DNA of 64,000 bases from contig NZ_JBAMHQ010000001.1 of the NCBI RefSeq assembly GCF_037081775.1, positions 744,001 through 808,000 on the forward strand, given 5' to 3'. Positions 1-64,000 of the stretch are shown here, piece by piece. The translations under genes and the position numbers were made by a program. How positions within the stretch are numbered: position 1 is the first letter of the stretch; the number at the start of each line of letters is the position of its first letter. The notes under the pieces were generated by a model. It was not told the DNA's origin and ran no database searches. It saw only the letters and a list, made by a program, of their open reading frames with translations. Origin of the DNA: Haladaptatus sp. ZSTT2. GTDB lineage: Archaea; Halobacteriota; Halobacteria; Halobacteriales; Halococcaceae.

Positions 1-142
1 TGTTCCCGAGGCTGTCACCGACGAGAAGAATATCGAGGCCCTGTGCATCGGCAATCGCGGCGGTCGGCGCATCGTACGCCGTCATCATCGTGATGCGCGT
101 CTCGCCCGCCATATTGCGGATGTCCTTGACTGTCGTGGGCAT
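1..142 (-). CDS. panB: 3-methyl-2-oxobutanoate hydroxymethyltransferase, N-terminal part (cut by window edge)
   Basis: Only the first 47 residues are present; the rest lies beyond the left end. The segment reads [11 protein letters not shown], then a [17 protein letters not shown] stretch and LLVGDSLGN. This is the diagnostic N-terminal block of ketopantoate hydroxymethyltransferase, and the Asp of VGDSLG is a metal ligand in the family. The enzyme adds a hydroxymethyl group from a folate-type donor to 2-oxoisovalerate on the way to pantothenate and CoA. The ATG at 142 fits the family start. The next gene is divergent. Confidence 0.9.
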
Positions 143-242
143 ATGACAGAGGTGGTCGGGATGGGATTAAACGTATTCGGTCGCCCGCACGCGATAGCGA
201 CAAACGGCAACCATTAACCACCCCCCACCGCTACGAGAACCT

Positions 243-479
243 GTGCCAGCACGCGTCGAGACGACCGAAGTCGAGGGAATCGACTACACGTGGGTGATGC
301 AGGTCACCTTCGTCCTCACCATCGCCATCGGCGCACCCGTCGTCACGCTCCTCTCGATTCCCTACACCCTCCCAACGTGGGGGGCGCGTGCCTCGTTCGC
401 GATTCGTGTCGGGGCCATCATCTGGCTGCTGACGGCGCTTTCGGTCTACACCTACGCGCGCCGGAGCGCTTCAACGTAG
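243..479 (+). CDS. Small two-helix membrane protein, DUF5822-like
   Basis: The 78-residue protein starts at GTG. It has two hydrophobic segments, about residues 19-42 and 52-70, joined by a short loop (YTLPTWGA), and a basic C-terminal tail. It resembles the small haloarchaeal DUF5822 family, whose function is unknown; that assignment is from memory of the family. Its 3' end overlaps the convergent HAD phosphatase gene by 28 bp, so the two transcripts are antisense at their tails. Confidence 0.7.
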   Translation: MPARVETTEVEGIDYTWVMQVTFVLTIAIGAPVVTLLSIPYTLPTWGARASFAIRVGAIIWLLTALSVYTYARRSAST

Positions 480-1000
480 ACGAACTTCGTCCCCGCCCGT
501 GTCGCGGTTTCTGCGTCGCTTTTCGAGTCGCCGATGAACACCGTCTCAGCCGGGTCTGCGCCGAGTTCGTCGATGACCGAAAGCAGGGGTTCTGGGTGTG
601 GCTTTTGTTCGGGAAGCGAGTCGCGCCCGACCATCGCAGAAACGCGCTCAGAGAGGCCGTGGGTTTCAAGGGCGATATGCACCGCAGAGGCGCAGTTGAG
701 CGAGCACACACCCACTGGGATGCTCGTCGGAATTGCGTCTGCTAAAAATAGTCGCGTCGAGTTGTGTGCGCCGGTTCGCTCGTGGTCTGCGATAATCGAC
801 TCGACGAGCGCGCCGTTGTCCGTTTCTTTGCCAAGCGAGAGGAGTCCCCAGAGGTCTTCGCCGCTCGTTTCGACACCCCGACTTTGGAGGGCTGCGGTCA
901 CGTTCTCACGAACCGCGTTCCAATCGACATCGAGCCGGACGAGCGTGCCGTCTAAGTCATAAACAATCGCGGTTGCCGACGCGAGCGTGGAGGGGGCCAT
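452..1000 (-). CDS. HAD-superfamily phosphatase
   Basis: The 182-residue protein has the HAD motifs in order. Motif I is YDLDGTLV with nucleophile Asp15 and general acid Asp17. A Lys-Pro segment (EQKPHPEP) follows, and motif IV is FIGDSKSDAETA. The size and the helical cap after motif I (residues 30-90) suggest a phosphoglycolate phosphatase-like small-molecule phosphatase; the substrate cannot be read from the sequence. The frame stays open upstream, but the preceding residues are arginine/serine-rich and unlike the family, so the ATG at 1000 is preferred. Confidence 0.85.
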   Translation of the reverse strand: MAPSTLASATAIVYDLDGTLVRLDVDWNAVRENVTAALQSRGVETSGEDLWGLLSLGKETDNGALVESIIADHERTGAHNSTRLFLADAIPTSIPVGVCSLNCASAVHIALETHGLSERVSAMVGRDSLPEQKPHPEPLLSVIDELGADPAETVFIGDSKSDAETATRAGTKFVYVEALRRA

Positions 1001-1037
1001 AGAGAGTGTCTGTCTGCTGAATAAAAATCGCTTCTGG

Positions 1038-1448
1038 CTACTGGTTTTCGACAGCTTCCTCGACACGGTTGACGACCTCAGTCGCCACACTGCCCGGAGC
1101 CAGCCCGATGAACAACCCGTCGTCACCGGAGAGCACGCGAATCGCAATCATGTTCCCCATGTAGGTGACGAAGGCTCGAACACCGTCCGGGTCGACGAAC
1201 AGGTCTTTGAACAGCTCCCGTTCGGTGAAATCTAAGTGAACGTACGAATGGATGGTGTCGAAATGAGCCTCCATCTGGTCGCGGTCGCGATAGAGTGCAT
1301 CGACGGTCTCTGAGACGTACAGAATGTTGAACGCCTCTGTGTTGTACTCGACACCGATGAGTACCTCCGCATCGGGAACCGAAGCCGCCGCTTCGAGTGC
1401 GGCCTCGGCGTCGAAATCAACGACGGCAGTTGTGCCCGTGAAGTTCAT
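1038..1448 (-). CDS. Conserved haloarchaeal protein of unknown function
   Basis: The 136-residue acidic soluble protein has no signal peptide or membrane segment. Alternating strands and helices (LIGVEYNTEAFNILYVSETVDALY, then MIAIRVLSGDDGLFIGLAP) suggest a small alpha/beta sensor-like fold, but I recognise no catalytic motif. Coding character is good: strongly acidic composition and a clean ATG. It lies between the HAD phosphatase and the acyl-CoA dehydrogenase on the same strand, 37 bp from the former. Confidence 0.75.
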   Translation of the reverse strand: MNFTGTTAVVDFDAEAALEAAASVPDAEVLIGVEYNTEAFNILYVSETVDALYRDRDQMEAHFDTIHSYVHLDFTERELFKDLFVDPDGVRAFVTYMGNMIAIRVLSGDDGLFIGLAPGSVATEVVNRVEEAVENQ

Positions 1449-1520
1449 TCAAAGCCCTTCACAGCTATCCGATAAAAGGGTACTGTCAATGCACACAGTC
1501 AGGAAATGGGCATCGCTTCG

Positions 1521-2648
1521 CTACCCGAGTAAGTTGCGGGCGATGACCATCTTCTGAATCTCGGAGGTGCCTTCGTAGATGGTCGTAATCTTCGCATCGC
1601 GGTACATCCGCTCGACGGGGAAGTCCGTGGTGTAGCCGTAGCCGCCGTGAATCTGGACGGCTTGATTCGCCACCTGGACGGCGTTTTCGCTGGCGAAGTA
1701 TTTCGCCATGCTCGCGGCCATCTGAACGTCCTCACCGACGTCGTCGCGGCGGGCGGCGTCGCGGGCGAGCAGACGGGCGGCCTGTACTTTGGTCTGCATG
1801 TCAGCGAGTTTGTGCTGGATGGTCTGAATCTCGGCGATTGGGTTGCCGAACTGCTCGCGCTCTTGGGCGTAGGCAAGGGCTTCGTCAAGCGCCGATTGGC
1901 CGACGCCGACCGCCTGTGAGGCGATGGCGATGCGCCCGCCGTTCAAAATAGAGAACGCCGCAGAGAGCCCTTTCCCGACCTCGGTCAGCCGATTTTCCGC
2001 GGGGATGTGCACGTCGTCGAAGATGAGTCCCGTCGTATCGCTCGCTCTGAGGCCCAACTTGTCTTCCTTTTTGCCGACTTCGACCCCCGGCGTGTCCTTC
2101 GGGACGAGGAACTGGGTGACCGTCCGCGGGTCTGTGCGGTCGGTTTTGGCGAACACGACGGCCACGTCAGAGCGCTGGCCGTTCGTAATCCACTGTTTTT
2201 TCCCGTTGAGCACGTACTCGTCACCGACGCGCTTTGCTTCGGTTTCCATCTGCGCGGGATTCGAGCCGGCGCCCGGCTCAGAGAGACAGAACGCACCAAT
2301 CGACTCGCCGCTTGCGAGGCGTGGCAGCCACGTTTCGCGGTGGGCGTCGGTGCCGAACTCGTTGATACAGGCGTTTACGAGGTACTGAACCGACATCGCC
2401 GTCGCCGCCGCGAGCATGCCGTAGGCGACCTCCTCGTTTACGATGCTGTAGGTCATCCGGTCGCCGCCAAAGCCGCCGTACTCCTCGGGGATGTTGAGGC
2501 CGAGTAAATCGAGGTCAGCGAGGCCCTGCCAAACCTCCTCTGGGAACACCTGCTCTCGGTCTGCTTGCTCGGCCGTCGGACGAATCTCGTTTACAGAAAA
2601 GTCGCGGACAGCCTCCTTTATGGCCTGTTGTTCAGGCGTGAGTTCCAT
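1521..2648 (-). CDS. Acyl-CoA dehydrogenase
   Basis: This flavoenzyme oxidises acyl-CoA to enoyl-CoA and passes electrons to ETF. The full-length 375-residue protein has the N-terminal helical domain, the FAD/substrate segment FCLSEPGAGSN followed by NGKKQWITNG, and the C-terminal domain with GGYGYTTDFPVERMYRDAK. The catalytic base is Glu about 359 in IYEGTSEIQ, the short- and medium-chain class position. An in-frame GTG two codons upstream (2654) is possible, but the ATG at 2648 gives the usual MELTPEQ start. Chain-length preference is not readable. Confidence 0.93.
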   Translation of the reverse strand: MELTPEQQAIKEAVRDFSVNEIRPTAEQADREQVFPEEVWQGLADLDLLGLNIPEEYGGFGGDRMTYSIVNEEVAYGMLAAATAMSVQYLVNACINEFGTDAHRETWLPRLASGESIGAFCLSEPGAGSNPAQMETEAKRVGDEYVLNGKKQWITNGQRSDVAVVFAKTDRTDPRTVTQFLVPKDTPGVEVGKKEDKLGLRASDTTGLIFDDVHIPAENRLTEVGKGLSAAFSILNGGRIAIASQAVGVGQSALDEALAYAQEREQFGNPIAEIQTIQHKLADMQTKVQAARLLARDAARRDDVGEDVQMAASMAKYFASENAVQVANQAVQIHGGYGYTTDFPVERMYRDAKITTIYEGTSEIQKMVIARNLLG

Positions 2649-2689
2649 ACCCACAATCTAGAGGCAGGGTCGAAAAACTTGCCCCTTTT

Positions 2690-3199
2690 TCACTCGGCGA
2701 GGGTGAGGTCGAAGCGTTCTTCTAAGGCTTCGATGACCGAGCCACCGACGCCCGCGCTCGTCGCCCGACCCTGCTCAATGGCAAGAAGGTCCTCTTCGGC
2801 GAGGTCTAAGTCGTCAGCGAGGTCTTCGACCGTCAGCCCGGCGTCTTGGCGCGCTTCGGTGACGAGGTCTGCGTAGCCTTTCACGAGGTACGGAAGCGGG
2901 TCGTCGTCGTAGTGCGTGCCCTCTTTCTCCCAGCGGGTGGGGTCGCCTTTGCGGGCGTCTGCCATCCGCGCGACGTTTCTCGCCGCCCGCTTTTTGCGGC
3001 TCTCGCGTCGTTCTTCCGGTTCGTTCATTCGCTCTTTGCGTTCGCGTTTCGAATCGCCGTGGGGCGCACAGTCACGGCAGACGAGCAACTCGGCCCCGGC
3101 TATCGATTCCGTCCGGAGGTCGCCGGTGGTTTTGCCACAGAGCTCACACGAGTCGCCACCGCCGCCGCCGAGGCTGCCGCCGGTCGAGTACTTGGCCAT
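2690..3199 (-). CDS. Archaeal multiprotein bridging factor 1 (aMBF1), zinc ribbon plus HTH
   Basis: The 169-residue protein has a glycine-rich start, a zinc ribbon (CELCG, then CRDC, about residues 18-43), a highly charged basic linker, and a Cro/C1-type helix-turn-helix at about residues 108-165 (LTVEDLADDLDLAEEDLLAIEQG). This is the standard archaeal MBF1 architecture. Family members associate with the small ribosomal subunit and transcription machinery; the archaeal role is not settled. It is followed by the acyl-CoA dehydrogenase on the same strand after a gap of about 40 bp. Confidence 0.92.
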   Translation of the reverse strand: MAKYSTGGSLGGGGGDSCELCGKTTGDLRTESIAGAELLVCRDCAPHGDSKRERKERMNEPEERRESRKKRAARNVARMADARKGDPTRWEKEGTHYDDDPLPYLVKGYADLVTEARQDAGLTVEDLADDLDLAEEDLLAIEQGRATSAGVGGSVIEALEERFDLTLAE

Positions 3200-3311
3200 G
3201 GTCGATTTTAGGGGAATTGACCGTTTAAAACGTGCGCTTCCCTCAGTTTTCCGCGAAGCGTTCTATAATCCAACCAGAACGCCTATACAGAGCGGTGACA
3301 CGTACAGTTCC

Positions 3312-4379
3312 ATGCGCCGCCGCCAGTTCCTCCACCTCGGCGTCGCTTTCACCCTCGGCCTCGCAGGCTGCCTGAATCAGGGGACGGAAGGCGACGCCAC
3401 CACGACCTCATCGCAAGCGACGACCACGACGCCAGCAAGCGACGGTCGCCGTGGCGTCTACATCCAGTCGTTCGTCGAAGGGATGTACATGGCCGGGATG
3501 GCCGACGCCGGCCCGTATAAAGTCGGGTTGATGTACACCGTCCCCCACGAGTTCTGGAACGTGAATGGAACCCGCCTACAGAAAACTGCAATCGACGAAG
3601 CTGATTCGGTACACGTGATGGCAACCGTCTGGGACCCAGAGACCGGCATCGTCCTCCCTGAATCTGGCCTCTCGGTCGAACTCGCTGGCAGAGAAGAGGT
3701 CATCTACCCGATGCTCTCCCAGCGCATGGGCTTTCATTACGGCGACAACATGCCGCTCGGAGAAGACGGTTCGTACACCGCAACCGTCTCGGTTGGGGGC
3801 ATGAACATCCGACGCACCGGCGCGTTTGAGGACAAATTTGGCGACCCTGCCTCGGTGGACATCGAGTTCGAGTTCACGAAAGACACCCGCGAGCAGATTT
3901 CCATCACCGAAATCGAGGAAGCGGGCAACCCCGGCTCAGTCAAGCCAATGGAGATGATGCTGCCCCTCGGCTTCGCGCCCGAACGCGATGCCCTCCTCGG
4001 TACCGTCCTCGGTGACGGAAACAGCGGCGACGGCGTGTTCGTTGCGACGTTCCTCGCTGGAGACGAAGTGCCCGCTGGCATCGACGCCGAGAATTACCTC
4101 GCCGTCTCCGCGCGGACGCCGTACAACCGCTTTGTCCTCCCGGCGATGGCGCTCGGTGGAACACTTTCACGCGATGGTGAAGAGATTTATAGCGGAACCT
4201 TCGAGCGAACGCTCGACCCCGACCTCAACTACCACTACGGCGCGGGCGTGTCGGGTGTCGAATCCGGCGATATGCTCACGCTCACCGTCGAAACGCCGCC
4301 ACAGGTCGCGCGCCACGAGGGCTACGAAACCGCCTTCCTCGACACGGAGCCGTTCGAGATTGCGCTGTCCGGGCAGTGA
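3312..4379 (+). CDS. Tat-exported P19/Tp34-like lipoprotein (DUF7350-like), copy 1
   Basis: The 355-residue protein begins with a twin-arginine motif (RRRQFL) and a lipobox ending at Cys20 (GLAGC), followed by a Thr/Ser linker. It should be translocated folded and lipid-anchored outside the membrane. The core (VHVMATVWDPETGIVLPE, YPMLSQRMGFHYGDNM, YTATVSVGG) resembles the P19/Tp34 fold, where Met and His residues bind copper or iron. A second unit of about 150 residues ends in RTLDPDLNYHYG. The frame is open 130 codons upstream, but the Tat start at 3312 is decisive. Metal binding is inferred. A paralogue starts at 5431. Confidence 0.8.
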   Translation: MRRRQFLHLGVAFTLGLAGCLNQGTEGDATTTSSQATTTTPASDGRRGVYIQSFVEGMYMAGMADAGPYKVGLMYTVPHEFWNVNGTRLQKTAIDEADSVHVMATVWDPETGIVLPESGLSVELAGREEVIYPMLSQRMGFHYGDNMPLGEDGSYTATVSVGGMNIRRTGAFEDKFGDPASVDIEFEFTKDTREQISITEIEEAGNPGSVKPMEMMLPLGFAPERDALLGTVLGDGNSGDGVFVATFLAGDEVPAGIDAENYLAVSARTPYNRFVLPAMALGGTLSRDGEEIYSGTFERTLDPDLNYHYGAGVSGVESGDMLTLTVETPPQVARHEGYETAFLDTEPFEIALSGQ

Positions 4380-4415
4380 GGCTTTAGTGTCGGCGGGTGA
4401 ACGGAGCGATAATCG

Positions 4416-5363
4416 ATGATGCGCACGAGTCGAGTGGTCGTTGCCCTGACCGTGATACTTGCCCTCCTCGTAGGTGCGACGACGGCGAGTGCCCATGGAA
4501 ACCACCTGAGCGCAGACAGCCAAGTGTCCGGCGACGGCTCGATCATGGTCGAACGCCTGTTCGTCGACCAGCCCGCCTACCTCGTGTTGCACGCAGACGA
4601 CGGCGGCAATCCGGGCGTGGTCATCGGCCACAAAGCCGTCTCTCGCGGGTTTCACGCGCCCATCTCCGTGAACATGCGCGACGAATTCTGGCAATCGATG
4701 GACGGCAACGAAACCGTGTGGGCGGTGCTCCACGAGGACAACGGCGACGGCGAGTTCGACCCAGAGAGCGACGCTGAACTCCGTGCCTTCGGCGGGGCCG
4801 CAGCCACGCCACTCACGGTGCGAAAAGCCACTGGCTCCGTCTCCGTCGCCGCCGCCGGATTCAGCGTGAAAGAGACGCAAGTAAACGAAGTGACCATCCC
4901 GCAGGTCACGGCCAGCCAATCGAGCTTCCTCGTCCTCAGAACCAACACGAACGGGTCGCCCGGTGACATCGTTGGTCACGCCACTCTCACGCCGGGAACC
5001 CAGACCGAGGTTCACGTCGCCATCAATGAAACCTACTTCGACGCCCAGCAAGCCCAGTTCCTCCTCTGGGCAACGGTGTACGAAGACAACGGCGACGGCG
5101 AGTTCGACCCCGCAACCGACACCCTCGTCACGGCCGGTGACGCCCCGGTCGCGTCGCTGTTTACCGTCGCAAAACCGCTCGGAGACAACTCGGGCGGCGT
5201 GGGCGTGAACACGCCAACTGAGACGGCCACCGAGACCACGGCGGCTTCCCAGCCAACGGAGACGACCACGACAACCGACACCAGCGGCTCTGGCTTTAGT
5301 GTACTGGCGGCGCTCGTCGCGCTCACTGCGTTCGGCTGTGTCCAACTGGGCCGCCGGGTGTGA
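4416..5363 (+). CDS. Secreted surface protein with two DUF7282-like domains and C-terminal anchor
   Basis: The 315-residue protein has a Sec signal peptide of about 26 residues (cleavage near ASA/HGNH) and two homologous domains at about 35-135 and 145-250. Each domain carries the same acidic loop EDNGDGEFDP, which looks like a Ca-binding DxNxDG loop. A Thr/Glu-rich linker, one hydrophobic segment (about 292-309) and a short RR tail follow, the layout of archaeosortase-type anchored proteins, although no clear PGF tripeptide is seen. It sits between the two P19-like lipoprotein genes, 36 bp after the first, so co-expression is likely. Confidence 0.8.
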   Translation: MMRTSRVVVALTVILALLVGATTASAHGNHLSADSQVSGDGSIMVERLFVDQPAYLVLHADDGGNPGVVIGHKAVSRGFHAPISVNMRDEFWQSMDGNETVWAVLHEDNGDGEFDPESDAELRAFGGAAATPLTVRKATGSVSVAAAGFSVKETQVNEVTIPQVTASQSSFLVLRTNTNGSPGDIVGHATLTPGTQTEVHVAINETYFDAQQAQFLLWATVYEDNGDGEFDPATDTLVTAGDAPVASLFTVAKPLGDNSGGVGVNTPTETATETTAASQPTETTTTTDTSGSGFSVLAALVALTAFGCVQLGRRV

Positions 5364-5430
5364 CACCGCGTCCCAGTTTCGAGGACTGAACCAGAAACGT
5401 CTTTCTTCAGCCCCTTATATACTCACAGCA

Positions 5431-6483
5431 ATGAATCGGCGCACGTTTTTACGGGCCAGTGCCCTCACCGGCGCAGCCTCGCTCGCTGGTTGTACCGGGC
5501 TGTTCGAGAGTCAATCGGTTCGTGAGCCGCCGCTCGCAGACTTCCGGCCGAACGCCGTCTATCTCCCGACCCATGCAGAGGGGATGGAAATGGCGGGGAT
5601 GGGAACGGCCGGTGACTACCAGTTCGGCCTCATGTACAGCTACCCCCACCGATTCTGGAACATGAACGAACGTGCGACCCAAAAGACGAGCATCACCGCA
5701 GAGGACACCGTCCACCTGATGGCAACCGTCTGGGACCCGGACACCGGCGTCGTCCTCCCCGAAACCGGTCTTTCCGTGGAACTGGATGGTGAAGAGGAGG
5801 TTATCTATCCGATGCTCTCCCAGCAGATGGGCTTTCACTACGGCGACAACATGGGTCTCTCCGGCGATGGCACCTACACCGCGACCGTCTCGGTTGGCGG
5901 CCTGAACATCGAGCGAACCGGCGCGTTCGCAGAGAAGTTTGCAGACCCCGCCTCGGCGGACATCGAGTTCGAGTTCAGCCAGTCGAAACTCGAAGCCATT
6001 CCGTACCGCCTGCTCGAAGACGAAGCCGGGAACAGAGGCGCACTCGAACCCATGCAGATGGAGATGCTGCCAACCGCCACCGCCCCCGCAAAAGACGCCT
6101 TACCCGGTGAGTTCATCGGAGAGGCCACCAGCGGTGACGCCCTGTTCTACGCGACGCTCCTCTCCGGTGGCGACGTGCCAGCAGGCATCGACGCCGAGCG
6201 CTATCTCGTACTCTCTGCGCGAACGCCGTACAACCACATGGTGCTCCCAGCGATGGGACTCTCGGGGTCGCTCGCAAACAGTGGCGAGACAGTCACAGAC
6301 CTCCAGTTCACCCGGACCTTAGACCCCGATCTGAACTACCACTACGGCACAGCAATCGACGCCGACGTGTCGTGGGACGAACTCGGCGTCACGGTGGACA
6401 TCGTCCCACAGATCGCACGCCACGAGGGCTACGAGACGGCGTTCATCGACATGGAGCCGACGACGATTCAGCGTTCGTCGTAA
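5431..6483 (+). CDS. Tat-exported P19/Tp34-like lipoprotein (DUF7350-like), copy 2
   Basis: The 350-residue paralogue of the gene at 3312 keeps the whole architecture. It has a Tat motif (NRRTFL), a lipobox with Cys21 (SLAGC), an AGMGTAGDYQFGLMYSYPHRFWN segment, HLMATVWDPDTGVVLPETGLSVEL, YPMLSQQMGFHYGDNM, and the C-terminal ARTPYNHMVLPAMGLSG and RTLDPDLNYHYG blocks. It lacks the long Thr linker of copy 1. Conserved Met/His positions suggest a shared metal ligand set. Its stop lies inside the 3' end of the convergent FG-GAP gene (16-bp overlap). Confidence 0.8.
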   Translation: MNRRTFLRASALTGAASLAGCTGLFESQSVREPPLADFRPNAVYLPTHAEGMEMAGMGTAGDYQFGLMYSYPHRFWNMNERATQKTSITAEDTVHLMATVWDPDTGVVLPETGLSVELDGEEEVIYPMLSQQMGFHYGDNMGLSGDGTYTATVSVGGLNIERTGAFAEKFADPASADIEFEFSQSKLEAIPYRLLEDEAGNRGALEPMQMEMLPTATAPAKDALPGEFIGEATSGDALFYATLLSGGDVPAGIDAERYLVLSARTPYNHMVLPAMGLSGSLANSGETVTDLQFTRTLDPDLNYHYGTAIDADVSWDELGVTVDIVPQIARHEGYETAFIDMEPTTIQRSS

Positions 6484-7712
6484 GTGTAGGCGAACACGCG
6501 CCCGTCGCCGTACATCACGTAGATTTCTGCCGCGCCGTCATCGTCTGTGTCCGCGAGCGCCGGGTGGGTGAAAATCTGCACGTCGCGCTGGCTGGTTGCG
6601 AGCACGTCGCCCGTCTTCGGCTCGACGACCGAGACGATACCGTCGTTCGACACCGCGACGAGTTCGTCTGCGCCGTCGCCGTCTACGTCACCGAGTACTG
6701 GTGGCGGCATCATCTGCACCGACTCGGTGGTGAGCGTCGTCTTCCACTCGATGTCACCGGTAGCGGCGTCGATGCTCCGCAGCGTCCCGTCTTTGGCCGT
6801 CGCGTACACCTCGGCCTCGCCGTCGCCATCACCGTCGCCAAAGGCGTTCACGGCAGCAAAGCGGCCGAAGTCGTGTTCCCACTCCACCGCGCCGTCTGCG
6901 CCATCGACCATGCCGACGGTGCCAGAAACCGTCGCCACGACGATTTCGTGTTGGGCGTCGTCGTCTGCCTGTCCGGTGGTCATCCACGTAATGGAGCCAT
7001 CGAACGGTTTGACCGTCCACTGTTCGGTGCCGTCTGCTTCGTAGAGGCGAATCTCGCCACTCGACAGGCTGAGCGCGACTTCTGGCTGTCCGTCGCCGTC
7101 GAAGTCAGAGACGGCGGGCTGGCCCCACACGTACGTCGAGAGGTTGTCCGTCCAGAGTGCCGTCCCGTTCGGGTGAATCACGGCAACCGTCCCTTTGATG
7201 TCCACGACGACGATTTCAGCCGTGCCGTCACCGGTCACGTCCGCAACGACTGGCTGGGTGTAGCCGTACGAACCGAGTTCGTAGCGCAATTCCTCTTCGC
7301 CCGTCAGCGGGTCGAACGCGATGACGGCCTGTTCGGTGGTCGCCGCGATGACCTCACGAGTGCCATCGCCGTCGTAGTCAGCGAGCGCGGGGTCTGCCAC
7401 AGAGTGAATCTCACAGCCGTCTTCAGGAATCTCGTGTGTCCAGCGCGTCTCGCCGGTGCTCCCGGAGAGGGCAAACAGCGCACAGCCCTCAGGGTCTGTG
7501 GGGCCGCTCACCGGTGCGTACACCCACGGTTGGCCGTGGATTCGCCCCGCGGCTGGCGCGTGGTGGTTCGACTGAACCGAACGCCCGGTATCAGAGACCC
7601 ACTGCTCGGTGAGCGTGCCGCTCGGGTTCAACGCGTTCGTCGCGCCGAGGGCGGTGAGGCTCCCGAGCGTCACCACGAGCAGGGCAAGGGCGAGCGCCGT
7701 TCGGGGTCGCAT
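6468..7712 (-). CDS. Secreted beta-propeller protein with FG-GAP/VCBS-type repeats
   Basis: The 414-residue protein has an N-terminal signal or anchor (ALALALLVVTLGSLTALG). At least six calcium-binding loops of the type D-x-D-G-D-G-x-x-E recur every 40-60 residues (DYDGDGTRE, DVTGDGTAE, DFDGDGQPE, DGDGDGEAE, DVDGDGADE, DTDDDGAAE). This fits a seven-bladed propeller of the FG-GAP/VCBS or PQQ-like class, used for extracellular binding. The ATG at 7712 places the signal peptide at the N-terminus; the longer frame (to 7820) does not. It is convergent with the P19-like lipoprotein. Confidence 0.85.
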   Translation of the reverse strand: MRPRTALALALLVVTLGSLTALGATNALNPSGTLTEQWVSDTGRSVQSNHHAPAAGRIHGQPWVYAPVSGPTDPEGCALFALSGSTGETRWTHEIPEDGCEIHSVADPALADYDGDGTREVIAATTEQAVIAFDPLTGEEELRYELGSYGYTQPVVADVTGDGTAEIVVVDIKGTVAVIHPNGTALWTDNLSTYVWGQPAVSDFDGDGQPEVALSLSSGEIRLYEADGTEQWTVKPFDGSITWMTTGQADDDAQHEIVVATVSGTVGMVDGADGAVEWEHDFGRFAAVNAFGDGDGDGEAEVYATAKDGTLRSIDAATGDIEWKTTLTTESVQMMPPPVLGDVDGDGADELVAVSNDGIVSVVEPKTGDVLATSQRDVQIFTHPALADTDDDGAAEIYVMYGDGRVFAYTYDER

Positions 7713-7836
7713 ACCGGAGGTTGCAGATTCAGAGAGAAAAGCCCTTCTCGTTCGTGAGCGAACGAATTTTGAGCCGACAATCACACCGCCGTCTGCCATG
7801 TGAGCGCCTCCCGACCCCAACAGAAAATGAACACCC

Positions 7837-7845
7837 TTTTATTTA
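7837..7845 (+). promoter_or_regulatory. TATA box of tRNA-Leu
   Basis: An AT-rich stretch (TTTTATTTA) stands alone in GC-rich surroundings about 43 bp before the tRNA 5' end. With the archaeal spacing of about 26 bp, transcription would start near 7867, giving a short leader. Confidence 0.5.
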
Positions 7846-7883
7846 CCCCCGAGAAAGCAAAGATTGCTTACAAAGAACGGCAT

Positions 7884-7968
7884 GCGTGGGTAGCCAAGCC
7901 AGGCCAACGGCGCAGCGTTGAGGGCGCTGTCCTGTAGAGGTCCGCCGGTTCAAATCCGGTCCCACGCA
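7884..7968 (+). tRNA. tRNA-Leu (anticodon GAG)
   Basis: The acceptor stem GCGTGGG pairs with CCCACGC, followed by discriminator A at 7968. The anticodon stem CAGCG/CGCTG closes loop TTGAGGG, so the anticodon is GAG, reading CUC and CUU. A long variable arm follows (class II tRNA), and the T arm is CCGGTTCAAATCCGG. The length is 85 nt with no intron. CCA is not encoded. Confidence 0.95.
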
Positions 7969-8133
7969 CTGCTATGGCACGTTCATCCGTGTCTTCAGTG
8001 CGGGTGCTCGTCTCAGAGACAGCACCCACGCACAAACTTACTACAGAACCCACTCCCAAAGAGTGGCAACTCGGTTTTTACAGAAAGCTACGAATCCAGA
8101 GTAACAGCAGTGTTAATACAGCGAGAGAACCGC

Positions 8134-8886
8134 TCAGTTCCCGTTACAACCGGCTTCGAACACGTCTTTGTGCAGTTGGCTCGTCACCGTTTGCATCAGC
8201 GTTTCTAAGTTCACCGTGTCGGCGCGATTGTACTTGACGAGCGTGTCGAGCGAGCCGTCTTTCCCGCGTTCGTGTTCGCGCCAGAGACGGACGGCGTCTC
8301 GGCCCGTGATGTCGGGTTCGTCGCGGTCGATGCCGATGTCCTTCTCGATTTGTTTCAGGCCGCCCGAGAGGCCGAGCTTCTTGCAGGTGTACATCAGGTC
8401 GATGTGCGGGTGGTCGATGTCGATGTCGAACGAGCCTTCGAGGAAGGGCACGTCGAAGCGTTTGCCGTTGAACGAGGCGATGATTTTCGCCTCGGAGAAG
8501 ATGTCGTCGAGCGCGTCGACGGTGAGGTTGTCGTCGCGGATGAGCGTCGTCGTCTCGCCGTCTTGGTGGAAGCTCACGGTCGTCACGACCGAGTTTTTGT
8601 GACTCAGGCCGGTCGTCTCGATGTCGAAAAAGCACACGTCAGAGGCGAAGTTCTCGTAGATGCGCCACTGTTCGCCGGAGGGGAAGATAGAATCGAAGTG
8701 GCGGGCGTCACCGGCTTCTAAGCGGTCGTAGCCCTCTTCGATGAACTGCTCGATGTTGTCTGCTTTTCGGTCTGAGACCGCCGCGCGGTCGAACTCGTCC
8801 CAGTGGGTGATACCCGACTGCCAGAGCTTGCGCTCGGTGCCAGCGCCAACCCCGGTGACGGGAATAAAACTGTTCTCGATACGCAT
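8134..8886 (-). CDS. Predicted 3'-5' exonuclease, RNase H-like (YprB type)
   Basis: The 250-residue protein has an N-terminal helix-hairpin-helix-like segment (IPVTGVGAGTERKLWQSGI), as in DNA-binding proteins. An RNase H-like nuclease domain follows from about residue 85, with DEDD-type motifs FFDIETTGL, SFNGKRFDVPFLE and YNRADTVNL, the last Asp in exonuclease III position. Family members are predicted single-strand DNA or RNA exonucleases. The long upstream frame is low-complexity antisense, so the ATG at 8886 is chosen. The next gene on the strand starts 46 bp away. Confidence 0.85.
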   Translation of the reverse strand: MRIENSFIPVTGVGAGTERKLWQSGITHWDEFDRAAVSDRKADNIEQFIEEGYDRLEAGDARHFDSIFPSGEQWRIYENFASDVCFFDIETTGLSHKNSVVTTVSFHQDGETTTLIRDDNLTVDALDDIFSEAKIIASFNGKRFDVPFLEGSFDIDIDHPHIDLMYTCKKLGLSGGLKQIEKDIGIDRDEPDITGRDAVRLWREHERGKDGSLDTLVKYNRADTVNLETLMQTVTSQLHKDVFEAGCNGN

Positions 8887-8932
8887 GTCGAAAGAAGGGC
8901 TGGCCGGCGACGTAAAGCCGTTGTCTTCCCGG

Positions 8933-10060
8933 TCAGAACTCGCCGTCGAAGATTGTCTCCGTGAGCGCCATCTCTGACACAACGTCGTCGGTGAGCAGGC
9001 GGTCTCTCGCGTCCGCGAGCGCCTCGTCACGGGTGTCCTCATCGCGTTCGTCGCCCGCGAGCGCGCTGTCTCGCAAATCAGCCGACACGTCGCTGAGGAC
9101 GGCGGCCACGGTCGCGAGCTCATCGAGCAGCGAATCGAACGACCTCGGTCGGTCAAGTTGGGTGAGCTTCGTCGCCAACGTGTCGAGGTCGAGACCAACC
9201 GCATCGAAATCCTCCTCTGCGTCGTCATAGTTGTGCGCAAACAGCCGCGAGACGCCCTGGTTGTAGGCTTCGAGAATCGAATCGAACTCTCGGAGCAGCC
9301 CCGCAAGTTCCTCGCTCACGAGCAGTTCTGCCTCGAACTGCGCGACTTTCCCCTCGTACTCGGCTCGCGAAAGCGTATCCGTCCCCGCTGTGCTCTCTGG
9401 GGTCGTCTCGTCGAGGAGGGTATCGAGAAGCGTGGACGCGGCGTTGCGGGCGTCGCGTTGCTGGTTGAGCCCCGCGGTGAACTCGAAGGAGTCGTCGGCG
9501 TAGAGGCCGCCGGTCGCCCGCACGGTTTGGTGGTATGCCGTGATAACGCGGTCTTGACACCGGGCGGCGTAGCGAACGAACTCGCCGACGTCACGAAGTT
9601 GGGCGCTTCGCTCCAGTTGCGAGGCTGTCCCGAACTCGTCTGCGGTGTCGAGTCTGTCCCACGCCTCTCTCACCTTGTTCCCAATCGGCGTCCACTCGAA
9701 GTCATCGGTCGCGGCGGTTACGCTCAGAATCGACGCACCCGTCCCGAAGTCACTGTAGAGGGTGACGGCCTCTGCCAGATTGAACTCGGCGCGGACAAGC
9801 GCCTCACGCGCTGTTTCGTTCTCCTGCGGTTCCGGTGTTTCCGTCTCGGTCTCCGTTTCTGTCTCGGTTTCAGTCGGCGTTTCCGTGGTTGGCTGCGCTG
9901 TCGTCGGCGTCGACGTCGTTTGGGTCGGCGTGGCTGTCGTGGTCGTAATATCGTCACCAGTCTGCGTGGTGGTCGAGGTTGGTTCCGGCTGGGTAGTTGA
10001 GCATCCGGCCGCGAGCAGAAGCCCGGACGTGACGAGGAAGTGACGGCGAGGAAGCGTCAT
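8933..10060 (-). CDS. Tat-exported lipoprotein with Thr/Glu repeat linker, function unknown
   Basis: The 375-residue protein starts with a Tat motif (PRRHFL) and a lipobox (LLLAAGC). A stretch of about 75 residues of Thr, Pro and Glu follows, including an uninterrupted run of TE dipeptides around residues 65-80. The globular part (about 95-375) is acidic and almost entirely helical, probably a coiled-coil bundle outside the membrane. I recognise no enzyme motif. The TE run corresponds to a simple repeat in the DNA (about 9835-9885). Confidence 0.8.
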   Translation of the reverse strand: MTLPRRHFLVTSGLLLAAGCSTTQPEPTSTTTQTGDDITTTTATPTQTTSTPTTAQPTTETPTETETETETETETPEPQENETAREALVRAEFNLAEAVTLYSDFGTGASILSVTAATDDFEWTPIGNKVREAWDRLDTADEFGTASQLERSAQLRDVGEFVRYAARCQDRVITAYHQTVRATGGLYADDSFEFTAGLNQQRDARNAASTLLDTLLDETTPESTAGTDTLSRAEYEGKVAQFEAELLVSEELAGLLREFDSILEAYNQGVSRLFAHNYDDAEEDFDAVGLDLDTLATKLTQLDRPRSFDSLLDELATVAAVLSDVSADLRDSALAGDERDEDTRDEALADARDRLLTDDVVSEMALTETIFDGEF

Positions 10061-10168
10061 CGCTAGTATAGGTGGCGCGACAGGAAGATGGTTATAACTG
10101 AGTTAATGGGGCGGATTCGCAGAAAGCATCGAGTAACGGCTATCCGTCCGCAGGGGCAAGACGGGCAC

Positions 10169-10729
10169 ATGGAAGTTCTCACCAGAGACCGCGTCCCGGC
10201 GCTTACGGGGCTGCTCACGGCCATCTCATTGGCGCTCGTCTTCGGTGCCGTGCTTGGAGCGATTCCCACGAGCATCCTTCCGCGTGCGCCCGACTGGGTG
10301 TACGAGTCAATCCCCCACCTCAACGCCGCCATCAGCTTCGTCGCCATCCTCACCATCATACAGGGCTGGCGCTGGATTCGACAGGGACAGGTGCTGAAAC
10401 ACCGCGCCGCCATGCTCACCGCCCTCGGGCTGTTCGCCGTGTTCTTGAGTCTCTATCTCTACCGCATCTCGTTCGTGGGCACGACGAGTTTCATGGGGCC
10501 AGAGACGGTCAAACTGTATCTCTACTACCCGTTTCTCGCCATCCACATGCTGTTCGCCATCGCCTGCATTCCGCTGCTCTACTTCGTTGTGCTCACGGCG
10601 CTCACCCGCCCGATTCGAGAGATTCCGAAGTCGAGTCACAAGCGGATTGGCCGGATCGCGGCGGCGCTGTGGCTCGTCTCGTTCTCGATGGGCATTGGCG
10701 TCTACCTCCTGCTGTATATTATCTACTGA
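10169..10729 (+). CDS. DUF420 family multi-pass membrane protein
   Basis: The 186-residue protein has about five transmembrane helices and conserved His residues near helix ends (PHLNAAISF, KHRAAM, AIHMLFA, SSHKRIGR). This is the DUF420 pattern, a family often found near haem-copper oxidase assembly genes in bacteria and archaea (CtaM-like). No oxidase gene is adjacent here. The ATG at 10169 gives MEVLTRDRVPALTG directly before helix 1; the 27 residues in front are basic and less likely translated. It is convergent with purF (3-bp gap). Confidence 0.85.
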   Translation: MEVLTRDRVPALTGLLTAISLALVFGAVLGAIPTSILPRAPDWVYESIPHLNAAISFVAILTIIQGWRWIRQGQVLKHRAAMLTALGLFAVFLSLYLYRISFVGTTSFMGPETVKLYLYYPFLAIHMLFAIACIPLLYFVVLTALTRPIREIPKSSHKRIGRIAAALWLVSFSMGIGVYLLLYIIY

Positions 10730-10732
10730 AAA

Positions 10733-12187
10733 TCAGTCGTCTGCGAACACCGGCCGCGACACGTCTCTGTCCGTTTCTTCGCCGTTGATGTCGTAGGGAT
10801 ATTTGCCCGTGACACAGCCGAGACAGAGGTCGAGGCGTTCTGTTTCTAACACGTCTGCAATCGCGTCGATGGAGAGATACGAGAGGCTGTCTGCGTTGAT
10901 GACATCGCGGATATCTCCGACCGATTTATCAGACGCAATCAGTTCATCGCGGGTGGCCATGTTGATGCCCATGTAACACGGCGCGATGATAGCGGGTGCG
11001 CCGATGCGCATGTGGACTTCCTCCGCACCGGCGTCTTTGAGGAGTTGGACGAGCTGGTTCGATGTGGTTCCGCGAACAATCGAATCGTCGATGATAGTGA
11101 CGGTTTTCCCCTCGATGGTGGACTTGATGGGATTCAGTTTGAGGCGCACCGCACGCTCGCGTTCGTCCTGTGTGGGCATGATGAACGTCCGCCCGACGTA
11201 GCGATTTTTCATGAGGCCCTCTGCGAACTCGACGCCGTCGCCCGCGGCGTCCGCGTAGCCAGAGGCAAACGCACGCCCGGAGTCGGGAACGGGCATCACC
11301 ACGTCCGTGTCGATACCGCTTTCCTCCCAGAGTTTGCGCCCGAGTTCGCGACGTACTTCGTAGACGAGTTTGCCGTCGATAATCGAGTCCGGGCGGGCGA
11401 AGTAGACGTATTCGAAGAAACAGTGGGCCGTGTTGTCGTTCTCGACGAGTTGGTAGGAGTCGAAGTCAGAGCCGTCTTCTGCGAGGACGATGAGTTCGCC
11501 CGGTTTCACGTCGCGGACGAGTTCGCCGTCTAACGTGTCGATGGCCGCGCTCTCTGAGGCGAGGACGTAGCCATCGTCGAGTTTTCCGAGGACGAGCGGG
11601 CGGTTGCCCTGTGGGTCGCGGACGCCCATCACGGTGTCGTCGTGCATGATGGTGAGGGCGTACGAGCCGTGAATCCGGTTCATCGTCTTCTTGACGGCAC
11701 GCACGAGGTCGCCGTCTAAGAGGTTGCGCGCGAGGTCGTGGGCGATGACTTCCGTATCGCCGTCTGAGGTGAAGGCGTGGCCGTGGGCTTCGAGTTCGGC
11801 GCGAATCTCGTCTGCGTTCACGAGGTTGCCGTTGTGTGCGAGGCCGAGCGAGCCACTTTTGAACGAAACGGAGAACGGTTGGGCACAACTCGAATCGACG
11901 CTTCCGGCCGTCGGATAGCGGACATGGCCGATGCCGACCTGTCCGTGGAGGCCGTCTAAGTCGTTGAGCGTGAACGCATCACCAACCAGCCCCATCTCGA
12001 CGTGGCTGTACTGTTGGAAGCCGTCGTGGGTCACGATGCCCGCCGACTCCTGTCCACGGTGTTGGAGGGCGTATAGCGAGTAGTATAGCGGTCGCGCGGC
12101 GGGTCGGTCAGCCAGCGAGATGCCGACGACACCGCACTTTTCGGTCAAGCCGTATTGGAACTGTGGGGAATCCCGCCCATCTGCCAT
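10733..12187 (-). CDS. purF: Amidophosphoribosyltransferase
   Basis: This is the first committed enzyme of purine synthesis, making 5-phosphoribosylamine from PRPP and glutamine. The protein has 484 residues. The N-terminal glutamine-amidotransferase nucleophile is Cys18 in EKCGVVGIS, so a 17-residue propeptide must be removed. The PRPP site is the VTIIDDSIVRGTTS block. Cysteines at CFFEY, APCYMG and the CxxC pair CLGC match the 4Fe-4S type of PurF known from Bacillus. An in-frame ATG seven codons upstream is less likely. A possible operator lies about 70 bp before the start. Confidence 0.96.
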   Translation of the reverse strand: MADGRDSPQFQYGLTEKCGVVGISLADRPAARPLYYSLYALQHRGQESAGIVTHDGFQQYSHVEMGLVGDAFTLNDLDGLHGQVGIGHVRYPTAGSVDSSCAQPFSVSFKSGSLGLAHNGNLVNADEIRAELEAHGHAFTSDGDTEVIAHDLARNLLDGDLVRAVKKTMNRIHGSYALTIMHDDTVMGVRDPQGNRPLVLGKLDDGYVLASESAAIDTLDGELVRDVKPGELIVLAEDGSDFDSYQLVENDNTAHCFFEYVYFARPDSIIDGKLVYEVRRELGRKLWEESGIDTDVVMPVPDSGRAFASGYADAAGDGVEFAEGLMKNRYVGRTFIMPTQDERERAVRLKLNPIKSTIEGKTVTIIDDSIVRGTTSNQLVQLLKDAGAEEVHMRIGAPAIIAPCYMGINMATRDELIASDKSVGDIRDVINADSLSYLSIDAIADVLETERLDLCLGCVTGKYPYDINGEETDRDVSRPVFADD

Positions 12188-12258
12188 GGTCGTTGGTGTG
12201 GCGGCCAACCGTAAAAACCCCCGCCATTGTGTCGTAATCGCCTGAACTTCCCGCCCAA

Positions 12259-12278
12259 ATATACACGTTCATGTATAT
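12259..12278. promoter_or_regulatory. AT-rich near-palindrome in the purF upstream region
   Basis: A 20-bp imperfect inverted repeat (ATATACACGTTCATGTATAT) reads nearly the same on both strands. It is the most AT-rich element in the 223 bp between rpl37e and purF. It could serve as TATA box plus operator for purF, or as a binding site for an HTH dimer. The regulator is unknown. Confidence 0.4.
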
Positions 12279-12410
12279 GTTGGGGTGGAGAACCACCGCA
12301 CCGTCGCTCAGCGTGTGATGAGAACACCACGCACGCGTGAGTAGACACTCGTGAGGTGGGGAGAGAGAAAATTTCACGCGACCGCAACCGCGGCCGCAGA
12401 TTCATCGCGT

Positions 12411-12584
12411 CTATTCGCCGGCTTTCGACTGCCAGGCGTACTCACGGCGTTTGGCCGTTTTCCCGAAGCCACAGGACGCACAGACCTTCTTTCTGCTGTG
12501 ATAGGACTTGTTCCCGCAGCGACGACACTTCACGTGCGTCGTCTTGTTCTTCTTACCCTGGCTTGGAGTACCTGCACCAGTCAT
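12411..12584 (-). CDS. rpl37e: 50S ribosomal protein L37e
   Basis: The 57-residue basic protein begins [20 protein letters not shown]. It has a zinc ribbon with CRRCG and CASCG pairs and ends [12 protein letters not shown], the typical archaeal/eukaryotic L37e. It binds 23S rRNA. Its ATG overlaps the stop of the LSm gene in an ATGA arrangement, indicating translational coupling. Confidence 0.96.
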
Positions 12585-12766
12585 GGAGTAATCGTGACGA
12601 CGTTATCGCCGCGTATAATGGTTGTGTCTTCATCCGACTCAACCACGAGATTCATATGCTGGTCGTAGCCGGCGAGCTCGCCGGTGAACACCTCGCCATC
12701 TTTCAGGCGAACGGTGACTTCCTCCCCTAGCGACGCCTCGAGGACGTCGAGCGGTCGTCCACTCAT
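12581..12766 (-). CDS. lsm: LSm (Sm-like archaeal) RNA-binding protein
   Basis: The 61-residue protein is a single Sm fold. Sm1 motif is [24 protein letters not shown] and Sm2 is [10 protein letters not shown]. Archaeal LSm proteins form heptameric rings that bind U-rich sRNA and tRNA. The start at 12766 gives [14 protein letters not shown]; in-frame ATGs just upstream are possible. The lsm-rpl37e pair is a conserved haloarchaeal operon. Confidence 0.95.
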
Positions 12767-12812
12767 ACCCATACCGCCCTTCGTCGCGGTATTAAACGTA
12801 CCGGCCTGTCCC

Positions 12813-13871
12813 TCAGAGCGACACCGAGAACTCACCAAACTCGGCGGCGTGGGCTGCAATCTCTCCAAGCAGGTCGGAAACGGCCACGAGGTCGTCGGTG
12901 TCGATGACCTCGACCGGCGTGTGCATGTAGCGGTTTGGCAGCCCGATGTTGAGCGACGGAATGCCTCCACGCGTCGTGAAAAAGGCGTCTGCGTCGGTTC
13001 CGGTAAATGAGCCAGCAGCCTGTAACTGCACGTCGATAGAAGCAGCCGTCGCCGCCTGCCGTGCGAGCGAAACCACTCGTGGGTGGTTCGCAGACCCGCG
13101 GGCGATGACCGGTCCGTCCCCAAGCGAGATGTCCCCGCCCTTGTTCGCGGGTGCGTCGGGGCTGTCGGTTGCGTGAGTCACGTCCACCGCGATGGCCACG
13201 TCCGGATTCAGGTCGTGGGCAATCATCTTCGCACCCTGTAAGCCGATTTCTTCCATCACCGTACTCACCGCGTAGACGGTAGCCTCTACCTCGGCTTCCG
13301 CTGCCTGCCGAAGGCCTTCTGCGGCGGCCCAGACGCCGATTCGGTTGTCCATCCCGCGGGCCGACAGTCGCGTTCCATGGAGATCGTTGACAGTGGAGGA
13401 GAACGTCACGGCATCCCCGATTTCGACGAGGGCCTCGGCGTCGGCTTTGTCGTTCGCGCCGATATCGACGTGCTGTTCTGTAATCTCGGAGATCTTGTCG
13501 TCGTCGCCGTCACGTAAGTGGATAGCCGCCTGCCCCACGACACCCGAGATGGGGCCGTCTGCGGTGTGAATCGTGACGTGTTGCCCCCGAGAGACGGTCT
13601 TGTCCGCCCCGCCAATCTTATCGAGTCGGAGGAAGCCGTCGTCGTCGATGGTGCGGATGATGAAGCCAATCTCGTCTGCGTGGCCGGTGAACGCCAGTTC
13701 CGGGTCGCCACCGTCGTAGACGGCGATTGCGTTGCCGTAGGCGTCGGTGTGAACGTCGTCTGCGAACTGAGAGACGTAGTCCACCCAGACGCGCTGGACG
13801 GGGAGTTCGAAGCCAGACGGGCTCGGTGCTTCGAGGAGCGAATCGAGAAACGCTCGCTGGGACTCGTTCAT
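12813..13871 (-). CDS. M42 family aminopeptidase (tetrahedral aminopeptidase type)
   Basis: The 352-residue enzyme carries the M42 dinuclear metal ligands in order: His in FTGHADEIGF, Asp in RGMDNRIG, Glu-Glu in TVMEEIGLQG, Asp in AVDVTHATDSP, and a late His in RYMHTPVEV. Family members form 12-subunit tetrahedral peptidases in the cytosol that trim peptides released by the proteasome. The ATG at 13871 is chosen; the upstream open frame is serine-rich antisense of the next gene. Confidence 0.92.
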   Translation of the reverse strand: MNESQRAFLDSLLEAPSPSGFELPVQRVWVDYVSQFADDVHTDAYGNAIAVYDGGDPELAFTGHADEIGFIIRTIDDDGFLRLDKIGGADKTVSRGQHVTIHTADGPISGVVGQAAIHLRDGDDDKISEITEQHVDIGANDKADAEALVEIGDAVTFSSTVNDLHGTRLSARGMDNRIGVWAAAEGLRQAAEAEVEATVYAVSTVMEEIGLQGAKMIAHDLNPDVAIAVDVTHATDSPDAPANKGGDISLGDGPVIARGSANHPRVVSLARQAATAASIDVQLQAAGSFTGTDADAFFTTRGGIPSLNIGLPNRYMHTPVEVIDTDDLVAVSDLLGEIAAHAAEFGEFSVSL

Positions 13872-13953
13872 GGCTAAATCTCGGTGTGAGAAACGTATCA
13901 ATCCCCCGAACCAGGCCACAACCGATAAACAGTTGGTCAACCAATAGAACAGT

Positions 13954-14307
13954 ATGGGAAACTTCACTCTCTTCGAGGTGCACCTGCACGGCGAGAACGG
14001 CGGCGGCTTCCAGTTTGGCCCGACGTTCTCGAAATCGAGCGACAAGGATGAATCTGCGGACACAGACGCATCGGAGAAGTCGCGTCGCTTTGGCCGGTTC
14101 CGCCGGTCGAAAAACGACGACGAAGACGCGACAGCCGAAACGGAAATCGAAGTCGAAGACGGCGACGAGGTGGACGAGGTCGGAGGGGAGAAAACCGCGA
14201 GTGGCAAAGGCGCGCTCATCGCAATTCTGTTCCTCGTCGGCGCAGTCATGCTCGTGAAGAAACTCCGCGGGGGCGGCGACGGCGAAGCCGAAGTCGACCT
14301 CGAGTAG
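13954..14307 (+). CDS. Haloarchaeal protein with C-terminal membrane anchor, unknown function
   Basis: The 117-residue protein begins with a short hydrophobic, glycine-rich segment (FTLFEVHLHGENGGGFQFGP). A highly charged, disordered middle follows, rich in Asp, Glu, Lys and Arg. One transmembrane helix (about residues 86-101, ALIAILFLVGAVMLV) and a short charged tail end the protein. It looks like a tail-anchored haloarchaeal protein. I do not recognise a named family. Confidence 0.75.
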   Translation: MGNFTLFEVHLHGENGGGFQFGPTFSKSSDKDESADTDASEKSRRFGRFRRSKNDDEDATAETEIEVEDGDEVDEVGGEKTASGKGALIAILFLVGAVMLVKKLRGGGDGEAEVDLE

Positions 14308-14344
14308 GCACAACCCATTTTACCGGCGCTCTCTAAACAGAGTC

Positions 14345-15307
14345 GTGAACTTCTTTCGTAGCGTCAGAGCGGTCACCAGTGCGACCGGCGATGGCCCCAT
14401 CGACTGGCAGGCCGTCGCGGAAGCCACGAAAGCCGCAACTGACCCCGGCGACCTGACGTTAGCCGACACAGAGCAAGCGGGCTACGCAGACGACGTCCGC
14501 GACGCCCGCAATCGGGTGCGAGAAGTGTCCGGCATCGACTTCGACGTGCCGCGCACCGTCGAGATTCAGCACCGCCACCACTGGGTGGACGCCAACATCA
14601 CCACCTTCGAGCGCGTGATGGCTCCACTCGAAGACCAACAGCTCTCGATGATTCCCGGCGTCGCCCGCGTCGTCAACACCGGGACGATGGCTTTTGCCCT
14701 CTCCTTTCTCGCAAACAACGTCCTCGGGCAGTACGACCCACTGCTGCTCGCAGAGGAGTCGAAAGAGCAGATCGACCACGGTCTCTACTTCGTCCACCCG
14801 AATATCGTCCGCGTAGCCGACATGCTCGACGCGCCGTTCCCGCGCTTCCGGCGCTGGATTGCGTTCCACGAGGTGGCCCACGCCGCCGAGTTCGGTGCCG
14901 CGCCGTGGCTCTCTGACCACTTAGAAGCCCAGATGCGCGAAGGCATCGACGACCTCTCTGATGGAAACATCAACCGCCAAGCCTTCACCGAACTGAACAC
15001 CGCGATGACCGCCGTCGAGGGCTACGCCGAACTCATCATGGACCACGCCTTCGACGGCGAGTACGAAGACCTCCGGCGCAAACTCGACGAGCGCCGGAAA
15101 GGCGGCGGCCCCGTCGCCCAACTCGTCCGCCGGATGCTCGGCATGGGCATGAAACGCCGCCAGTACGAACTCGGCAAGGAGTTCTTCGAGATGGTGGCCG
15201 CCGTCCGCGACATCGAAACCGCCGCCCTCGTCTGGGAACAGCCAGAAAACCTCCCAACGAAAGACGAGTTAGAAAATCCCGCGCGCTGGATTGCGCGGGT
15301 CGCGTAA
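14345..15307 (+). CDS. Zinc-dependent metalloprotease, DUF2342 family
   Basis: The 320-residue protein has an HExxH zinc motif (FHEVAHAAEFG, about residues 178-182) preceded by WIA and followed by PWLSDHLE. This is the DUF2342 family once annotated as coenzyme-F420-biosynthesis-associated. The helical C-terminal part continues to a KRRQYELGKEFFEMVA block typical of the family. The start is GTG (MNFFRSV), 37 bp after the previous gene. Substrate and true link to F420 are unknown. Confidence 0.85.
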   Translation: MNFFRSVRAVTSATGDGPIDWQAVAEATKAATDPGDLTLADTEQAGYADDVRDARNRVREVSGIDFDVPRTVEIQHRHHWVDANITTFERVMAPLEDQQLSMIPGVARVVNTGTMAFALSFLANNVLGQYDPLLLAEESKEQIDHGLYFVHPNIVRVADMLDAPFPRFRRWIAFHEVAHAAEFGAAPWLSDHLEAQMREGIDDLSDGNINRQAFTELNTAMTAVEGYAELIMDHAFDGEYEDLRRKLDERRKGGGPVAQLVRRMLGMGMKRRQYELGKEFFEMVAAVRDIETAALVWEQPENLPTKDELENPARWIARVA

Positions 15308-15384
15308 TCGACTCGCTTACTGCCCGGTGAACGTCCGGTTGTCGTCTTCCTTTTCCGACTCATCGCGTTCGACACTCTCACGAG

Positions 15385-16080
15385 TCACTCGGTTGGTTCG
15401 ACTGCACCGATTGACACTGTCCCCGAATCATCGAGCGAAAGCGTGTACGTGAGCAACTTGGTTGGCCCTGCCGAATCCAATTCGGAAAGCGAGACGCGGT
15501 AGTACGTCTGGTACTCGCCTGCCGGGTAGCATGGTCCGTCTTGACCGGTGGTGTAGAGGGCGTGTTTTACCGAATGCGACTCACTGGGGGCGAGTTCCAA
15601 CTGGACGGCAATAGATTCCCAAGCGACCCGTGGCGTTTCACCGTCGGTCGTCAAAAACCGCCAACAGCCGTCCGTTTGGCTCTCTGCGAGTTCCCCATTC
15701 GTGGTGAAGAGGTGTTCCGGAGACGTGGGATACAGTGTGAGTTTTCCCGTTGCGCCGTCGAGTTCTGAAGAATATTCAAGCACCGCTGCGCTGTTGGACG
15801 TATGGTACGGGCGCAGTGGAACGGGTTCAATTCCGGTGTTGGTCACGCCGAGTTGGACGATTGGTGGGTGCGCTGCAGTGCCCTGTGAGACGACAGACGC
15901 GTGCGCAGCGAGCGATGAAGCATCGACGGATTTCGCGGTCGTTTGTGTCGCCTTTGTCGTCTGTGCCGTTTGAGTGGTTTCCGTCGCTGGCGTCGATGCT
16001 GAGAGACAACCGGCGAACGAGAGCGCCGCAACTGGCGTGCAGCGGAGAAATTGTCTCCGCGAGAGGGAGGTATAGCCCAC
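15385..16080 (-). CDS. Tat-exported lipoprotein, function unknown
   Basis: The 231-residue protein has a twin-arginine motif (SRRQFL) and a lipobox (SFAGC). A Thr/Gln/Ala linker of about 25 residues precedes a beta-rich domain (VSQGTAAHPPIVQLGVTNTG, ending TYTLSLDDSGTVSIG) that looks immunoglobulin-like. Two cysteines (DGCWRFL and DGPCYPAGEY) could form a disulfide. No named family recognised. Confidence 0.8.
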   Translation of the reverse strand: MGYTSLSRRQFLRCTPVAALSFAGCLSASTPATETTQTAQTTKATQTTAKSVDASSLAAHASVVSQGTAAHPPIVQLGVTNTGIEPVPLRPYHTSNSAAVLEYSSELDGATGKLTLYPTSPEHLFTTNGELAESQTDGCWRFLTTDGETPRVAWESIAVQLELAPSESHSVKHALYTTGQDGPCYPAGEYQTYYRVSLSELDSAGPTKLLTYTLSLDDSGTVSIGAVEPTE

Positions 16081-16132
16081 ACATTCAGGCTCGTTGATAA
16101 ATACTTTCAGGGAAAATAACCGAACTCCGAGA

Positions 16133-16510
16133 TTATTCGACCGACTCGAACACCGGCGACGGCTGGCCTTCGTGTTCGAACACGTCAGAGAGCGTCACGG
16201 TGTCGCCGATTTCCACGTCGTCTGAGACGCGGCCAACGGTTTTGGCCTCGCCGAGTTGGACGACGGCGAGTTTGAAGCCCGCGTCGAAGCCGAGAGGCGA
16301 GACGGCGATGGTCGTCTCGGAGTAGACCTCGCCTGTGGTTTCGAGTTCGATGGTCGCAATGTCGCGGCTGCCACAGCGCACGCACGCGGCTTTCGGTGCG
16401 GCGGTCTGGTGGCCGCAGTCGGCACACTCCTGGCCGAGCAGCGTGCCGTTTTTGAGCGATTCACTCCAGCTTTCGTAGGTCAGGGATTCCGGGAGTTCTA
16501 TTTGACTCAT
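16133..16510 (-). CDS. Zn-ribbon OB-fold protein (DUF35) partner of thiolase
   Basis: The 125-residue protein has an N-terminal rubredoxin-like zinc ribbon (CADCG, then CVRCG, residues about 29-49) and a C-terminal OB fold (GEVYSETTIAVSPLGFD to VGRVSDDVEIGDTVTLS). DUF35 proteins bridge thiolase and HMG-CoA synthase in archaea, channelling acetoacetyl-CoA. Its ATG overlaps the thiolase stop by 4 bp, so it is translated with the thiolase. No HMG-CoA synthase gene is present here, so a fatty-acid or other CoA role is also possible. Confidence 0.92.
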   Translation of the reverse strand: MSQIELPESLTYESWSESLKNGTLLGQECADCGHQTAAPKAACVRCGSRDIATIELETTGEVYSETTIAVSPLGFDAGFKLAVVQLGEAKTVGRVSDDVEIGDTVTLSDVFEHEGQPSPVFESVE

Positions 16511-17673
16511 GCGCGCACCTCCAAGACCGAGACGAGCGTGGTACCGGCGTCGCCACCGAGGTTGTGGGCGATGCCCGTTTCCACGTCTGCAATCTGTCGG
16601 TCGCCCGCGTCGCCGCGGAGCTGTTCGACGAGTTCGACGAGCTGTGCGGTGCCGGTCGCGCCAATCGGGTGGCCCTTCGCTTTGAGGCCTCCGCTTGGAT
16701 TGATTGGCATGTCGCCGTCGATGTAGGTTCGGCCCTCTGCGGCGGCGGGGCCGCCCTCACCGTCTTCGAACAGGCCGAGTGCTTCCGAGGCCATCACTTC
16801 CGCGCCGGTAAAGCAGTCGTGGACTTCCGCGAAGTCAACGTCGGCTGCCGTGATGTCCGCCTGCTCGTACGCCTGTTCAGCAGCGCGACGGGCCGACATC
16901 GTCGATGGGAAGTCCGGTTTGTCAGAGAGCGGGATGATATCCGTGCCGTGGCCGACGCCGGTCACGTCCACGGGAGCGTCGAACTCGTCTGCGATGTCGT
17001 CAGAGACGACGATGACCGCGCTCGCGCCGTCCGAGAAGGGACAGCAGTCCATGAGGTGGAACGGGTCTGCGATAATAGGCGAGTCGAGCACGTCCGAAAC
17101 GTCGATGTCGCGGCCGAAATGCGCCCGCGGGTTGTGTGCGCCGTGGGCGTGATTTTTCACCGCGACTGAGGCGAGTTGCTCCGGCGTCGTGCCGTACTCG
17201 AACATGTGTCGCTTCGTGAGCAGTGCGAACACGCCGGGGAAGGTGAGACCCGTCGGCTGTTCGTACTGGCGATGACTGGCGGAGGCGAAGATGCGCGTCA
17301 TCTCGCCGGTTCCAAGCCCGGTTTCCGGCGTGCAGCGCTCGACCCCGCCGACGATGACCACGTCGTGGAGGCCCGACTCCACGTCTTGGACGGCGTGTTT
17401 GAACGCGTTCGAAGAGGTTGCACACGCGTCCTCGAAGCGCTGACACGGCACGCCCGCGATGCCGATGTGCGAGGCGAGTGTCGGCGCGAGGTGGGTGTCG
17501 TTTTCGGTCTGGCCACCCATTGCGTTCCCGAGGTAGAAGGCGTCGATGTCATCGGATTCGACGCCGGCGTCATCCATTGCGGGGAGGGCTGCTTCAGCGA
17601 AAAGCTCTGGTAACGTTGCTTCGTGGACGCCGAACTTCGTCATGCCGGCTCCCACGATACTTGCTCGTGCCAT
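16507..17673 (-). CDS. Thiolase family protein (archaeal acetyl-CoA acetyltransferase / SCP2-like)
   Basis: The 388-residue protein has the nucleophilic Cys (about 89) in FEDACATSSNAF, a His in HDCFTGAEV and the GHPIGATG motif near the C-terminus. The second catalytic Cys of classical thiolases (CxG) is replaced: the segment reads HNLGGDAGTT, as in the SCP2-like subgroup. It should condense or cleave acyl-CoA in the cytosol, acting with the overlapping DUF35 protein. The ATG start at 17673 is the clear family start. Confidence 0.93.
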   Translation of the reverse strand: MARASIVGAGMTKFGVHEATLPELFAEAALPAMDDAGVESDDIDAFYLGNAMGGQTENDTHLAPTLASHIGIAGVPCQRFEDACATSSNAFKHAVQDVESGLHDVVIVGGVERCTPETGLGTGEMTRIFASASHRQYEQPTGLTFPGVFALLTKRHMFEYGTTPEQLASVAVKNHAHGAHNPRAHFGRDIDVSDVLDSPIIADPFHLMDCCPFSDGASAVIVVSDDIADEFDAPVDVTGVGHGTDIIPLSDKPDFPSTMSARRAAEQAYEQADITAADVDFAEVHDCFTGAEVMASEALGLFEDGEGGPAAAEGRTYIDGDMPINPSGGLKAKGHPIGATGTAQLVELVEQLRGDAGDRQIADVETGIAHNLGGDAGTTLVSVLEVRA

Positions 17674-17738
17674 CTGTTCTCATCCAACTTCTCATTTTCA
17701 CGGTTATCAATCGTGTGATTCCGTCATGCCTGTCCGAT

Positions 17739-17969
17739 TTATGGTCGCCGTCGGGCGTCACCCGCAATATCGCCCGTTCCCGGAAACACCAGCCAGACGA
17801 GCAACACGCCAAGCGCCGACCCGGCGAGGAACGCCACGCCGAATTCGATCCACGTGGGAGAAGACGGGAGCGTGATGAGCCCGGCAGAGGCACCGACGAG
17901 CACCACAAAACCGATTTTCAGCCGCAGCGTCGCTGCGGTTCGTTCCTCGCTCGATAAGGGGCCGACCAT
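17739..17969 (-). CDS. Small two-helix membrane protein, unknown
   Basis: The 76-residue protein (MVGPLSSEERTAATLRLKIG) has two transmembrane helices at about 20-38 and 44-62, separated by a short SSPTW loop, and a basic tail. In-frame GTG codons at 17972 and 17987 would add one or six residues; the ATG is preferred. No family recognised. It lies upstream of the thiolase gene on the same strand. Confidence 0.65.
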   Translation of the reverse strand: MVGPLSSEERTAATLRLKIGFVVLVGASAGLITLPSSPTWIEFGVAFLAGSALGVLLVWLVFPGTGDIAGDARRRP

Positions 17970-18050
17970 CACCGGCCACCCGTACACAGCATCATAGCCT
18001 GACTCACGAGTGCTCGAACCTTAATGTGCGTGAAAACGCTAAGAAGGCGG

Positions 18051-18599
18051 TCACATGAACCCACGACCAACTTCATCATCCTCGATGAGGTCGTCGAGTT
18101 CGGCGTCGAGCAGTTTCTCTGCCTCTTCGAAGGTTGACGCAAGCTCGTCGAGCTTCGCAGACCGTTCGGTGTGGTCGAACTCGAGCGGCCCGAACGCGGG
18201 ACTGTCGAGTGCGCCCATCACGTCTTCGAACAGCGCGTTCGGCGTCGTCGGCGCGTCTGCGTGGGCTTTCAGAATTTCGGTGAGTTCCTTGCCCGTGCGC
18301 TCTGCCTTCGACTCCTCGATTGGTGACTGGATGCCAAAGCGCCCGCCGACCCTCTCGTTCGGGAAGAATGGCTCTAAGTCGTCGTCAATCCGCCGGGCGA
18401 CGCGCGTGCCGACGCCCTTCACCTCGAAGGGATTTTTCGCGTAGGTCTTGAGTTGGAAGACGCCTGCTTTCGGATGGCCGAGGTAGAGGTCTTCGCCGAG
18501 GCCACGGTTACGATTGCCCGCGACCGCTCGCCAGTCGCCTGCGTCCGCACCGCTTTCGACGACGTCTTCGAGGATGTCTTGCCAGTTCCGGACGCGCAT
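18051..18599 (-). CDS. Conserved haloarchaeal protein, unknown function
   Basis: The 182-residue acidic soluble protein begins MRVRNWQDILEDVVE and includes a segment FEVKGVGTRVARRIDDDLEPFFP. That segment resembles a helix-hairpin-helix turn (KGVGTRVAR), so DNA binding is conceivable. The C-terminal third is a charged helix. It is divergent from the Dna2-like gene with about 100 bp between starts, so a shared promoter region and a link to DNA repair are possible but unproven. Confidence 0.75.
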   Translation of the reverse strand: MRVRNWQDILEDVVESGADAGDWRAVAGNRNRGLGEDLYLGHPKAGVFQLKTYAKNPFEVKGVGTRVARRIDDDLEPFFPNERVGGRFGIQSPIEESKAERTGKELTEILKAHADAPTTPNALFEDVMGALDSPAFGPLEFDHTERSAKLDELASTFEEAEKLLDAELDDLIEDDEVGRGFM

Positions 18600-18700
18600 A
18601 TCGAGTCTTAGCGACGGGGTGAGAATGAATGTATCGTCCGTCGGAACGGAGGGGAGCCACGACGGGCAGGATTTTTCACCGCGCGTCACGGAGGACAGAC

Positions 18701-21367
18701 GTGCATCTACGGGGTCCCGTCATCGAGGTAGGCGAAAAACGGTCAGTCAACACGAAATACGGAGAGAGCGACCTCGCAGAGGTCACCCTCCGCCCCGAAA
18801 ACGGGCAGGCAGACCCCGTGAAACTCACCCTCTGGGGGAAGTGGGCTGAAACGGCCGACTACCTCAGACCGGGGATGGAACTCGTCGTGAAGGACGCAGA
18901 CGAACGCGAGTATCAGGGTGAAACCCAATTTTCGACCACCGGAGACACCATGGTCGTGGTCGAACCGTCTTTCCTCGTGAACGTGACCGACATCCGCTCG
19001 TGGGTGCAGTGCCCGCGGATGTACTACCTCAACAAAATCACGGGCATCCCGCTCAACTACCCCGTCATTAAAGGGACGATCGTCCACGAGGTGTTCGGCG
19101 ACCTCCTGCGCGGAGGCGACTTAGAAGAAGCCGTCGCAGATCGCGTCGAAGAGGCGGGCTTAGACCTCGGCCTGCTCGAAAAAGACACAGAGGAAGTCCG
19201 CGAAGACGTGAAAGCAAACGCCCGTGCCATCGAGGGCTGGCTCGCCCAAGGCACCCTCGGCACCGAAGACGACTGGCGAAGCGAGCAGACGCTCATCAGC
19301 CAGACCTACGGCATCAAGGGCCGGGCCGACGCGCTGCGCCGCGGCATGCCCGTCGAACTGAAAACAGGCAAGAACACGAATCGCGAACCGCGCTTTCACG
19401 ACAAGGTGCAGGTCGCGTGCTACTCACTCCTGCTCTCAGACCGCGGCGAGATGCCCGATACGGGAACCTTACTCTATACGAAAAACGCGGCACTCGACCG
19501 TGCCGAGGCAACAGGCGACCTCTCGCCCGCGAAAGAGTTCTCGATGGGCAAGGGCTTTCTCGCGTTCGTCCTCAGAAAGCGCAACGAAATCGCCGCGATG
19601 GAGTTCGACATGTCCGTGCCGACGGGTGAGGAGGCGAACGCGAAATGCGAGTACTGCTTCGAGCGCGACAGTTGCATGGTCATCGCGGGCCGCCTCGGCC
19701 AGCACTCGAAAGCCGGAACGATTGGCGCCCCCGTCCCCGACGACGAACGCGCCTACTTCGAGCAGTTTTACCGACTCGTCGAACACGAACGCCGGGCCGT
19801 CCACACGGAGTACGCAAAACTCTGGGAACAGACCGCAGAAGAGCGCGCTGACGCCGACCTCGCGCTCATCGACTTAGAACCAACCGGCCAACAACAACTC
19901 GAAGACGGTCGCTGGGAGAATTATGCGACCTGCGACGACCCCGTCTCGAAACTGCGAGAGGGGGACTTCGTCCTTGCAAGCGACGGCAATCCAGTGCAGG
20001 GCCACGCCGAACTCGGTCGCATCCAGAAACTCGGCACCGAGATTACCGTCGTCACTGACGAACCGCTGGAACTCAGGAGACTCGACGTGTATCCCTCTGA
20101 ACTCTCAGCAGACCGGATGCTCGTCGCGCTCCACGACGCCATCCTGACGGGCGAGGAACGGCGCAAGGATATCCTCTTTGGCCGCCGGGAACCCGCCTTC
20201 CACGACGAGCAGGTCACGTACATCGACAACAACGAGTCGCAGAATGCGGCGGTGAACCTCGCTGTAACCGCAGAGGACTGTGCGCTCGTCCACGGCCCGC
20301 CTGGCACTGGAAAGACGTACACCATCGCCCGCATCATCCGTGCCCTTGTGAAGCGTGGCGACCGCGTCCTGCTCTCTGCGTTCACGAATCGCGCGGTGGA
20401 CAACGCGCTCGAAGCCCTCCGCGACCAGGGCTTCGAGGATTTCGTCCGTGTGGGCTCAGAGAACGGCGTCCGCCACGACATGCAGGACAAGCGCTTGGAG
20501 ACGCGCGGTGAGCCGGCGGTGCAAGCCGCGAAAATCACCGACGCATCCGTCGTCGCGGCCACAACCGCAGCCTGTGGCTCTCGCGTCATGCGCGAACAAG
20601 CGTTCGACGTGGCGCTCGTAGACGAGGCCGCCCAGCTCACCGAACCGGGCACGCTCGCGGCCATCAATTTGGCTGAAAAATTCGTTCTCGTTGGCGACCA
20701 CGAACAGTTGCCGCCGGTCGTCCAGTCAGAACCGGAAGAAGAGGACGGCGACCTTTCGCTGTCGCTGTTCGAACGCCTCCACGACCAGTTCCCCGAGGCG
20801 TCGGTCATGCTCGACCGCCAGTACCGCATGGCACAGAAGATTCAGGCGTTTTCCTCCCGGGAGTTCTACGACGGCAAACTCCGCCCGGCCACGCCCGCGG
20901 TGGCCGCCCAGCGCATCGACCAGTTGTCGGACGTGGATGCGAGCAAGCTGCCCGAGCACCTCACCGACACCGTCTCGTTCGTTGACCCGGATGGAACCGC
21001 GCGCGGGAACACGAACCCGGACGAAGCGCAAGCGGTCGCAGACGTGGTCGCGGCCTACGCGGACGCAGGCGTCCCCCACGAAGCAATCGGCGTCATCGCA
21101 CCTTACCGGGCGCAGGTGGCAGAGATTTCGAGAACCGTCCCTGAAACCGTCGCCGTGGACACCGTAGACCGCTTTCAGGGGTCGAGCAAGGAGGTCATCA
21201 TCGTCTCCTTCGTCACCACGGAAACGCTCGACAGTCCCATCTTCAAAGACCACCGCCGCGTGAACGTGGCGCTCACGCGGGCAAAGAAGGCGCTCGTGCT
21301 CGTCGGGGACGCAGACGCCCTCTCGACGATGGACCTCTACTCGCGGATGGTCGAGTGGGCGCGGTAG
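18701..21367 (+). CDS. Dna2-like nuclease-helicase (OB, Fe-S RecB-type nuclease, SF1 helicase)
   Basis: The 888-residue protein has an N-terminal OB-like domain (residues 1-90), then a PD-(D/E)XK nuclease with catalytic ELKTGK (Lys221) and four cysteines that can hold a 4Fe-4S cluster (Cys104 and Cys316/319/325, CEYCFERDSC). A superfamily 1B helicase follows, with Walker A GPPGTGKT at 532-539, DEAAQ, QYRMAQKI, and a final NVALTRAK motif. The arrangement matches Dna2, which processes flaps and broken ends. The start is GTG at 18701 with a good Shine-Dalgarno GGAGG 7 bases before it; the longer frame to 18629 is rejected. Confidence 0.93.
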   Translation: MHLRGPVIEVGEKRSVNTKYGESDLAEVTLRPENGQADPVKLTLWGKWAETADYLRPGMELVVKDADEREYQGETQFSTTGDTMVVVEPSFLVNVTDIRSWVQCPRMYYLNKITGIPLNYPVIKGTIVHEVFGDLLRGGDLEEAVADRVEEAGLDLGLLEKDTEEVREDVKANARAIEGWLAQGTLGTEDDWRSEQTLISQTYGIKGRADALRRGMPVELKTGKNTNREPRFHDKVQVACYSLLLSDRGEMPDTGTLLYTKNAALDRAEATGDLSPAKEFSMGKGFLAFVLRKRNEIAAMEFDMSVPTGEEANAKCEYCFERDSCMVIAGRLGQHSKAGTIGAPVPDDERAYFEQFYRLVEHERRAVHTEYAKLWEQTAEERADADLALIDLEPTGQQQLEDGRWENYATCDDPVSKLREGDFVLASDGNPVQGHAELGRIQKLGTEITVVTDEPLELRRLDVYPSELSADRMLVALHDAILTGEERRKDILFGRREPAFHDEQVTYIDNNESQNAAVNLAVTAEDCALVHGPPGTGKTYTIARIIRALVKRGDRVLLSAFTNRAVDNALEALRDQGFEDFVRVGSENGVRHDMQDKRLETRGEPAVQAAKITDASVVAATTAACGSRVMREQAFDVALVDEAAQLTEPGTLAAINLAEKFVLVGDHEQLPPVVQSEPEEEDGDLSLSLFERLHDQFPEASVMLDRQYRMAQKIQAFSSREFYDGKLRPATPAVAAQRIDQLSDVDASKLPEHLTDTVSFVDPDGTARGNTNPDEAQAVADVVAAYADAGVPHEAIGVIAPYRAQVAEISRTVPETVAVDTVDRFQGSSKEVIIVSFVTTETLDSPIFKDHRRVNVALTRAKKALVLVGDADALSTMDLYSRMVEWAR

Positions 21368-21408
21368 CGAGGAAAACCCCTTTTCCGCAGGCGGGTGTTT
21401 GCTTCGGT

Positions 21409-22170
21409 ATGCGACTTACGTTTCTCGGAACCGGAAGCGCGATGCCCACCGGCGAGCGCGGCCAGACCGGTATCCTGCTCGAATCCGACGGCGAGCGACT
21501 GCTCGTCGATTGTGGGAGCGGCGTCCTCCACGCACTTGCTCGCACCGACGTGGGCTACGAAGGCGTGGATACGGTGTTGCTGACCCACCACCATTTAGAC
21601 CACGTCGCAGACCTTTTGCCGTTGCTCAAAGCCCGCTGGTTGGCCGGTGAAGAATCGCTCACGGTCGTCGGACCGCGCGGCACCGCAGACCTCGTTACCG
21701 ACCTGCTTGACGTTCACGAGTATCTCACGGGCAGGGTTGACCTCGATTTGAAAGAGGTTGCCCCAAGCAAGTCGTTCACACTGAAAGGGTTCGACATCGC
21801 CGCGATGGAGACCATCCACTCGATGTACTGTCTCGCCTATCGGTTCACACCAGTCGGAACAGACGGCCCCGTGTTCACCTTCTCGGGCGATTCGGAGGCG
21901 TTCCGCGAGTTGGCCGAGTTCGCAGAAGGCTCGGCCGTCCTCGCCCACGACTGCTCGTTCCCCGACGAAATCGACGTGTCGAACCACCCGACGCCGAGCC
22001 AATTGGGAGAGGCACTCTCCGGGCTCGACATTGGGCGCGTGTACCTGACGCATCTGTACCCGCACACGAACAACAAACACCGCGAGATGCTCGACTCGAT
22101 TGGCAAGCACTACGAAGGTGACGTGCGGTTTGCAGAAGACGGCCTCTCGCTCGGAATCGACGAAGAATGA
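21409..22170 (+). CDS. MBL-fold metal-dependent hydrolase, RNase Z-like
   Basis: The 253-residue protein has the beta-lactamase fold start MRLTFLGTGSAMPTGERGQTG, the metal motif LTHHHLDHVADLLPLL (HxHxDH), then FSGDSEAFRELAEF and AHDCSFPDE, and a late His in YLTHLYPH. This fits the RNase Z / phosphodiesterase branch. A tRNA 3'-end role is possible, but related ElaC-like proteins have other substrates. It starts 41 bp after the Dna2-like gene and may share its transcript. Confidence 0.85.
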   Translation: MRLTFLGTGSAMPTGERGQTGILLESDGERLLVDCGSGVLHALARTDVGYEGVDTVLLTHHHLDHVADLLPLLKARWLAGEESLTVVGPRGTADLVTDLLDVHEYLTGRVDLDLKEVAPSKSFTLKGFDIAAMETIHSMYCLAYRFTPVGTDGPVFTFSGDSEAFRELAEFAEGSAVLAHDCSFPDEIDVSNHPTPSQLGEALSGLDIGRVYLTHLYPHTNNKHREMLDSIGKHYEGDVRFAEDGLSLGIDEE

Positions 22171-22171
22171 A

Positions 22172-23239
22172 TTACTGCAACCGATAGCGAAGAATCGCCG
22201 CAATCCCCCCAAGGTTTGAGAGTTGTTCACCCGGTGGGAACGAACTCGAAAAGACGGTGACTTCGCCGCCTTTCTGTTCGACCGCCTGAATCAGGTCGTT
22301 CACGTCGAAATCCCACTCGCCCTGCCCGCCGCGTTCCATGCGGAGGCGTTCGTCGAGGATGAGTAAATTTTCGACTGCGCCGTAATCCGAGGCTTTCTGC
22401 ACTTCTTCGACGCCGTAGGCAGCTTTCGCGTCCTGTGCGATGTTCTCCATCAACGTGTCGATGAGTGCTGCCTCTTCTGCGATGCGCGTCTCTGCTTGCA
22501 CCTCGTCCACCGCGCCGCGTTTGAGCACTTCGTGGACGCCACGGTCGCCGACGGAACTCGTATCGACCATCGTGATTTTCTCGGCGATGTCCTTCGCGTT
22601 CTCTTGGAGGAATTTGAGCGCGTCCTGTTTGGTGAATCCCGGCCCCGCGAGGATGATGGCGTCCACCTCAAGGTGTGAGAGGACGCTTGCGATTTCCTCG
22701 AACAGTTCGCTGCGGGCGCGGGCGAACTCGCCTTTTCCGGTCGGTCCGGAGATGGAGGCGTACTCTTCGGTGCCGTACTGGGCGACCGTGTGGACGTAGG
22801 CTTGGGCTTCTTCGACGGTGACGATGGCCACGTCGGGGTTTTCGGTGGCTTCGACGGCGTCTTCGAGGCGGTCGAGTTGGTCTGCTTTCCACACCTTCTC
22901 TACGGTGAGTTCCTCGCGCTCTTCGACGTTCAGCGTGTGATGGAAGCCGAGTTGGTCTTCTCTCGAACAGCCCACAATCGTCCCGCTCACCCGCAGGCGG
23001 TTTGCGAACTTGTGGAACTCCGTCTCGTCTACGTCGAGGGTGACGTTCATCGGTTCGCGCTCGCCGCCTGTGTCGCGCATCATGTCGTCGTCGCGTTGGA
23101 TGCGGCGGGTCGTGTCCCCCGAAACGTGGTCTCCCGGCTCTAAAATATAGGTGAGATGCCAGAGGTCATCGAGGCTTTCCGGCACGAGCACGATGCGCTC
23201 GCGGCCGCCCTCTGTCCGTGTCCGACTGGCGATTCGCAT
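22172..23239 (-). CDS. pelA: mRNA surveillance protein Pelota (Dom34)
   Basis: The 355-residue protein has three eRF1-like domains. The Sm-like N-terminal domain runs about 1-130 ([21 protein letters not shown]). The central domain starts [15 protein letters not shown] and lacks the GGQ of release factors. The C-terminal domain is [17 protein letters not shown] to [23 protein letters not shown]. With aEF1A and ABCE1 it splits ribosomes stalled without a stop codon. Its stop is only 1 bp from the stop of the convergent RNase Z-like gene. Confidence 0.96.
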
Positions 23240-23282
23240 TGTCTGTTGGTCGTTTCTCAGCCCCTAAGTGCCTGCTGATTGC

Positions 23283-23969
23283 TCAGGCCGCGTGGGCCGT
23301 CGTCTGTGGCTCCGTCCCCGCCTGTGCGTTCGCGTAGCCGCGTCCGTAGAGGTAGTACACCACCATCTGGACGTAGAAGGCGACGAAGATGCCCACGAGG
23401 ACGAACATGAGTGCGCCCGCGACTGCTCCGAGGACGATGGAGACGCCGACCGCCAACAACCACGCGACGAGGTAGTCGCCGGTAAGCGCGATGCTCAGAA
23501 TGGTGCCGAACTCGAACCCAGCACCGAGTGAGTCTTTCGTGGCGAAGTTCGCCATTGCGGCAGGAATGGTGTACGCCACGAGCAAGAATAGGACGGTCAC
23601 GAGGAGCCCGAAGATGAGACCAAGCACCCCAACGCTGGCCATGATGCCGCCACTGTCTGCCTGTGCGCCAGCGGCGAACCCAACGCCAAGAATCGCGAAG
23701 CCAATCAGCGCGAGAATCGAGGGGATGGCGACGTACGCGATGCTGATGACGAACACCATCAGCCCGTCGGTGAACAAGTCTGCCCACTCATCGAACTTCG
23801 GCGGCGTCTGTTCACCGCTGACGCCCACACGGAGGACGCGAACGAAGTATCCCTGTACCAAGAAGATAGGGAGGATGAACACGCTCAAGATACTCAACAC
23901 ACCGCCGATTGCGATGGTTTTCACCCAGTCGTCATCGTTTCGCGGAAATGACAGTGCTTCACTAAGCAT
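23283..23969 (-). CDS. DUF4013 family multi-pass membrane protein
   Basis: The 228-residue protein has six or so hydrophobic segments and the DUF4013 signature (GYFVRVLRVGVSGEQTPPKFDEWADLFTDGL) after the first helix. A second conserved region is FATKDSLGAGFEFGTILSI. DUF4013 proteins are common in archaea; function unknown. A clear TATA-like element lies about 34 bp before the ATG, so the mRNA would have a very short leader. Confidence 0.88.
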   Translation of the reverse strand: MLSEALSFPRNDDDWVKTIAIGGVLSILSVFILPIFLVQGYFVRVLRVGVSGEQTPPKFDEWADLFTDGLMVFVISIAYVAIPSILALIGFAILGVGFAAGAQADSGGIMASVGVLGLIFGLLVTVLFLLVAYTIPAAMANFATKDSLGAGFEFGTILSIALTGDYLVAWLLAVGVSIVLGAVAGALMFVLVGIFVAFYVQMVVYYLYGRGYANAQAGTEPQTTAHAA

Positions 23970-23998
23970 TACAGCTACTCATTGGGTAGCGGCTGTCT

Positions 23999-24007
23999 TA
24001 TATATTA
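23999..24007 (-). promoter_or_regulatory. TATA box of the DUF4013 gene
   Basis: An AT-only stretch (TTATATATTA on the plus strand) is centred about 34 bp before the ATG at 23969, predicting a start of transcription some 8 bases before the codon. This near-leaderless layout is normal for haloarchaeal genes. Confidence 0.55.
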
Positions 24008-24185
24008 TCGAAAATAGCACATGAAAAATTATCAGGGCTGCTCGTTGTTCATTCTTCCAGCTATATCGCAACAAGAGAGTCAGGATTAACGGACAATGAA
24101 CCGATACCCGGAGCTAAAACAACCATTTTATTGAAATGTAAGTAGTTCATACCAATAGTCACACCACCCCCTCCTTCTAGGGTCT

Positions 24186-24617
24186 ATGGCCACTGAAACT
24201 TCACAACCAGTTGACGAACCACAAATGTCCCAGCGGTCGGGAACCGGGCTCGACGAAAACGTCGGCGGTGCGCTTTCCTACTTACTCGGATTCATCACGG
24301 GTATCATCATGTACTTCGTGGAACCCGAAAACGAGTTCGTGCGCTTTCACGCCGCACAGAGCATCGCGCTCTCAGCCGTCCTCATCGTCATCAGCATCGT
24401 CTTGAGCGTGATTTCGACGCTCGTCACCACGCTGTTCTTCGTGAATAGCGCCGGGACGTTCGCGCTTGCAAGCATCCTCTCGCTCATCATCGGGCTCATC
24501 TACCTCGTGTTCGCCGTTGGGTCGTTTGCCCTCTGGATTTACATGATGGTTCGGGCCTACCAAGGGAAGACCCCGCGCATCCCCATCGCCGCGGGCATCG
24601 CAGACCGGATGGTCTAG
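24186..24617 (+). CDS. DUF4870 family membrane protein
   Basis: The 143-residue protein has a hydrophilic N-terminus, then the DUF4870 signature GGALSYLLGFITGIIMYFVEPENEFVRFHAAQS. Two more long hydrophobic regions and a C-terminal RAYQGKTPRIPIAAGIADRMV follow. The family is widespread and of unknown function. Its stop shares the bases CTAG with the stop of the convergent rqcH gene. A TATA-like TTTTATT lies near 24126. Confidence 0.9.
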   Translation: MATETSQPVDEPQMSQRSGTGLDENVGGALSYLLGFITGIIMYFVEPENEFVRFHAAQSIALSAVLIVISIVLSVISTLVTTLFFVNSAGTFALASILSLIIGLIYLVFAVGSFALWIYMMVRAYQGKTPRIPIAAGIADRMV

Positions 24618-26722
24618 TCGCGCATCCGACTCCCGCCCGGCGGGAGGAACTCCTGAATTTTATCCGGTGATGCTACCTTCCTGACGAACGACGTGTCCGC
24701 AAATCGCTCGCGGAACTCCCGATAGCACATCTTCGCCATGTCGTTTTGGGCGTACTGCCCCGGTTCGAGTTCGATGTACGTCTCGGCTTGCCCCTTGATT
24801 GCAGAGGGTGGGCCGCCGATGACCTCCGTACGCGGCTCACAGCGAATCCCCACAGCCACACCAACCTCGGTTTTCTTGAAATAGGTTCGATCGCCGCGGA
24901 TGGTGAACGCGCCTTTCTCTAAGTACTCGCCGCTCTCTGGCGTTTTCGACACCTGGTCTTTCGAGACCATGTACGCCTCGTCTGCGAAGCGTCCGTCTTT
25001 CCAGACCGACGAGTAGGAGACGGCGAACTGAGCAGCCTCCTTCTTGCTCTGTTCGGGGATGTCCACATCGCGGGCGGGTTCGCTCGGACCCGTCGCCTTG
25101 AGAATCGTGATGGGGCCACCGTGGGCTTGCGTGTGGAAGAACAGGTCGCTCTTGTCGAGGTACTTCTTTACGAGTTCCTCGTTGTCGTCGGCGTTTCGCC
25201 CGCCGATGACGAGGAAGCCGTCGCTCGTGTGGAACCAACGGAACCGCTCGTACCACTGCTCGTTTTTCCGGACGGGAATCGACTGTCGGTTGAGCCAATC
25301 GATGTCTTCTTCGTCGTCCGTAGGTTCGTCCGGCTCTGCGTCACCGGCTTCCCACTCGTCGCGCTGGCGTTTGACCGACGCCAACTCTTCGCGGGTATCT
25401 TCAATAGCGGCGAGCGCGCCCTCTTTCTTCTCTGCGATTCGCTTTGCCTCGGTGTAGAGGCGGTCTGCGTTGTGTTCGACGCCTTGGGTGGTGTCGAGGT
25501 CGATTGTGTAATCGTCAATCTGAATCGTCACCGTTGCCGTCGAACCATCGACGCTCACCACGGCCTCTGCGGCGGGAATCTCCCGCTCCTTTCCCTCCTC
25601 GAACTTCGCTTCGATTTCACGCCACGGGACGCCCTCGTCGCGTGCGCCGCGCACGGTCGAGAGGATGTCGTTTACGAGGTCGTACTCGCGGTAGAGCAGT
25701 TCTGCGCGCTCGCGCTCTGCGTCCGCTCGCTCGTCGAACCCGGAGATGGCCTGTTCTTGTTGCTCGATGATGCGCTGTTGGCGCTCGATGCGCTCTTCGA
25801 AGTCGGGACGATTGCTCCCGGCGCTCTTTTTGGGTTTGCCGCTCTGTTTCGCATCGTCAGCTTCGAGCCGCATGAAGTACTCATCAAGCGCATCGTTGAA
25901 CGTCGAGAACGCCTCTGTGTCGAACTCGGCGTGTTCTTCGAGTGGAATCGGCGTCACGTCGACGGGGCGGTCGTCTTCGGTGTAGAGCCGTGGGTCGATG
26001 TTCCCTGGATTCAACGACTCTTTGAGGCGACCGAGCGCGTCGTACAGCGCCTCGAAGTCTTCGTCGGTCGCGCTGTCGATGTCTTTTGCCTTCTCGACGC
26101 CGGCGCGGGTACAGAGTTCTTCTGCGTACAGCCCGCCGAAGTTGAGTTGCGTCGCAAGCGTCCGTACGAGGTCGGTGTCGGATTGCTCCATCTTCGCCAC
26201 GAACTGCTCGTAGCTTGCCTTGAACGGGTGAAAGCGCGAGGAGGGAAACTCGTAAATCGAACCGGGTGCGACCGTCCGCGATTTGAGGCGGACGGTTTCG
26301 AGGCTGCTGATAACCTCTCGGTCTTCGTTGAGGACGGCGATGTTCCCCTGCCCGAACAGTTCTGCGACGATGATCGTGTCTTGGTCTTCACGGGTGAAGT
26401 GAAAGGAGAGAATCCGGTCGAACTCGAACTGTTCGACGCCGGCGAAATCCGCACCCGACAACCGGTTTCTGAGCATCATCGCGAAATTCGGCGGACGACC
26501 CGGTGCGTCCGGGACGTGTTCGGGCGCGAGGAGGTGGGCGCGCTTTTGCTCCCCGACTTCGATCATCAACTCGATGCGCCCCCGCTCGAAATCACGCATC
26601 TTCAGCCGGAGTAGGTCGTCGTCGTAGAGGTAGGCCTTGTCGACTTTGGCCCCCTCGTACGCCCCGAACTCCGTGACGAGCGCGGCGAGGTCAACGCTCG
26701 TCAACTCGCGTTTCTGGTCCAT
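24614..26722 (-). CDS. rqcH: NFACT-family ribosome quality-control protein (RqcH/Rqc2 homologue)
   Basis: The 702-residue protein has the N-terminal NFACT-N/FbpA-like domain (ELTSVDLAALVTEFGAYEGAKVDKAYLY), a helix-hairpin region, a long charged coiled coil (about 300-480) and the NFACT-R domain (WYERFRWFHTSDGFLVIGGRNADDNEELV). Homologues bind obstructed large subunits with peptidyl-tRNA and add alanine or similar tails to the stuck chain. The ATG at 26722 is chosen over a TTG three codons upstream. Pelota lies about 3.5 kb away, in keeping with a shared process. Confidence 0.93.
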   Translation of the reverse strand: MDQKRELTSVDLAALVTEFGAYEGAKVDKAYLYDDDLLRLKMRDFERGRIELMIEVGEQKRAHLLAPEHVPDAPGRPPNFAMMLRNRLSGADFAGVEQFEFDRILSFHFTREDQDTIIVAELFGQGNIAVLNEDREVISSLETVRLKSRTVAPGSIYEFPSSRFHPFKASYEQFVAKMEQSDTDLVRTLATQLNFGGLYAEELCTRAGVEKAKDIDSATDEDFEALYDALGRLKESLNPGNIDPRLYTEDDRPVDVTPIPLEEHAEFDTEAFSTFNDALDEYFMRLEADDAKQSGKPKKSAGSNRPDFEERIERQQRIIEQQEQAISGFDERADAERERAELLYREYDLVNDILSTVRGARDEGVPWREIEAKFEEGKEREIPAAEAVVSVDGSTATVTIQIDDYTIDLDTTQGVEHNADRLYTEAKRIAEKKEGALAAIEDTREELASVKRQRDEWEAGDAEPDEPTDDEEDIDWLNRQSIPVRKNEQWYERFRWFHTSDGFLVIGGRNADDNEELVKKYLDKSDLFFHTQAHGGPITILKATGPSEPARDVDIPEQSKKEAAQFAVSYSSVWKDGRFADEAYMVSKDQVSKTPESGEYLEKGAFTIRGDRTYFKKTEVGVAVGIRCEPRTEVIGGPPSAIKGQAETYIELEPGQYAQNDMAKMCYREFRERFADTSFVRKVASPDKIQEFLPPGGSRMRD

Positions 26723-26780
26723 ATCCGACAAAGCGGGTGAGTTGGGAAAGGTATGTCGCTATGAGAAGTCCAAAAAAGGC

Positions 26781-27716
26781 CTACGCAGACGGCGGCGCGA
26801 CCATCCCGTGGCGCGAGAGAATCACGCGAACCGCCACCTCCGTCCACCGAATGCGCATGTCGAGCGTGGTGTCGCGTTTCGCCGTCTCGATGAGGATGGA
26901 AGACGCGCCGAGTTCGCCAACGGCGCGGCGGGTGAGCGAGTGGCCCGTTCCCATCAGAATGTTCCCGCGTTTGAACTTGTGGTCGGCCATCGAATCCGGT
27001 ACCTCGTGTTCGTTCAGATACGCGATGGCCGCGTTCGTATCGTCTCGCGCGGAGCCTTCGACGCCGGGGAAAATGGCCTGTCCGACGCTGCCCTCGTCAA
27101 CCTTGAAAATCCCCTTTGAGCTGTGGAGGTCGATGACGATGTCGGGGTCGTGGTATTCGATGGCCGTCCAGATGGCGTTTGCGAGCGACGAGTTGCTCGG
27201 CTTGCCGACAGGGAACTGGTTGTTCAAGTCAGTGCCGAACGCCTTTCGCGTCCGGTTCATCACCGCGCGCTTGTTCGCCTCGGGGATGATGACGAGCGTC
27301 CCGCTCGTGACCGTCCAGTTGGTCATGTTGTGTGCCGCCGTGAACCCTGCCACCTCGTTGCCGTGCATGCCGCCGACGACCACCGCGGTCGGGCCGGGCT
27401 GATTGGATTCGATGACGTACACGTCCGTCTCGTTTGCCGTGTCCGGCAACAGCGAATAGCGCGACACGGTCTGGGTCTCCGATTGCCGGACAATCTCTTG
27501 GTCAGGGTTCGGAAACGGCTCCGGGGTGGGCCACGGCGTTCGTGGTGTCGCCGTCTCTGCCTCATTTCCGGGCTCGTCGGGTGCGCCGGGCACTGATGCA
27601 TTAATACCGGGCGCTACCGGTGGGCTTCCGCCAAAGAGCGCAACCCCCACCCCGGCGAGCACCACGATTGCGACAGCGACGATACCGGCCAGCCGTGCGG
27701 CCTGACTCGTTCCCAT
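26781..27716 (-). CDS. Membrane-anchored M14-type aspartoacylase/succinylglutamate desuccinylase-like hydrolase
   Basis: The 311-residue protein has an N-terminal uncleaved anchor (residues 9-27, AGIVAVAIVVLAGVGVALFG) and a Pro/Thr-rich spacer, which place the enzyme outside the cell. The zinc-carboxypeptidase-like core shows GGMHGNEVAG (His and Glu ligands) and IDLHSSKG (third ligand). A late Glu in SILIETAKR is the probable catalytic residue. The substrate is unknown; an extracellular peptide or amide is likely. An inverted repeat flanks its AT-rich upstream region (27736-27766). Confidence 0.8.
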   Translation of the reverse strand: MGTSQAARLAGIVAVAIVVLAGVGVALFGGSPPVAPGINASVPGAPDEPGNEAETATPRTPWPTPEPFPNPDQEIVRQSETQTVSRYSLLPDTANETDVYVIESNQPGPTAVVVGGMHGNEVAGFTAAHNMTNWTVTSGTLVIIPEANKRAVMNRTRKAFGTDLNNQFPVGKPSNSSLANAIWTAIEYHDPDIVIDLHSSKGIFKVDEGSVGQAIFPGVEGSARDDTNAAIAYLNEHEVPDSMADHKFKRGNILMGTGHSLTRRAVGELGASSILIETAKRDTTLDMRIRWTEVAVRVILSRHGMVAPPSA

Positions 27717-27824
27717 CTCGTAGTAAAAATGACGCGCTACGAGGTGATAATTAAACGCCGCGTAGCAGTTTGCTTATTCGACGCATAACGCCTGAAATGG
27801 TCTGCAAAAGCGGCAATCGGCGGT

Positions 27825-29483
27825 CTACAGACGCTTGCTCACGTACGGGCCGTCTTGGTGGTAGCCCAACTTCTTGCGGTAGTACTCGCGCACGCCGATA
27901 CCGGAGATGACGCTCATCTTGTCGAAACCGGCCTCACGGGCGAGTTCCTCTGCGTGGGCGAGCAGTTTCTTTCCGTAGCCGCGGTGTTGCCAGTCGCCTT
28001 CGCCCTTCCCGACGCCGATTTCGTTGCCGTAGACGTGGAGTTCGCGGATGAGCGCGGCGTTGTCGAGTTCGCGGCGCACGGGGTTGCCGGGGAAGCGCAG
28101 GCGACAGAAGCCAATCAACAGGTCTTTGACGGGATCTTCGAAGCTGATGAAGTGTTCCTGACCGCCCGCTGCCTCGTACTCTAACACCTGCAATTCGATA
28201 TTCTCCGGGTCGGGGTCTGCGTCGTTCATCCCGACCTCGCGGGCGCGGATGTCGCGGCATTTGCCGCCCTTCTCTTCTAGGCGTTTCTCTGCGAGTTGCC
28301 GGAGGTTCGACTTCCAGACACCCGCGTCGATGAAGTCTGCGGGGATGTCGCGTTGGACGCGCTGGAGGCGGGTGTACGGCGGAATCATGTCCATTGCCTC
28401 TGCGACGATGTCCGCGGCTTCCTCATTGTCGAGTGGCTCGTACTCGTCGCGTCGCCACATGTCGTACGTAATCGTATCGCGGACGACGAGCGTCGGGTAG
28501 ATTTTGAGGAAGTCGGGCCGCCAGTCGGGGCTCTCAAACAGTTGGCGGAAATCTTCGATACACATCTCGTGGGACATACCCGGCTGGCCGGGCATCATGT
28601 GGAAGCCAACTTTGAACGCCGCATCGCGCAGCCGGCGATTCGCGTCAAGCGAGGCCTGAATCCCGTGGCCACGATGCATGTCGCGGTTGATCCGTTCGTA
28701 GGTCGTCTGGACGCCTACCTCGACTTTCGTCCCGCCAAGGTCGAGCATGCGGTCGATTTGTTCGGGGTCACACCAGTCCGGTTTCGTCTCGAAGGTGGTG
28801 CCGATGTTGCGAATGGCCCCCGTCTCGTTTTCCGCGATAACGTCCTCTAAATATTTGAACTCGTAGTCGTCGAAGTCCTGTGCGAAGCTGACGCCCTCTG
28901 CGGGTTCCGGTCGCTTGTCCAGGTTGTAGTCATTCAGGGCTTCGAGCGCACGCTTGACGAACCACTCCTGATAGTCGTGGCTCCGTGCGGTCATCGTCCC
29001 ACCCATCAAGATGAGTTCGACCTTATCGACGGGATGGCCAATCTCGCGGAGCTGTTCGAGGCGCAGTGTGACCTGTCCGTAGGGGTCGTAGTCGTTTTGC
29101 ACGCCGCGGGCCGCAGCGGGTTCGTGGCCGGTGTAGCTCTGCGAACTGGAGAACTCAGAGGCCGGGCCGCCGGGACAGTAGAGACACTTCCCGTGGGGGC
29201 ACATGTGCGGGCTGGTCATGATGGCGACGGGGGAGACGCCGGAAGCCGTCCGCACGGGTTTGCGTTGGAGCACCTCAATGAGTTCTTCGCGGCGCTCGAA
29301 CGGGCCGTAATCGAGCAGTTCCGTGTTCTTCGGAACTTTTGGCGAGGAGAACTCAGAACAGACGTTCAGCTTCTCCTTCTCCAGATTGTCGCTGTCGATG
29401 TCGCCCGCGAGAATCCGTTCGACAAGCTCTGCACAGGCCTGTTCAAACGCATCGGTTTCCGTGGGTTCGGTGTCAGTTCGCAT
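27825..29483 (-). CDS. elp3: tRNA uridine(34) acetyltransferase / radical SAM enzyme Elp3
   Basis: The 552-residue protein has a radical SAM domain with the cluster motif CPHGKCLYC (Cys95, Cys100, Cys103; CX4CX2C) and a long YGQVTLRLEQL to GFHMMPGQPG region. The C-terminal GNAT domain (about 400-552) includes GWQHRGYGKKLL-type acetyl-CoA binding (DWQHRGYGKKLLAHAEE). Archaeal Elp3 alone carries out the first step of cm5U34 formation on tRNA. The plus-strand frame across it is antisense. Confidence 0.96.
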   Translation of the reverse strand: MRTDTEPTETDAFEQACAELVERILAGDIDSDNLEKEKLNVCSEFSSPKVPKNTELLDYGPFERREELIEVLQRKPVRTASGVSPVAIMTSPHMCPHGKCLYCPGGPASEFSSSQSYTGHEPAAARGVQNDYDPYGQVTLRLEQLREIGHPVDKVELILMGGTMTARSHDYQEWFVKRALEALNDYNLDKRPEPAEGVSFAQDFDDYEFKYLEDVIAENETGAIRNIGTTFETKPDWCDPEQIDRMLDLGGTKVEVGVQTTYERINRDMHRGHGIQASLDANRRLRDAAFKVGFHMMPGQPGMSHEMCIEDFRQLFESPDWRPDFLKIYPTLVVRDTITYDMWRRDEYEPLDNEEAADIVAEAMDMIPPYTRLQRVQRDIPADFIDAGVWKSNLRQLAEKRLEEKGGKCRDIRAREVGMNDADPDPENIELQVLEYEAAGGQEHFISFEDPVKDLLIGFCRLRFPGNPVRRELDNAALIRELHVYGNEIGVGKGEGDWQHRGYGKKLLAHAEELAREAGFDKMSVISGIGVREYYRKKLGYHQDGPYVSKRL

Positions 29484-29603
29484 CAGCAGTTGCTATGGGT
29501 AGGTCATGGCGTGTGGCGAATAAGATTGTCGCTCGGAAACCGGCACACGCCCCGTGTAGACAGTTCGCACACGTATTTCTCCCCGAATCGCATAGAAACG
29601 CGC

Positions 29604-30173
29604 ATGCACTCGTTCGAGTTTCACGTCGTCACCGCCGACCGCTGGGACGACTTCGAAACCCTGTTCGGCGACAACGGCGCGTGCGACGGCTGTTGGTGCA
29701 TGTGGAACCGACAGACACAGGCCGAGTACAACGCCAATCGAGGCGATTCGAATCGCTGGCAGATGCACGACATCATCCACGCTGACGGGAAACCCGGCAT
29801 CCTCGCCTACGCTGACGGCGAGCCGGTTGGCTGGTGTTCGGTCGCGCCCCGCGAGGAGTTCGGCCGCCTCGCGCGCTCCCCTGTCATGAAACCCGTCGAT
29901 GACACGCCGGTCTGGTCGGTCGTCTGCTTCTACGTGGACAGAGCTGCACGCGGACAGGGCCTCACCGTCGCCCTGCTGGACGCCGCAAAGGAGTACGTCC
30001 GTGCGGAGGGTGGGACGGTGCTCGAAGGCTATCCAGTAGACCCACAGGGTGACCGCGTCTCGCCTACGTCTGCATGGTACGGCCTCGCGAGCGCGTTCGA
30101 GGAAGCGGGGTTCGTGGAAGTGGCTCGCCGCAAAGAGACGCGGCCAGTCATGCGATTCGAACTGGAAACGTAG
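29604..30173 (+). CDS. GNAT family N-acetyltransferase with Cys/Trp-rich N-terminus
   Basis: The 189-residue protein starts MHSFEFHVVTADRWDDFETLFG and has a CDGCWCMWNR cluster at about residues 28-37, seen in a subgroup of GNAT proteins. The acetyl-CoA loop is ARGQGLTVALLDAAKEYVR, followed by EGYPVDPQGDRVSPTSAWYGLASAFEEAGF. The acceptor is unknown. The frame is open far upstream over the elp3 antisense strand, so the ATG at 29604 is used. Confidence 0.87.
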   Translation: MHSFEFHVVTADRWDDFETLFGDNGACDGCWCMWNRQTQAEYNANRGDSNRWQMHDIIHADGKPGILAYADGEPVGWCSVAPREEFGRLARSPVMKPVDDTPVWSVVCFYVDRAARGQGLTVALLDAAKEYVRAEGGTVLEGYPVDPQGDRVSPTSAWYGLASAFEEAGFVEVARRKETRPVMRFELET

Positions 30174-30211
30174 TCACTCAGGGCTGGTGAGAACGGAGAG
30201 AGAATGCCGAG

Positions 30212-32320
30212 TTACGCGAGCTGTTCTGCGACCGTTGCGATGACGGCTTCGAGAACGGCGTCGCGCTCGCCGACGAGGAATTCGAGTTTCCCGTCGTGGG
30301 CGCTGCGCGGGGTGACGCCCGCGTTTGGCACGCGGAGGCGTGCGGCTTCGGCAACTTCGCGCACGTCCACGTTGGTCGTCGCGCGGATGTGGATTTCGTC
30401 GTCAGCGAGGCCGATGGTCACGAACGGTTCGCCCTCGCGGTTGCGGCGGTGGACCTCGTCAAGGAGGAGTTCCGTTGGCGGGAAGTCGAAGCGGTTCGTG
30501 TAGGCGTCGGTGTCGAGGACGGCGAAGTTGACGCCGCCTTCGTCCACGTAGTCTAAGTTGGCTTCCGCCGTTTCGAGTTCGTCGTCGAGCTTGGTGCGGA
30601 ACTGCTGGGCGATGTGGCTTGCAAGGCCGCCGACTTCGCCGAACAGGAGGTCGGTGATGACCTCGCGTTTGTCCTCGTAGGACTGGTAGTAGGCTTCGAG
30701 TGCGATGGCTTCGCGGAGTTCGCGGGTCGCCTGCTCGTCGTAGCCAGCGTTTGCGGCGAGTTCGACGTACTGTTCTGGAGCGTCCTCCCAGAAGCTGACT
30801 GCGGGGATGTGAGCGAGATCGTCGCGCACACCGGAGTTGACGCTCGCGGCGACGTTCGCGCCGAGGACGGTGCTCGTGAGGTTCGCCTCGAACGCCTCGT
30901 CTTTGAGGTTCGGGTTGAGCATCGTATCGACGACTTCAGCGACTTCCTCGTCTGCGACGGCGGCGTCAACGACGACCTTCGGCGCGCCGTAGATGTCGAG
31001 GAGTTCGAGGCCGTCGAGCGACTCCTTCGTGGAGCCTGCGGCGGCGAGGACGAACAACGGGAACTGCTCGTCGTGGCGGTCGCGGTTCGAGAGCATGTTG
31101 GTGACGTCGCCAGTGGCGTCGTCCATGCCGTAGACGCCGTCCTGCAGCGGACGACGGTCGAAGTAGTGGTAGATGGCGTCTTCGCGGGAGTGTTCCTCGC
31201 GGATGAGGGGCAGGGTGGCGCGCTCGATTGCGGCACCGGTGAGGTAGCCGTCTGCCGTTGCGCTGTGGCGGACGATGACCGGGCGGCCCTCGATGACGGC
31301 GCGGCGGATGGCGGTTGCGACGTCACGAATTTCCGCAGAGAGCGCGGAAACGACGGCATCCTCTGCGAGTGGCTCGGTCGCCTCGGGGCGGGCGCGGGCG
31401 TCTAAGGCGTTCTTGAGACGGCCTTCGACGGCGTCGCGTTCGCCGCCTTCTAAGATGTCGAGGTCTTCGGTCTCGACCTGGAGTTCGTCGCGGCGCATCT
31501 CGACTTCGCCGTTGAGGCCGATGATGTCGCCAACTTCGACTTCGGGGTAGGCGCGGACGCCTGCTTCGACGAATGCGGCGGCGTCTACGGTACCGGTTTC
31601 GTCGCGGATGGTGAACACGGTGGGGCCGCTCGTCTGGCGGACACCGGTGACCGTCCCTTCGAGGCGGGCGTTCTCGCCAACGTGGTCTGCGAGCGTGCCG
31701 ATTTCGACGCGCTCGTAGGTGACGCCCGCATCGTCGGCGTCTGCTGGCGTCGTCGTGGTTTTGTCAGGCGTTTCGCGCTCGGTTTCTTCTGCTTGCTGTT
31801 CGTCTGCTTGCGGTTCTGACTGTTGTTCTTCTTCTTCTTTCTGCTTTTGCGTGCGACGCTCGTCGTCTTTCTGCTGTTTGGCTTTCTGCTTGTCAGAAAG
31901 CGTCTGGCGGACGACGGCGCGCTTTTCTTTCTTTGGCTTCTCCGCCGGCAGCTCGTCGCCCTGTGGCGTCTGGATGAGCTTGCCGCGGAACTCGCTGTCG
32001 GCTTGGCGAATCGACCATGCAAGGTCGATGTTGCCGTTGTTGTGCACTTTCGTGACTTGGACGTAGACCGGATCGCCTTCTTCCCAGTTGAGGGAGTCGA
32101 GACGGCGGTCTAGCTCGCTTTTGTGGAGGAGGCCGGTGACGCGCTCGCCGATGTCGATGAACACACCGAACTCAGCGAAGCCGTCTACGGTGCCTTTGTA
32201 AAAGCGGCCGGGGGTCAGTTGACCGGGTCGATTACCAGTGAACTCGAACACGACGTCCTCTTGATGGACGTCGCAGATGGGGCCGTTTGCCTCAGCCCCG
32301 CAGATGATACACTTATCCAT
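30212..32320 (-). CDS. S1/OB/DHH-family protein (COG1107, RecJ-like) with degenerate active site
   Basis: The 702-residue protein has, in order: an N-terminal CIICG zinc motif, an S1 RNA-binding domain (FYKGTVDGFAEFGVFIDIG), a long Gln/Glu/Lys coiled linker (about 135-200), an OB-fold domain (GTVTGVRQTSGPTVFTIRD) and a DHH phosphoesterase-like region. Motif I reads RHSATADGY, so the first Asp is missing, and the DHH motif reads VVDAAVADEE, with both His replaced by Ala. No GGGH-type DHHA1 motif is evident. The protein may therefore bind nucleic acid without cutting it; a structural replication or RNA role is possible. Confidence 0.85.
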   Translation of the reverse strand: MDKCIICGAEANGPICDVHQEDVVFEFTGNRPGQLTPGRFYKGTVDGFAEFGVFIDIGERVTGLLHKSELDRRLDSLNWEEGDPVYVQVTKVHNNGNIDLAWSIRQADSEFRGKLIQTPQGDELPAEKPKKEKRAVVRQTLSDKQKAKQQKDDERRTQKQKEEEEQQSEPQADEQQAEETERETPDKTTTTPADADDAGVTYERVEIGTLADHVGENARLEGTVTGVRQTSGPTVFTIRDETGTVDAAAFVEAGVRAYPEVEVGDIIGLNGEVEMRRDELQVETEDLDILEGGERDAVEGRLKNALDARARPEATEPLAEDAVVSALSAEIRDVATAIRRAVIEGRPVIVRHSATADGYLTGAAIERATLPLIREEHSREDAIYHYFDRRPLQDGVYGMDDATGDVTNMLSNRDRHDEQFPLFVLAAAGSTKESLDGLELLDIYGAPKVVVDAAVADEEVAEVVDTMLNPNLKDEAFEANLTSTVLGANVAASVNSGVRDDLAHIPAVSFWEDAPEQYVELAANAGYDEQATRELREAIALEAYYQSYEDKREVITDLLFGEVGGLASHIAQQFRTKLDDELETAEANLDYVDEGGVNFAVLDTDAYTNRFDFPPTELLLDEVHRRNREGEPFVTIGLADDEIHIRATTNVDVREVAEAARLRVPNAGVTPRSAHDGKLEFLVGERDAVLEAVIATVAEQLA

Positions 32321-32377
32321 TAGCCGGTAAAAACGGCCCTGGACTAAAACGGTTATCGGATTCCTGCTGTCAGCGAC

Positions 32378-32641
32378 CTACTCGAATATCGCAGTTTCTG
32401 CTTCGAGTGAGTCTATCTCGTCTCGCACTTTTTTCGCGTCATCCGGGAACAGCGCGACCTGCACTTCGTTGCCCTCATCGTCGTGAAACACGAGTTTGAC
32501 GCGCTTATCCCCGAAGGCTCTCGCCTCCGCCTCAGCCACGTCGAACAGCTTCGCCGTCGCGGATTTGTTGGCCGGGCCGACGTTTTTTATCGCACCGTCT
32601 TTCAGTTCCACCATGAACTCAGCGAGTTGGAGTGTCAGCAT
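32378..32641 (-). CDS. Small conserved haloarchaeal protein, unknown function
   Basis: The 87-residue acidic protein (MLTLQLAEFMVELKDGAIKN) has a central beta-rich part (KRVKLVFHDDEGNEVQVALFPDD) and a helical C-terminus. There is no signal or membrane segment. An internal ATG at 32614 is an alternative start. The gene is 57 bp downstream of the S1/DHH gene on the same strand in transcript order it follows the YIP1 gene. No named family recognised. Confidence 0.7.
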   Translation of the reverse strand: MLTLQLAEFMVELKDGAIKNVGPANKSATAKLFDVAEAEARAFGDKRVKLVFHDDEGNEVQVALFPDDAKKVRDEIDSLEAETAIFE

Positions 32642-32665
32642 GCCTCCCGATTCACAGCGGAGGGG

Positions 32666-33259
32666 TTAAACGATACCGAGAAGCGTCGCAAACGCAGGGA
32701 ACCCACGGAAGCCGAAGCCGAAGATGATGGCCGCGGGTATCGCCCCGAGCACCAGTGCGCGCGGAATCGAGACTTGATGGATTTTATGGACGCCAACGAC
32801 GAGGAGCACCGCGCCGTATAGCGCACATGCCGCCCGCACCGCGGGTATCGGAATCCCCGCAAACACACACGGGGCTGCGGCGTAGGCGAGCAGTTGCACC
32901 GTCTCGCTCACGCCGCCGCGCTCGGGGGCGAACGGAATCAACAGGAGCGTCTGGATGGCGGCGGTCAGGTGGAGTGCGGCGGGCGCGACGAACAGCGCCG
33001 CCAGCGCGAGCGCGAAGATGAACGAGAGTGATTCCTGCCCGCCGAAGACGGGATAGGCGTTCTCGACGAGCAGAAAGCGCGTCGCCTCTTCGATGGTCAC
33101 GACGAGACCCGCAAACACGAGCCCCGGCGCTTGGTCGCCCGGCGCAACGGCTGCACGAAAGAAACGTCGGGGGCGAACCAAGACTTCGACCCACGCCTGC
33201 GCGAGTGCGACCGGCCCGCGGTCGCGGCCACCGGTCGGATTTTCAACCCACTGCGTCAC
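32666..33259 (-). CDS. YIP1 family membrane protein
   Basis: The 197-residue protein begins with a short cytosolic part (WVEVLVRPRRFFRAAVAPGDQAPGL, the typical Yip1 lead-in) and then has five transmembrane helices with few charges. Archaeal YIP1-like proteins have no defined function. The start lies 7 bp after the tdk stop on the same strand, so the two are probably co-transcribed. Confidence 0.85.
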   Translation of the reverse strand: MTQWVENPTGGRDRGPVALAQAWVEVLVRPRRFFRAAVAPGDQAPGLVFAGLVVTIEEATRFLLVENAYPVFGGQESLSFIFALALAALFVAPAALHLTAAIQTLLLIPFAPERGGVSETVQLLAYAAAPCVFAGIPIPAVRAACALYGAVLLVVGVHKIHQVSIPRALVLGAIPAAIIFGFGFRGFPAFATLLGIV

Positions 33260-33266
33260 AAGCGTC

Positions 33267-33851
33267 CTAGTCGGTGCGAAGGGTATGACAGTTGCGACAG
33301 CGCGCTTCGTAGCTCTCCTCTGCGCCGACGAGAATCGTCGGGTCGTCTACGTGCGCGGGCACGCCGTCGATGAGTCGCTGGGTGCGGGTCGCTGGTTCGC
33401 CACATTTGATGCAGATGGCTTGTACCTTATCGACGTACTCTGCGACCGCAATCAGGTTCGGAACCGGCTCGAACGGCTCGCCGCGAAACGTCATGTCGAG
33501 GCCGCTCGCGATGACCCGGCGACCGTCTTCTGCGAGCTGTTCGCAAACGGAGACGAGATTCTCTGAGAAGAAGTTGGCCTCGTCGATGCCGACGACCTGC
33601 TCGCCGTTGAGTGCCTCGAAGATTTCCGGGCCGGGATTCTCAGGGTCTACGACGAGCGCCTCCCACTTCGCGCCGTCGTGGGAGCCAATCGTTTCGGTGC
33701 CGTAGCGGTCGTCGATGGAGGGTTTGAACGCCGCGACCTCCTGACCCGCGATTTCTGCGCGTCGAAGACGACGGAGAAGCTCCTCCGTTTTTCCGGAGAA
33801 CATACAGCCGGAAATCACCTCCACCCAACCGCTGTTGGTGATAGCGTGCAT
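33267..33851 (-). CDS. tdk: Thymidine kinase
   Basis: The 194-residue type II thymidine kinase phosphorylates thymidine to dTMP for salvage. The Walker A motif is SGCMFSGKTEELL near residue 14, the Walker B motif is VVGIDEANFF with the catalytic Glu, and the lasso zinc site has CIKC and CRNC. The thymidine-binding loop GLDMTFRGEPF is intact. The ATG at 33851 is the family start. Confidence 0.96.
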   Translation of the reverse strand: MHAITNSGWVEVISGCMFSGKTEELLRRLRRAEIAGQEVAAFKPSIDDRYGTETIGSHDGAKWEALVVDPENPGPEIFEALNGEQVVGIDEANFFSENLVSVCEQLAEDGRRVIASGLDMTFRGEPFEPVPNLIAVAEYVDKVQAICIKCGEPATRTQRLIDGVPAHVDDPTILVGAEESYEARCRNCHTLRTD

Positions 33852-33918
33852 ATCCTCTACACGGACGAGCGAGTAGCAAAATAGTTGTCAATCGCGGCGG
33901 CGCGACACTCCGGATTGC

Positions 33919-34500
33919 TTAATCGTCCGCACCGACGTTCTCCTCTCTCTCTGCGGTGCGCGGGTCGGCTTCGATGTTCCAGAACTGCACCACGCGACGC
34001 CCGAGTGTGCGAACGCGTTTTTCCATTTCTTCGTCGACGAACTCGCCGTCGTAAAACTGGTCGCGGACGCCCGGAATCGCGGCCTGATGGGGCAAGACCC
34101 ACGCGCCGAGCGACCGGCCGACGCTCCGGAGGTGTTCGAGCGCCGTCGTCGGGAATCGGCCACCAGACACCGCAAGGAGGCCAACGGTCTTTTCGTCGAA
34201 CTCGTCGAATCCGGCGTAGTCGAGAATCGTCTTGAGCGGCGATGAGTACGAGCCGTGGTACATGGGGGTTCCGAGGACGATAGCGTCTGCGTCCTGCAGT
34301 GTCTGCATCAGGGCAGGCACGTCACCCGGCTCGCGCTTGTCTGCGTCGAAAAGGGGGATATCCATGCCGCGCAAGTCTACGAGTTCCGTCGTCGCGCCCG
34401 CGAGTTCGGCTTCAGCAAGTACGTGAAAGAGCGCGGTTCGCGTGTAGCTCTCGTCACGGAGGCTACCACAGACGGCAACGACGTGTGGGGCGTCAGTCAT
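33919..34500 (-). CDS. NADPH-dependent FMN reductase family protein
   Basis: The 193-residue flavodoxin-like protein has the FMN-phosphate loop CGSLRDESYTRTAL and the motif GTPMYHGSYSSPLKTILDY (ring contact). These are typical of the NADPH-dependent FMN reductase / azoreductase family. It is cytosolic. The acceptor could be a quinone, azo compound or chromate-like substrate. An acidic tail (residues 175-193) is usual for haloarchaea. Confidence 0.9.
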   Translation of the reverse strand: MTDAPHVVAVCGSLRDESYTRTALFHVLAEAELAGATTELVDLRGMDIPLFDADKREPGDVPALMQTLQDADAIVLGTPMYHGSYSSPLKTILDYAGFDEFDEKTVGLLAVSGGRFPTTALEHLRSVGRSLGAWVLPHQAAIPGVRDQFYDGEFVDEEMEKRVRTLGRRVVQFWNIEADPRTAEREENVGADD

Positions 34501-34546
34501 AGCTGTTGGTCACGACCGGGTATTGAAAAGCAGACGGGTTTCGGGA

Positions 34547-35455
34547 CTATCGGCGGAGCGCCGCTTCGTTCGTCTCCGGGTCGAACGCAACGAGTTCGTC
34601 GCGGTCTAAGTCTGCGAGCAAGCCAGCAAGCCACTCGCGACCATACTCGCCCTCCGGTGTGTAATCGACGCGAATACGCGGCCCGAGTTCGTCGACCGTG
34701 AGCGAATCGTACTCTTTGAGAACGTTCACGACGCGCCCGCGGAACTGCCGACGACTCCCCTCGAACTTCGGTTGCGTTGGCACGTCCGGCGCAGTAAAAT
34801 CACCCGTCTCGTAGGCCTGACACCATGTCCGCCACGGACACTCAGCCGCGTCGCACTCGGGAACCTTCCCGCAGGCCACCCCACCTAATTCCATGATGGC
34901 GTTGTTCCACACCCGCGATTCACCCTCGGGCATGAGTTGGTTTGCGGCCTCCTCGAACACCGCGTCGTCGTCCGGCAGGTCGAACGCGCGGTACGTGACG
35001 CGTTTGACGTTCGTGTCCACGACGGCATCGCCGGTGTTGAACGCGAAACTCGCTACCGCGTTCGCCGTGTACGGGCCGACTCCCATGAGTTCCTGTAAGC
35101 CCTCGGGTGTTTTCGGGAACTCGCCGTCAAACTCTTCGACCACCTGTCGGGCGGCCTCGTGGAGGTATTTCGCCCGGTTGTTGTAGCCAAGACTCATCTC
35201 GCTCCAGAAGCCGACCACGTCGGCGCGGTCAGCGTCAGCGAGTTTTTCAGGAGTAGGCCAGCGGTCGAGGAACGCTTCCCACGCTTCCACGACGCGCCCG
35301 AGTTGGGTCTGCTGGCTCATCACCTCGGAGACGAGAATGGCGTAGGGGTCGTCGGTTCGCCGCCACGGAAAGTCGCGGTGGTCTGCCTCGTACCACTCGA
35401 CCAGCGCCAGCTGGACGGCGTCTAAGTCTGCGGGAAGCGACCACGCTTCAGTCAT
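34547..35455 (-). CDS. mutY: A/G-specific adenine glycosylase
   Basis: The 302-residue base-excision-repair enzyme removes adenine opposite 8-oxoguanine. It shows SEVMSQQTQ with the catalytic Glu, the helix-hairpin-helix LMGVGPYTANAV, VVDTNVKR with the conserved Asp, and a 4Fe-4S cluster (CGKVPECDAAECPWRTWC). The C-terminal region is short and lacks a full NUDIX-like domain, as is common in archaeal MutY. The start is an ATG with no close Shine-Dalgarno. Confidence 0.95.
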   Translation of the reverse strand: MTEAWSLPADLDAVQLALVEWYEADHRDFPWRRTDDPYAILVSEVMSQQTQLGRVVEAWEAFLDRWPTPEKLADADRADVVGFWSEMSLGYNNRAKYLHEAARQVVEEFDGEFPKTPEGLQELMGVGPYTANAVASFAFNTGDAVVDTNVKRVTYRAFDLPDDDAVFEEAANQLMPEGESRVWNNAIMELGGVACGKVPECDAAECPWRTWCQAYETGDFTAPDVPTQPKFEGSRRQFRGRVVNVLKEYDSLTVDELGPRIRVDYTPEGEYGREWLAGLLADLDRDELVAFDPETNEAALRR

Positions 35456-35521
35456 TGGCGGAGGTAGGCACAGCGCGCGTTTAGGGGTAGTGGTTTTCTC
35501 CCCGTACGGAGTGGGTCAGCC

Positions 35522-35908
35522 ATGGCACGACAGAACGTTTCGAGCGGGACGACGTGGGAACCAATTGTCGGCTATTCGCGGGCAGTTCGAATCGGCAATC
35601 GCGTCTCGGTGTCGGGAACCACCGCGACAGACGAGGCGGGGAACGTCGTCGGCGAAGACGACCCCTACGCCCAGACGAAGCAAGCGCTCGCAAACGTCGA
35701 AACGGCGCTCGATGCGGCGGGAGCGGGATTCGAGGACGTGATTCGCACCCGTATGTTCGTCACGGACATCGACGCGTGGGAAGCGGTTGGTCGCGCCCAC
35801 GGAGAAGTATTCTCTGAGATACGCCCGGCGACGAGCATGGTCGAGGTGCGGCGGCTCATCGACCCCGCGATGCTGGTCGAAATCGAAGTCGAAGCCGTCT
35901 TCGAGTGA
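35522..35908 (+). CDS. RidA family protein (enamine/imine deaminase-like)
   Basis: The 128-residue protein has the Rid/YjgF fold with [18 protein letters not shown], a helix [17 protein letters not shown], and the active-site Arg in [12 protein letters not shown]. The final [28 protein letters not shown] matches the family, including the conserved Glu. Members hydrolyse reactive enamines from PLP enzymes as trimers. It is divergent from mutY. Confidence 0.92.
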
Positions 35909-35947
35909 GCGGGAAACAGTCAATTGGTTGTCTCTTGAAGCAGGACT

Positions 35948-36107
35948 ATGCGCCTGACTCCCTCCTCGCTCCTCTGGTTTGGGATCGTGCTCATCGTCGT
36001 CGGCCATACCGAAAGTGTGGTGGCCGAGAATCGGTCTCGCCTGTATCGCAATTGCCATTCCGTGGTACGCGCTCGTGACAGTCGAACAGAGCGAGGCAAC
36101 GAGCTGA
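35948..36107 (+). pseudogene. Small membrane protein gene interrupted by a +1 frameshift
   Basis: The ATG frame reads MRLTPSSLLWFGIVLIVVG, a first transmembrane helix. Past the GGCCATACC stretch near 36005, hydrophobic coding continues in the +1 frame as KVWWPRIGLACIAIAIPWYALVTVEQSEATS, ending at TGA 36105-36107. Removing one C from the GGCC run would restore a single 52-residue two-helix protein. In the actual frame translation runs on into arginine/serine-rich sequence. It is either a recent mutation or a sequencing error. Confidence 0.55.
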
Positions 36108-36149
36108 GTAGACGAAACCGGTTTCAGTCGTCCCATCCACCTACCGGCT

Positions 36150-36476
36150 ATGAGTCTCGACGACCTTTCCGAGGATATCGAACACCAGTATACGGCGCTC
36201 GATGAGTCGTTGCCCGTGAATTTAGACCGGGAGACGAAAAACGAACTCGCAGTGCTCACGACCGCGCTCGAACCCGACAACCCGGACGAACTCGTCCGCC
36301 GGGCGGTGCACCTGCTGTTTCAGTCGATTGTCGAGCGCGGGACGCTCGATTTCCACCTCCGGCGGCGCTACGACGTGACCTACGACGAGTACCTCTCGGG
36401 GATGACTTACGAGGACATGACCGGCGGCGGGTACGACTACCCACAGCGCGACGACGAACGGCGCTACCAGTTCTGA
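36150..36476 (+). CDS. Conserved haloarchaeal protein, unknown function
   Basis: The 108-residue acidic protein is mostly helical in the middle (NPDELVRRAVHLLFQSIVERGTLDFHLRRRYD) with a Tyr/Asp-rich tail (YDVTYDEYLSGMTYEDMTGGGYDYPQRDD). The DELVRRAVHLLF helix resembles the second half of a ribbon-helix-helix domain, but this is weak. Its stop is adjacent to the stop of the convergent flavin reductase gene (no gap). Confidence 0.75.
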   Translation: MSLDDLSEDIEHQYTALDESLPVNLDRETKNELAVLTTALEPDNPDELVRRAVHLLFQSIVERGTLDFHLRRRYDVTYDEYLSGMTYEDMTGGGYDYPQRDDERRYQF

Positions 36477-37064
36477 TTACTTCGGCCGTTCGAGCGCGTA
36501 GCGGTCTGACGTTTTCGCATACCAGTTGCCTGACAGCCGACCCACGGCATCGAGTTTCTCTACGTCGAGCTTGCCGCCGGTCGTCACCTCGTCTGCGACG
36601 TGGACGTTCACGACCTCACCGAGCACCATCGACGACGCGCCCACGTCGACGAAATCAGCGAGGCGACACTCGTAGGCGACCTTCACGCCCGCGACGCGCG
36701 GTGGGTCAACCTTGGTCGAGTCGGCGCGTTCGAGACCTGCGTGGTCGAACTCGCTTTCGCCGTGGGGGAGCGTGGCCGAACTCTCGTTCATCTGTTCGAC
36801 GAACGCCTCGGTGACGACGTTCACGACGAATTCTTCGGTATCAAGAATGTTCTTCGGCGTGTCTTTGAGGTCGTCACCGCGGTCTACGGGCGCGAACATG
36901 ACCGTCGGCGGTTCGACGCTCACGACGTTGAAAAACGAGTACGGTGCGAGATTGTCTACACCGGCTTCGCTGTGGGTGCTCACCCACGCAATCGGGCGCG
37001 GGATGACGCCAGCGGCGAGCGTGCGATACAGGGTTCCGTCGAGGGTGTCCGGGTCGATTTCCAT
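36477..37064 (-). CDS. Flavin reductase family protein (FMN-binding split barrel)
   Basis: The 195-residue protein starts MEIDPDTLDGTLYRTLAAGVIPRPIAWVST, the family N-terminus. It continues with APYSFFNVVSVEPPTVMFAP (flavin contact), KDTPKNILDTEEFVVNVV and a C-terminal LSGNWYAKT. Such proteins bind FMN and reduce flavin or small substrates with NAD(P)H. The electron acceptor is not readable. Confidence 0.9.
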   Translation of the reverse strand: MEIDPDTLDGTLYRTLAAGVIPRPIAWVSTHSEAGVDNLAPYSFFNVVSVEPPTVMFAPVDRGDDLKDTPKNILDTEEFVVNVVTEAFVEQMNESSATLPHGESEFDHAGLERADSTKVDPPRVAGVKVAYECRLADFVDVGASSMVLGEVVNVHVADEVTTGGKLDVEKLDAVGRLSGNWYAKTSDRYALERPK

Positions 37065-37214
37065 GGGTAGTAAACGACGTGGGTACGGCCGCGTCGTGAA
37101 GGTGGTTGCGTGTCAGGACTCCTCGTAGATGAGCGTGGTGGTGTCGGTGGTCGTCGAAGCACCATTTTATTCAGACATAAATAGACACGATTTTATACCA
37201 TTGTGAACATCTCC

Positions 37215-37240
37215 CAGTCACACGCCGACGCGTGGGACTG
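37215..37240 (+). promoter_or_regulatory. Strong stem-loop in the leader of the DUF7511 gene
   Basis: CAGTC and CACGC pair with GCGTG and GACTG across a CGAC loop, giving ten base pairs with one A.G mismatch. The hairpin sits 27 bp before the GTG start and just after AT-rich boxes (TTTTATAC at about 37190), so it would be at or near the 5' end of the mRNA. It could equally be a DNA operator. Confidence 0.5.
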
Positions 37241-37267
37241 TCGGCACCCGGCGAGGGGGGATAGGTT

Positions 37268-37513
37268 GTGACCGAATTTCAAGAGAGCAAAATGTACAAC
37301 GACGCAGTCAGTGACAATGGAAGCGCCGGAGAGCAAGCAGCGGTTGCAGCGGGTGAAGAGCCGATTGCGCAGTGCGTCGCCGTCGTAGAGGGGTACGACG
37401 ACGCACCCGATGAGTGTACGATTTTCCCGCTCTACGTGGACGAGGGAGCACAGACGACGACCTGGATTTCGGCCGCAGAAGGGTCGTTCGTTCCACGCAG
37501 CGAGATGTGTTAG
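37268..37513 (+). CDS. DUF7511-like small haloarchaeal protein
   Basis: The 81-residue acidic protein starts at GTG (MTEFQESKMYNDAVSDNG). The C-terminal half AQCVAVVEGYDDAPDECTIFPLYVD then TTTWISAAEGSFVPRSEM is the conserved core of a haloarchaeal family I recall as DUF7511, usually a stand-alone gene of unknown function. A strong hairpin precedes the start. Confidence 0.75.
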   Translation: MTEFQESKMYNDAVSDNGSAGEQAAVAAGEEPIAQCVAVVEGYDDAPDECTIFPLYVDEGAQTTTWISAAEGSFVPRSEMC

Positions 37514-37517
37514 CCCG

Positions 37518-37937
37518 TTAGAACAGGCCGATGTCGAGCGCGTAGGGCCACGATGCACCGCCGAGGGCGAGCAAGACGAGGACGCCGCCGAGCAGTCCAA
37601 CGTTTTTGAGGAAGGCCGTCATCTCGGACTGCTGTTGGTCTTCGGGCGCGTTCCAGAAGTCGTGCATCTTCGGCGTGGCGACGACGAGGAACACAGCAAG
37701 CGCGCCCGCACCGACGACGGGGTACACGCCAAGAATCAGCGAGAGGCCACCGAAAACGAGCATGACACCGGAGGCCACCACCGAGAACGTCGGCGCTGGG
37801 ACGCCTTTCATCTCCGCGTAGCCGCTCATCTGCTCGGTCTGCATGAAGTGGTTGAGGCCGGTAAAGGCAAGCATGCCGCCGAGGAGGACGCGAGCGAGTA
37901 GGAACGCAATCGCACCAGCGGTCGTTTCGAACACCAT
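37518..37937 (-). CDS. DoxX family membrane protein
   Basis: The 139-residue protein has four transmembrane helices and the DoxX signature LLARVLLGGMLAFTGLNHFMQTEQMSGYAEMKGVPAPTF. A polar stretch FWNAPEDQQQSEMTAFLKNVGLLGG precedes the last helix. DoxX-like proteins act in sulfur or redox stress processes in some organisms; here the function is open. The upstream region has a TATA box flanked by two GTTACCAG repeats. Confidence 0.9.
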   Translation of the reverse strand: MVFETTAGAIAFLLARVLLGGMLAFTGLNHFMQTEQMSGYAEMKGVPAPTFSVVASGVMLVFGGLSLILGVYPVVGAGALAVFLVVATPKMHDFWNAPEDQQQSEMTAFLKNVGLLGGVLVLLALGGASWPYALDIGLF

Positions 37938-38011
37938 CAGGCAGCCACCTCCACCGGGTGAGCAGGTTGCAGTTCGATACGTGATTTCTGACGGGGATTT
38001 AGTAGCATCAC

Positions 38012-38066
38012 GTTACCAGCCACGAGCCTGCCGAATATATAATTTAGCTGACATAGGTGTTACCAG
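38012..38066 (-). promoter_or_regulatory. Putative regulated promoter of the DoxX gene
   Basis: An AT-rich core (ATATATAATTT, about 38036-38045) is flanked by two identical 8-bp repeats, GTTACCAG at 38012-38019 and 38059-38066. The second copy is part of the near-palindrome GTTACCAGGTGAC. The layout looks like operator sites around a TATA box, about 100 bp before the DoxX start. Confidence 0.4.
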
Positions 38067-38139
38067 GTGACTTCGACAGCCACTACGTTACACTAATGTC
38101 ACTGACAGGGCGTCACAAGCCGAGAAAAGCGCGATTCGA

Positions 38140-39177
38140 TTAGTCGTACTTCTCGGGGTACGCCGCCGCGAGGAGGTCGCGCTGTGCGGCGAAGCGTTCT
38201 CTGATTGGGTCGATGATGTCGGAGATGTACGCTCCCGTTGCCTTCTTTAAGTCGAGGGGGTGGAGGTCTTCTGCGACGAAGTCAGCTTCCAAGTCGTCGT
38301 AGTCGTCGTAGACGATATCGCCGCCGTACTTCTCGGGGCGGTCGATGACGAACGGCTCGCCGCGCTCTTCGAGAATCGGGAAGACGAGGAAGCGCAGGTA
38401 TTCGAGCACGCCGTTTTCCTCGACTTCGCCCTGCGGGCAGTACGCGTCGGTGATTTTGTCGATGACAACGTCCTCGGCGTCGGTGAGGTTCACCTTCGAG
38501 GATTCGTCAGACGCGCTCATCTTGCCGCCCGAAAGCCCCGAGAGCAGCGGCGCGAAGACGCAGATTGGCGTTTCGAAGCCGTGCTCGGGCAGAATCTCGC
38601 GGCTGAGCATGTAGATGCCACGCTGGTCGATACCGCCGTAGGCGATGTCGGCGTCGAGAGCGGGAATGTCGAGCGTCTGCATCAGCGGGTAGATGAGGCC
38701 GCCGAGTTTCGGATTGTCACTCTGGCGGACGACCTCGCTCCCGGCGCGCTGGACGCGGCTGATGGTCGTGTCTGCGGCCATGCGAAGCAGGTCGAGTGAG
38801 TAGTCGCGTTCCAGTTCGAAGTCGCGCCCGCGGATGAACTCGATTTGTGAGCCATCTGCACCGGCGGCGTCAATCATGCCCTCGATAGCTTCTTGGTAGT
38901 AGTCGGTGCGGGCGTCTAAGAGGTCGAACGGACTCTTTTCGTCGTCTAAGTGCGCGTGGAGGTCTGCGACGAGCACTTTCACGGTGAGACCGGCGTTGAG
39001 GAAATCGGCGAGTTTGCGCATCGTCGTGAAGTGACCGATGTGCATCTCGCCGGTCGGAGCCAAGCCGATATAGACGGTGGGCGTCTCCGATTCCGCAAAA
39101 ATTGCTGACAGCTCATCTTCGGTGACGACCTCCTCTGTATTGCGCGAAACGAGGTGTACGCGCTCCTCTCGGTCCAT
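38140..39177 (-). CDS. tyrS: Tyrosine--tRNA ligase
   Basis: The 345-residue archaeal-type class I enzyme has PTGEMHIGHF (HIGH motif) and KMSAS in GGKMSASDESS. The tyrosine-binding region shows LIYPLMQTLDIPALDADIAYGGIDQRGIYMLSREILPEHG. The C-terminal domain is the compact archaeal form that recognises the C1-G72 pair. The start is ATG at 39177 (MDREERVHLVSRNTEEV). Confidence 0.96.
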   Translation of the reverse strand: MDREERVHLVSRNTEEVVTEDELSAIFAESETPTVYIGLAPTGEMHIGHFTTMRKLADFLNAGLTVKVLVADLHAHLDDEKSPFDLLDARTDYYQEAIEGMIDAAGADGSQIEFIRGRDFELERDYSLDLLRMAADTTISRVQRAGSEVVRQSDNPKLGGLIYPLMQTLDIPALDADIAYGGIDQRGIYMLSREILPEHGFETPICVFAPLLSGLSGGKMSASDESSKVNLTDAEDVVIDKITDAYCPQGEVEENGVLEYLRFLVFPILEERGEPFVIDRPEKYGGDIVYDDYDDLEADFVAEDLHPLDLKKATGAYISDIIDPIRERFAAQRDLLAAAYPEKYD

Positions 39178-39275
39178 ACGGGTGTTTGCCGTGGGCGGTG
39201 GTTAAAGGGTTTGATTCACGGGACGTCACCTCTCAGGAACAGCAACATTATTAGGTTCAGAAACATCCTTTGCGT

Positions 39276-39545
39276 ATAGTACTCTTCAGGAAGCAGAACG
39301 CAGACGAATCTTCGTCTGTGAACTACCGGGTCAGGCCCTGAAGAAGCACGGAGGAATGCAGATTCCTCGACTCCTGTCTTCGGACGTAAACAGGCACACC
39401 CGTTACCGCCGTCGAAGGAAGAGGGAGACTACGACTTGCACACAAACCCAGTCGCATGGTACCGCGCCTGCGAGAACCCACAAAAGAGACGGACTTCCGT
39501 CCGGTGAAACGACGTCAAACAAAACGCGTCGTTTCTCTTACATAC
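39276..39545 (+). ncRNA. Candidate structured RNA or long 5' leader upstream of the BAT-type regulator
   Basis: The 403 bp between tyrS and the regulator contain many perfectly paired stems. An 8-bp stem (TCTTCAGG 39283-39290 with CCTGAAGA 39337-39344) encloses a hairpin CAGACGAA/TTCGTCTG (39301-39318). Next come GAGGAAT/ATTCCTC with a GCAG loop (39351-39368), a C-TTCG-G capped hairpin (39374-39386), CGACT/AGTCG (39432-39454) and CGGAC/GTCCG (39490-39503). Last is AAACGACG/CGTCGTTT (39507-39534). AAGAGA/TCTCTT (39484-39489/39534-39539) can close the last two. A TATA-like CATTATTA at 39246 predicts a start near 39276. It is not SRP or RNase P RNA as I know them. Confidence 0.55.
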
Positions 39546-39580
39546 ACCCCGAGCACACCCACCTTGTCATCCCGCACGAT

Positions 39581-41245
39581 ATGACCGAACCCACGTCCGA
39601 TAAAACACCGCTTGCCCGCCTCACGGAGACGGTACAGCACCTCACAGCAAGCGATTCGCCCACTGCCCTCTATGACCAACTCGTCGCGGGTGGCGAGCGG
39701 CTTGCTGGCTGTGAGAAACTCGTCGTCTACGAGTTCAACGAAGAGCGTGGCGTGTTAGATCCCGTGTCTGGATCCGGCAGCGAGACGGTTCCCCCGGTCG
39801 AACACGGCGACGGTATCGTCTGGGAGGCGTTCATGGAAGGCCACGTGGTTCGGTCTGCGTTAGAGACTGAGACCATCGTCGCCGTCCCCATTTCCACACA
39901 CGGCGTGGCGGTTGCAACCCTCGACCAAGACGTGCCAGCCGAAACGAACGAGGCGCTCACTGTACTCGCACACACCGTCGGCGCGTTCCGCGACCGACAA
40001 AAGAGCGACGAGCGGGCGCAAGCACACGAACACCGCGTTGACGAACAGGCGCGCAACCTCGAACGGGCGGCGACGCTGAACGCCATCTTCTGTGATATCG
40101 GCGAAGCAATCGTGACCGCCACGTCGCACAGCGAGCTCACTGAGGCGGTGTGTGAGAGTTTCGAAGCGGCGAAACCGTACGTGTTCGCGTGGCTGTGTCG
40201 ATACGATGAGCCGCCGCTCGAAGTCGTTTCACACGCAGGCATCGCGAGGGACTACGGCGAGCAGTTTACGAGCCCAGACCGCACGCCGAATCTGATGGAG
40301 ACACTCGCGGCGAACGCGACGGCTACAAATCAGGCCACCGTCGAAAGCGTGCTCGATTCGACTGAGTGGCGCACGGAGCGCAAAGACGCCCTCACACACG
40401 GGTTCAACTCGGTGGTGGCGATTCCGATTGGCACGGGCGAACAGACGACACACGTCTTGTTCGTCCACGTCGCAACGGCCCACACCGTGACAGACCGCGA
40501 ACTCACGGCGTTTTCGAACCTCGGCCAACTCATCGGTCACGGCCTCCAGTCATCCGTTCGGTCGGGTCGCCAACTCACAGACGAGCGCGTCGAAATCGAG
40601 GTCCACACCGCAGACGAACGCCTGCTCTGTAATCGACTCTCCGCGACACTCAACTGCCGGCTGAACATCGAGGGCATCCTAGAGCAAGTAGATGGCCAGA
40701 CGCTCGCCTTCGTCTCGTTCGTCGGCGTCCAACCGGACACCATTCTCGAAACCGCAGCCGAGATGGAAACCGTCGTAGAGCTAGGGCTGATTTCCGCGAC
40801 GGACAACATCTGCCTGTTCGAGATGCGGTTTTCAGAACCCGCACTGCTTGAGATTCTCGACGCACACGGCGCGGTGTTAAAAGAGATGAGCACCCAGCAC
40901 GGCCAAAGCCGCATCCTCATTGACGTTCATCCCGACATGTCTGTTCGAGAGATATTAGACGCAATCAAACGTGCCTACCCCGACGCCGAACTTGCGGCGC
41001 GCCGCGACCACACCACGCCGCGCCAGACGCGCCACACGTTCTACGCACTTCTCGAAGCGGAGCTGACCGAAAAGCAGTTTACCGCGCTCAAAACGGCGTA
41101 CTTAGGTGGCTTTTACGAGTGGCCTCGTGTGACAAACGGCGAGGAACTCGCCGCGACGCTCAACATCTCAGCACCCACGTTACAGTACCACCTGCGCGCC
41201 GCAGAACGCAAACTCGTCACGCTCGCACTCGACGGGAAACTCTAG
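39581..41245 (+). CDS. BAT-type (bacterio-opsin activator-like) transcriptional regulator with GAF domains
   Basis: The 554-residue protein has one or two GAF-type sensor regions (about 10-160 and 165-330, the second opening ATLNAIFCDIGEAIVTATSHSELTEAV). A BAT domain (about 340-480) and a C-terminal HTH_10 (LTEKQFTALKTAYLGGFYEWPR, LAATLNISAPTLQYHLRAAERKL) follow. Such haloarchaeal regulators sense redox, light or small ligands and bind near promoters. No Asp phospho-acceptor is present. The ATG at 39581 opens a standard acidic start; the frame upstream is arginine/threonine-rich and is better read as the structured leader. Confidence 0.9.
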   Translation: MTEPTSDKTPLARLTETVQHLTASDSPTALYDQLVAGGERLAGCEKLVVYEFNEERGVLDPVSGSGSETVPPVEHGDGIVWEAFMEGHVVRSALETETIVAVPISTHGVAVATLDQDVPAETNEALTVLAHTVGAFRDRQKSDERAQAHEHRVDEQARNLERAATLNAIFCDIGEAIVTATSHSELTEAVCESFEAAKPYVFAWLCRYDEPPLEVVSHAGIARDYGEQFTSPDRTPNLMETLAANATATNQATVESVLDSTEWRTERKDALTHGFNSVVAIPIGTGEQTTHVLFVHVATAHTVTDRELTAFSNLGQLIGHGLQSSVRSGRQLTDERVEIEVHTADERLLCNRLSATLNCRLNIEGILEQVDGQTLAFVSFVGVQPDTILETAAEMETVVELGLISATDNICLFEMRFSEPALLEILDAHGAVLKEMSTQHGQSRILIDVHPDMSVREILDAIKRAYPDAELAARRDHTTPRQTRHTFYALLEAELTEKQFTALKTAYLGGFYEWPRVTNGEELAATLNISAPTLQYHLRAAERKLVTLALDGKL

Positions 41246-41322
41246 GTATGTAGAGTGTCTCCGCCAGACCCTCTAGTCAAATAGGAGATTTACTTATCCA
41301 CCTATCCTCCATATGATAGGTT

Positions 41323-41427
41323 GACCACAGTGAGTGTGGTCGTGAACTCAGACACCCCCCACGGTGGTGATTGTCGTTACCCCCACTCAACGACGCCGGA
41401 CAACCCCCAACATTTTGTCCGGCCACC
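41323..41427 (+). promoter_or_regulatory. Hairpin cluster in the leader of the HalX response regulator
   Basis: Three perfect inverted repeats occur in 105 bp. They are GACCACA/TGTGGTC (41323-41341), GTCGTT/AACGAC (41373-41394) and GCCGGACAA/TTGTCCGGC (41395-41423). The last two abut and each has a loop beginning with five C residues. GGTG/CACC (41363-41366/41424-41427) could close them as a three-way junction. A TATA-like TTTACTTA at 41289 would start transcription near 41317, just before the first hairpin. Half-sites ATAGG/CCTAT (41280-41320) lie over the promoter. Confidence 0.5.
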
Positions 41428-41474
41428 ATCACACTTGCGTTCATACTACTATCCGAATACTACCAAACAAGAGC

Positions 41475-41972
41475 ATGACCGACTCCGAAAACACGATTCT
41501 GATTGTCGATGACGAGAAGGACATCGTCGAGCTGTTCTCGATGTGGTTGTCCCCGGACTATACGCTCCGGGTGGCCACAGACGGGAACGAAGCGCTCGAA
41601 ATCCTCGATGAATCCATCGACCTGGTCTTGCTCGACCGACACATGCCGCGACTCACGGGCGATGCGGTGCTCGAAACAATCCGTGACCGCGGCCTTAGCT
41701 GTCGGGTGGCGATGGTAACCGCAGTCGAACCCGACCTCGATATTACCGAGATGTCGTTCGACGCCTACCTCTGTAAACCCGTCACGAAGTCGGCGCTGCG
41801 CAGCGTGGTCGAAACCCTGCTCGCACGCGACCGCTACGACTCCGAAATCCAAGAACTCGCAATCCTACTGACCAAACGCAGTCTGCTCGAACAACAGCTT
41901 ACACACCAAGAAATCGAGCAGAGCGAACAGTACGCCGCGTTAGTCAACCGAATCAAATCAATGCGACCGTAG
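41475..41972 (+). CDS. HalX-domain response regulator
   Basis: The 165-residue protein has a receiver domain (1-120) with DDE near residue 12, phospho-acceptor Asp in LVLLDRHMPRLTG, Thr in MVTAVEP and Lys in YLCKPVTK. The C-terminal HalX domain (about 125-162, LLTKRSLLEQQLTHQEIEQSEQYAALVNRI) is a helical module found almost only in haloarchaea. There is no DNA-binding domain, so it likely acts through partners. A structured leader precedes it, and the BAT-type regulator gene lies 230 bp upstream on the same strand. No histidine kinase is adjacent. Confidence 0.93.
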   Translation: MTDSENTILIVDDEKDIVELFSMWLSPDYTLRVATDGNEALEILDESIDLVLLDRHMPRLTGDAVLETIRDRGLSCRVAMVTAVEPDLDITEMSFDAYLCKPVTKSALRSVVETLLARDRYDSEIQELAILLTKRSLLEQQLTHQEIEQSEQYAALVNRIKSMRP

Positions 41973-42077
41973 CCCGGTCTGCGCTTTCTATACACCATTT
42001 CCTTCCTAAGCGACGGCTTTCGTCACAGCGACCGCCCGAGCCGAATCCGTTTTCTTTCCGAGTGAAAAAGCAGGCCT

Positions 42078-42875
42078 ATGCGCGACCTTCCGAGCATGGG
42101 GCTTGGCACGTACCTGAACGACGACCACGACCAGTGTGCACAGACCGTCGAAACCGCCCTCGAACTGGGCTATCGACACGTTGACACCGCCCAAGAATAC
42201 GGCAACGAAGCCGCCGTCGGTGAGGGACTTGCGGCCGCCGACGTAGCCCGCGAAGACGTGTTTCTCGCCTCGAAAGTCGAAACGACGAACCTCGCCTCCG
42301 AGGACGTGCTCTCGACCACCGAACAGAGCCTCGACCGCCTCGGCGTAGACACTCTCGACCTGCTCTATGTCCACTGGCCACTCGGTGCGTACGACCCAGC
42401 AGACACCCTCCGGGCGTTCGACGAACTCTACGCCGAAGGGAAAATTCGACACGTCGGCCTCTCGAATTTCACGCCCGAACTGCTCGAAGAGGCACTCGAC
42501 CACCTCGACGCCCCGCTCTACGCCCACCAAGTCGAGATGAATCCCCTGTGGCAGCAAGCCGAACTCCGCGAGATTGCAGAACGCGAGGGCCACCATTTCG
42601 TCGCCTACTCGCCGCTCGCCCAAGGCGCAGTGTTCGAGATTCCGGAGATTCAGGAAATCGCCGCCGAACACGACGTGAGCGAGGCGCAAGTTTCGCTCGC
42701 ATGGCTCCGCGAAAAGGGGGCGAAGGTGATTCCGAAAGCGACCAGCCGCGAACACATCGCAGACAACTTCGCCGCGACAGACCTGACGCTCACCTCGGAG
42801 GAGATCGCGAAAATAGACGGCATCGAGCGCGCAGAACGCACCGTCGAGTTCGACGCCGCGCCGTGGAATCAGTAG
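42078..42875 (+). CDS. Aldo/keto reductase, copy 1
   Basis: The 265-residue TIM-barrel NADPH oxidoreductase has the catalytic tetrad Asp and Tyr in HVDTAQEYGNE, Lys in LASKVET and His in LLYVHWPLG. The cofactor-binding end shows VIPKATSREHIADNF. Together with AYSPLAQGAVFE this is the AKR5-like family (2,5-diketogluconate reductase type). The substrate is not readable. A paralogue lies at 56436-57245. Its stop is one base from the convergent msrB stop. Confidence 0.93.
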   Translation: MRDLPSMGLGTYLNDDHDQCAQTVETALELGYRHVDTAQEYGNEAAVGEGLAAADVAREDVFLASKVETTNLASEDVLSTTEQSLDRLGVDTLDLLYVHWPLGAYDPADTLRAFDELYAEGKIRHVGLSNFTPELLEEALDHLDAPLYAHQVEMNPLWQQAELREIAEREGHHFVAYSPLAQGAVFEIPEIQEIAAEHDVSEAQVSLAWLREKGAKVIPKATSREHIADNFAATDLTLTSEEIAKIDGIERAERTVEFDAAPWNQ

Positions 42876-42876
42876 C

Positions 42877-43284
42877 TCAGTCTTCGTTTTCGAAGTTGAG
42901 GCAAATCGAGTTAATGCAGTAGCGCTTGCCCGTCGGATTCGGCCCGTCATCGAAGATGTGCCCGAGGTGGCTGCCGCAGTTCGCACAGTGAACCTCGGTG
43001 CGAACCATTCCGTGGCTTGTGTCGCGTTCGAACTCGACTGCGCCCTCGATGGCGTCGTAGAAACTCGGCCAGCCCGAGGAAGTGAACTTCGTATCGGAGA
43101 TGAACAGCTTCTGGCCACAGCCTTTGCAGGTGTAGGTTCCGGGGTCGTCCTTGTCGATGAACTCACCCGTGTACTTCGGTTCGGTTCCCTGCTCGCGGAG
43201 CACTTTGTACTCCTCCTCTGAGAGAATTTCTCGCCACTCGTCGTCTGTTTTCGGAACCTCGTGGGTGGCTGATTTCTCGCTCAT
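42877..43284 (-). CDS. msrB: Peptide-methionine (R)-S-oxide reductase
   Basis: The 135-residue enzyme repairs R-methionine sulfoxide in proteins. It has the zinc-binding CKGCG and CANCGSHLGHIF pairs, the substrate segment SGWPSF, and the catalytic Cys in GKRYCINSICLNF. A helical leader of about 40 residues (EVPKTDDEWREILSEEEYKVLREQGTE) is standard. The ATG at 43284 is the family start. Confidence 0.96.
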   Translation of the reverse strand: MSEKSATHEVPKTDDEWREILSEEEYKVLREQGTEPKYTGEFIDKDDPGTYTCKGCGQKLFISDTKFTSSGWPSFYDAIEGAVEFERDTSHGMVRTEVHCANCGSHLGHIFDDGPNPTGKRYCINSICLNFENED

Positions 43285-43346
43285 ACCTACCTAGACGGCC
43301 GCGAGGCTCTTTTGGTTTTGCCTGCGTCGAAAAAGAATAGAGTCGG

Positions 43347-45131
<1,785 letters not shown>

Positions 45132-45160
45132 TTGTGAATAAGGGTGTATAATCAGTCGCG

Positions 45161-45424
45161 TTATCTCATTCTATCGGTTCTACCTGCGGCCGCCCACGCG
45201 TTGGTGGGCGCACGCGATGGAACTCGAACGGTGCGTTGTTGGAGGGTCTCCATCCGCCCGGCGAACGTCCAGCGTTTGCCGTCCCACGTTTCGTCGTCTC
45301 CCTTTGACGCGGCAGCGACGCCGCGGTCGTGGAGGTGTGCGCCGATGGCGGCGGCGATGGCGGCAGCCTCGTCTGCGTTCGCGTCGTCAATATCGAGCGC
45401 CGCGAGTAGCTCTTCTATGTCCAT
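45161..45424 (-). CDS. pccX: Small third subunit of haloarchaeal propionyl-CoA carboxylase (PccX-like)
   Basis: The 87-residue protein lies exactly between pccB (1-bp gap) and pccA (29-bp gap). It begins [31 protein letters not shown], a short helix, and ends with [18 protein letters not shown] and [14 protein letters not shown]. The latter is the conserved W-x-x-x-x-W block of PccX/acyl-CoA carboxylase epsilon-like subunits. In Haloferax mediterranei PccX is required for carboxylase activity. The long upstream frame is pccB antisense noise. Confidence 0.88.
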
Positions 45425-45425
45425 C

Positions 45426-46976
45426 TCAGAGCGGGATGTTGCCGTGTTTGCGGTCTGGTTGGCTCTTGCGCTTCGTCCGGAGCATTTCGAGGTCGTTGAT
45501 GAGTCGTGGGCGGGTCTCCTGTGGCTCGATGACGTCGTCAACGTAGCCCTTCTCTGCGGCCTCGTACGGGTTGGCGAAGGCGTCGCGATACTCGTCGATG
45601 AGCTCTTGGCGCTTTGCCTCAACGTCGTCTGCGTTTGCGAGTTCCTTGCGGTAGAGGATGTTCACCGCGCCCTGTGGCCCCATCACCGCGAGTTCGGCGG
45701 TTGGCCAGGCGTAGTTCACGTCCGCACCGAGGTGCTTCGAGGCCATCACGTCGTACGCACCGCCGTAGGCTTTGCGCGTGATGACGGTCAGGAGGGGCAC
45801 GGTGGCTTCCGAGTAGGCGTAGAGAAGTTTTGCGCCGTGTTTGATGATGCCGCCGTGTTCTTGGTCGGTGCCGGGCATGAACCCGGGCACGTCCACGAAG
45901 GTGACGAGTGGGATGTTGAACGCGTCACAAAAGCGCACGAAGCGCGACCCCTTCAAGCTGGATTCGATGTCCAACGTCCCGGCGTTGATTTTCGGCTGGT
46001 TGGCGACGACGCCAACGGCGTGGCCGTCGAGTCGGGCGAAACCGATGACGATGTTGCGGGCGTACTTCTCTGCGACCTCGAAGAACGAGCCCTCGTCCAT
46101 CACACGGTCGATAACGTTCACGATGTCGTAGGGCTTCTGTGGCTGGTCAGGGACGACCTCTTTGAGTTCGTCGTCCATGCGCTCTGGGTCGTCCCACGGC
46201 TCGACACGCGGTGGGTCTTCGACGTTGTTCGAGGGCATGTACGAGAGCAGGCGACGGATGTCGTCTAAAGCTGCTTCCTCGTCTGCCGTCGAGAACTGGG
46301 CGACACCACTTTTCGTGTTGTGGGTTTTCGCGCCGCCGAGTTCTTCCATGGTAATCTCCTCGCCCGTGACGGTCTTGATGACCTCGGGGCCGGTAATCAT
46401 CATGTGGCTCGTGTCTTCGACCATCAGGATGAAGTCCGTGATGGCGGGTGAGTACACCGCACCGCCCGCACACGGCCCCATAATCGCCGAAATTTGTGGG
46501 ATGACGCCGGAGGCTTGCTGGTTGCGGTGGAAGATGTCCGCGTAGCCAGCAAGCGAGACGACGCCTTCCTGAATCCGCGCGCCAGCAGAGTCGTTCAAGC
46601 CGATGATGGGCGCGCCAACGTCCATGGCTTTGTCCATCACTTTCACGACTTTCTCTGCGAACACTTCGCCGAGCGACCCGCCGAAGACGGTGAAGTCGTG
46701 GGCAAAGACGAAGACGGTGCGCCCGTCAACCTCGCCGTAGCCGGTCACGACGCCGTCGCCGGGAATCTGCTCTTCTTCCATCCCGAAGTTGTGCGACCGG
46801 TGGGTGCGCAGCTGGTCAAACTCGGTGAAGGTGTCCTCATCGAGGAAGTAGTCGATGCGCTCGCGCGCCGTCATCTTCCCCTTCTCGTGTTGGGCTTCGA
46901 TTCGGTCTTCGCCGCCACCAAGGAGCGCTTCCTCGTGCTTCTCACGCAACTCAGAGATCTTCTCTTCCATCGTCAT
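45426..46976 (-). CDS. pccB: Acyl-CoA carboxylase beta (carboxyltransferase) subunit
   Basis: The 516-residue carboxyltransferase opens [19 protein letters not shown] and has the acyl-CoA site ([37 protein letters not shown]). The second half-domain holds the biotin site ([41 protein letters not shown]). These match the propionyl-CoA carboxylase beta family. It is the first gene of the operon; an ATG at 46976 with a second in-frame ATG two codons later. Confidence 0.95.
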
Positions 46977-47075
46977 GGGGACTCACTCCAAACCGAATAC
47001 ATGCTACATCGATACAGAAGCGCCCCAAAAAGGATTCCGTAAAGAGGCAAATGTCTGTTCGACAGCTGTCGAAGA

Positions 47076-48506
47076 TTACAGCACCGAGGTCGGCCTGCGC
47101 AGGCCGAAAAAGGCGACGAGACCGATGACGGCGCTGAGAAGAAGCGTCATCCACGTCTCAACGGAGCCGGTGAGGCTGAGTGCCCCAAAGATGCCGGTCA
47201 GGAGGGTGAACAGCAAGAACAGCGGCAGGACGACGCCCACGGCGAACAGCCACGGCGTGGCGAGTGACTTGCCGAAGTCAGAGGCCCCTTTTGCGAACTC
47301 GGCTGCGGCGTCGCGGCCGAGCACCCAGCCAACGAACAGCAAGAACGCGAGAATCCCGGCGGTGAGCATCAGGTCGACGAGCGTGCCCGCGATGAAGCCG
47401 AACACGGCGGGGCGAAGCGCGTTGACGGTCATGATAACCGAGACGAATACGAGCAGGCCACCGGTTGCATAAGCGCGTTCGACGCCGAACTCGTCAACGA
47501 GGAAGGAGACGGGGATTTCGAGCATACTGATGGAACTCGACAGCGCCGCGAGCGCGACGACGCCGAAAAACAGCGTCGCAACGAGCGGACCAATCTCGAT
47601 GCCAGCAACGGGCGGCAGGTTCGCAAACGCACCAGCGATGCCGATGAACAGCGCGCCGGGGCCGCTCTGTGCTGCCATCTCGGGGGCGAAACTGAACAGG
47701 AGCGGGAACACGACGAGCCCGGCGAGCACGCCCACGAACGTGTTGAGCACCGCGATGGCGGAGCCGTCGAACGGGAGCGAGCGGTCTTCACCGAGATACG
47801 AGGCGTAGGTGATCATCGTCCCTGCGCCCACCGAAAGCGTGAACAGCGCCTGTCCGGCGGCGGCAGGAAGGATGCTGAGGAAGTTTTCGCTGAGGTACGT
47901 CCAGTCAGCGCCGAGGTAGAAGGCGTAGCCCTCCGCGGCGTTCGGCTGGAAGAAGGCCCAGAGCGCGAAGGCGATGAGCAGGATGACGATGGCGGGCATC
48001 ATCACCTTCGTCGCCAATTCGATGCCCTTGCGGATGCCCGCAAAGACGATGAGCGCCGTCAAGACGAGAAAGAGCAGGCCAAAGCCGACGGCTCCGATCG
48101 TCCCGAAGGAGATGGCGTCGTAGAACGCGCCGGGAGAGCCGAAGTATGCGCCAGTTGGGCTCGCGACGAGGTAGCGGAGAATCCACCCGCCGACCACGCT
48201 GTAAAACGAGAGAAGGACGACGGCGGTGATGACGCTGAAGCCACCGACGAACTCCCACGCCCGCGACCCGGAGAGCTCTCGCATCGCGCCGACAGGGTTG
48301 CGTTTTGCACGCCGGCCGATGACGAACTCACCGAGCAGGCCGGGGACGCCAACGAGGAGGACGATACCGAGATAAACGATAAGAAATGCGCTGCCACCGT
48401 TTTCAGCCGTCATCCACGGGAATCGCCAGATGTTCCCGAGTCCAACGGCGCTGCCGACAGCCGCGAGAATGAACCCAATTTGGGTTGCCCAGGTTTCTCG
48501 TGTCAT
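47076..48506 (-). CDS. Sodium-dependent NSS-family transporter, copy 1
   Basis: The 476-residue protein has about twelve transmembrane helices and starts RETWATQIGFILAAVGSAVGLGNIWRFPWMTAENGG, the sodium and substrate binding signature of the SNF/LeuT family. It carries amino acids or related solutes with Na+, fitting a high-salt habitat. The ATG at 48506 puts the signature at residue 3; the frame from 48530 adds eight less likely residues. A second NSS gene follows upstream on the same strand. Confidence 0.93.
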   Translation of the reverse strand: MTRETWATQIGFILAAVGSAVGLGNIWRFPWMTAENGGSAFLIVYLGIVLLVGVPGLLGEFVIGRRAKRNPVGAMRELSGSRAWEFVGGFSVITAVVLLSFYSVVGGWILRYLVASPTGAYFGSPGAFYDAISFGTIGAVGFGLLFLVLTALIVFAGIRKGIELATKVMMPAIVILLIAFALWAFFQPNAAEGYAFYLGADWTYLSENFLSILPAAAGQALFTLSVGAGTMITYASYLGEDRSLPFDGSAIAVLNTFVGVLAGLVVFPLLFSFAPEMAAQSGPGALFIGIAGAFANLPPVAGIEIGPLVATLFFGVVALAALSSSISMLEIPVSFLVDEFGVERAYATGGLLVFVSVIMTVNALRPAVFGFIAGTLVDLMLTAGILAFLLFVGWVLGRDAAAEFAKGASDFGKSLATPWLFAVGVVLPLFLLFTLLTGIFGALSLTGSVETWMTLLLSAVIGLVAFFGLRRPTSVL

Positions 48507-48630
48507 TGTCGCGCACTCACCAAGGCGCACCTAAGTGACTTTCGAGTTTCAACCCATCAATCCGGCAATAGCATGGCAGTACAGCCGCTCAGACGGCCGG
48601 TTTGGGCGAAACGTTTGTGAGGTTTGGGGG

Positions 48631-49968
48631 TTAGAGCGGCGGCATGATGCCTTTCTCCAGAAGCGTCTGGATCCCAAATCCGAGGGTCACGATGACGCCG
48701 AGGAGAACGACCGTTCGAACCGTCCAAAGCCACGTGGTGCTGAACGTCGTCCGATTCCGCATGCCCTTGAGGAGTTCTCGACTCGCATCGCCACCGAGAA
48801 CCCAACCAACGAAGAACAGGAGCAGAAGAACTCCGAACGGCAGGAGGAACTTGTAGGCAAGCGTGTCGAACCAGCCGAGCCACGCGATGTCGAGCGCAGA
48901 CGGGATGCCAAGGGCGAAGATGATGCCCCCGACGCCGAGTGCGGCGGGCTTGCGGCCGACGTCGTAGTGGTCAACGATGTACGCGACGACCACTTCAAGG
49001 AGGCTGATAGCCGAGGAGAGCGCGGCGATGAGCACGACGCCGAAGAAGATGACGCCGACTATTCGGCCGAGTCCACCGAGGTCGGCAAAGGCGCTCGCCA
49101 CGGCGACGAACAGCGCGCCGGGGCCGCTCGTGTTCGGGTCGATGCCCTGTGCGAACAGGAGCGGGAACACGACAAGCCCGGCGAGAATCCCGACGAGCGA
49201 ATTCAGGAAGACAATCGTGAGGCCGTCTTTGGCGAGGTTGTCGTCGTTGCCGAGGTAGGAGGCGTAGGTAATCATCGCGCCCATGCCGAGTGAGAGCGAG
49301 AAGAACGCCTGTCCGACGGCGAACGGCACGATTTCGGTGAAGTTCGCCCGGAGCGTCCCGAGGTCAGGATTGAGGAAGTAGCCGTAAGCGTCCATCGCGG
49401 CGCTCGGGTTGTTCACATACGCGAACCCGGCGAGGCCGACGAGGATGAGCGCAATCGAGGGAACCATCAGCTTCGTGGCTTTCTCGATGCCGCCTTCGAT
49501 GCCGAAGGCGACGATGCCGATGGTGATGGCCATGAACACGGCGTGGAGCGCGAGCGCCTCTGGCCCCATCGAAATCGTCCCGAAGTACGTGCCAGGGTCG
49601 GCGAAGTACGCGCCGGTGACGCTCCCGCCGAGGTAGCGAAGCACCCAGCCACCGACGACGGAGTAGTACGACAGAATCCAGAAGCCGGTAAAGAGGCCGA
49701 GCGCGCCGACGACGCGCCAGTTTTTGAAGCCGAGTTTTTTGAACGCGCTAATCGTGTTCAGGTTGGTTCGTCGGCCGATGACGAACTCTGCGAGCATCGC
49801 CGGGAAGCCAATGGCGATTGCCGCGCCGATGTAGACGACGAGGAATGCTGCCCCGCCGTTGGTCGCCGTTTTGAACGGGAACTGCCAGAGGTTTCCGAGG
49901 CCGACGGCACTGCCGACGGCCGCAAGGATAAATCCCATCCGCGTTGCCCATGTCTCTCTTTCACTCAT
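48631..49968 (-). CDS. Sodium-dependent NSS-family transporter, copy 2
   Basis: The 445-residue protein starts SERETWATRMGFILAAVGSAVGLGNLWQFPFKTATNGG, nearly the same N-terminus as copy 1. It has LNSLVGILAGLVVFPLLFAQG and SALSSAISLLEVVVAYIVDH in matching positions. It is a tandem paralogue, probably from a duplication, but with enough divergence to suggest different substrates. Palindromic sequences lie in its upstream region. Confidence 0.93.
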   Translation of the reverse strand: MSERETWATRMGFILAAVGSAVGLGNLWQFPFKTATNGGAAFLVVYIGAAIAIGFPAMLAEFVIGRRTNLNTISAFKKLGFKNWRVVGALGLFTGFWILSYYSVVGGWVLRYLGGSVTGAYFADPGTYFGTISMGPEALALHAVFMAITIGIVAFGIEGGIEKATKLMVPSIALILVGLAGFAYVNNPSAAMDAYGYFLNPDLGTLRANFTEIVPFAVGQAFFSLSLGMGAMITYASYLGNDDNLAKDGLTIVFLNSLVGILAGLVVFPLLFAQGIDPNTSGPGALFVAVASAFADLGGLGRIVGVIFFGVVLIAALSSAISLLEVVVAYIVDHYDVGRKPAALGVGGIIFALGIPSALDIAWLGWFDTLAYKFLLPFGVLLLLFFVGWVLGGDASRELLKGMRNRTTFSTTWLWTVRTVVLLGVIVTLGFGIQTLLEKGIMPPL

Positions 49969-50337
49969 GTGTGAAACCCCCTATCAGTATGGGTCAAATA
50001 AGTGTCTCGATTTGTCGTGACTTACCAAACATCTGACTGGTATGTTTGTCATTCGAACATATGTGAAATGCACACACAGAACGAGTGTCAGAGCATGCCA
50101 AGACACCACAGGACACAAAATTGACAATCATATTATGATTGGGAATCGCAACCAGTGAATCTAGTGGTCAAATTACTTGGCAGAATGCAAATATTGCTCG
50201 AACCAACATTTGGATTCAGCGGTGTCCGGTGTGGTGGCGTCTGGAGCGTAAGTTACAGAGAAATAATTTCTGGAAAAAGAGAGATGTGTTCACCGCTGTG
50301 GGGTAGTGGTTCTGAGAAGGCGACGAGAATTGAAGCG
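49969..50337. other. Gene-free AT-richer interval with two palindromes
   Basis: This 369-bp interval between the NSS transporter (minus) and the end of the SDR gene contains no convincing ORF; a short plus frame here merely runs into the SDR antisense strand. It holds a perfect 17-bp palindrome (CAATCATA-T-TATGATTG, 50125-50141) and a 6-bp inverted repeat TATGTT/AACATA (50041-50061). Both are in position to control the transporter. Confidence 0.6.
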
Positions 50338-51036
50338 TCAGGCTTCACCGTACACCGGCACCGCCGCGCCGCTCGTCACGTCCGCGGCGTCGCTGCAGAG
50401 GAACATGATGACGCGGGCGATTTCAGCGGGTTTGACCCATTTGTCGTGGTCTGAATCGGGCATCGCCTCGCGGTTTGCGGGCGTGTCGATGACGCTCGGC
50501 ATGATGGCGTTTGCTCTGACGACTCCTTTGTTCTCCTCGGCGATGGTTTCGGTGAGCAGGCGCACGCCGGCTTTCGCGGCGCGGTAGGGGCCGTCGCCTG
50601 TGCCGCCTTCGAGTGAGGCGCGGGCGCTCGTGGAGACGATTGCGCCGTCCGTCTCTTTCAGGTGGGGAATCGCGTGTTTGCTGGCGAGGAACATCGTCTT
50701 CAGGTTGACGTTGAACAGCATGTCGAAGGTGTCCACGTCGGTTTCGTCGATGGGCGTCCCGCCGTTCCACGTTCCCGCGATGTTCACGAGGCAGTCGAGT
50801 TGCCCGTGGTCAGCGACGATTTTCGAGAAAGTCGATTCGACCGTTTTCTCGTCGGTGAAATCACCCTCGTAGAAGTGGACGCCCGCGACGAGCGTGCCCG
50901 ATTCTGGTTCCACCACGTCCGCCGCACAGACGGTGGCTCCCTTTCTTGAAAATTCGTTTGCGACGGTGCTCCCGAGCGCGCCGCTCGCGCCGGTCACGAC
51001 GACGACCCTCCCCGAAAAGTCGAACTCGACACTCAT
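50338..51036 (-). CDS. Short-chain dehydrogenase/reductase
   Basis: The 232-residue Rossmann enzyme has the NAD(P) loop VVVTGASGALGSTVAN, VNIAGTWNGG and the catalytic Tyr-Lys in GPYRAAKAGVRLL, with Ser in IVSTSARAS. A tail of SDAADVTSGAAVPVYGEA is typical of the classical subfamily. Product and cofactor are unclear. The start at 51036 (MSVEFDFSGRVVV) is preferred to the longer serine/arginine-rich frame. The quinone oxidoreductase gene lies 41 bp away on the same strand. Confidence 0.9.
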   Translation of the reverse strand: MSVEFDFSGRVVVVTGASGALGSTVANEFSRKGATVCAADVVEPESGTLVAGVHFYEGDFTDEKTVESTFSKIVADHGQLDCLVNIAGTWNGGTPIDETDVDTFDMLFNVNLKTMFLASKHAIPHLKETDGAIVSTSARASLEGGTGDGPYRAAKAGVRLLTETIAEENKGVVRANAIMPSVIDTPANREAMPDSDHDKWVKPAEIARVIMFLCSDAADVTSGAAVPVYGEA

Positions 51037-51076
51037 GGCTACTGGTTGGCGTGGAAACAGGATAAAGGTGGGCTGG

Positions 51077-52033
51077 TTACGGCGTGACGACGAGTTTCCC
51101 GAGGAAGCTCTCATCGAGGACGGCGTCGTGGGCCGCGGCGATCTCATCGAGCGGGTAGGTGTCGTAGACGAGCGGCGTGAGTTTGCCGCTGTCCATCAGC
51201 GTGCCGAGTCGTTTGAGGACGGTACCGACGTCGGGCGTGTTGAACATCGAGACGTGGTGCACCGAGAGCGCTTTCGCGCGGGCGGCGGGCACGCTCGGGA
51301 AGGTGGCTTGAGCTTCTTCGTTCCCGATAGCGACGATGCGTGCGCCCTTCGCCGCCACCTCGCAGTCGAGCGGGAGGTACTCGTCGAGGCGGTGGTCGAG
51401 AATCACGTCGGGTTTTCCTGCGTCTTCGATTGCTTCCTGTAAGTCGTCGCGGGCGTAGTTGAGCACTACATCCGCACCCAGTTCTTCGAGTGTGTCATGG
51501 TACTTCGGAGAGGCCGTGGTGACCACGCGTGCGCCGGTAGCACTCGCGATTTGGACGGCCATGTGGCCAACGCCGCCGCTGCCGCCGTGGATGAGCACCG
51601 TCTCTGCGGGTTCGAGATTTGCTGTTGCGATGAGTGACTGCCACGCGGTGACGCCGACGAGCGCGGCCCCGGCGGCTTCCGCGAACGAAACGGATTCGGG
51701 GAGCGGCGCGGCCATCTCGGTGGGGACGACGACGTACTCAGCACAGGTTCCCTGCAGCCAATTGCCGAGGGCGGTGGCGTAGATTTCGTCGCCTGCTTTG
51801 AACTCGGTGACGCCGTCGCCGACTGCGGTTACGACGCCCGCCACGTCGGAGCCGGGAATCCACGGCAGTGAGGCGGGCTTGTACGCCCCCTCGCGGAAGT
51901 AGGTGTCCACCGGGTTGATACCGGCGGCGTGGACGGCGACGAGCAGTTCTCCTTTGTCGGGTTCGGGACGCATGACCTCCTCGGTCTGGAGGACGTCCGA
52001 CCCACCGTATTCGTGGTAACGTACAGCGCGCAT
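51077..52033 (-). CDS. NADPH:quinone reductase / zeta-crystallin-like MDR protein
   Basis: The 318-residue medium-chain dehydrogenase lacks the zinc ligands of alcohol dehydrogenases. It shows AAGINPVDTYFREG, PWIPGSDVAGVV, GVTAWQSL, and the NADPH loop LIHGGSGGVGHMAVQ. This is the quinone oxidoreductase branch (one-electron quinone reduction or enone reduction). The ATG at 52033 is the family start (MRAVRYHEYGGSDVL). Confidence 0.93.
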   Translation of the reverse strand: MRAVRYHEYGGSDVLQTEEVMRPEPDKGELLVAVHAAGINPVDTYFREGAYKPASLPWIPGSDVAGVVTAVGDGVTEFKAGDEIYATALGNWLQGTCAEYVVVPTEMAAPLPESVSFAEAAGAALVGVTAWQSLIATANLEPAETVLIHGGSGGVGHMAVQIASATGARVVTTASPKYHDTLEELGADVVLNYARDDLQEAIEDAGKPDVILDHRLDEYLPLDCEVAAKGARIVAIGNEEAQATFPSVPAARAKALSVHHVSMFNTPDVGTVLKRLGTLMDSGKLTPLVYDTYPLDEIAAAHDAVLDESFLGKLVVTP

Positions 52034-52215
52034 GGCAACGTGAACGTGCGCACCGTGGAAAAGCGTGACCAATCAGGAGAACGGTTCGCTGTGTGCCCCA
52101 ACCGTGTGAACTGCGCACAGTTCACGCAGATATTGCCACGCGGCGACGGTAGCGGCAATAACCGGCAGTCGGAATGAAAGGGATTTAAGCGACGTGTTCA
52201 CACGCTAGTATACGT

Positions 52216-53358
52216 ATGAAGCTGCACGAGTATCAAGCGAAGGATATCTTCGCAAACGCGGGGATTCCAACGCCAGACTCGGAGCTCGCAACCACCGTAG
52301 ACGAGGTTGTTGAAGCTGCTGGGTCGCTTGGTTATCCCGTAGCGGTGAAGGCCCAAGTTCACGTCGGTGGTCGTGGCAAGGCCGGAGGCATCAAACTCGT
52401 TTCCGACGAAGACGAGGCACGAGAGGCTGCCGACGCAATTCTCGGCATGGACCTCAAAGGCTACACCGTCGAGAGCGTTCTCGTCGAGGAAGCCGTCGAC
52501 TTCGTCGATGAACTCTACGTCGGCGTGACGATGGACCGCGGCGAGGGCAAGCCCGTGGCAATGGTCTCGACGAAAGGTGGGGTCAACATCGAAGAGGTCG
52601 CAGAAGAAACCCCTGAAGCCATCGCCCGCGAACACATCGACCCGGCGTTTGGCATGCACCCATACCAGGCCCGTCGCGCCGTCTACGGCGCTGGTGTGGA
52701 CGCAGACGTCGCCCGACAGGTCTCCTCGATTCTCCAGACGCTGTTCCAGCTCTGGGACGACAAGGACGCGAGCGACATCGAAGTCAACCCGCTGATGGTC
52801 ACCTCGGACAACGAGGTCATCGCGGCAGACGCCGTCATGAACATCGACGACGACGCGCTGTTCCGCCAGCCAGACCTCGCGGAACTCGAAGAAGAAGCCT
52901 ACGAGGACGACTTAGAGCGCAAAGCCGGCGAGTACGGCTTTGACTACGTCCGTCTCTCCGGCAACGTCGGCATCATCGGCAACGGTGCGGGCCTCGTCAT
53001 GACGACGCTCGACCTCGTTGACTACTACGGCGGCAAGCCAGCCAACTTCCTCGACATCGGTGGCGGGGCAAAGGCCGCCCGCGTGGCGAACGCACTGGAC
53101 ATGGTCTTTTCGGACCCGAACGTCGATTCGGTCGTCTTCAACATCTTCGGCGGCATCACCCGCGGCGACGAGGTGGCGAAGGGGATCAACGAAGCGCTCG
53201 AAAGCTTCGACGAGATTCCAAAGCCCGTCATCGTCCGACTCGCCGGGACGAACGCCAAAGAGGGCATGGAGATTCTGAACACCGACCTCGTGCAGGTCGA
53301 AGGCACGCTTGAATCGGCCGTCCAAGCGGCTGTTGCACGCGCAGAGGAGGTTCAATAA
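52216..53358 (+). CDS. sucC: Succinate--CoA ligase beta subunit
   Basis: The 380-residue ATP-grasp subunit starts [25 protein letters not shown]. It shows [18 protein letters not shown], the ATP-grasp [13 protein letters not shown] to [14 protein letters not shown] region and [20 protein letters not shown] near the CoA-binding end. It makes ATP (or GTP) from succinyl-CoA in the TCA cycle. It is the first gene of the sucCD operon; the ATG of sucD shares a base with its stop. Confidence 0.97.
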
Positions 53359-54227
53359 TGAGTGTATTTGTCGATAAGGACACCCGCGTCGTCGTCCAAG
53401 GGATTACGGGCGGCGAAGGGAAGTTCCACACCGAACAGATGATGGAGTACGGGACGAACGTCGTTGCCGGTGCCGTGCCGGGCAAGGGCGGCCAAGAAGT
53501 GAGCGGCGTCCCCGTCTACGACACCGTGAGCGAAGCCGTCGAAGAAGAGGACGCAGACGCATCCGTCGTCTTCGTTCCACCGGCGTTCGCCGCAGACGCC
53601 ATCTTCGAAGCACTCGACTCCGAACTCGACCTGGTCGTCGCCATCACCGAAGGCGTCCCAACCCAGGACATGGCGAAGGTGTACAAGCGCCTCTCCGAGG
53701 TTGACACCCGCCTCATCGGGCCAAACTGTCCCGGCCTCATCACGCCCGGCGAAGCCAAACTCGGCATCCTGCCCGGCAACATCTTCTCCGAGGGCAACGT
53801 CGGTCTCGTCTCCCGCTCGGGAACGCTCACCTACCAAGTCGTGGACAGCCTGACCCAGCGCGGCATTGGCCAGACCACGGCAATCGGCATCGGTGGCGAC
53901 CCAATCATCGGCACGTCGTTCGTAGACGCCCTCGAAGCGTTCGAGAACGACCCCGAGACCGAAGCCGTCGTCATGTGCGGTGAAATCGGTGGCGAGGACG
54001 AAGAGGAAGCCGCCGCGTTCATCGCAGAGCACATGGATACGCCGGTCGCTGGCTTCATCGCCGGCCGCACCGCCCCACCAGGAAAGCGCATGGGCCACGC
54101 GGGCGCAATCGTCTCCGGGTCGGGGACGGGCACCGCAGAGTCAAAAATCAACGCGCTCAACGAGGCAGGCGCACCCGTCGGCGACACCCCTGAGGAAGTC
54201 GCAGACTACATCGAAGAGTTCCTCTAA
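53358..54227 (+). CDS. sucD: Succinate--CoA ligase alpha subunit
   Basis: The 289-residue subunit has the CoA-binding Rossmann part ([31 protein letters not shown]), [30 protein letters not shown] and the phospho-His in [16 protein letters not shown]. The start forms TAATG with the sucC stop, so the subunits are made in coupled fashion. A T-rich tract follows the stop. Confidence 0.97.
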
Positions 54228-54240
54228 ACCACCGTACTCG

Positions 54241-54254
54241 TTTTTTGCGTTTTG
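54241..54254 (+). terminator. T-rich terminator after sucCD
   Basis: The sequence TTTTTTGCGTTTTGC starts 14 bp after the sucD stop. Oligo-T runs without a needed hairpin are the usual archaeal termination signal. It lies opposite the A-run serving the convergent DUF378 gene. Confidence 0.5.
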
Positions 54255-54286
54255 CTCCGGAGCGGCCGCTCAGCGGGCGGTTGTCG

Positions 54287-54293
54287 AAAAAAA
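54287..54293 (-). terminator. T-run terminator of the DUF378 gene
   Basis: Seven consecutive A on the plus strand (T on the transcript) lie 7 bp beyond the DUF378 stop and fit an archaeal oligo-T terminator. Confidence 0.45.
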
Positions 54294-54299
54294 TCGGTC

Positions 54300-54569
54300 T
54301 TATGCGGGCTTTTCTGCCATCGGCTTCTCCGCGCGTGCGGAGTAGAGCTGGTACGCGAAGTACAGCTCGTAGACGCCCGCGAGGCCGACGAGGAGATAGA
54401 TGAGGTTCTCAAGCGTCGGAATCGAGCCGAAGATGAGGTTCACGACGTTCCAGTTGGCGTTGATGAAGCCCCCAATCCCGACGAGGCCCCAGTTAAGCGC
54501 ACCCACGATAACGAGGATGAGCGACGCCCAGTCGAGAATGTTTGCTCTAATTCTGCCTTCATACTGCAT
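54300..54569 (-). CDS. DUF378 small membrane protein
   Basis: The 89-residue protein has two transmembrane helices and the DUF378 motif LVIVGALNWGLVGIGGFINANWNVVNLIFGSIP. A second helix with LIYLLVGLAGVYELYFAYQL follows. The family is short and of unknown function, common in bacteria and haloarchaea. It is transcribed away from the gene-free region to its right. Confidence 0.92.
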   Translation of the reverse strand: MQYEGRIRANILDWASLILVIVGALNWGLVGIGGFINANWNVVNLIFGSIPTLENLIYLLVGLAGVYELYFAYQLYSARAEKPMAEKPA

Positions 54570-54771
54570 GGTTTAACACCGAATAAAAGAACGCAGTCTG
54601 AGGAGAAAAAGATGTCTCGTAAGCGTACATGATTGTCAGGTATTATCGTATACACGAGCGTATTGGATTTAATGTAGGTGTGAGTCAGTAACACGCCAAC
54701 AGTCGCTCGATTTACGCGGGCTATAACCCTCCGATTTTTGAGACACTCAGCAGGCGCTGAATAGGAGAAAG

Positions 54772-54778
54772 TATATCA
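54772..54778 (+). promoter_or_regulatory. TATA box for the candidate RNA
   Basis: TATATCA follows the purine-rich GGAGAAAG, a plausible BRE. Its centre is about 26 bp before the start of the first paired stem at 54801, the spacing expected of an archaeal promoter. Confidence 0.55.
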
Positions 54779-54796
54779 TAGAGCAGTTACCGATAC

Positions 54797-54970
54797 CGTC
54801 GGTTAGGCTGGCAGATTTGTGAACTATCTGGGGCAGATGTGGCAGTTCATGAAAAATTTGACTGGCGCTGGCGGACGCCAGTCGGGGTGGCTAACCCATA
54901 GTACAGCTTGCACGACCATGTTGGTCTAGTGGTAATCGTTCCGCGGGGGTTGTTCCTACCAACCACCCCC
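54797..54970 (+). ncRNA. Candidate structured small RNA with own promoter
   Basis: A stem GGTTAG/CTAACC (54801-54806/54891-54896) encloses two further stems as a three-way junction. The first is TGTGAACT/AGTTCATG (54818-54825/54844-54851, two G.U pairs) extended by ATCTG/CAGAT on a GGG loop (54826-54838). The second is the perfect GACTGGCG/CGCCAGTC (54860-54883). Two more hairpins follow: GACCA/TGGTC (54914-54926) and GGGGGTTG/CAACC-a-CCC (54945-54968). No ORF covers the region. GGCAGAT occurs twice (54810, 54832), so ATCTG can pair with either copy, an arrangement that could switch. I recognise no Rfam family; it is neither a tRNA nor RNase P or SRP RNA. Confidence 0.6.
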
Positions 54971-55322
54971 ACCGCAATCGGAGTTCGTTTCATGCATTAC
55001 AACACCACCAAAGACGATGCAGGTAATAAAAGTTCGCTATAAGGACAATAATAGGTCGTTTTAGTATCGAAGGGGCCTAGTAAATCCCACTATTGGAAAA
55101 CAAACATCCAAAATAACTCGCTGTAACTTCTCAAGAGTCGTTTTCTCCAAGTGTAGTGCTGCCAAAGGTTACACCTGACTGGTTTCTCCGTCGGGTACGG
55201 CGATGGACCACCGCACTCAATGAACGTGCCAACGAAAGAATCACACAATCAATCACGGCGGGACGGTAGAACGCGCACACACCCGCCGGGTGGTTTTCAG
55301 TCGGTGGCTCATTGTCCCGGTG
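54971..55322. other. Gene-free interval before the old-yellow-enzyme gene
   Basis: The interval is AT-richer than the genes around it and has several stop codons in all frames. Short frames near 55220 are arginine/histidine-rich and unlikely to be real. No strong promoter box or hairpin was found beyond the RNA at its left. Confidence 0.5.
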
Positions 55323-56432
55323 ATGACATCAGACACGTCCCTCTTCGACGAAATCTCTCTCGGCGCGCTCACACTCGACAACCGCGTCGGCCTCGCACCG
55401 ATGACAAGGACGAGTGCGACCGAGGACGGAACCGCAACCGCTGAGATGGCTCGCTACTACGCCAAGTTCGCCCGCGGTGGCTTTTCGTTCCTCATCACCG
55501 AAGGCATCTACACCGACGAAGCCCACAGTCAAGGGTATCACAACCAGCCGGGGCTCGCAACCGACGAACAGGCCATCTCGTGGGAATCCGTCGTAGACGC
55601 CGTCCACGACGAGGACAGCGCCATCTTCGCCCAGTTGATGCACGCCGGGGCACAGGCGCAGGGCAACCGCTACACGGACGAGACCATCGCGCCCGCCGCC
55701 GTCCAGCCGAAAGGCGAGCAGAGTCCGCTCTACGGCGGCGAAGGCGAGTTCCCCGTGCCCCGTGAGATGACCCACGCAGACATCGAAGCGGTCACCGAAG
55801 GCTTCGTCGCCGCCGCACAGCGCGCCGAAGCCGCCGGGTTCGACGGCGTGGAAGTCCACAGCGCGAACGGCTACCTGCTCCACGCGTTCCTCTCTGCTGA
55901 GTACAACACGCGGGACGACGAGTACGGTGGCTCCGCGGAAAACCGGGTTCGCTTCACCCGCGACATCGTCGAAGCCGTCCAAGCAGCGACCGCAGACGAG
56001 TTCGGCGTTGGCGTCCGTATCTCACAGGCCATGGTGAGCGACGAAGAACACAAATGGGAAAACGGCGAGGACGACGCCGCCGTCTTCTTCGACGCCCTGA
56101 GCGAGGCGGGCGCAAACTACATCCACACGACCGACGGCGACGCGACCGCACCGACGTTCGGTGACGACGGGCCGACGCTCGCCGAAGCCGCCATCGAGCA
56201 CGGTGACGCACCCGTCATCGCAAACGGTGGGCTTGGCGACCCCGAGACGGCTCGTTCCGTCATCGACTCGGGAGCCACACTCCTCACGCTCGGCACGAGC
56301 GCCCTCGCAAATCCAGACTGGCCAACGAAGGTCAAAAATAACGAAGCGCTCGACGATTTCGACTTCGAAAAGACGTTGCTGCCAAAAGCCACTATCAGCG
56401 ACTTCGAAGTGCCAGCCCCCGCTGACGACTGA
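55323..56432 (+). CDS. NADH:flavin oxidoreductase, old yellow enzyme family
   Basis: The 369-residue FMN-dependent TIM barrel shows LDNRVGLAPMTRTSAT (family start), QLMHAGAQAQGN, FDGVEVHSANGYLLHAFLS (catalytic His and neighbours), DEYGGSAENRVRF and ANGGLGDPETARS. It resembles OYE-type ene-reductases and NADH oxidases rather than the larger Fe-S trimethylamine dehydrogenase type: no CxxC cluster and no second domain. The ATG at 55323 is used; 11 extra in-frame residues upstream are unlike the family. Confidence 0.93.
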   Translation: MTSDTSLFDEISLGALTLDNRVGLAPMTRTSATEDGTATAEMARYYAKFARGGFSFLITEGIYTDEAHSQGYHNQPGLATDEQAISWESVVDAVHDEDSAIFAQLMHAGAQAQGNRYTDETIAPAAVQPKGEQSPLYGGEGEFPVPREMTHADIEAVTEGFVAAAQRAEAAGFDGVEVHSANGYLLHAFLSAEYNTRDDEYGGSAENRVRFTRDIVEAVQAATADEFGVGVRISQAMVSDEEHKWENGEDDAAVFFDALSEAGANYIHTTDGDATAPTFGDDGPTLAEAAIEHGDAPVIANGGLGDPETARSVIDSGATLLTLGTSALANPDWPTKVKNNEALDDFDFEKTLLPKATISDFEVPAPADD

Positions 56433-56435
56433 GGT

Positions 56436-57245
56436 CTACGTTTCGCCTTCCCACGGCGCAAACTCCGGATCGATTGCCCGGTCCCCTCCATCAAGCGCAT
56501 CGATTCGGTCGAGGTCTTCGCTCCGCAAGTCGAGTGTAAGGCTCTCGTAATTCGCGCGGAGATGGGCTTCACTGCTCGATTTTGGAATTGCCGCAATCCC
56601 GTTTTCGCGCAGCCACGCGAGGCTGATTTGTGCTGGGGTGGCGTCGTACTTTGCGCCGATTTCTGCGAGTACCGGATGGTCGAGAAGCCGTCCACGGGCG
56701 AGCGGTGAATACGCAACGGGTTCGATATCGTGACCCACACCATAGATGCGGAGCGTGCGCTGTTGGAGCAACGGGTGGCACTCGATTTGATGCGCGAAAA
56801 TCGGCGCGTCGAGGTGCGTGCGCGCCTCGTCTAAGAGGTCGGGTGTGAAATTCGAGACGCCGACATGGTCTGCAACGCCGGCGTCGGAAAGTTCGTCAAA
56901 CGCCGCGAGCGTCTCTGCCGGTTCGTAGGCTCCCGCTGGCCAATGAACGTAGAGCAGGTCAACGTAGTCGAGGCCGAGGCGGTCGAGACTCTCGCGGGCG
57001 GTTTCGAGTACGTCGTCGTGTGCGAGGTTCGTGTGCCAAATTTTGGTGGCGACGAACAACTCCTCGCGCGGAATTTCAGCGCGGGCGATACCCTCCCCGA
57101 CGGCCGTCTCGTTTTCGTAGTACTGCGCCGTGTCGATGTGGCGATAGCCGATGTCGAGAGCAGTTGCGACGACTTCGGTGGCGTCCGCCCCGTCCATCCC
57201 GGACGTGCCAAGCCCGAGCCGCGGTAGTTTTGGCTGGTCGGCCAT
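56436..57245 (-). CDS. Aldo/keto reductase, copy 2
   Basis: The 269-residue paralogue of the gene at 42078 has Asp and Tyr in RHIDTAQYYENE, Lys in VATKIWH, His in LLYVHWPAG and VSNFTPDLLDEARTHLDAPIFAHQIE. The C-terminal loop AIPKSSSEAHLRANYESL is the cofactor phosphate site. A further ATG three codons upstream (57254) is also possible. It converges on the OYE gene with a 3-bp gap. Confidence 0.93.
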   Translation of the reverse strand: MADQPKLPRLGLGTSGMDGADATEVVATALDIGYRHIDTAQYYENETAVGEGIARAEIPREELFVATKIWHTNLAHDDVLETARESLDRLGLDYVDLLYVHWPAGAYEPAETLAAFDELSDAGVADHVGVSNFTPDLLDEARTHLDAPIFAHQIECHPLLQQRTLRIYGVGHDIEPVAYSPLARGRLLDHPVLAEIGAKYDATPAQISLAWLRENGIAAIPKSSSEAHLRANYESLTLDLRSEDLDRIDALDGGDRAIDPEFAPWEGET

Positions 57246-57315
57246 ATCGTGCATACCTCTCTGTGGGGCACTGAACGCAAAGAGAATTGGGGGACGACGG
57301 TGGGAAAACGCTCGC

Positions 57316-57972
57316 TTAGAACCCGAGGTCGTCGCGGACGAGCACGAGCGTCGTGCGCCCCTCGGTCGTCTCGCGGCGGAAGATGAGCTGCTTTGCAATC
57401 ACGCTCCCGACGCCGTAGGCCTCCTGCGCACGGGCGTCTTCGAGTGGGTAGGCGACTTCTTCGAGTCGGTCGAGCGCCGCGGGCAAGTCCTCGACAATCT
57501 TGTTCACTCCGGCGACCAGCAGGAGGTTCTTCGCCGCAAATGGGTACGCCCCGATGCGACTCCCGGAGGCGTCTGCAGCGACCAACTCGCCCGTCTTGGC
57601 GATGGCGTTGACGCTCCCGAGGAAGTAGTCGGCCGTCTGTGCCTCGCGGCGGGCGTCGAATCGCGCTTCATCGTCCTCGATGGCGAAGACCTCGGCGTGG
57701 AGGTTCTGCCAGTCGTGGTCGCCTTCGTTCAGGTAGTCCATGAACCCGATTTCTTCGAGCGTCGTGGAGTGGCCGTCCATTACCGACGCGCCGGTCGGAA
57801 TCTGGCCGATGAGTTCCTCGCGCGCTTCCTCGGCTGAGTCGACGACCACCACGTCGAACCCGCGCGCTTCTAAGTTCTCGACCGCCGCGTCAAGTTCCGC
57901 CTCGCTCGGGAGTTCGTCGAGTGATTCGTCGTACGATACCTCGTCCTCGTAATCGGCCTTTGTCTGTGACAT
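57316..57972 (-). CDS. LUD domain protein (LutC-like)
   Basis: The 218-residue protein has an acidic N-terminus, then the LUD (DUF162) fold: VENLEARGFDVVVVDSAEEAREEL, SVMDGHSTTLEEIGFMDYL, a SVNAIAKTGELVAADASGSR stretch and NLLLVAGVNKIVEDL. LUD proteins associate with lactate-oxidising complexes (LutABC), but no LutA or LutB is present here. This is a lone LutC-type, also found in many haloarchaea. Confidence 0.88.
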   Translation of the reverse strand: MSQTKADYEDEVSYDESLDELPSEAELDAAVENLEARGFDVVVVDSAEEAREELIGQIPTGASVMDGHSTTLEEIGFMDYLNEGDHDWQNLHAEVFAIEDDEARFDARREAQTADYFLGSVNAIAKTGELVAADASGSRIGAYPFAAKNLLLVAGVNKIVEDLPAALDRLEEVAYPLEDARAQEAYGVGSVIAKQLIFRRETTEGRTTLVLVRDDLGF

Positions 57973-58150
57973 GGTTGAGTAAGGGAGCGCCAGCGCATTT
58001 GCTCAGGAGCTGACACACCAGAGTTCCGTATCACCGGTATGGACGGAGCACACAAAAGCCCTCGCGGACATCGGTGTCAGCAGGTGACGCGAGTGTTAGT
58101 GGGGTCAGTTGGCTACAACACTGAAGACACATCGCTCCCGTCACTCACGC

Positions 58151-58291
58151 ATGGGAATCTGTCCATACTGCGAAAACAGCGTCTCAGCCGTCGAAGAAGT
58201 CATCCAAGAAGGCCCCGTCCTCGTCTCCCAGTGGGTGTGCCCGAGTTGTAACTACATCCTCGGCGTGGCCGCGAGTGAAGGTGAGCGGTAG
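58151..58291 (+). CDS. Small double-CPxC zinc finger protein
   Basis: The 46-residue protein starts MGICPYCENSVSAVEEV and has a second pair, CPSCNYILG, near the end, so it can bind one zinc ion as a ribbon. Haloarchaea have many such micro zinc-finger proteins; several affect biofilm and stress in Haloferax. The start at 58151 is an ATG; the frame is open upstream but rich in Arg and His. Confidence 0.75.
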   Translation: MGICPYCENSVSAVEEVIQEGPVLVSQWVCPSCNYILGVAASEGER

Positions 58292-58383
58292 GTCGGAACA
58301 AGGTTTTTCTACGGAAGCCTATGGGTTTACGAACATACGTCAATCACCTGAAAACATTTAATCCCCACCCGAGTGCGAATCGT

Positions 58384-58785
58384 ATGCGACTGAGAGACGT
58401 TCTGTTGCTCGCTGTCGTTGTCAGCACCGTCGCGTTCGCTGGGTGCACGGGGGCACAGGGTACCGCCTCCCCGACGACTGAACCGACCTCCACAACGGCG
58501 ACGAAAACCACCGAAACAACCACGGAGTCCACATCCGACACGCCCGAATATGGCGACGAACTGCTGTCTCTCATGGAGGTCGATAACGCAACCGCGATGA
58601 AGGCGAATGCAAGCCAGCGAGCAAATTTCTCCGACCTTTACCAACGCGAGCAGGCAGTTTTCCTTGAAGCTTACAACTGTTCGTGTAATGTAGAACAGGA
58701 AATTTTCCGGTTCCACAGCGAACATCGATTCGACTACGTTCGCTTTAACGGACAGTGGTACTTTATTCGCGTTTCCATCGTCTGA
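58384..58785 (+). CDS. Small Sec-type lipoprotein, unknown function
   Basis: The 133-residue protein has a Sec signal (DVLLLAVVVSTVAFAGC) with lipobox Cys20. A Thr-rich linker of about 35 residues leads to an 80-residue domain containing CSC, an aromatic stretch (FRFHSEHRFDYVRFNGQWYFIRVS) and two asparagines in NxT/S sites. The ATG at 58384 places the lipobox correctly. No family recognised. Confidence 0.75.
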   Translation: MRLRDVLLLAVVVSTVAFAGCTGAQGTASPTTEPTSTTATKTTETTTESTSDTPEYGDELLSLMEVDNATAMKANASQRANFSDLYQREQAVFLEAYNCSCNVEQEIFRFHSEHRFDYVRFNGQWYFIRVSIV

Positions 58786-58870
58786 GTAAGAACCCTGTCT
58801 CTGTCGTCAGCGATGTACCCGTAACCCGCGGTCAAAAATGGTCGATTGTGCTTCGCGGATTATCCCGCGA

Positions 58871-59428
58871 TCAGAACGTTTCCGGCCATGGGCGCGGGAA
58901 GTCTTCCGAGAGTTGTGTGTTCCCTGGTGCTTCTGCTCCTTCTTCCGAAATGATGGGGCACAGAACCACAACGCCCAGCTTGGTGATGGTGACCAAGCCC
59001 GCATCCCGTGCGGCCCGTATGTCCGCAACATCATCAAAGAGCGCCTCCGGATAGTGCTCCGAGACGTACGGCGAGGCAGCGATATCGGCGACCGTAACTC
59101 CCGCCGCCGTGTTAACGAGATTGGCGTTCCAGTGGGGCGAGTAGCCGCGCTCGCCGGGAATGAACTCGACAACCTGTGCCTGCAACACTCGATCTCCACC
59201 GATGAGATAGATGTCGTTTTCTCCGCGTTCCGTGACTCCCTCCTCGAGACCTTGGTCGATGTAGTAAATCTCTTCTTCTTCGTACCAGCCGTTCGCTGTC
59301 CTGACGCCTCTGCTTGCCGCTGCGCTTCTGGTCGCAGTGACGCCGAGCGTGAGCGCCCCTGCGACCACGCCAGTTGTGCGCAAGAACGTGCGACGGCTCG
59401 AAGTATCCTGCCGCGTCGGTTGAGTCAT
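58871..59428 (-). CDS. Tat-exported small protein, DUF7482-like
   Basis: The 185-residue protein has a Tat motif (SSRRTFLRTTG) and an Ala-rich signal segment ending in AAA, without a lipobox, so it is likely released or folded at the surface. The mature part begins with an acidic NGWYEEEEIYYID and has GYSPHWNANLVNTAAGVTVADI, a block I recall from a haloarchaeal DUF7482 family. The start at 59428 puts the Tat signal at residue 11. Confidence 0.75.
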   Translation of the reverse strand: MTQPTRQDTSSRRTFLRTTGVVAGALTLGVTATRSAAASRGVRTANGWYEEEEIYYIDQGLEEGVTERGENDIYLIGGDRVLQAQVVEFIPGERGYSPHWNANLVNTAAGVTVADIAASPYVSEHYPEALFDDVADIRAARDAGLVTITKLGVVVLCPIISEEGAEAPGNTQLSEDFPRPWPETF

Positions 59429-59676
59429 TGTCTGTCTCCTACCCAATCAATAAGCTGGACAAAGGTTTCCTCGCCACCCTTATTGACTGGAGTTTAACAT
59501 AGTTCCAGTAAACTAATAGCCATTTTCCAAAATTGCGCTATACTTAGACTCAAGTCTCTTCCAAATCTCACCTCAAAGCATCCCAGCGAAGGCAGTTGTG
59601 AGTGGCCAGCTCGTCACGACAGCAGTCGCTCGGTCATCCCCCATGTGCGGGGAACCGTAACTTGAGACCAATCGCA

Positions 59677-60314
59677 ATGGGTGACACCGACTATACGCTG
59701 ACCGAGACCGCTGATATGTTCCTCGAAGAAGTAAAAGCAGAGAAAGCAGACCAGACCTGCTTGAGACAGATACGTGGCAAACAGCTGCATGGCTGTTCCT
59801 GAATGCAAACTGGATACCCATTGCAGGCGTCCGTGTACTCGGTCTATCCGGATTCGGGTCGAGCGTGAATATTATTGATGCCACCGGTCAGCTCCGTACA
59901 CTCTACGCCTTCCCGCCGATATTGATAACATTCGCCGCAGTTCTGACAGGCGATTCTCTTCCCTACACCGCCCGTCCAAGATACATCATTCAGAACTGTG
60001 CTTCGGTGATTATCGGAAATATCGGTGCGGCTATCGCGGTGATTATTGTATCAGGTGCTCGCCCATCTGTAGCGTTTGTCCTTCTCTTAGCGGGAATACT
60101 CGGTGGAGGATTACTTCTCGGTTCAAAAGTAGCAAACCGCCTCACTGATGTCCCTATTTTCGGTGTCACCACCCTCGGCGGCCTCGCGTTAATTGGACTT
60201 GCTACCATCGTCGGAGGCGTGACCGTCATTTCGGCACTCGCCCCGATTCTCCTCCTCGGAATTCTGGGGGTTCTGTTGGGGGCGATTCTACTGCTAACGG
60301 TGCGCTCCGTCTGA
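59677..60314 (+). pseudogene. Multi-helix membrane protein gene split by a -1 frameshift
   Basis: The first frame opens MGDTDYTLTETADMFLEEVKAEKADQ. Past about 59760 the coding sense moves to another frame: ETDTWQTAAWLFLNANWIPIAGVRVLGLSGFGSSVNIIDATGQ, then five hydrophobic segments (LITFAAVLTG, NIGAAIAVIIVSGA, FVLLLAGILGGGLLLG and two more) to TGA at 60314. Adding one base near the TGCTTGAG stretch would fuse both frames into about 212 residues. Without the shift, only a shorter GTG start (59865) is left for the hydrophobic part. No family recognised. Confidence 0.6.
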
Positions 60315-60628
60315 GCCCGTCACAAACGATTGTAGTCCCCCTTCTTGCTGAAAAAATCTTATTCAGAGCACTGGATGGTTCTGTTGAAACCTTCTTCGCT
60401 GATGGTTTGTCGAGACCGTGCTGAAAATAGAGCGCGAGTCGGTCACGAGCGAATGGTCTCGGTTGAGCCGATTGGGTCGCTCGCAATAGCGTAGCCACCG
60501 AACAGTCTCGGAGGGTGTTCGGGTGGACCAGAGATGCGACCCCACGGTGTAGGCGCGAGAGAGGAAAGACTCACCACCACTGACATCTGGAACCGCGTCG
60601 ATCAATATCCACTCAAGTCGGAGCGATT
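60315..60628. other. Gene-free interval in the accessory region
   Basis: Short frames occur on both strands, but none shows acidic haloarchaeal composition. The GC content is lower than in neighbouring genes. No tRNA, clear repeat or complete insertion sequence is seen. Confidence 0.4.
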
Positions 60629-61453
60629 TTACACGGTACGTGGATTGTACTCCTCTTTCCGGAGACTCAAAAGGGCATCTGTCGTGAGCACGGTTGAGTC
60701 TCGCCGAAACGCTTCAAAGCGCCCCTTGACCCACCCCACGACGCGCTCGTCGTCAGTCTCTACCAGACCGACGATGTTGTCTTCGTCGTCCTCAACGACG
60801 AGATATGCGACTCCATCGTTGATGCCAGCAGCGTACGAAATCTCTCCAGGAAAGATAGAAATCTCTGTTCGTTCGGACGCGACCATCTCCGTGAACTGGG
60901 ATGCCCATTTCGACGACATCACTGTCGTGACGACTGAGGGCGTGAACACTGCCTCGAACCGCTGGGTTCCCGCCTCTATCGTCGCGCTGCGGGTGTCGAT
61001 ACACGGTTCGGGGAAATAGTCTGCGAAACACTGCGTCTCGGTGGTTCGCCGTTCGAACTCCCTGACGCGGGACATCACCGCCAACGGGTTGTTCTCGGTC
61101 GCCTGCGTGACCGTCGCGTCCGACAAGCACTCGATGCCGATCCCCATCTGGTCGAACGGGATCCACTGCCAGACGTCACGAATCGTTCGCTCTGTTTCGA
61201 ATCGCTCTACAAGATTGAAGAATCCATCGGCGATTAGTTCACCGAGCAACGTCAGTTCGTATCGTCGATCGACGCGCTTGATCCAGGTTCGGCTGTCGAA
61301 CTCGTTGAGGAGACGTCCGACCGTGGCGTTCGAGGCACCGGTTATTGTTCGGAGGTCATCGCGACTCTGGGGGCCCGCTGCCAGTGCACTGAGCGCGTTC
61401 ACGCGGTGATCTGAACGAGCCAGAAATTCTATTTCTTCGACCGGTGCATTCAT
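60629..61453 (-). CDS. FilR1-type winged-helix transcriptional regulator
   Basis: The 274-residue protein has an N-terminal winged helix (ARSDHRVNALSALAAGPQSRDDLRTITGASNATVGRLLNEFDSRTWI). A C-terminal ligand domain of the FilR1 middle-domain type follows, with QCFADYFPEPCIDTRSATIEAGTQRFEAVFTPSVV and VASERTEISIFPGEISYAAGI. These archaeal regulators respond to unknown small molecules. The gene converges on the frameshifted membrane protein. Confidence 0.88.
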   Translation of the reverse strand: MNAPVEEIEFLARSDHRVNALSALAAGPQSRDDLRTITGASNATVGRLLNEFDSRTWIKRVDRRYELTLLGELIADGFFNLVERFETERTIRDVWQWIPFDQMGIGIECLSDATVTQATENNPLAVMSRVREFERRTTETQCFADYFPEPCIDTRSATIEAGTQRFEAVFTPSVVTTVMSSKWASQFTEMVASERTEISIFPGEISYAAGINDGVAYLVVEDDEDNIVGLVETDDERVVGWVKGRFEAFRRDSTVLTTDALLSLRKEEYNPRTV

Positions 61454-61665
61454 ACTATTGACACGATGGCTGAGATATTACCCCTATCGATGTTACAGTT
61501 TTCTAATAAGTGTCGCTCGATGATACGCCAGTGTACCATCGGCTTCGGCTCTGCCATGTTATTCATCGACCCGCGTTACTGTTCGGATCCAGAGACAAAC
61601 CTCGTAGTGAGAGTCGTGTCCGAAGCGAGTCGTCCGGGACTGGGACGTGGTCGTCGCGTATCCTT

Positions 61666-61824
61666 TTACCGCGCAGTCTGGCCCAGCCGCTGTTCCACCG
61701 CGGTCCGACGGGCTTCGGCCTCGGCGCGTATCGCGTCACGGTGTTCATCCCAGGAGGCGTACCTGGGGACGGGTGTCTTCCCAACCGGAACTTTGTTCTT
61801 AAGGTGGTTGCTGATTGTTGACAT
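61666..61824 (-). CDS. Possible 52-residue protein
   Basis: The frame starts MSTISNHLKNKVPVGKTPVPR and continues YASWDEHRDAIRAEAEARRTAVEQRLGQ, a charged amphipathic helix. Base composition is haloarchaeal in the 3' half. It is too short to be certain, and no family is recognised. The 66-bp tandem repeat lies about 150 bp upstream of its start. Confidence 0.35.
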   Translation of the reverse strand: MSTISNHLKNKVPVGKTPVPRYASWDEHRDAIRAEAEARRTAVEQRLGQTAR

Positions 61825-61974
61825 GCTTTCCCTCACTGATTGATCGCATCGATTCCTCTTGACGATGCTGAGTGATACTATTGCACGTACTGAAATCCGG
61901 TTGTTGCTTGACATCACCCCGTCGCCAGTACGAAACGTCCTTCGTTTGGGGGGTTGACCCGAATCTGCGCGATC

Positions 61975-62106
61975 CACCCTCTGTATGTTGCACTGTGCTT
62001 CTGACAGGACCTGAGTAGATTTCTACGGTCGTGCTGCATACACCCTCTGAGTGTTGCACGCCGCTTCTGACAGTGTCCGAGTAGGTTTGTGTGGTTGTGC
62101 TGAACT
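61975..62106. repeat. Two-copy tandem repeat of 66 bp
   Basis: Copy 1 spans 61975-62040 and copy 2 spans 62041-62106, joined without spacer. Both begin CACCCTCTG, contain GCTTCTGACAG and end near GTGCTG; about 48 of 66 positions agree. The unit length is a multiple of three. On the minus strand both copies are open and encode 22-residue units sharing VRS and VQH blocks, so a repeat protein is conceivable, although no start codon is convincing. Confidence 0.6.
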
Positions 62107-62310
62107 CAGCGCGCAAGTCGGTCACTGGAAAGACGGAGGCGTGGTTGTCGATAGGTCGGATGTTGCTGCCTGCCCCAGACAGCCCGTGAGGAGGACACTA
62201 CACCCACTGCCCACAGAGGGCCCCGGAGTGTTCCTCTCATGGCGATCATGTCAGGAGGTTCAGGATAACGAATTACAGTCCGCTTTCGGATAGAAATATA
62301 ATTCAGCTTA

Positions 62311-62319
62311 CATTTATTC
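62311..62319 (+). promoter_or_regulatory. Candidate TATA box of the cupin gene
   Basis: CATTTATTC is centred about 36 bp before the ATG at 62351, predicting a near-leaderless mRNA. A short palindrome (CCCC-ACT-GGGG) immediately after it could be an operator half. Confidence 0.4.
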
Positions 62320-62350
62320 CCCACTGGGGCGTCGATAACGATGAGGAAAG

Positions 62351-62953
62351 ATGACCAGAACCGATACAGCCGACCGAAGAAGCGAGGCCCAACAACCCGA
62401 CGGTGTGTTGCGCCGTACCGTGTTGAAAGCCAGTGCCCTGACCATCGCAGCACTCGGGACAAGTGTCCCGGTTGCCGCCGATCCGATGGATCACGACGGC
62501 GAACCGGGAGACGACCGCAAGGTCGACAGTCCCGTGGGATTTTACGTCGAAGTCCTCGCCGGACACTCGACCTTCCCCGACGGGGTCGCCGCGAAGTTCC
62601 AGATGAAGTACAACGGTGCAAACGGAACTGTCGTTTCCAATTTGCCACGGGACGCGTCGACAACCGTCGTCGCCAAAGTGACGTGGGACCCAGAGGGTAC
62701 CTCCGGATGGCACACCCACCCTGGACCAGTGATCGTCAGCGTCGTTGAAGGCGAACTCGAACTCATCAACGAGCGGGACTGCATCGTTCGGTCCTACTCG
62801 GCAGGCGAGGCTTTCATCGACCCCGGGCAGGGAAACGTCCATACCGCGTCTAATCCGAGCCAGAGCGACATTGCCGTGGCATACGCGACGTTCTTCGGTG
62901 TGCCCGACGGCGCGCCGCCGACGGTGTTCGTCCCACCGGTGAACTGCGAATAG
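62351..62953 (+). CDS. Exported cupin-domain protein
   Basis: The 200-residue protein has a twin-arginine signal (LRRTVLKASALTIAALG). The cupin core at about residues 95-180 includes the metal-binding motif GWHTHPGPVIVSVVEGELEL and the second motif with GQGNVHTASNPS. The surrounding FYVEVLAGHSTFPDGVAAKF looks beta-barrel. It should bind a metal outside the membrane; dioxygenase or binding-protein roles are both possible. An ATG at 62341 in another frame is disregarded. Confidence 0.85.
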   Translation: MTRTDTADRRSEAQQPDGVLRRTVLKASALTIAALGTSVPVAADPMDHDGEPGDDRKVDSPVGFYVEVLAGHSTFPDGVAAKFQMKYNGANGTVVSNLPRDASTTVVAKVTWDPEGTSGWHTHPGPVIVSVVEGELELINERDCIVRSYSAGEAFIDPGQGNVHTASNPSQSDIAVAYATFFGVPDGAPPTVFVPPVNCE

Positions 62954-63011
62954 CCACTCTACCGACGGCATGAACTGGCCGAGGTAATCGACCGGAAAAA
63001 CATAGTTTTGT

Positions 63012-63019
63012 TGATAATT
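63012..63019 (+). promoter_or_regulatory. Candidate TATA box of the terminal regulator gene
   Basis: TGATAATT is centred about 37 bp before the ATG at 63053. The position supports that start rather than the in-frame ATG at 63023. Confidence 0.35.
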
Positions 63020-63052
63020 GTTATGATTCACCGGCCCCTATTGGTGTATCCT

Positions 63053-64000
63053 ATGACCTCCGACGAAGAGCAGGAACACGAACTCACGCCGGATCGGGCT
63101 TTCGCTGTACTCGGCCACGAGACGCGACTCGCCATCCTGTTCGAACTCTGGAAACAACGCCGTCCCGACGAACACGTTCCCCAGCACCCGATGGCGTTCT
63201 CAGAGTTGCGAAAGTCCCTCGGGATGCGGGACGGGTCGCAGTTCAACTACCACCTCAAGCCCCTTCTGGGCCGGTTCGTTCACCAATCTGCGGATGGCTA
63301 CATTCTCCGACGGGAGGGGCAGCGCGTGGTCAGCGCGATCCTCGCCGGGGCGTTCACCGACGAAGTCGTGTTCGACACGGTTCCGAACGACAAGCCGTGC
63401 GAAATCTGTGGGGGCCAGACCGTCTTCGAGTGCAACACCGACCTGACCCGTGGATACTTTGCGATCAGGTGCACCGAGTGCGAGGGAGCGTTCGGCGGCA
63501 CTGGGTTCGATGGGGCATTGAGCCTGACCGACTCGCTCTCGCCGGTCGGCACGCGCAGCCGGGATCCGGAAGAATTCTACCGGGCTTTGGATGTCATGGT
63601 GAAACACCAAATCATGTCCGCAGTGGAGGGTGTCTGTCCCGACTGCACCGGAACCACGAGTGCGACGCCCAAGGTCTGTGAAGACCACCACGTCGAACCG
63701 GGCCGTCGCTGTGAGTCGTGTGACACCATCTTCGAGGTCCAGTACGACATCGTGTGTGATGTCTGTCAACAGATGATCGGTATTCCGAGCAACCGGTGTC
63801 TACTCACCGAGCCGCGAGTGCTCGTGTTTCTCGACGATCATGGCTACGACCCCTGGTACGACTGGCTCCTGATCGAACTCGAACTGGTCCAACGCCAGAC
63901 GGTCCGCTCCGAGGATCCGTTCGAACTGGAGATGGTCCTCGAGGCCGACGGGGACCGGCTGGTCGCAACCCTCGACGAGAAGGGTGTTGTCACTACTCTC
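63053..64000 (+). CDS. Winged-helix regulator with zinc-ribbon C-terminal part (truncated by window edge)
   Basis: The first 316 codons are present, and the gene runs off the right end. An N-terminal winged helix (LTPDRAFAVLGHETRLAILFELWKQRR, FSELRKSLGMRDGSQFNYHLKPLLGRF) resembles ArsR-type haloarchaeal regulators (DUF7347/DUF7351-like). Three zinc knuckles follow: CEICGG with CTEC, CPDC with CESC, and CDVC. Such regulators are often paired with exported proteins like the adjacent cupin. The ATG at 63053 is chosen; an in-frame ATG 10 codons earlier is possible. Confidence 0.85.
   Translation, partial: MTSDEEQEHELTPDRAFAVLGHETRLAILFELWKQRRPDEHVPQHPMAFSELRKSLGMRDGSQFNYHLKPLLGRFVHQSADGYILRREGQRVVSAILAGAFTDEVVFDTVPNDKPCEICGGQTVFECNTDLTRGYFAIRCTECEGAFGGTGFDGALSLTDSLSPVGTRSRDPEEFYRALDVMVKHQIMSAVEGVCPDCTGTTSATPKVCEDHHVEPGRRCESCDTIFEVQYDIVCDVCQQMIGIPSNRCLLTEPRVLVFLDDHGYDPWYDWLLIELELVQRQTVRSEDPFELEMVLEADGDRLVATLDEKGVVTTL

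Follow-up and report, generated by a model that had tools for sequence, protein, structure and literature searches.

A candidate conserved small RNA locus in Haladaptatus sp. ZSTT2, so far found only in its own genus

Positions 54570 to 55322 of the window (the whole 64,000-nucleotide stretch of Haladaptatus sp. ZSTT2 DNA that was analyzed) form an intergenic stretch with a DUF378 gene on one side (minus strand) and a gene for an NADH:flavin oxidoreductase of the old-yellow-enzyme type on the other (plus strand). This locus raises the question of whether it encodes an RNA and, if it does, on which strand. A sequence-only reading had proposed a compact RNA gene at 54771 to 54970, transcribed from the plus strand, in a region that no open reading frame explains. 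On the last point our analysis agrees: between 54570 and 55322 there is no conserved open reading frame or micro-ORF on either strand, and the frames break between the three species of the genus. A conserved noncoding locus is indeed present, but a gene model on the minus strand, which that reading missed, is better supported than one on the plus strand.

Conservation and distribution of the intergenic element

The features that define the locus are as follows.
54300 to 54569, minus strand: DUF378 (PF04070) gene, adjoining the RNA locus
54885 to 54920, no strand assigned: invariant 36-nt stretch (GGGTGGCTAACCCATAGTACAGCTTGCACGACCATG on the plus strand) in the three-species alignment
55038 to 55083, minus strand: 46-bp block, nearly invariant, that lies upstream of the minus BRE and is a probable activator site on the basis of its conservation

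Among 60 relatives compared by blastn, the other two genus members alone gave a match to the element, with 86% and 72% identity. In all three genus genomes it is intergenic and syntenic, with DUF378 and the old-yellow-enzyme-type oxidoreductase on the two sides of 54764 to 55083, and it is conserved in this one genus only. The feature proposed at 54771 to 54970 is therefore real but larger than was thought, since conservation extends from about 54764 to 55083. All 36 positions of 54885 to 54920 are identical in the three species, and 55038 to 55083 is mostly invariant, whereas identity with the most distant relative at four-fold degenerate sites ranges from 48% (oxidoreductase) to 69% (sucD). 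A plus-strand covariance model applied to 18 family genomes detected no homologue in the 15 outside the genus, a minus-strand model applied to 392 genomes of the order (~374 of them outside the family) found nothing else credible, and a blast search of 392 order genomes gave no further credible homologue. The contrast between invariant blocks and four-fold sites, together with the empty searches elsewhere, indicates strong selection and, as far as the genomes examined show, restriction to the genus. The conservation, covariation, and alifold results all rest on the three genomes of the genus.

A few matches outside the genus were rejected. A 24-nt blast match in another genus was attributed to chance, as the stretch is well conserved, reads as coding, and has dissimilar flanks. 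Matches of the minus-strand model in three distant genomes reached only 20 to 23 bits; two correspond to one and the same stretch within coding sequence, and the core is missing from the third. An 18-mer from the core is absent from IMG/VR and has one match, taken as chance, in GTDB 220 contigs (Nitrospinota), in scans that may omit records near the window's own genome.

An arrangement in which no RNA is made, and the region instead carries several protein-binding sites that control the flanking genes at the DNA level, would account for the near-invariance of 55038 to 55083 and for the presence of the DUF378 and oxidoreductase genes at its sides in 3 of 3 species. We consider it improbable, because a 36-nt invariant run and a compensatory change in a 9-bp hairpin are unusual for operators, and both start codons are over 300 nt away from the core.

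The DUF378 gene is present in 3 of 3 genus genomes and was found in none of the 15 further family genomes examined. Its best homologues come from other families (61% identity in genome G029) and lack the RNA, and a synteny check found no RNA at DUF378 homologues outside the genus. On the other side of the locus, TCACACAATCAATCACGGCGGGACGGTAG (55239 to 55267) precedes the flavin oxidoreductase gene; it is kept in the three species and has no recognizable TATA box. In the relative with the locus L002 (1823 to 2186), an additional ~200 bp separates the conserved block from the oxidoreductase gene.

Candidate promoter and terminator signals on the two strands

The signals and the transcripts predicted from them are the following.
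54764 to 54778, plus strand: promoter candidate GGAGAAAGTATATCA, invariant in three species
54797 to 55001, plus strand: alternative or second RNA of ~205 nt, with a predicted start 25 nt past the plus TATA and GGTTAG/CTAACC in isolated domain 1
55024 to 55037, minus strand: BRE/TATA element, GCGAAC-TTTTATTA, the best minus-strand score with a genome-derived promoter matrix
54851 to 54883, minus strand: terminator candidate, a 9-bp hairpin GACTGGCGT..GCGCCAGTC followed by AAATTTTTC (hairpin plus T5C motif)
54851 to 55003, minus strand: proposed main sRNA of ~153 nt, predicted from three-species conservation, lack of an ORF, and the flanking promoter and hairpin/T5C

The TATA-like box noted in the sequence-only reading is present (TATATC, 54772 to 54777), and its description as a correctly placed promoter holds, as it is kept at the right spacing in all three species: GGAGAAAGTATATCA is ~25 nt ahead of GGTTAG, which is itself invariant, and the spacer that separates the two varies. 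The minus strand has an equivalent arrangement, in which the TATA element is followed by a variable spacer of ~25 nt and conservation resumes near 55003. A BRE/TATA element is thus found at the right distance from a predicted start on the minus strand and on the plus strand. The promoter matrix, derived from a rough training set of 141 upstream regions of this genome, scores the minus element at 7.98 and the plus element at 7.28. The minus TATA resembles the tRNA TATA boxes of this genome, CTTTTATT. The BRE A residues and TTTAT are kept in all three species, and the substitutions respect both BRE and TATA. The 46-bp block that precedes this element occurs as a single copy in each genus genome.

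At the other end of the proposed minus RNA, the hairpin (54860 to 54883) is followed by AAATTTTTC, and the relatives have TATTTTTC and CTCTTTTG. A compensatory change from G-C to A-U preserves the 9-bp hairpin, after which the most distant relative has only TTTTG. In Haloferax volcanii, the intergenic termination signal has been mapped to a run of T that ends in C, and T5C stopped 95% of transcripts (PMC7237163). In the present genome, T5 runs after genes are enriched on the sense strand (46 versus 20). Hairpins followed by T5 are rare genome-wide (5 in 928 kb of strand sequence) and do not exceed chance, so the weight of the terminator motif comes from its position. We looked for the promoter and terminator motifs of the minus strand only after conservation had been seen. 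They would place the start of the RNA near 55003 (±5) and its end at the C of TTTTTC.

Based on conservation, synteny, absence elsewhere, the lack of an ORF, and these motifs, we infer, with somewhat less than even confidence, that the locus is a genus-restricted, independently transcribed intergenic sRNA gene whose main transcript comes from the minus strand. Most of the evidence is accommodated most simply by a minus-strand sRNA with its own regulated promoter and terminator. A regulated promoter, consisting of the 46-bp block and then BRE/TATA at 55037 to 55024, would start a transcript of ~153 nt near 55003 when a factor binds that block. What speaks against a model with the minus RNA only is that the plus TATA and GGTTAG are also invariant and lie outside that RNA. 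Because the plus promoter is likewise conserved and correctly placed, convergent overlapping transcripts are conceivable.

Stems and folding of the two strands

Three further pairings bear on the fold.
54901 to 54913, minus strand: hairpin GUGCA-AGC-UGUAC, with G-U on the minus strand that would be A-C on the plus strand
54914 to 54926, no strand assigned: hairpin GACCA/TGGTC with invariant arms in the three-species alignment
54932 to 55000, no strand assigned: helix GTAAT (54932 to 54936)/ATTAC (54996 to 55000), invariant islands that pair in the minus MFE structure

Every stem named in the sequence-only reading is present in the DNA: GGTTAG (54801 to 54806), CTAACC (54891 to 54896), GACTGGCG/CGCCAGTC (54860 to 54867/54876 to 54883), GACCA/TGGTC (54914 to 54918/54922 to 54926), the GGGGGTTG hairpin, and the repeated GGCAGAT. 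The structure built on them fared less well. The stem proposed to close the three-way junction, GGTTAG/CTAACC, does so for domain 1 (54801 to 54896) folded in isolation in 3 of 3 species, but this stem is absent from the full-length MFE structure. The fold of 54797 to 54975 is close to that of shuffled controls (z = -1.30, with 17 of 200 shuffles as good), as is that of plus-strand 54797 to 55003 (z = -0.84; 42 of 200), in which the closing stem is also missing from the MFE structure. The minus single-sequence fold is not significant either (z = -1.34). The GGCAGAT repeat, which had been read as allowing a switch between two partners, is specific to this genome and is not kept in the other two species; the switch idea is thus unsupported.

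Comparison with the relatives yields three pairs with double changes in three sequences; such compensatory changes do occur, but they are too thin to prove the stems, and shuffles gave covariation as high in 31 of 500 and 29 of 500 trials, ~6% for either strand. Compared with column-shuffled alignments, the minus strand gives the better alifold score in every sub-region: z = -4.0 versus -1.6 on the plus strand for the whole, -6.4 versus -4.3 for domain 1, and -3.35 versus -1.41 for the core.

The proposal that a plus-strand RNA alone starts near 54797, forms a three-way-junction domain and two hairpins, and ends near 55001 draws on the conserved, correctly spaced TATA box and on domain 1, whose closing stem occurs in three species and whose alifold z is that given above for the plus strand. 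It appears rather unlikely to us, as its full-length fold is near shuffled and without the junction stem, alifold favors the minus strand, and the invariant 55038 to 55083 block, the minus BRE/TATA, and T5C are left unexplained.

Transcription of both strands, with a plus RNA from ~54797 and a minus RNA from ~55003 that are complementary over ~150 nt and of which one controls the level or binding of the other, is a less likely arrangement than the minus-strand sRNA but one with several points in its favor. Both TATA elements are invariant, each is followed by a variable spacer of ~25 nt and then renewed conservation, and in every species GGTTAG pairs with CTAACC when domain 1 is folded in isolation. 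In the alignment, pairs of the variable arm 54815 to 54850, beyond the minus terminator, are kept by G-U that is valid on the plus strand only, while two varying pairs of the shared body are G-U/U-G on the minus strand and A-C/C-A on the plus strand. Against it, the plus RNA has no clear terminator, and these strand-specific wobble counts, from three sequences, are tiny and suggestive only. That the locus is a conserved sense-antisense pair with convergent promoters, a shared body, and strand-specific folds, which together would make a built-in archaeal RNA control circuit, is doubtful.

For the favored minus-strand sRNA, the predicted fold begins with a helix GUAAU/AUUAC around a G-rich hairpin (on the DNA, GTAAT/ATTAC encloses the G/C-rich hairpin 54944 to 54975). 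It would continue with the short hairpins GACCA/UGGUC and GUGCA/UGUAC and an invariant linker and end with the terminator hairpin and UUUUUC. The G runs of GGTGGGGGTGGTTGGTAGG (54955 to 54973, minus strand) are invariant, and in a cytoplasm rich in potassium this sequence could fold into a two-tier G-quadruplex.

Comparison with known RNAs and possible role

The claim that the element matches no known RNA was upheld by Rfam 15, which has no match in the window at the gathering threshold; a permissive search returned one chance match (15 bits versus 45). ARAGORN found no tRNA or tmRNA at the locus, the only one in the window being a tRNA-Leu at 7884. Neither SRP RNA nor RNase P RNA lies there, the genome's copies being at C1:2574617 and C1:1871250. 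Taken with the conservation and the searches of related genomes, the lack of an Rfam match supports the presence of a conserved, structured, noncoding RNA locus outside known families.

The closest described case appears to be sRNA132 of Haloferax volcanii, which is an intergenic, monocistronic RNA of 138 nt with its own BRE/TATA promoter; it is confined to the genus Haloferax, with the same neighbors in nearly all species, and is not reported outside it (PMC6560208). The proposed RNA resembles it in being intergenic, in size (138 versus ~153 nt), in having its own BRE/TATA promoter, and in its restriction to one genus with kept neighbors. The likeness is one of description: genus and neighbors differ, and sRNA132 has a known transcript, a regulon, and a link to phosphate.

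With archaeal H/ACA guide sRNAs, the locus shares two hairpin domains and nearby ACA-like trinucleotides, but it is restricted to one genus, whereas the Haloferax H/ACA hairpins HP1 and HP2 are reported as conserved in halobacteria (PMC2584109). By eye, we found no pocket complementary to the 23S sites Psi1956, Psi1958, and Psi2621, and no stem flanked by the pocket pairs GGGUCA/GUUAC or GGUC/AACCCA. Pairing of the core with 23S rRNA was not better than that of shuffled sequence, and on these two grounds an H/ACA guide was rejected. Inspection of the upper stem by eye revealed no recognizable kink-turn or K-loop. Riboswitch or attenuator leaders likewise have alternative pairings and a terminator hairpin ahead of a gene on the same strand, here DUF378 (minus). 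In contrast to such leaders, DUF378 lies ~280 nt past T5C and has its own conserved promoter-like sequence, and Rfam gives no match.

The role of the RNA is probably regulatory. Duplex energies of both RNAs with the neighboring genes are unremarkable (a weak comparison, with the accessibility term omitted). No cis target stands out, which points to a trans-acting base-pairing role or a protein-bound RNA; the minus sRNA would use its invariant loops and linker to pair with target mRNAs or to bind a protein. Known functions are few among the sRNAs of this group, to which such an RNA would add a well-delimited, testable gene; should both strands be transcribed, the locus would offer a compact archaeal model of antisense control. 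It also illustrates that promoter spacing and the edges of conservation can correct the strand of an RNA called from folding alone.

Two conserved upstream elements, 54601 to 54615 (GAGGAGAAAAAGATG) and 54764 to 54778, have AGGAGAAA in common on the plus strand. This is possibly a site for a common regulator of DUF378 and the RNA, or it is due to chance.
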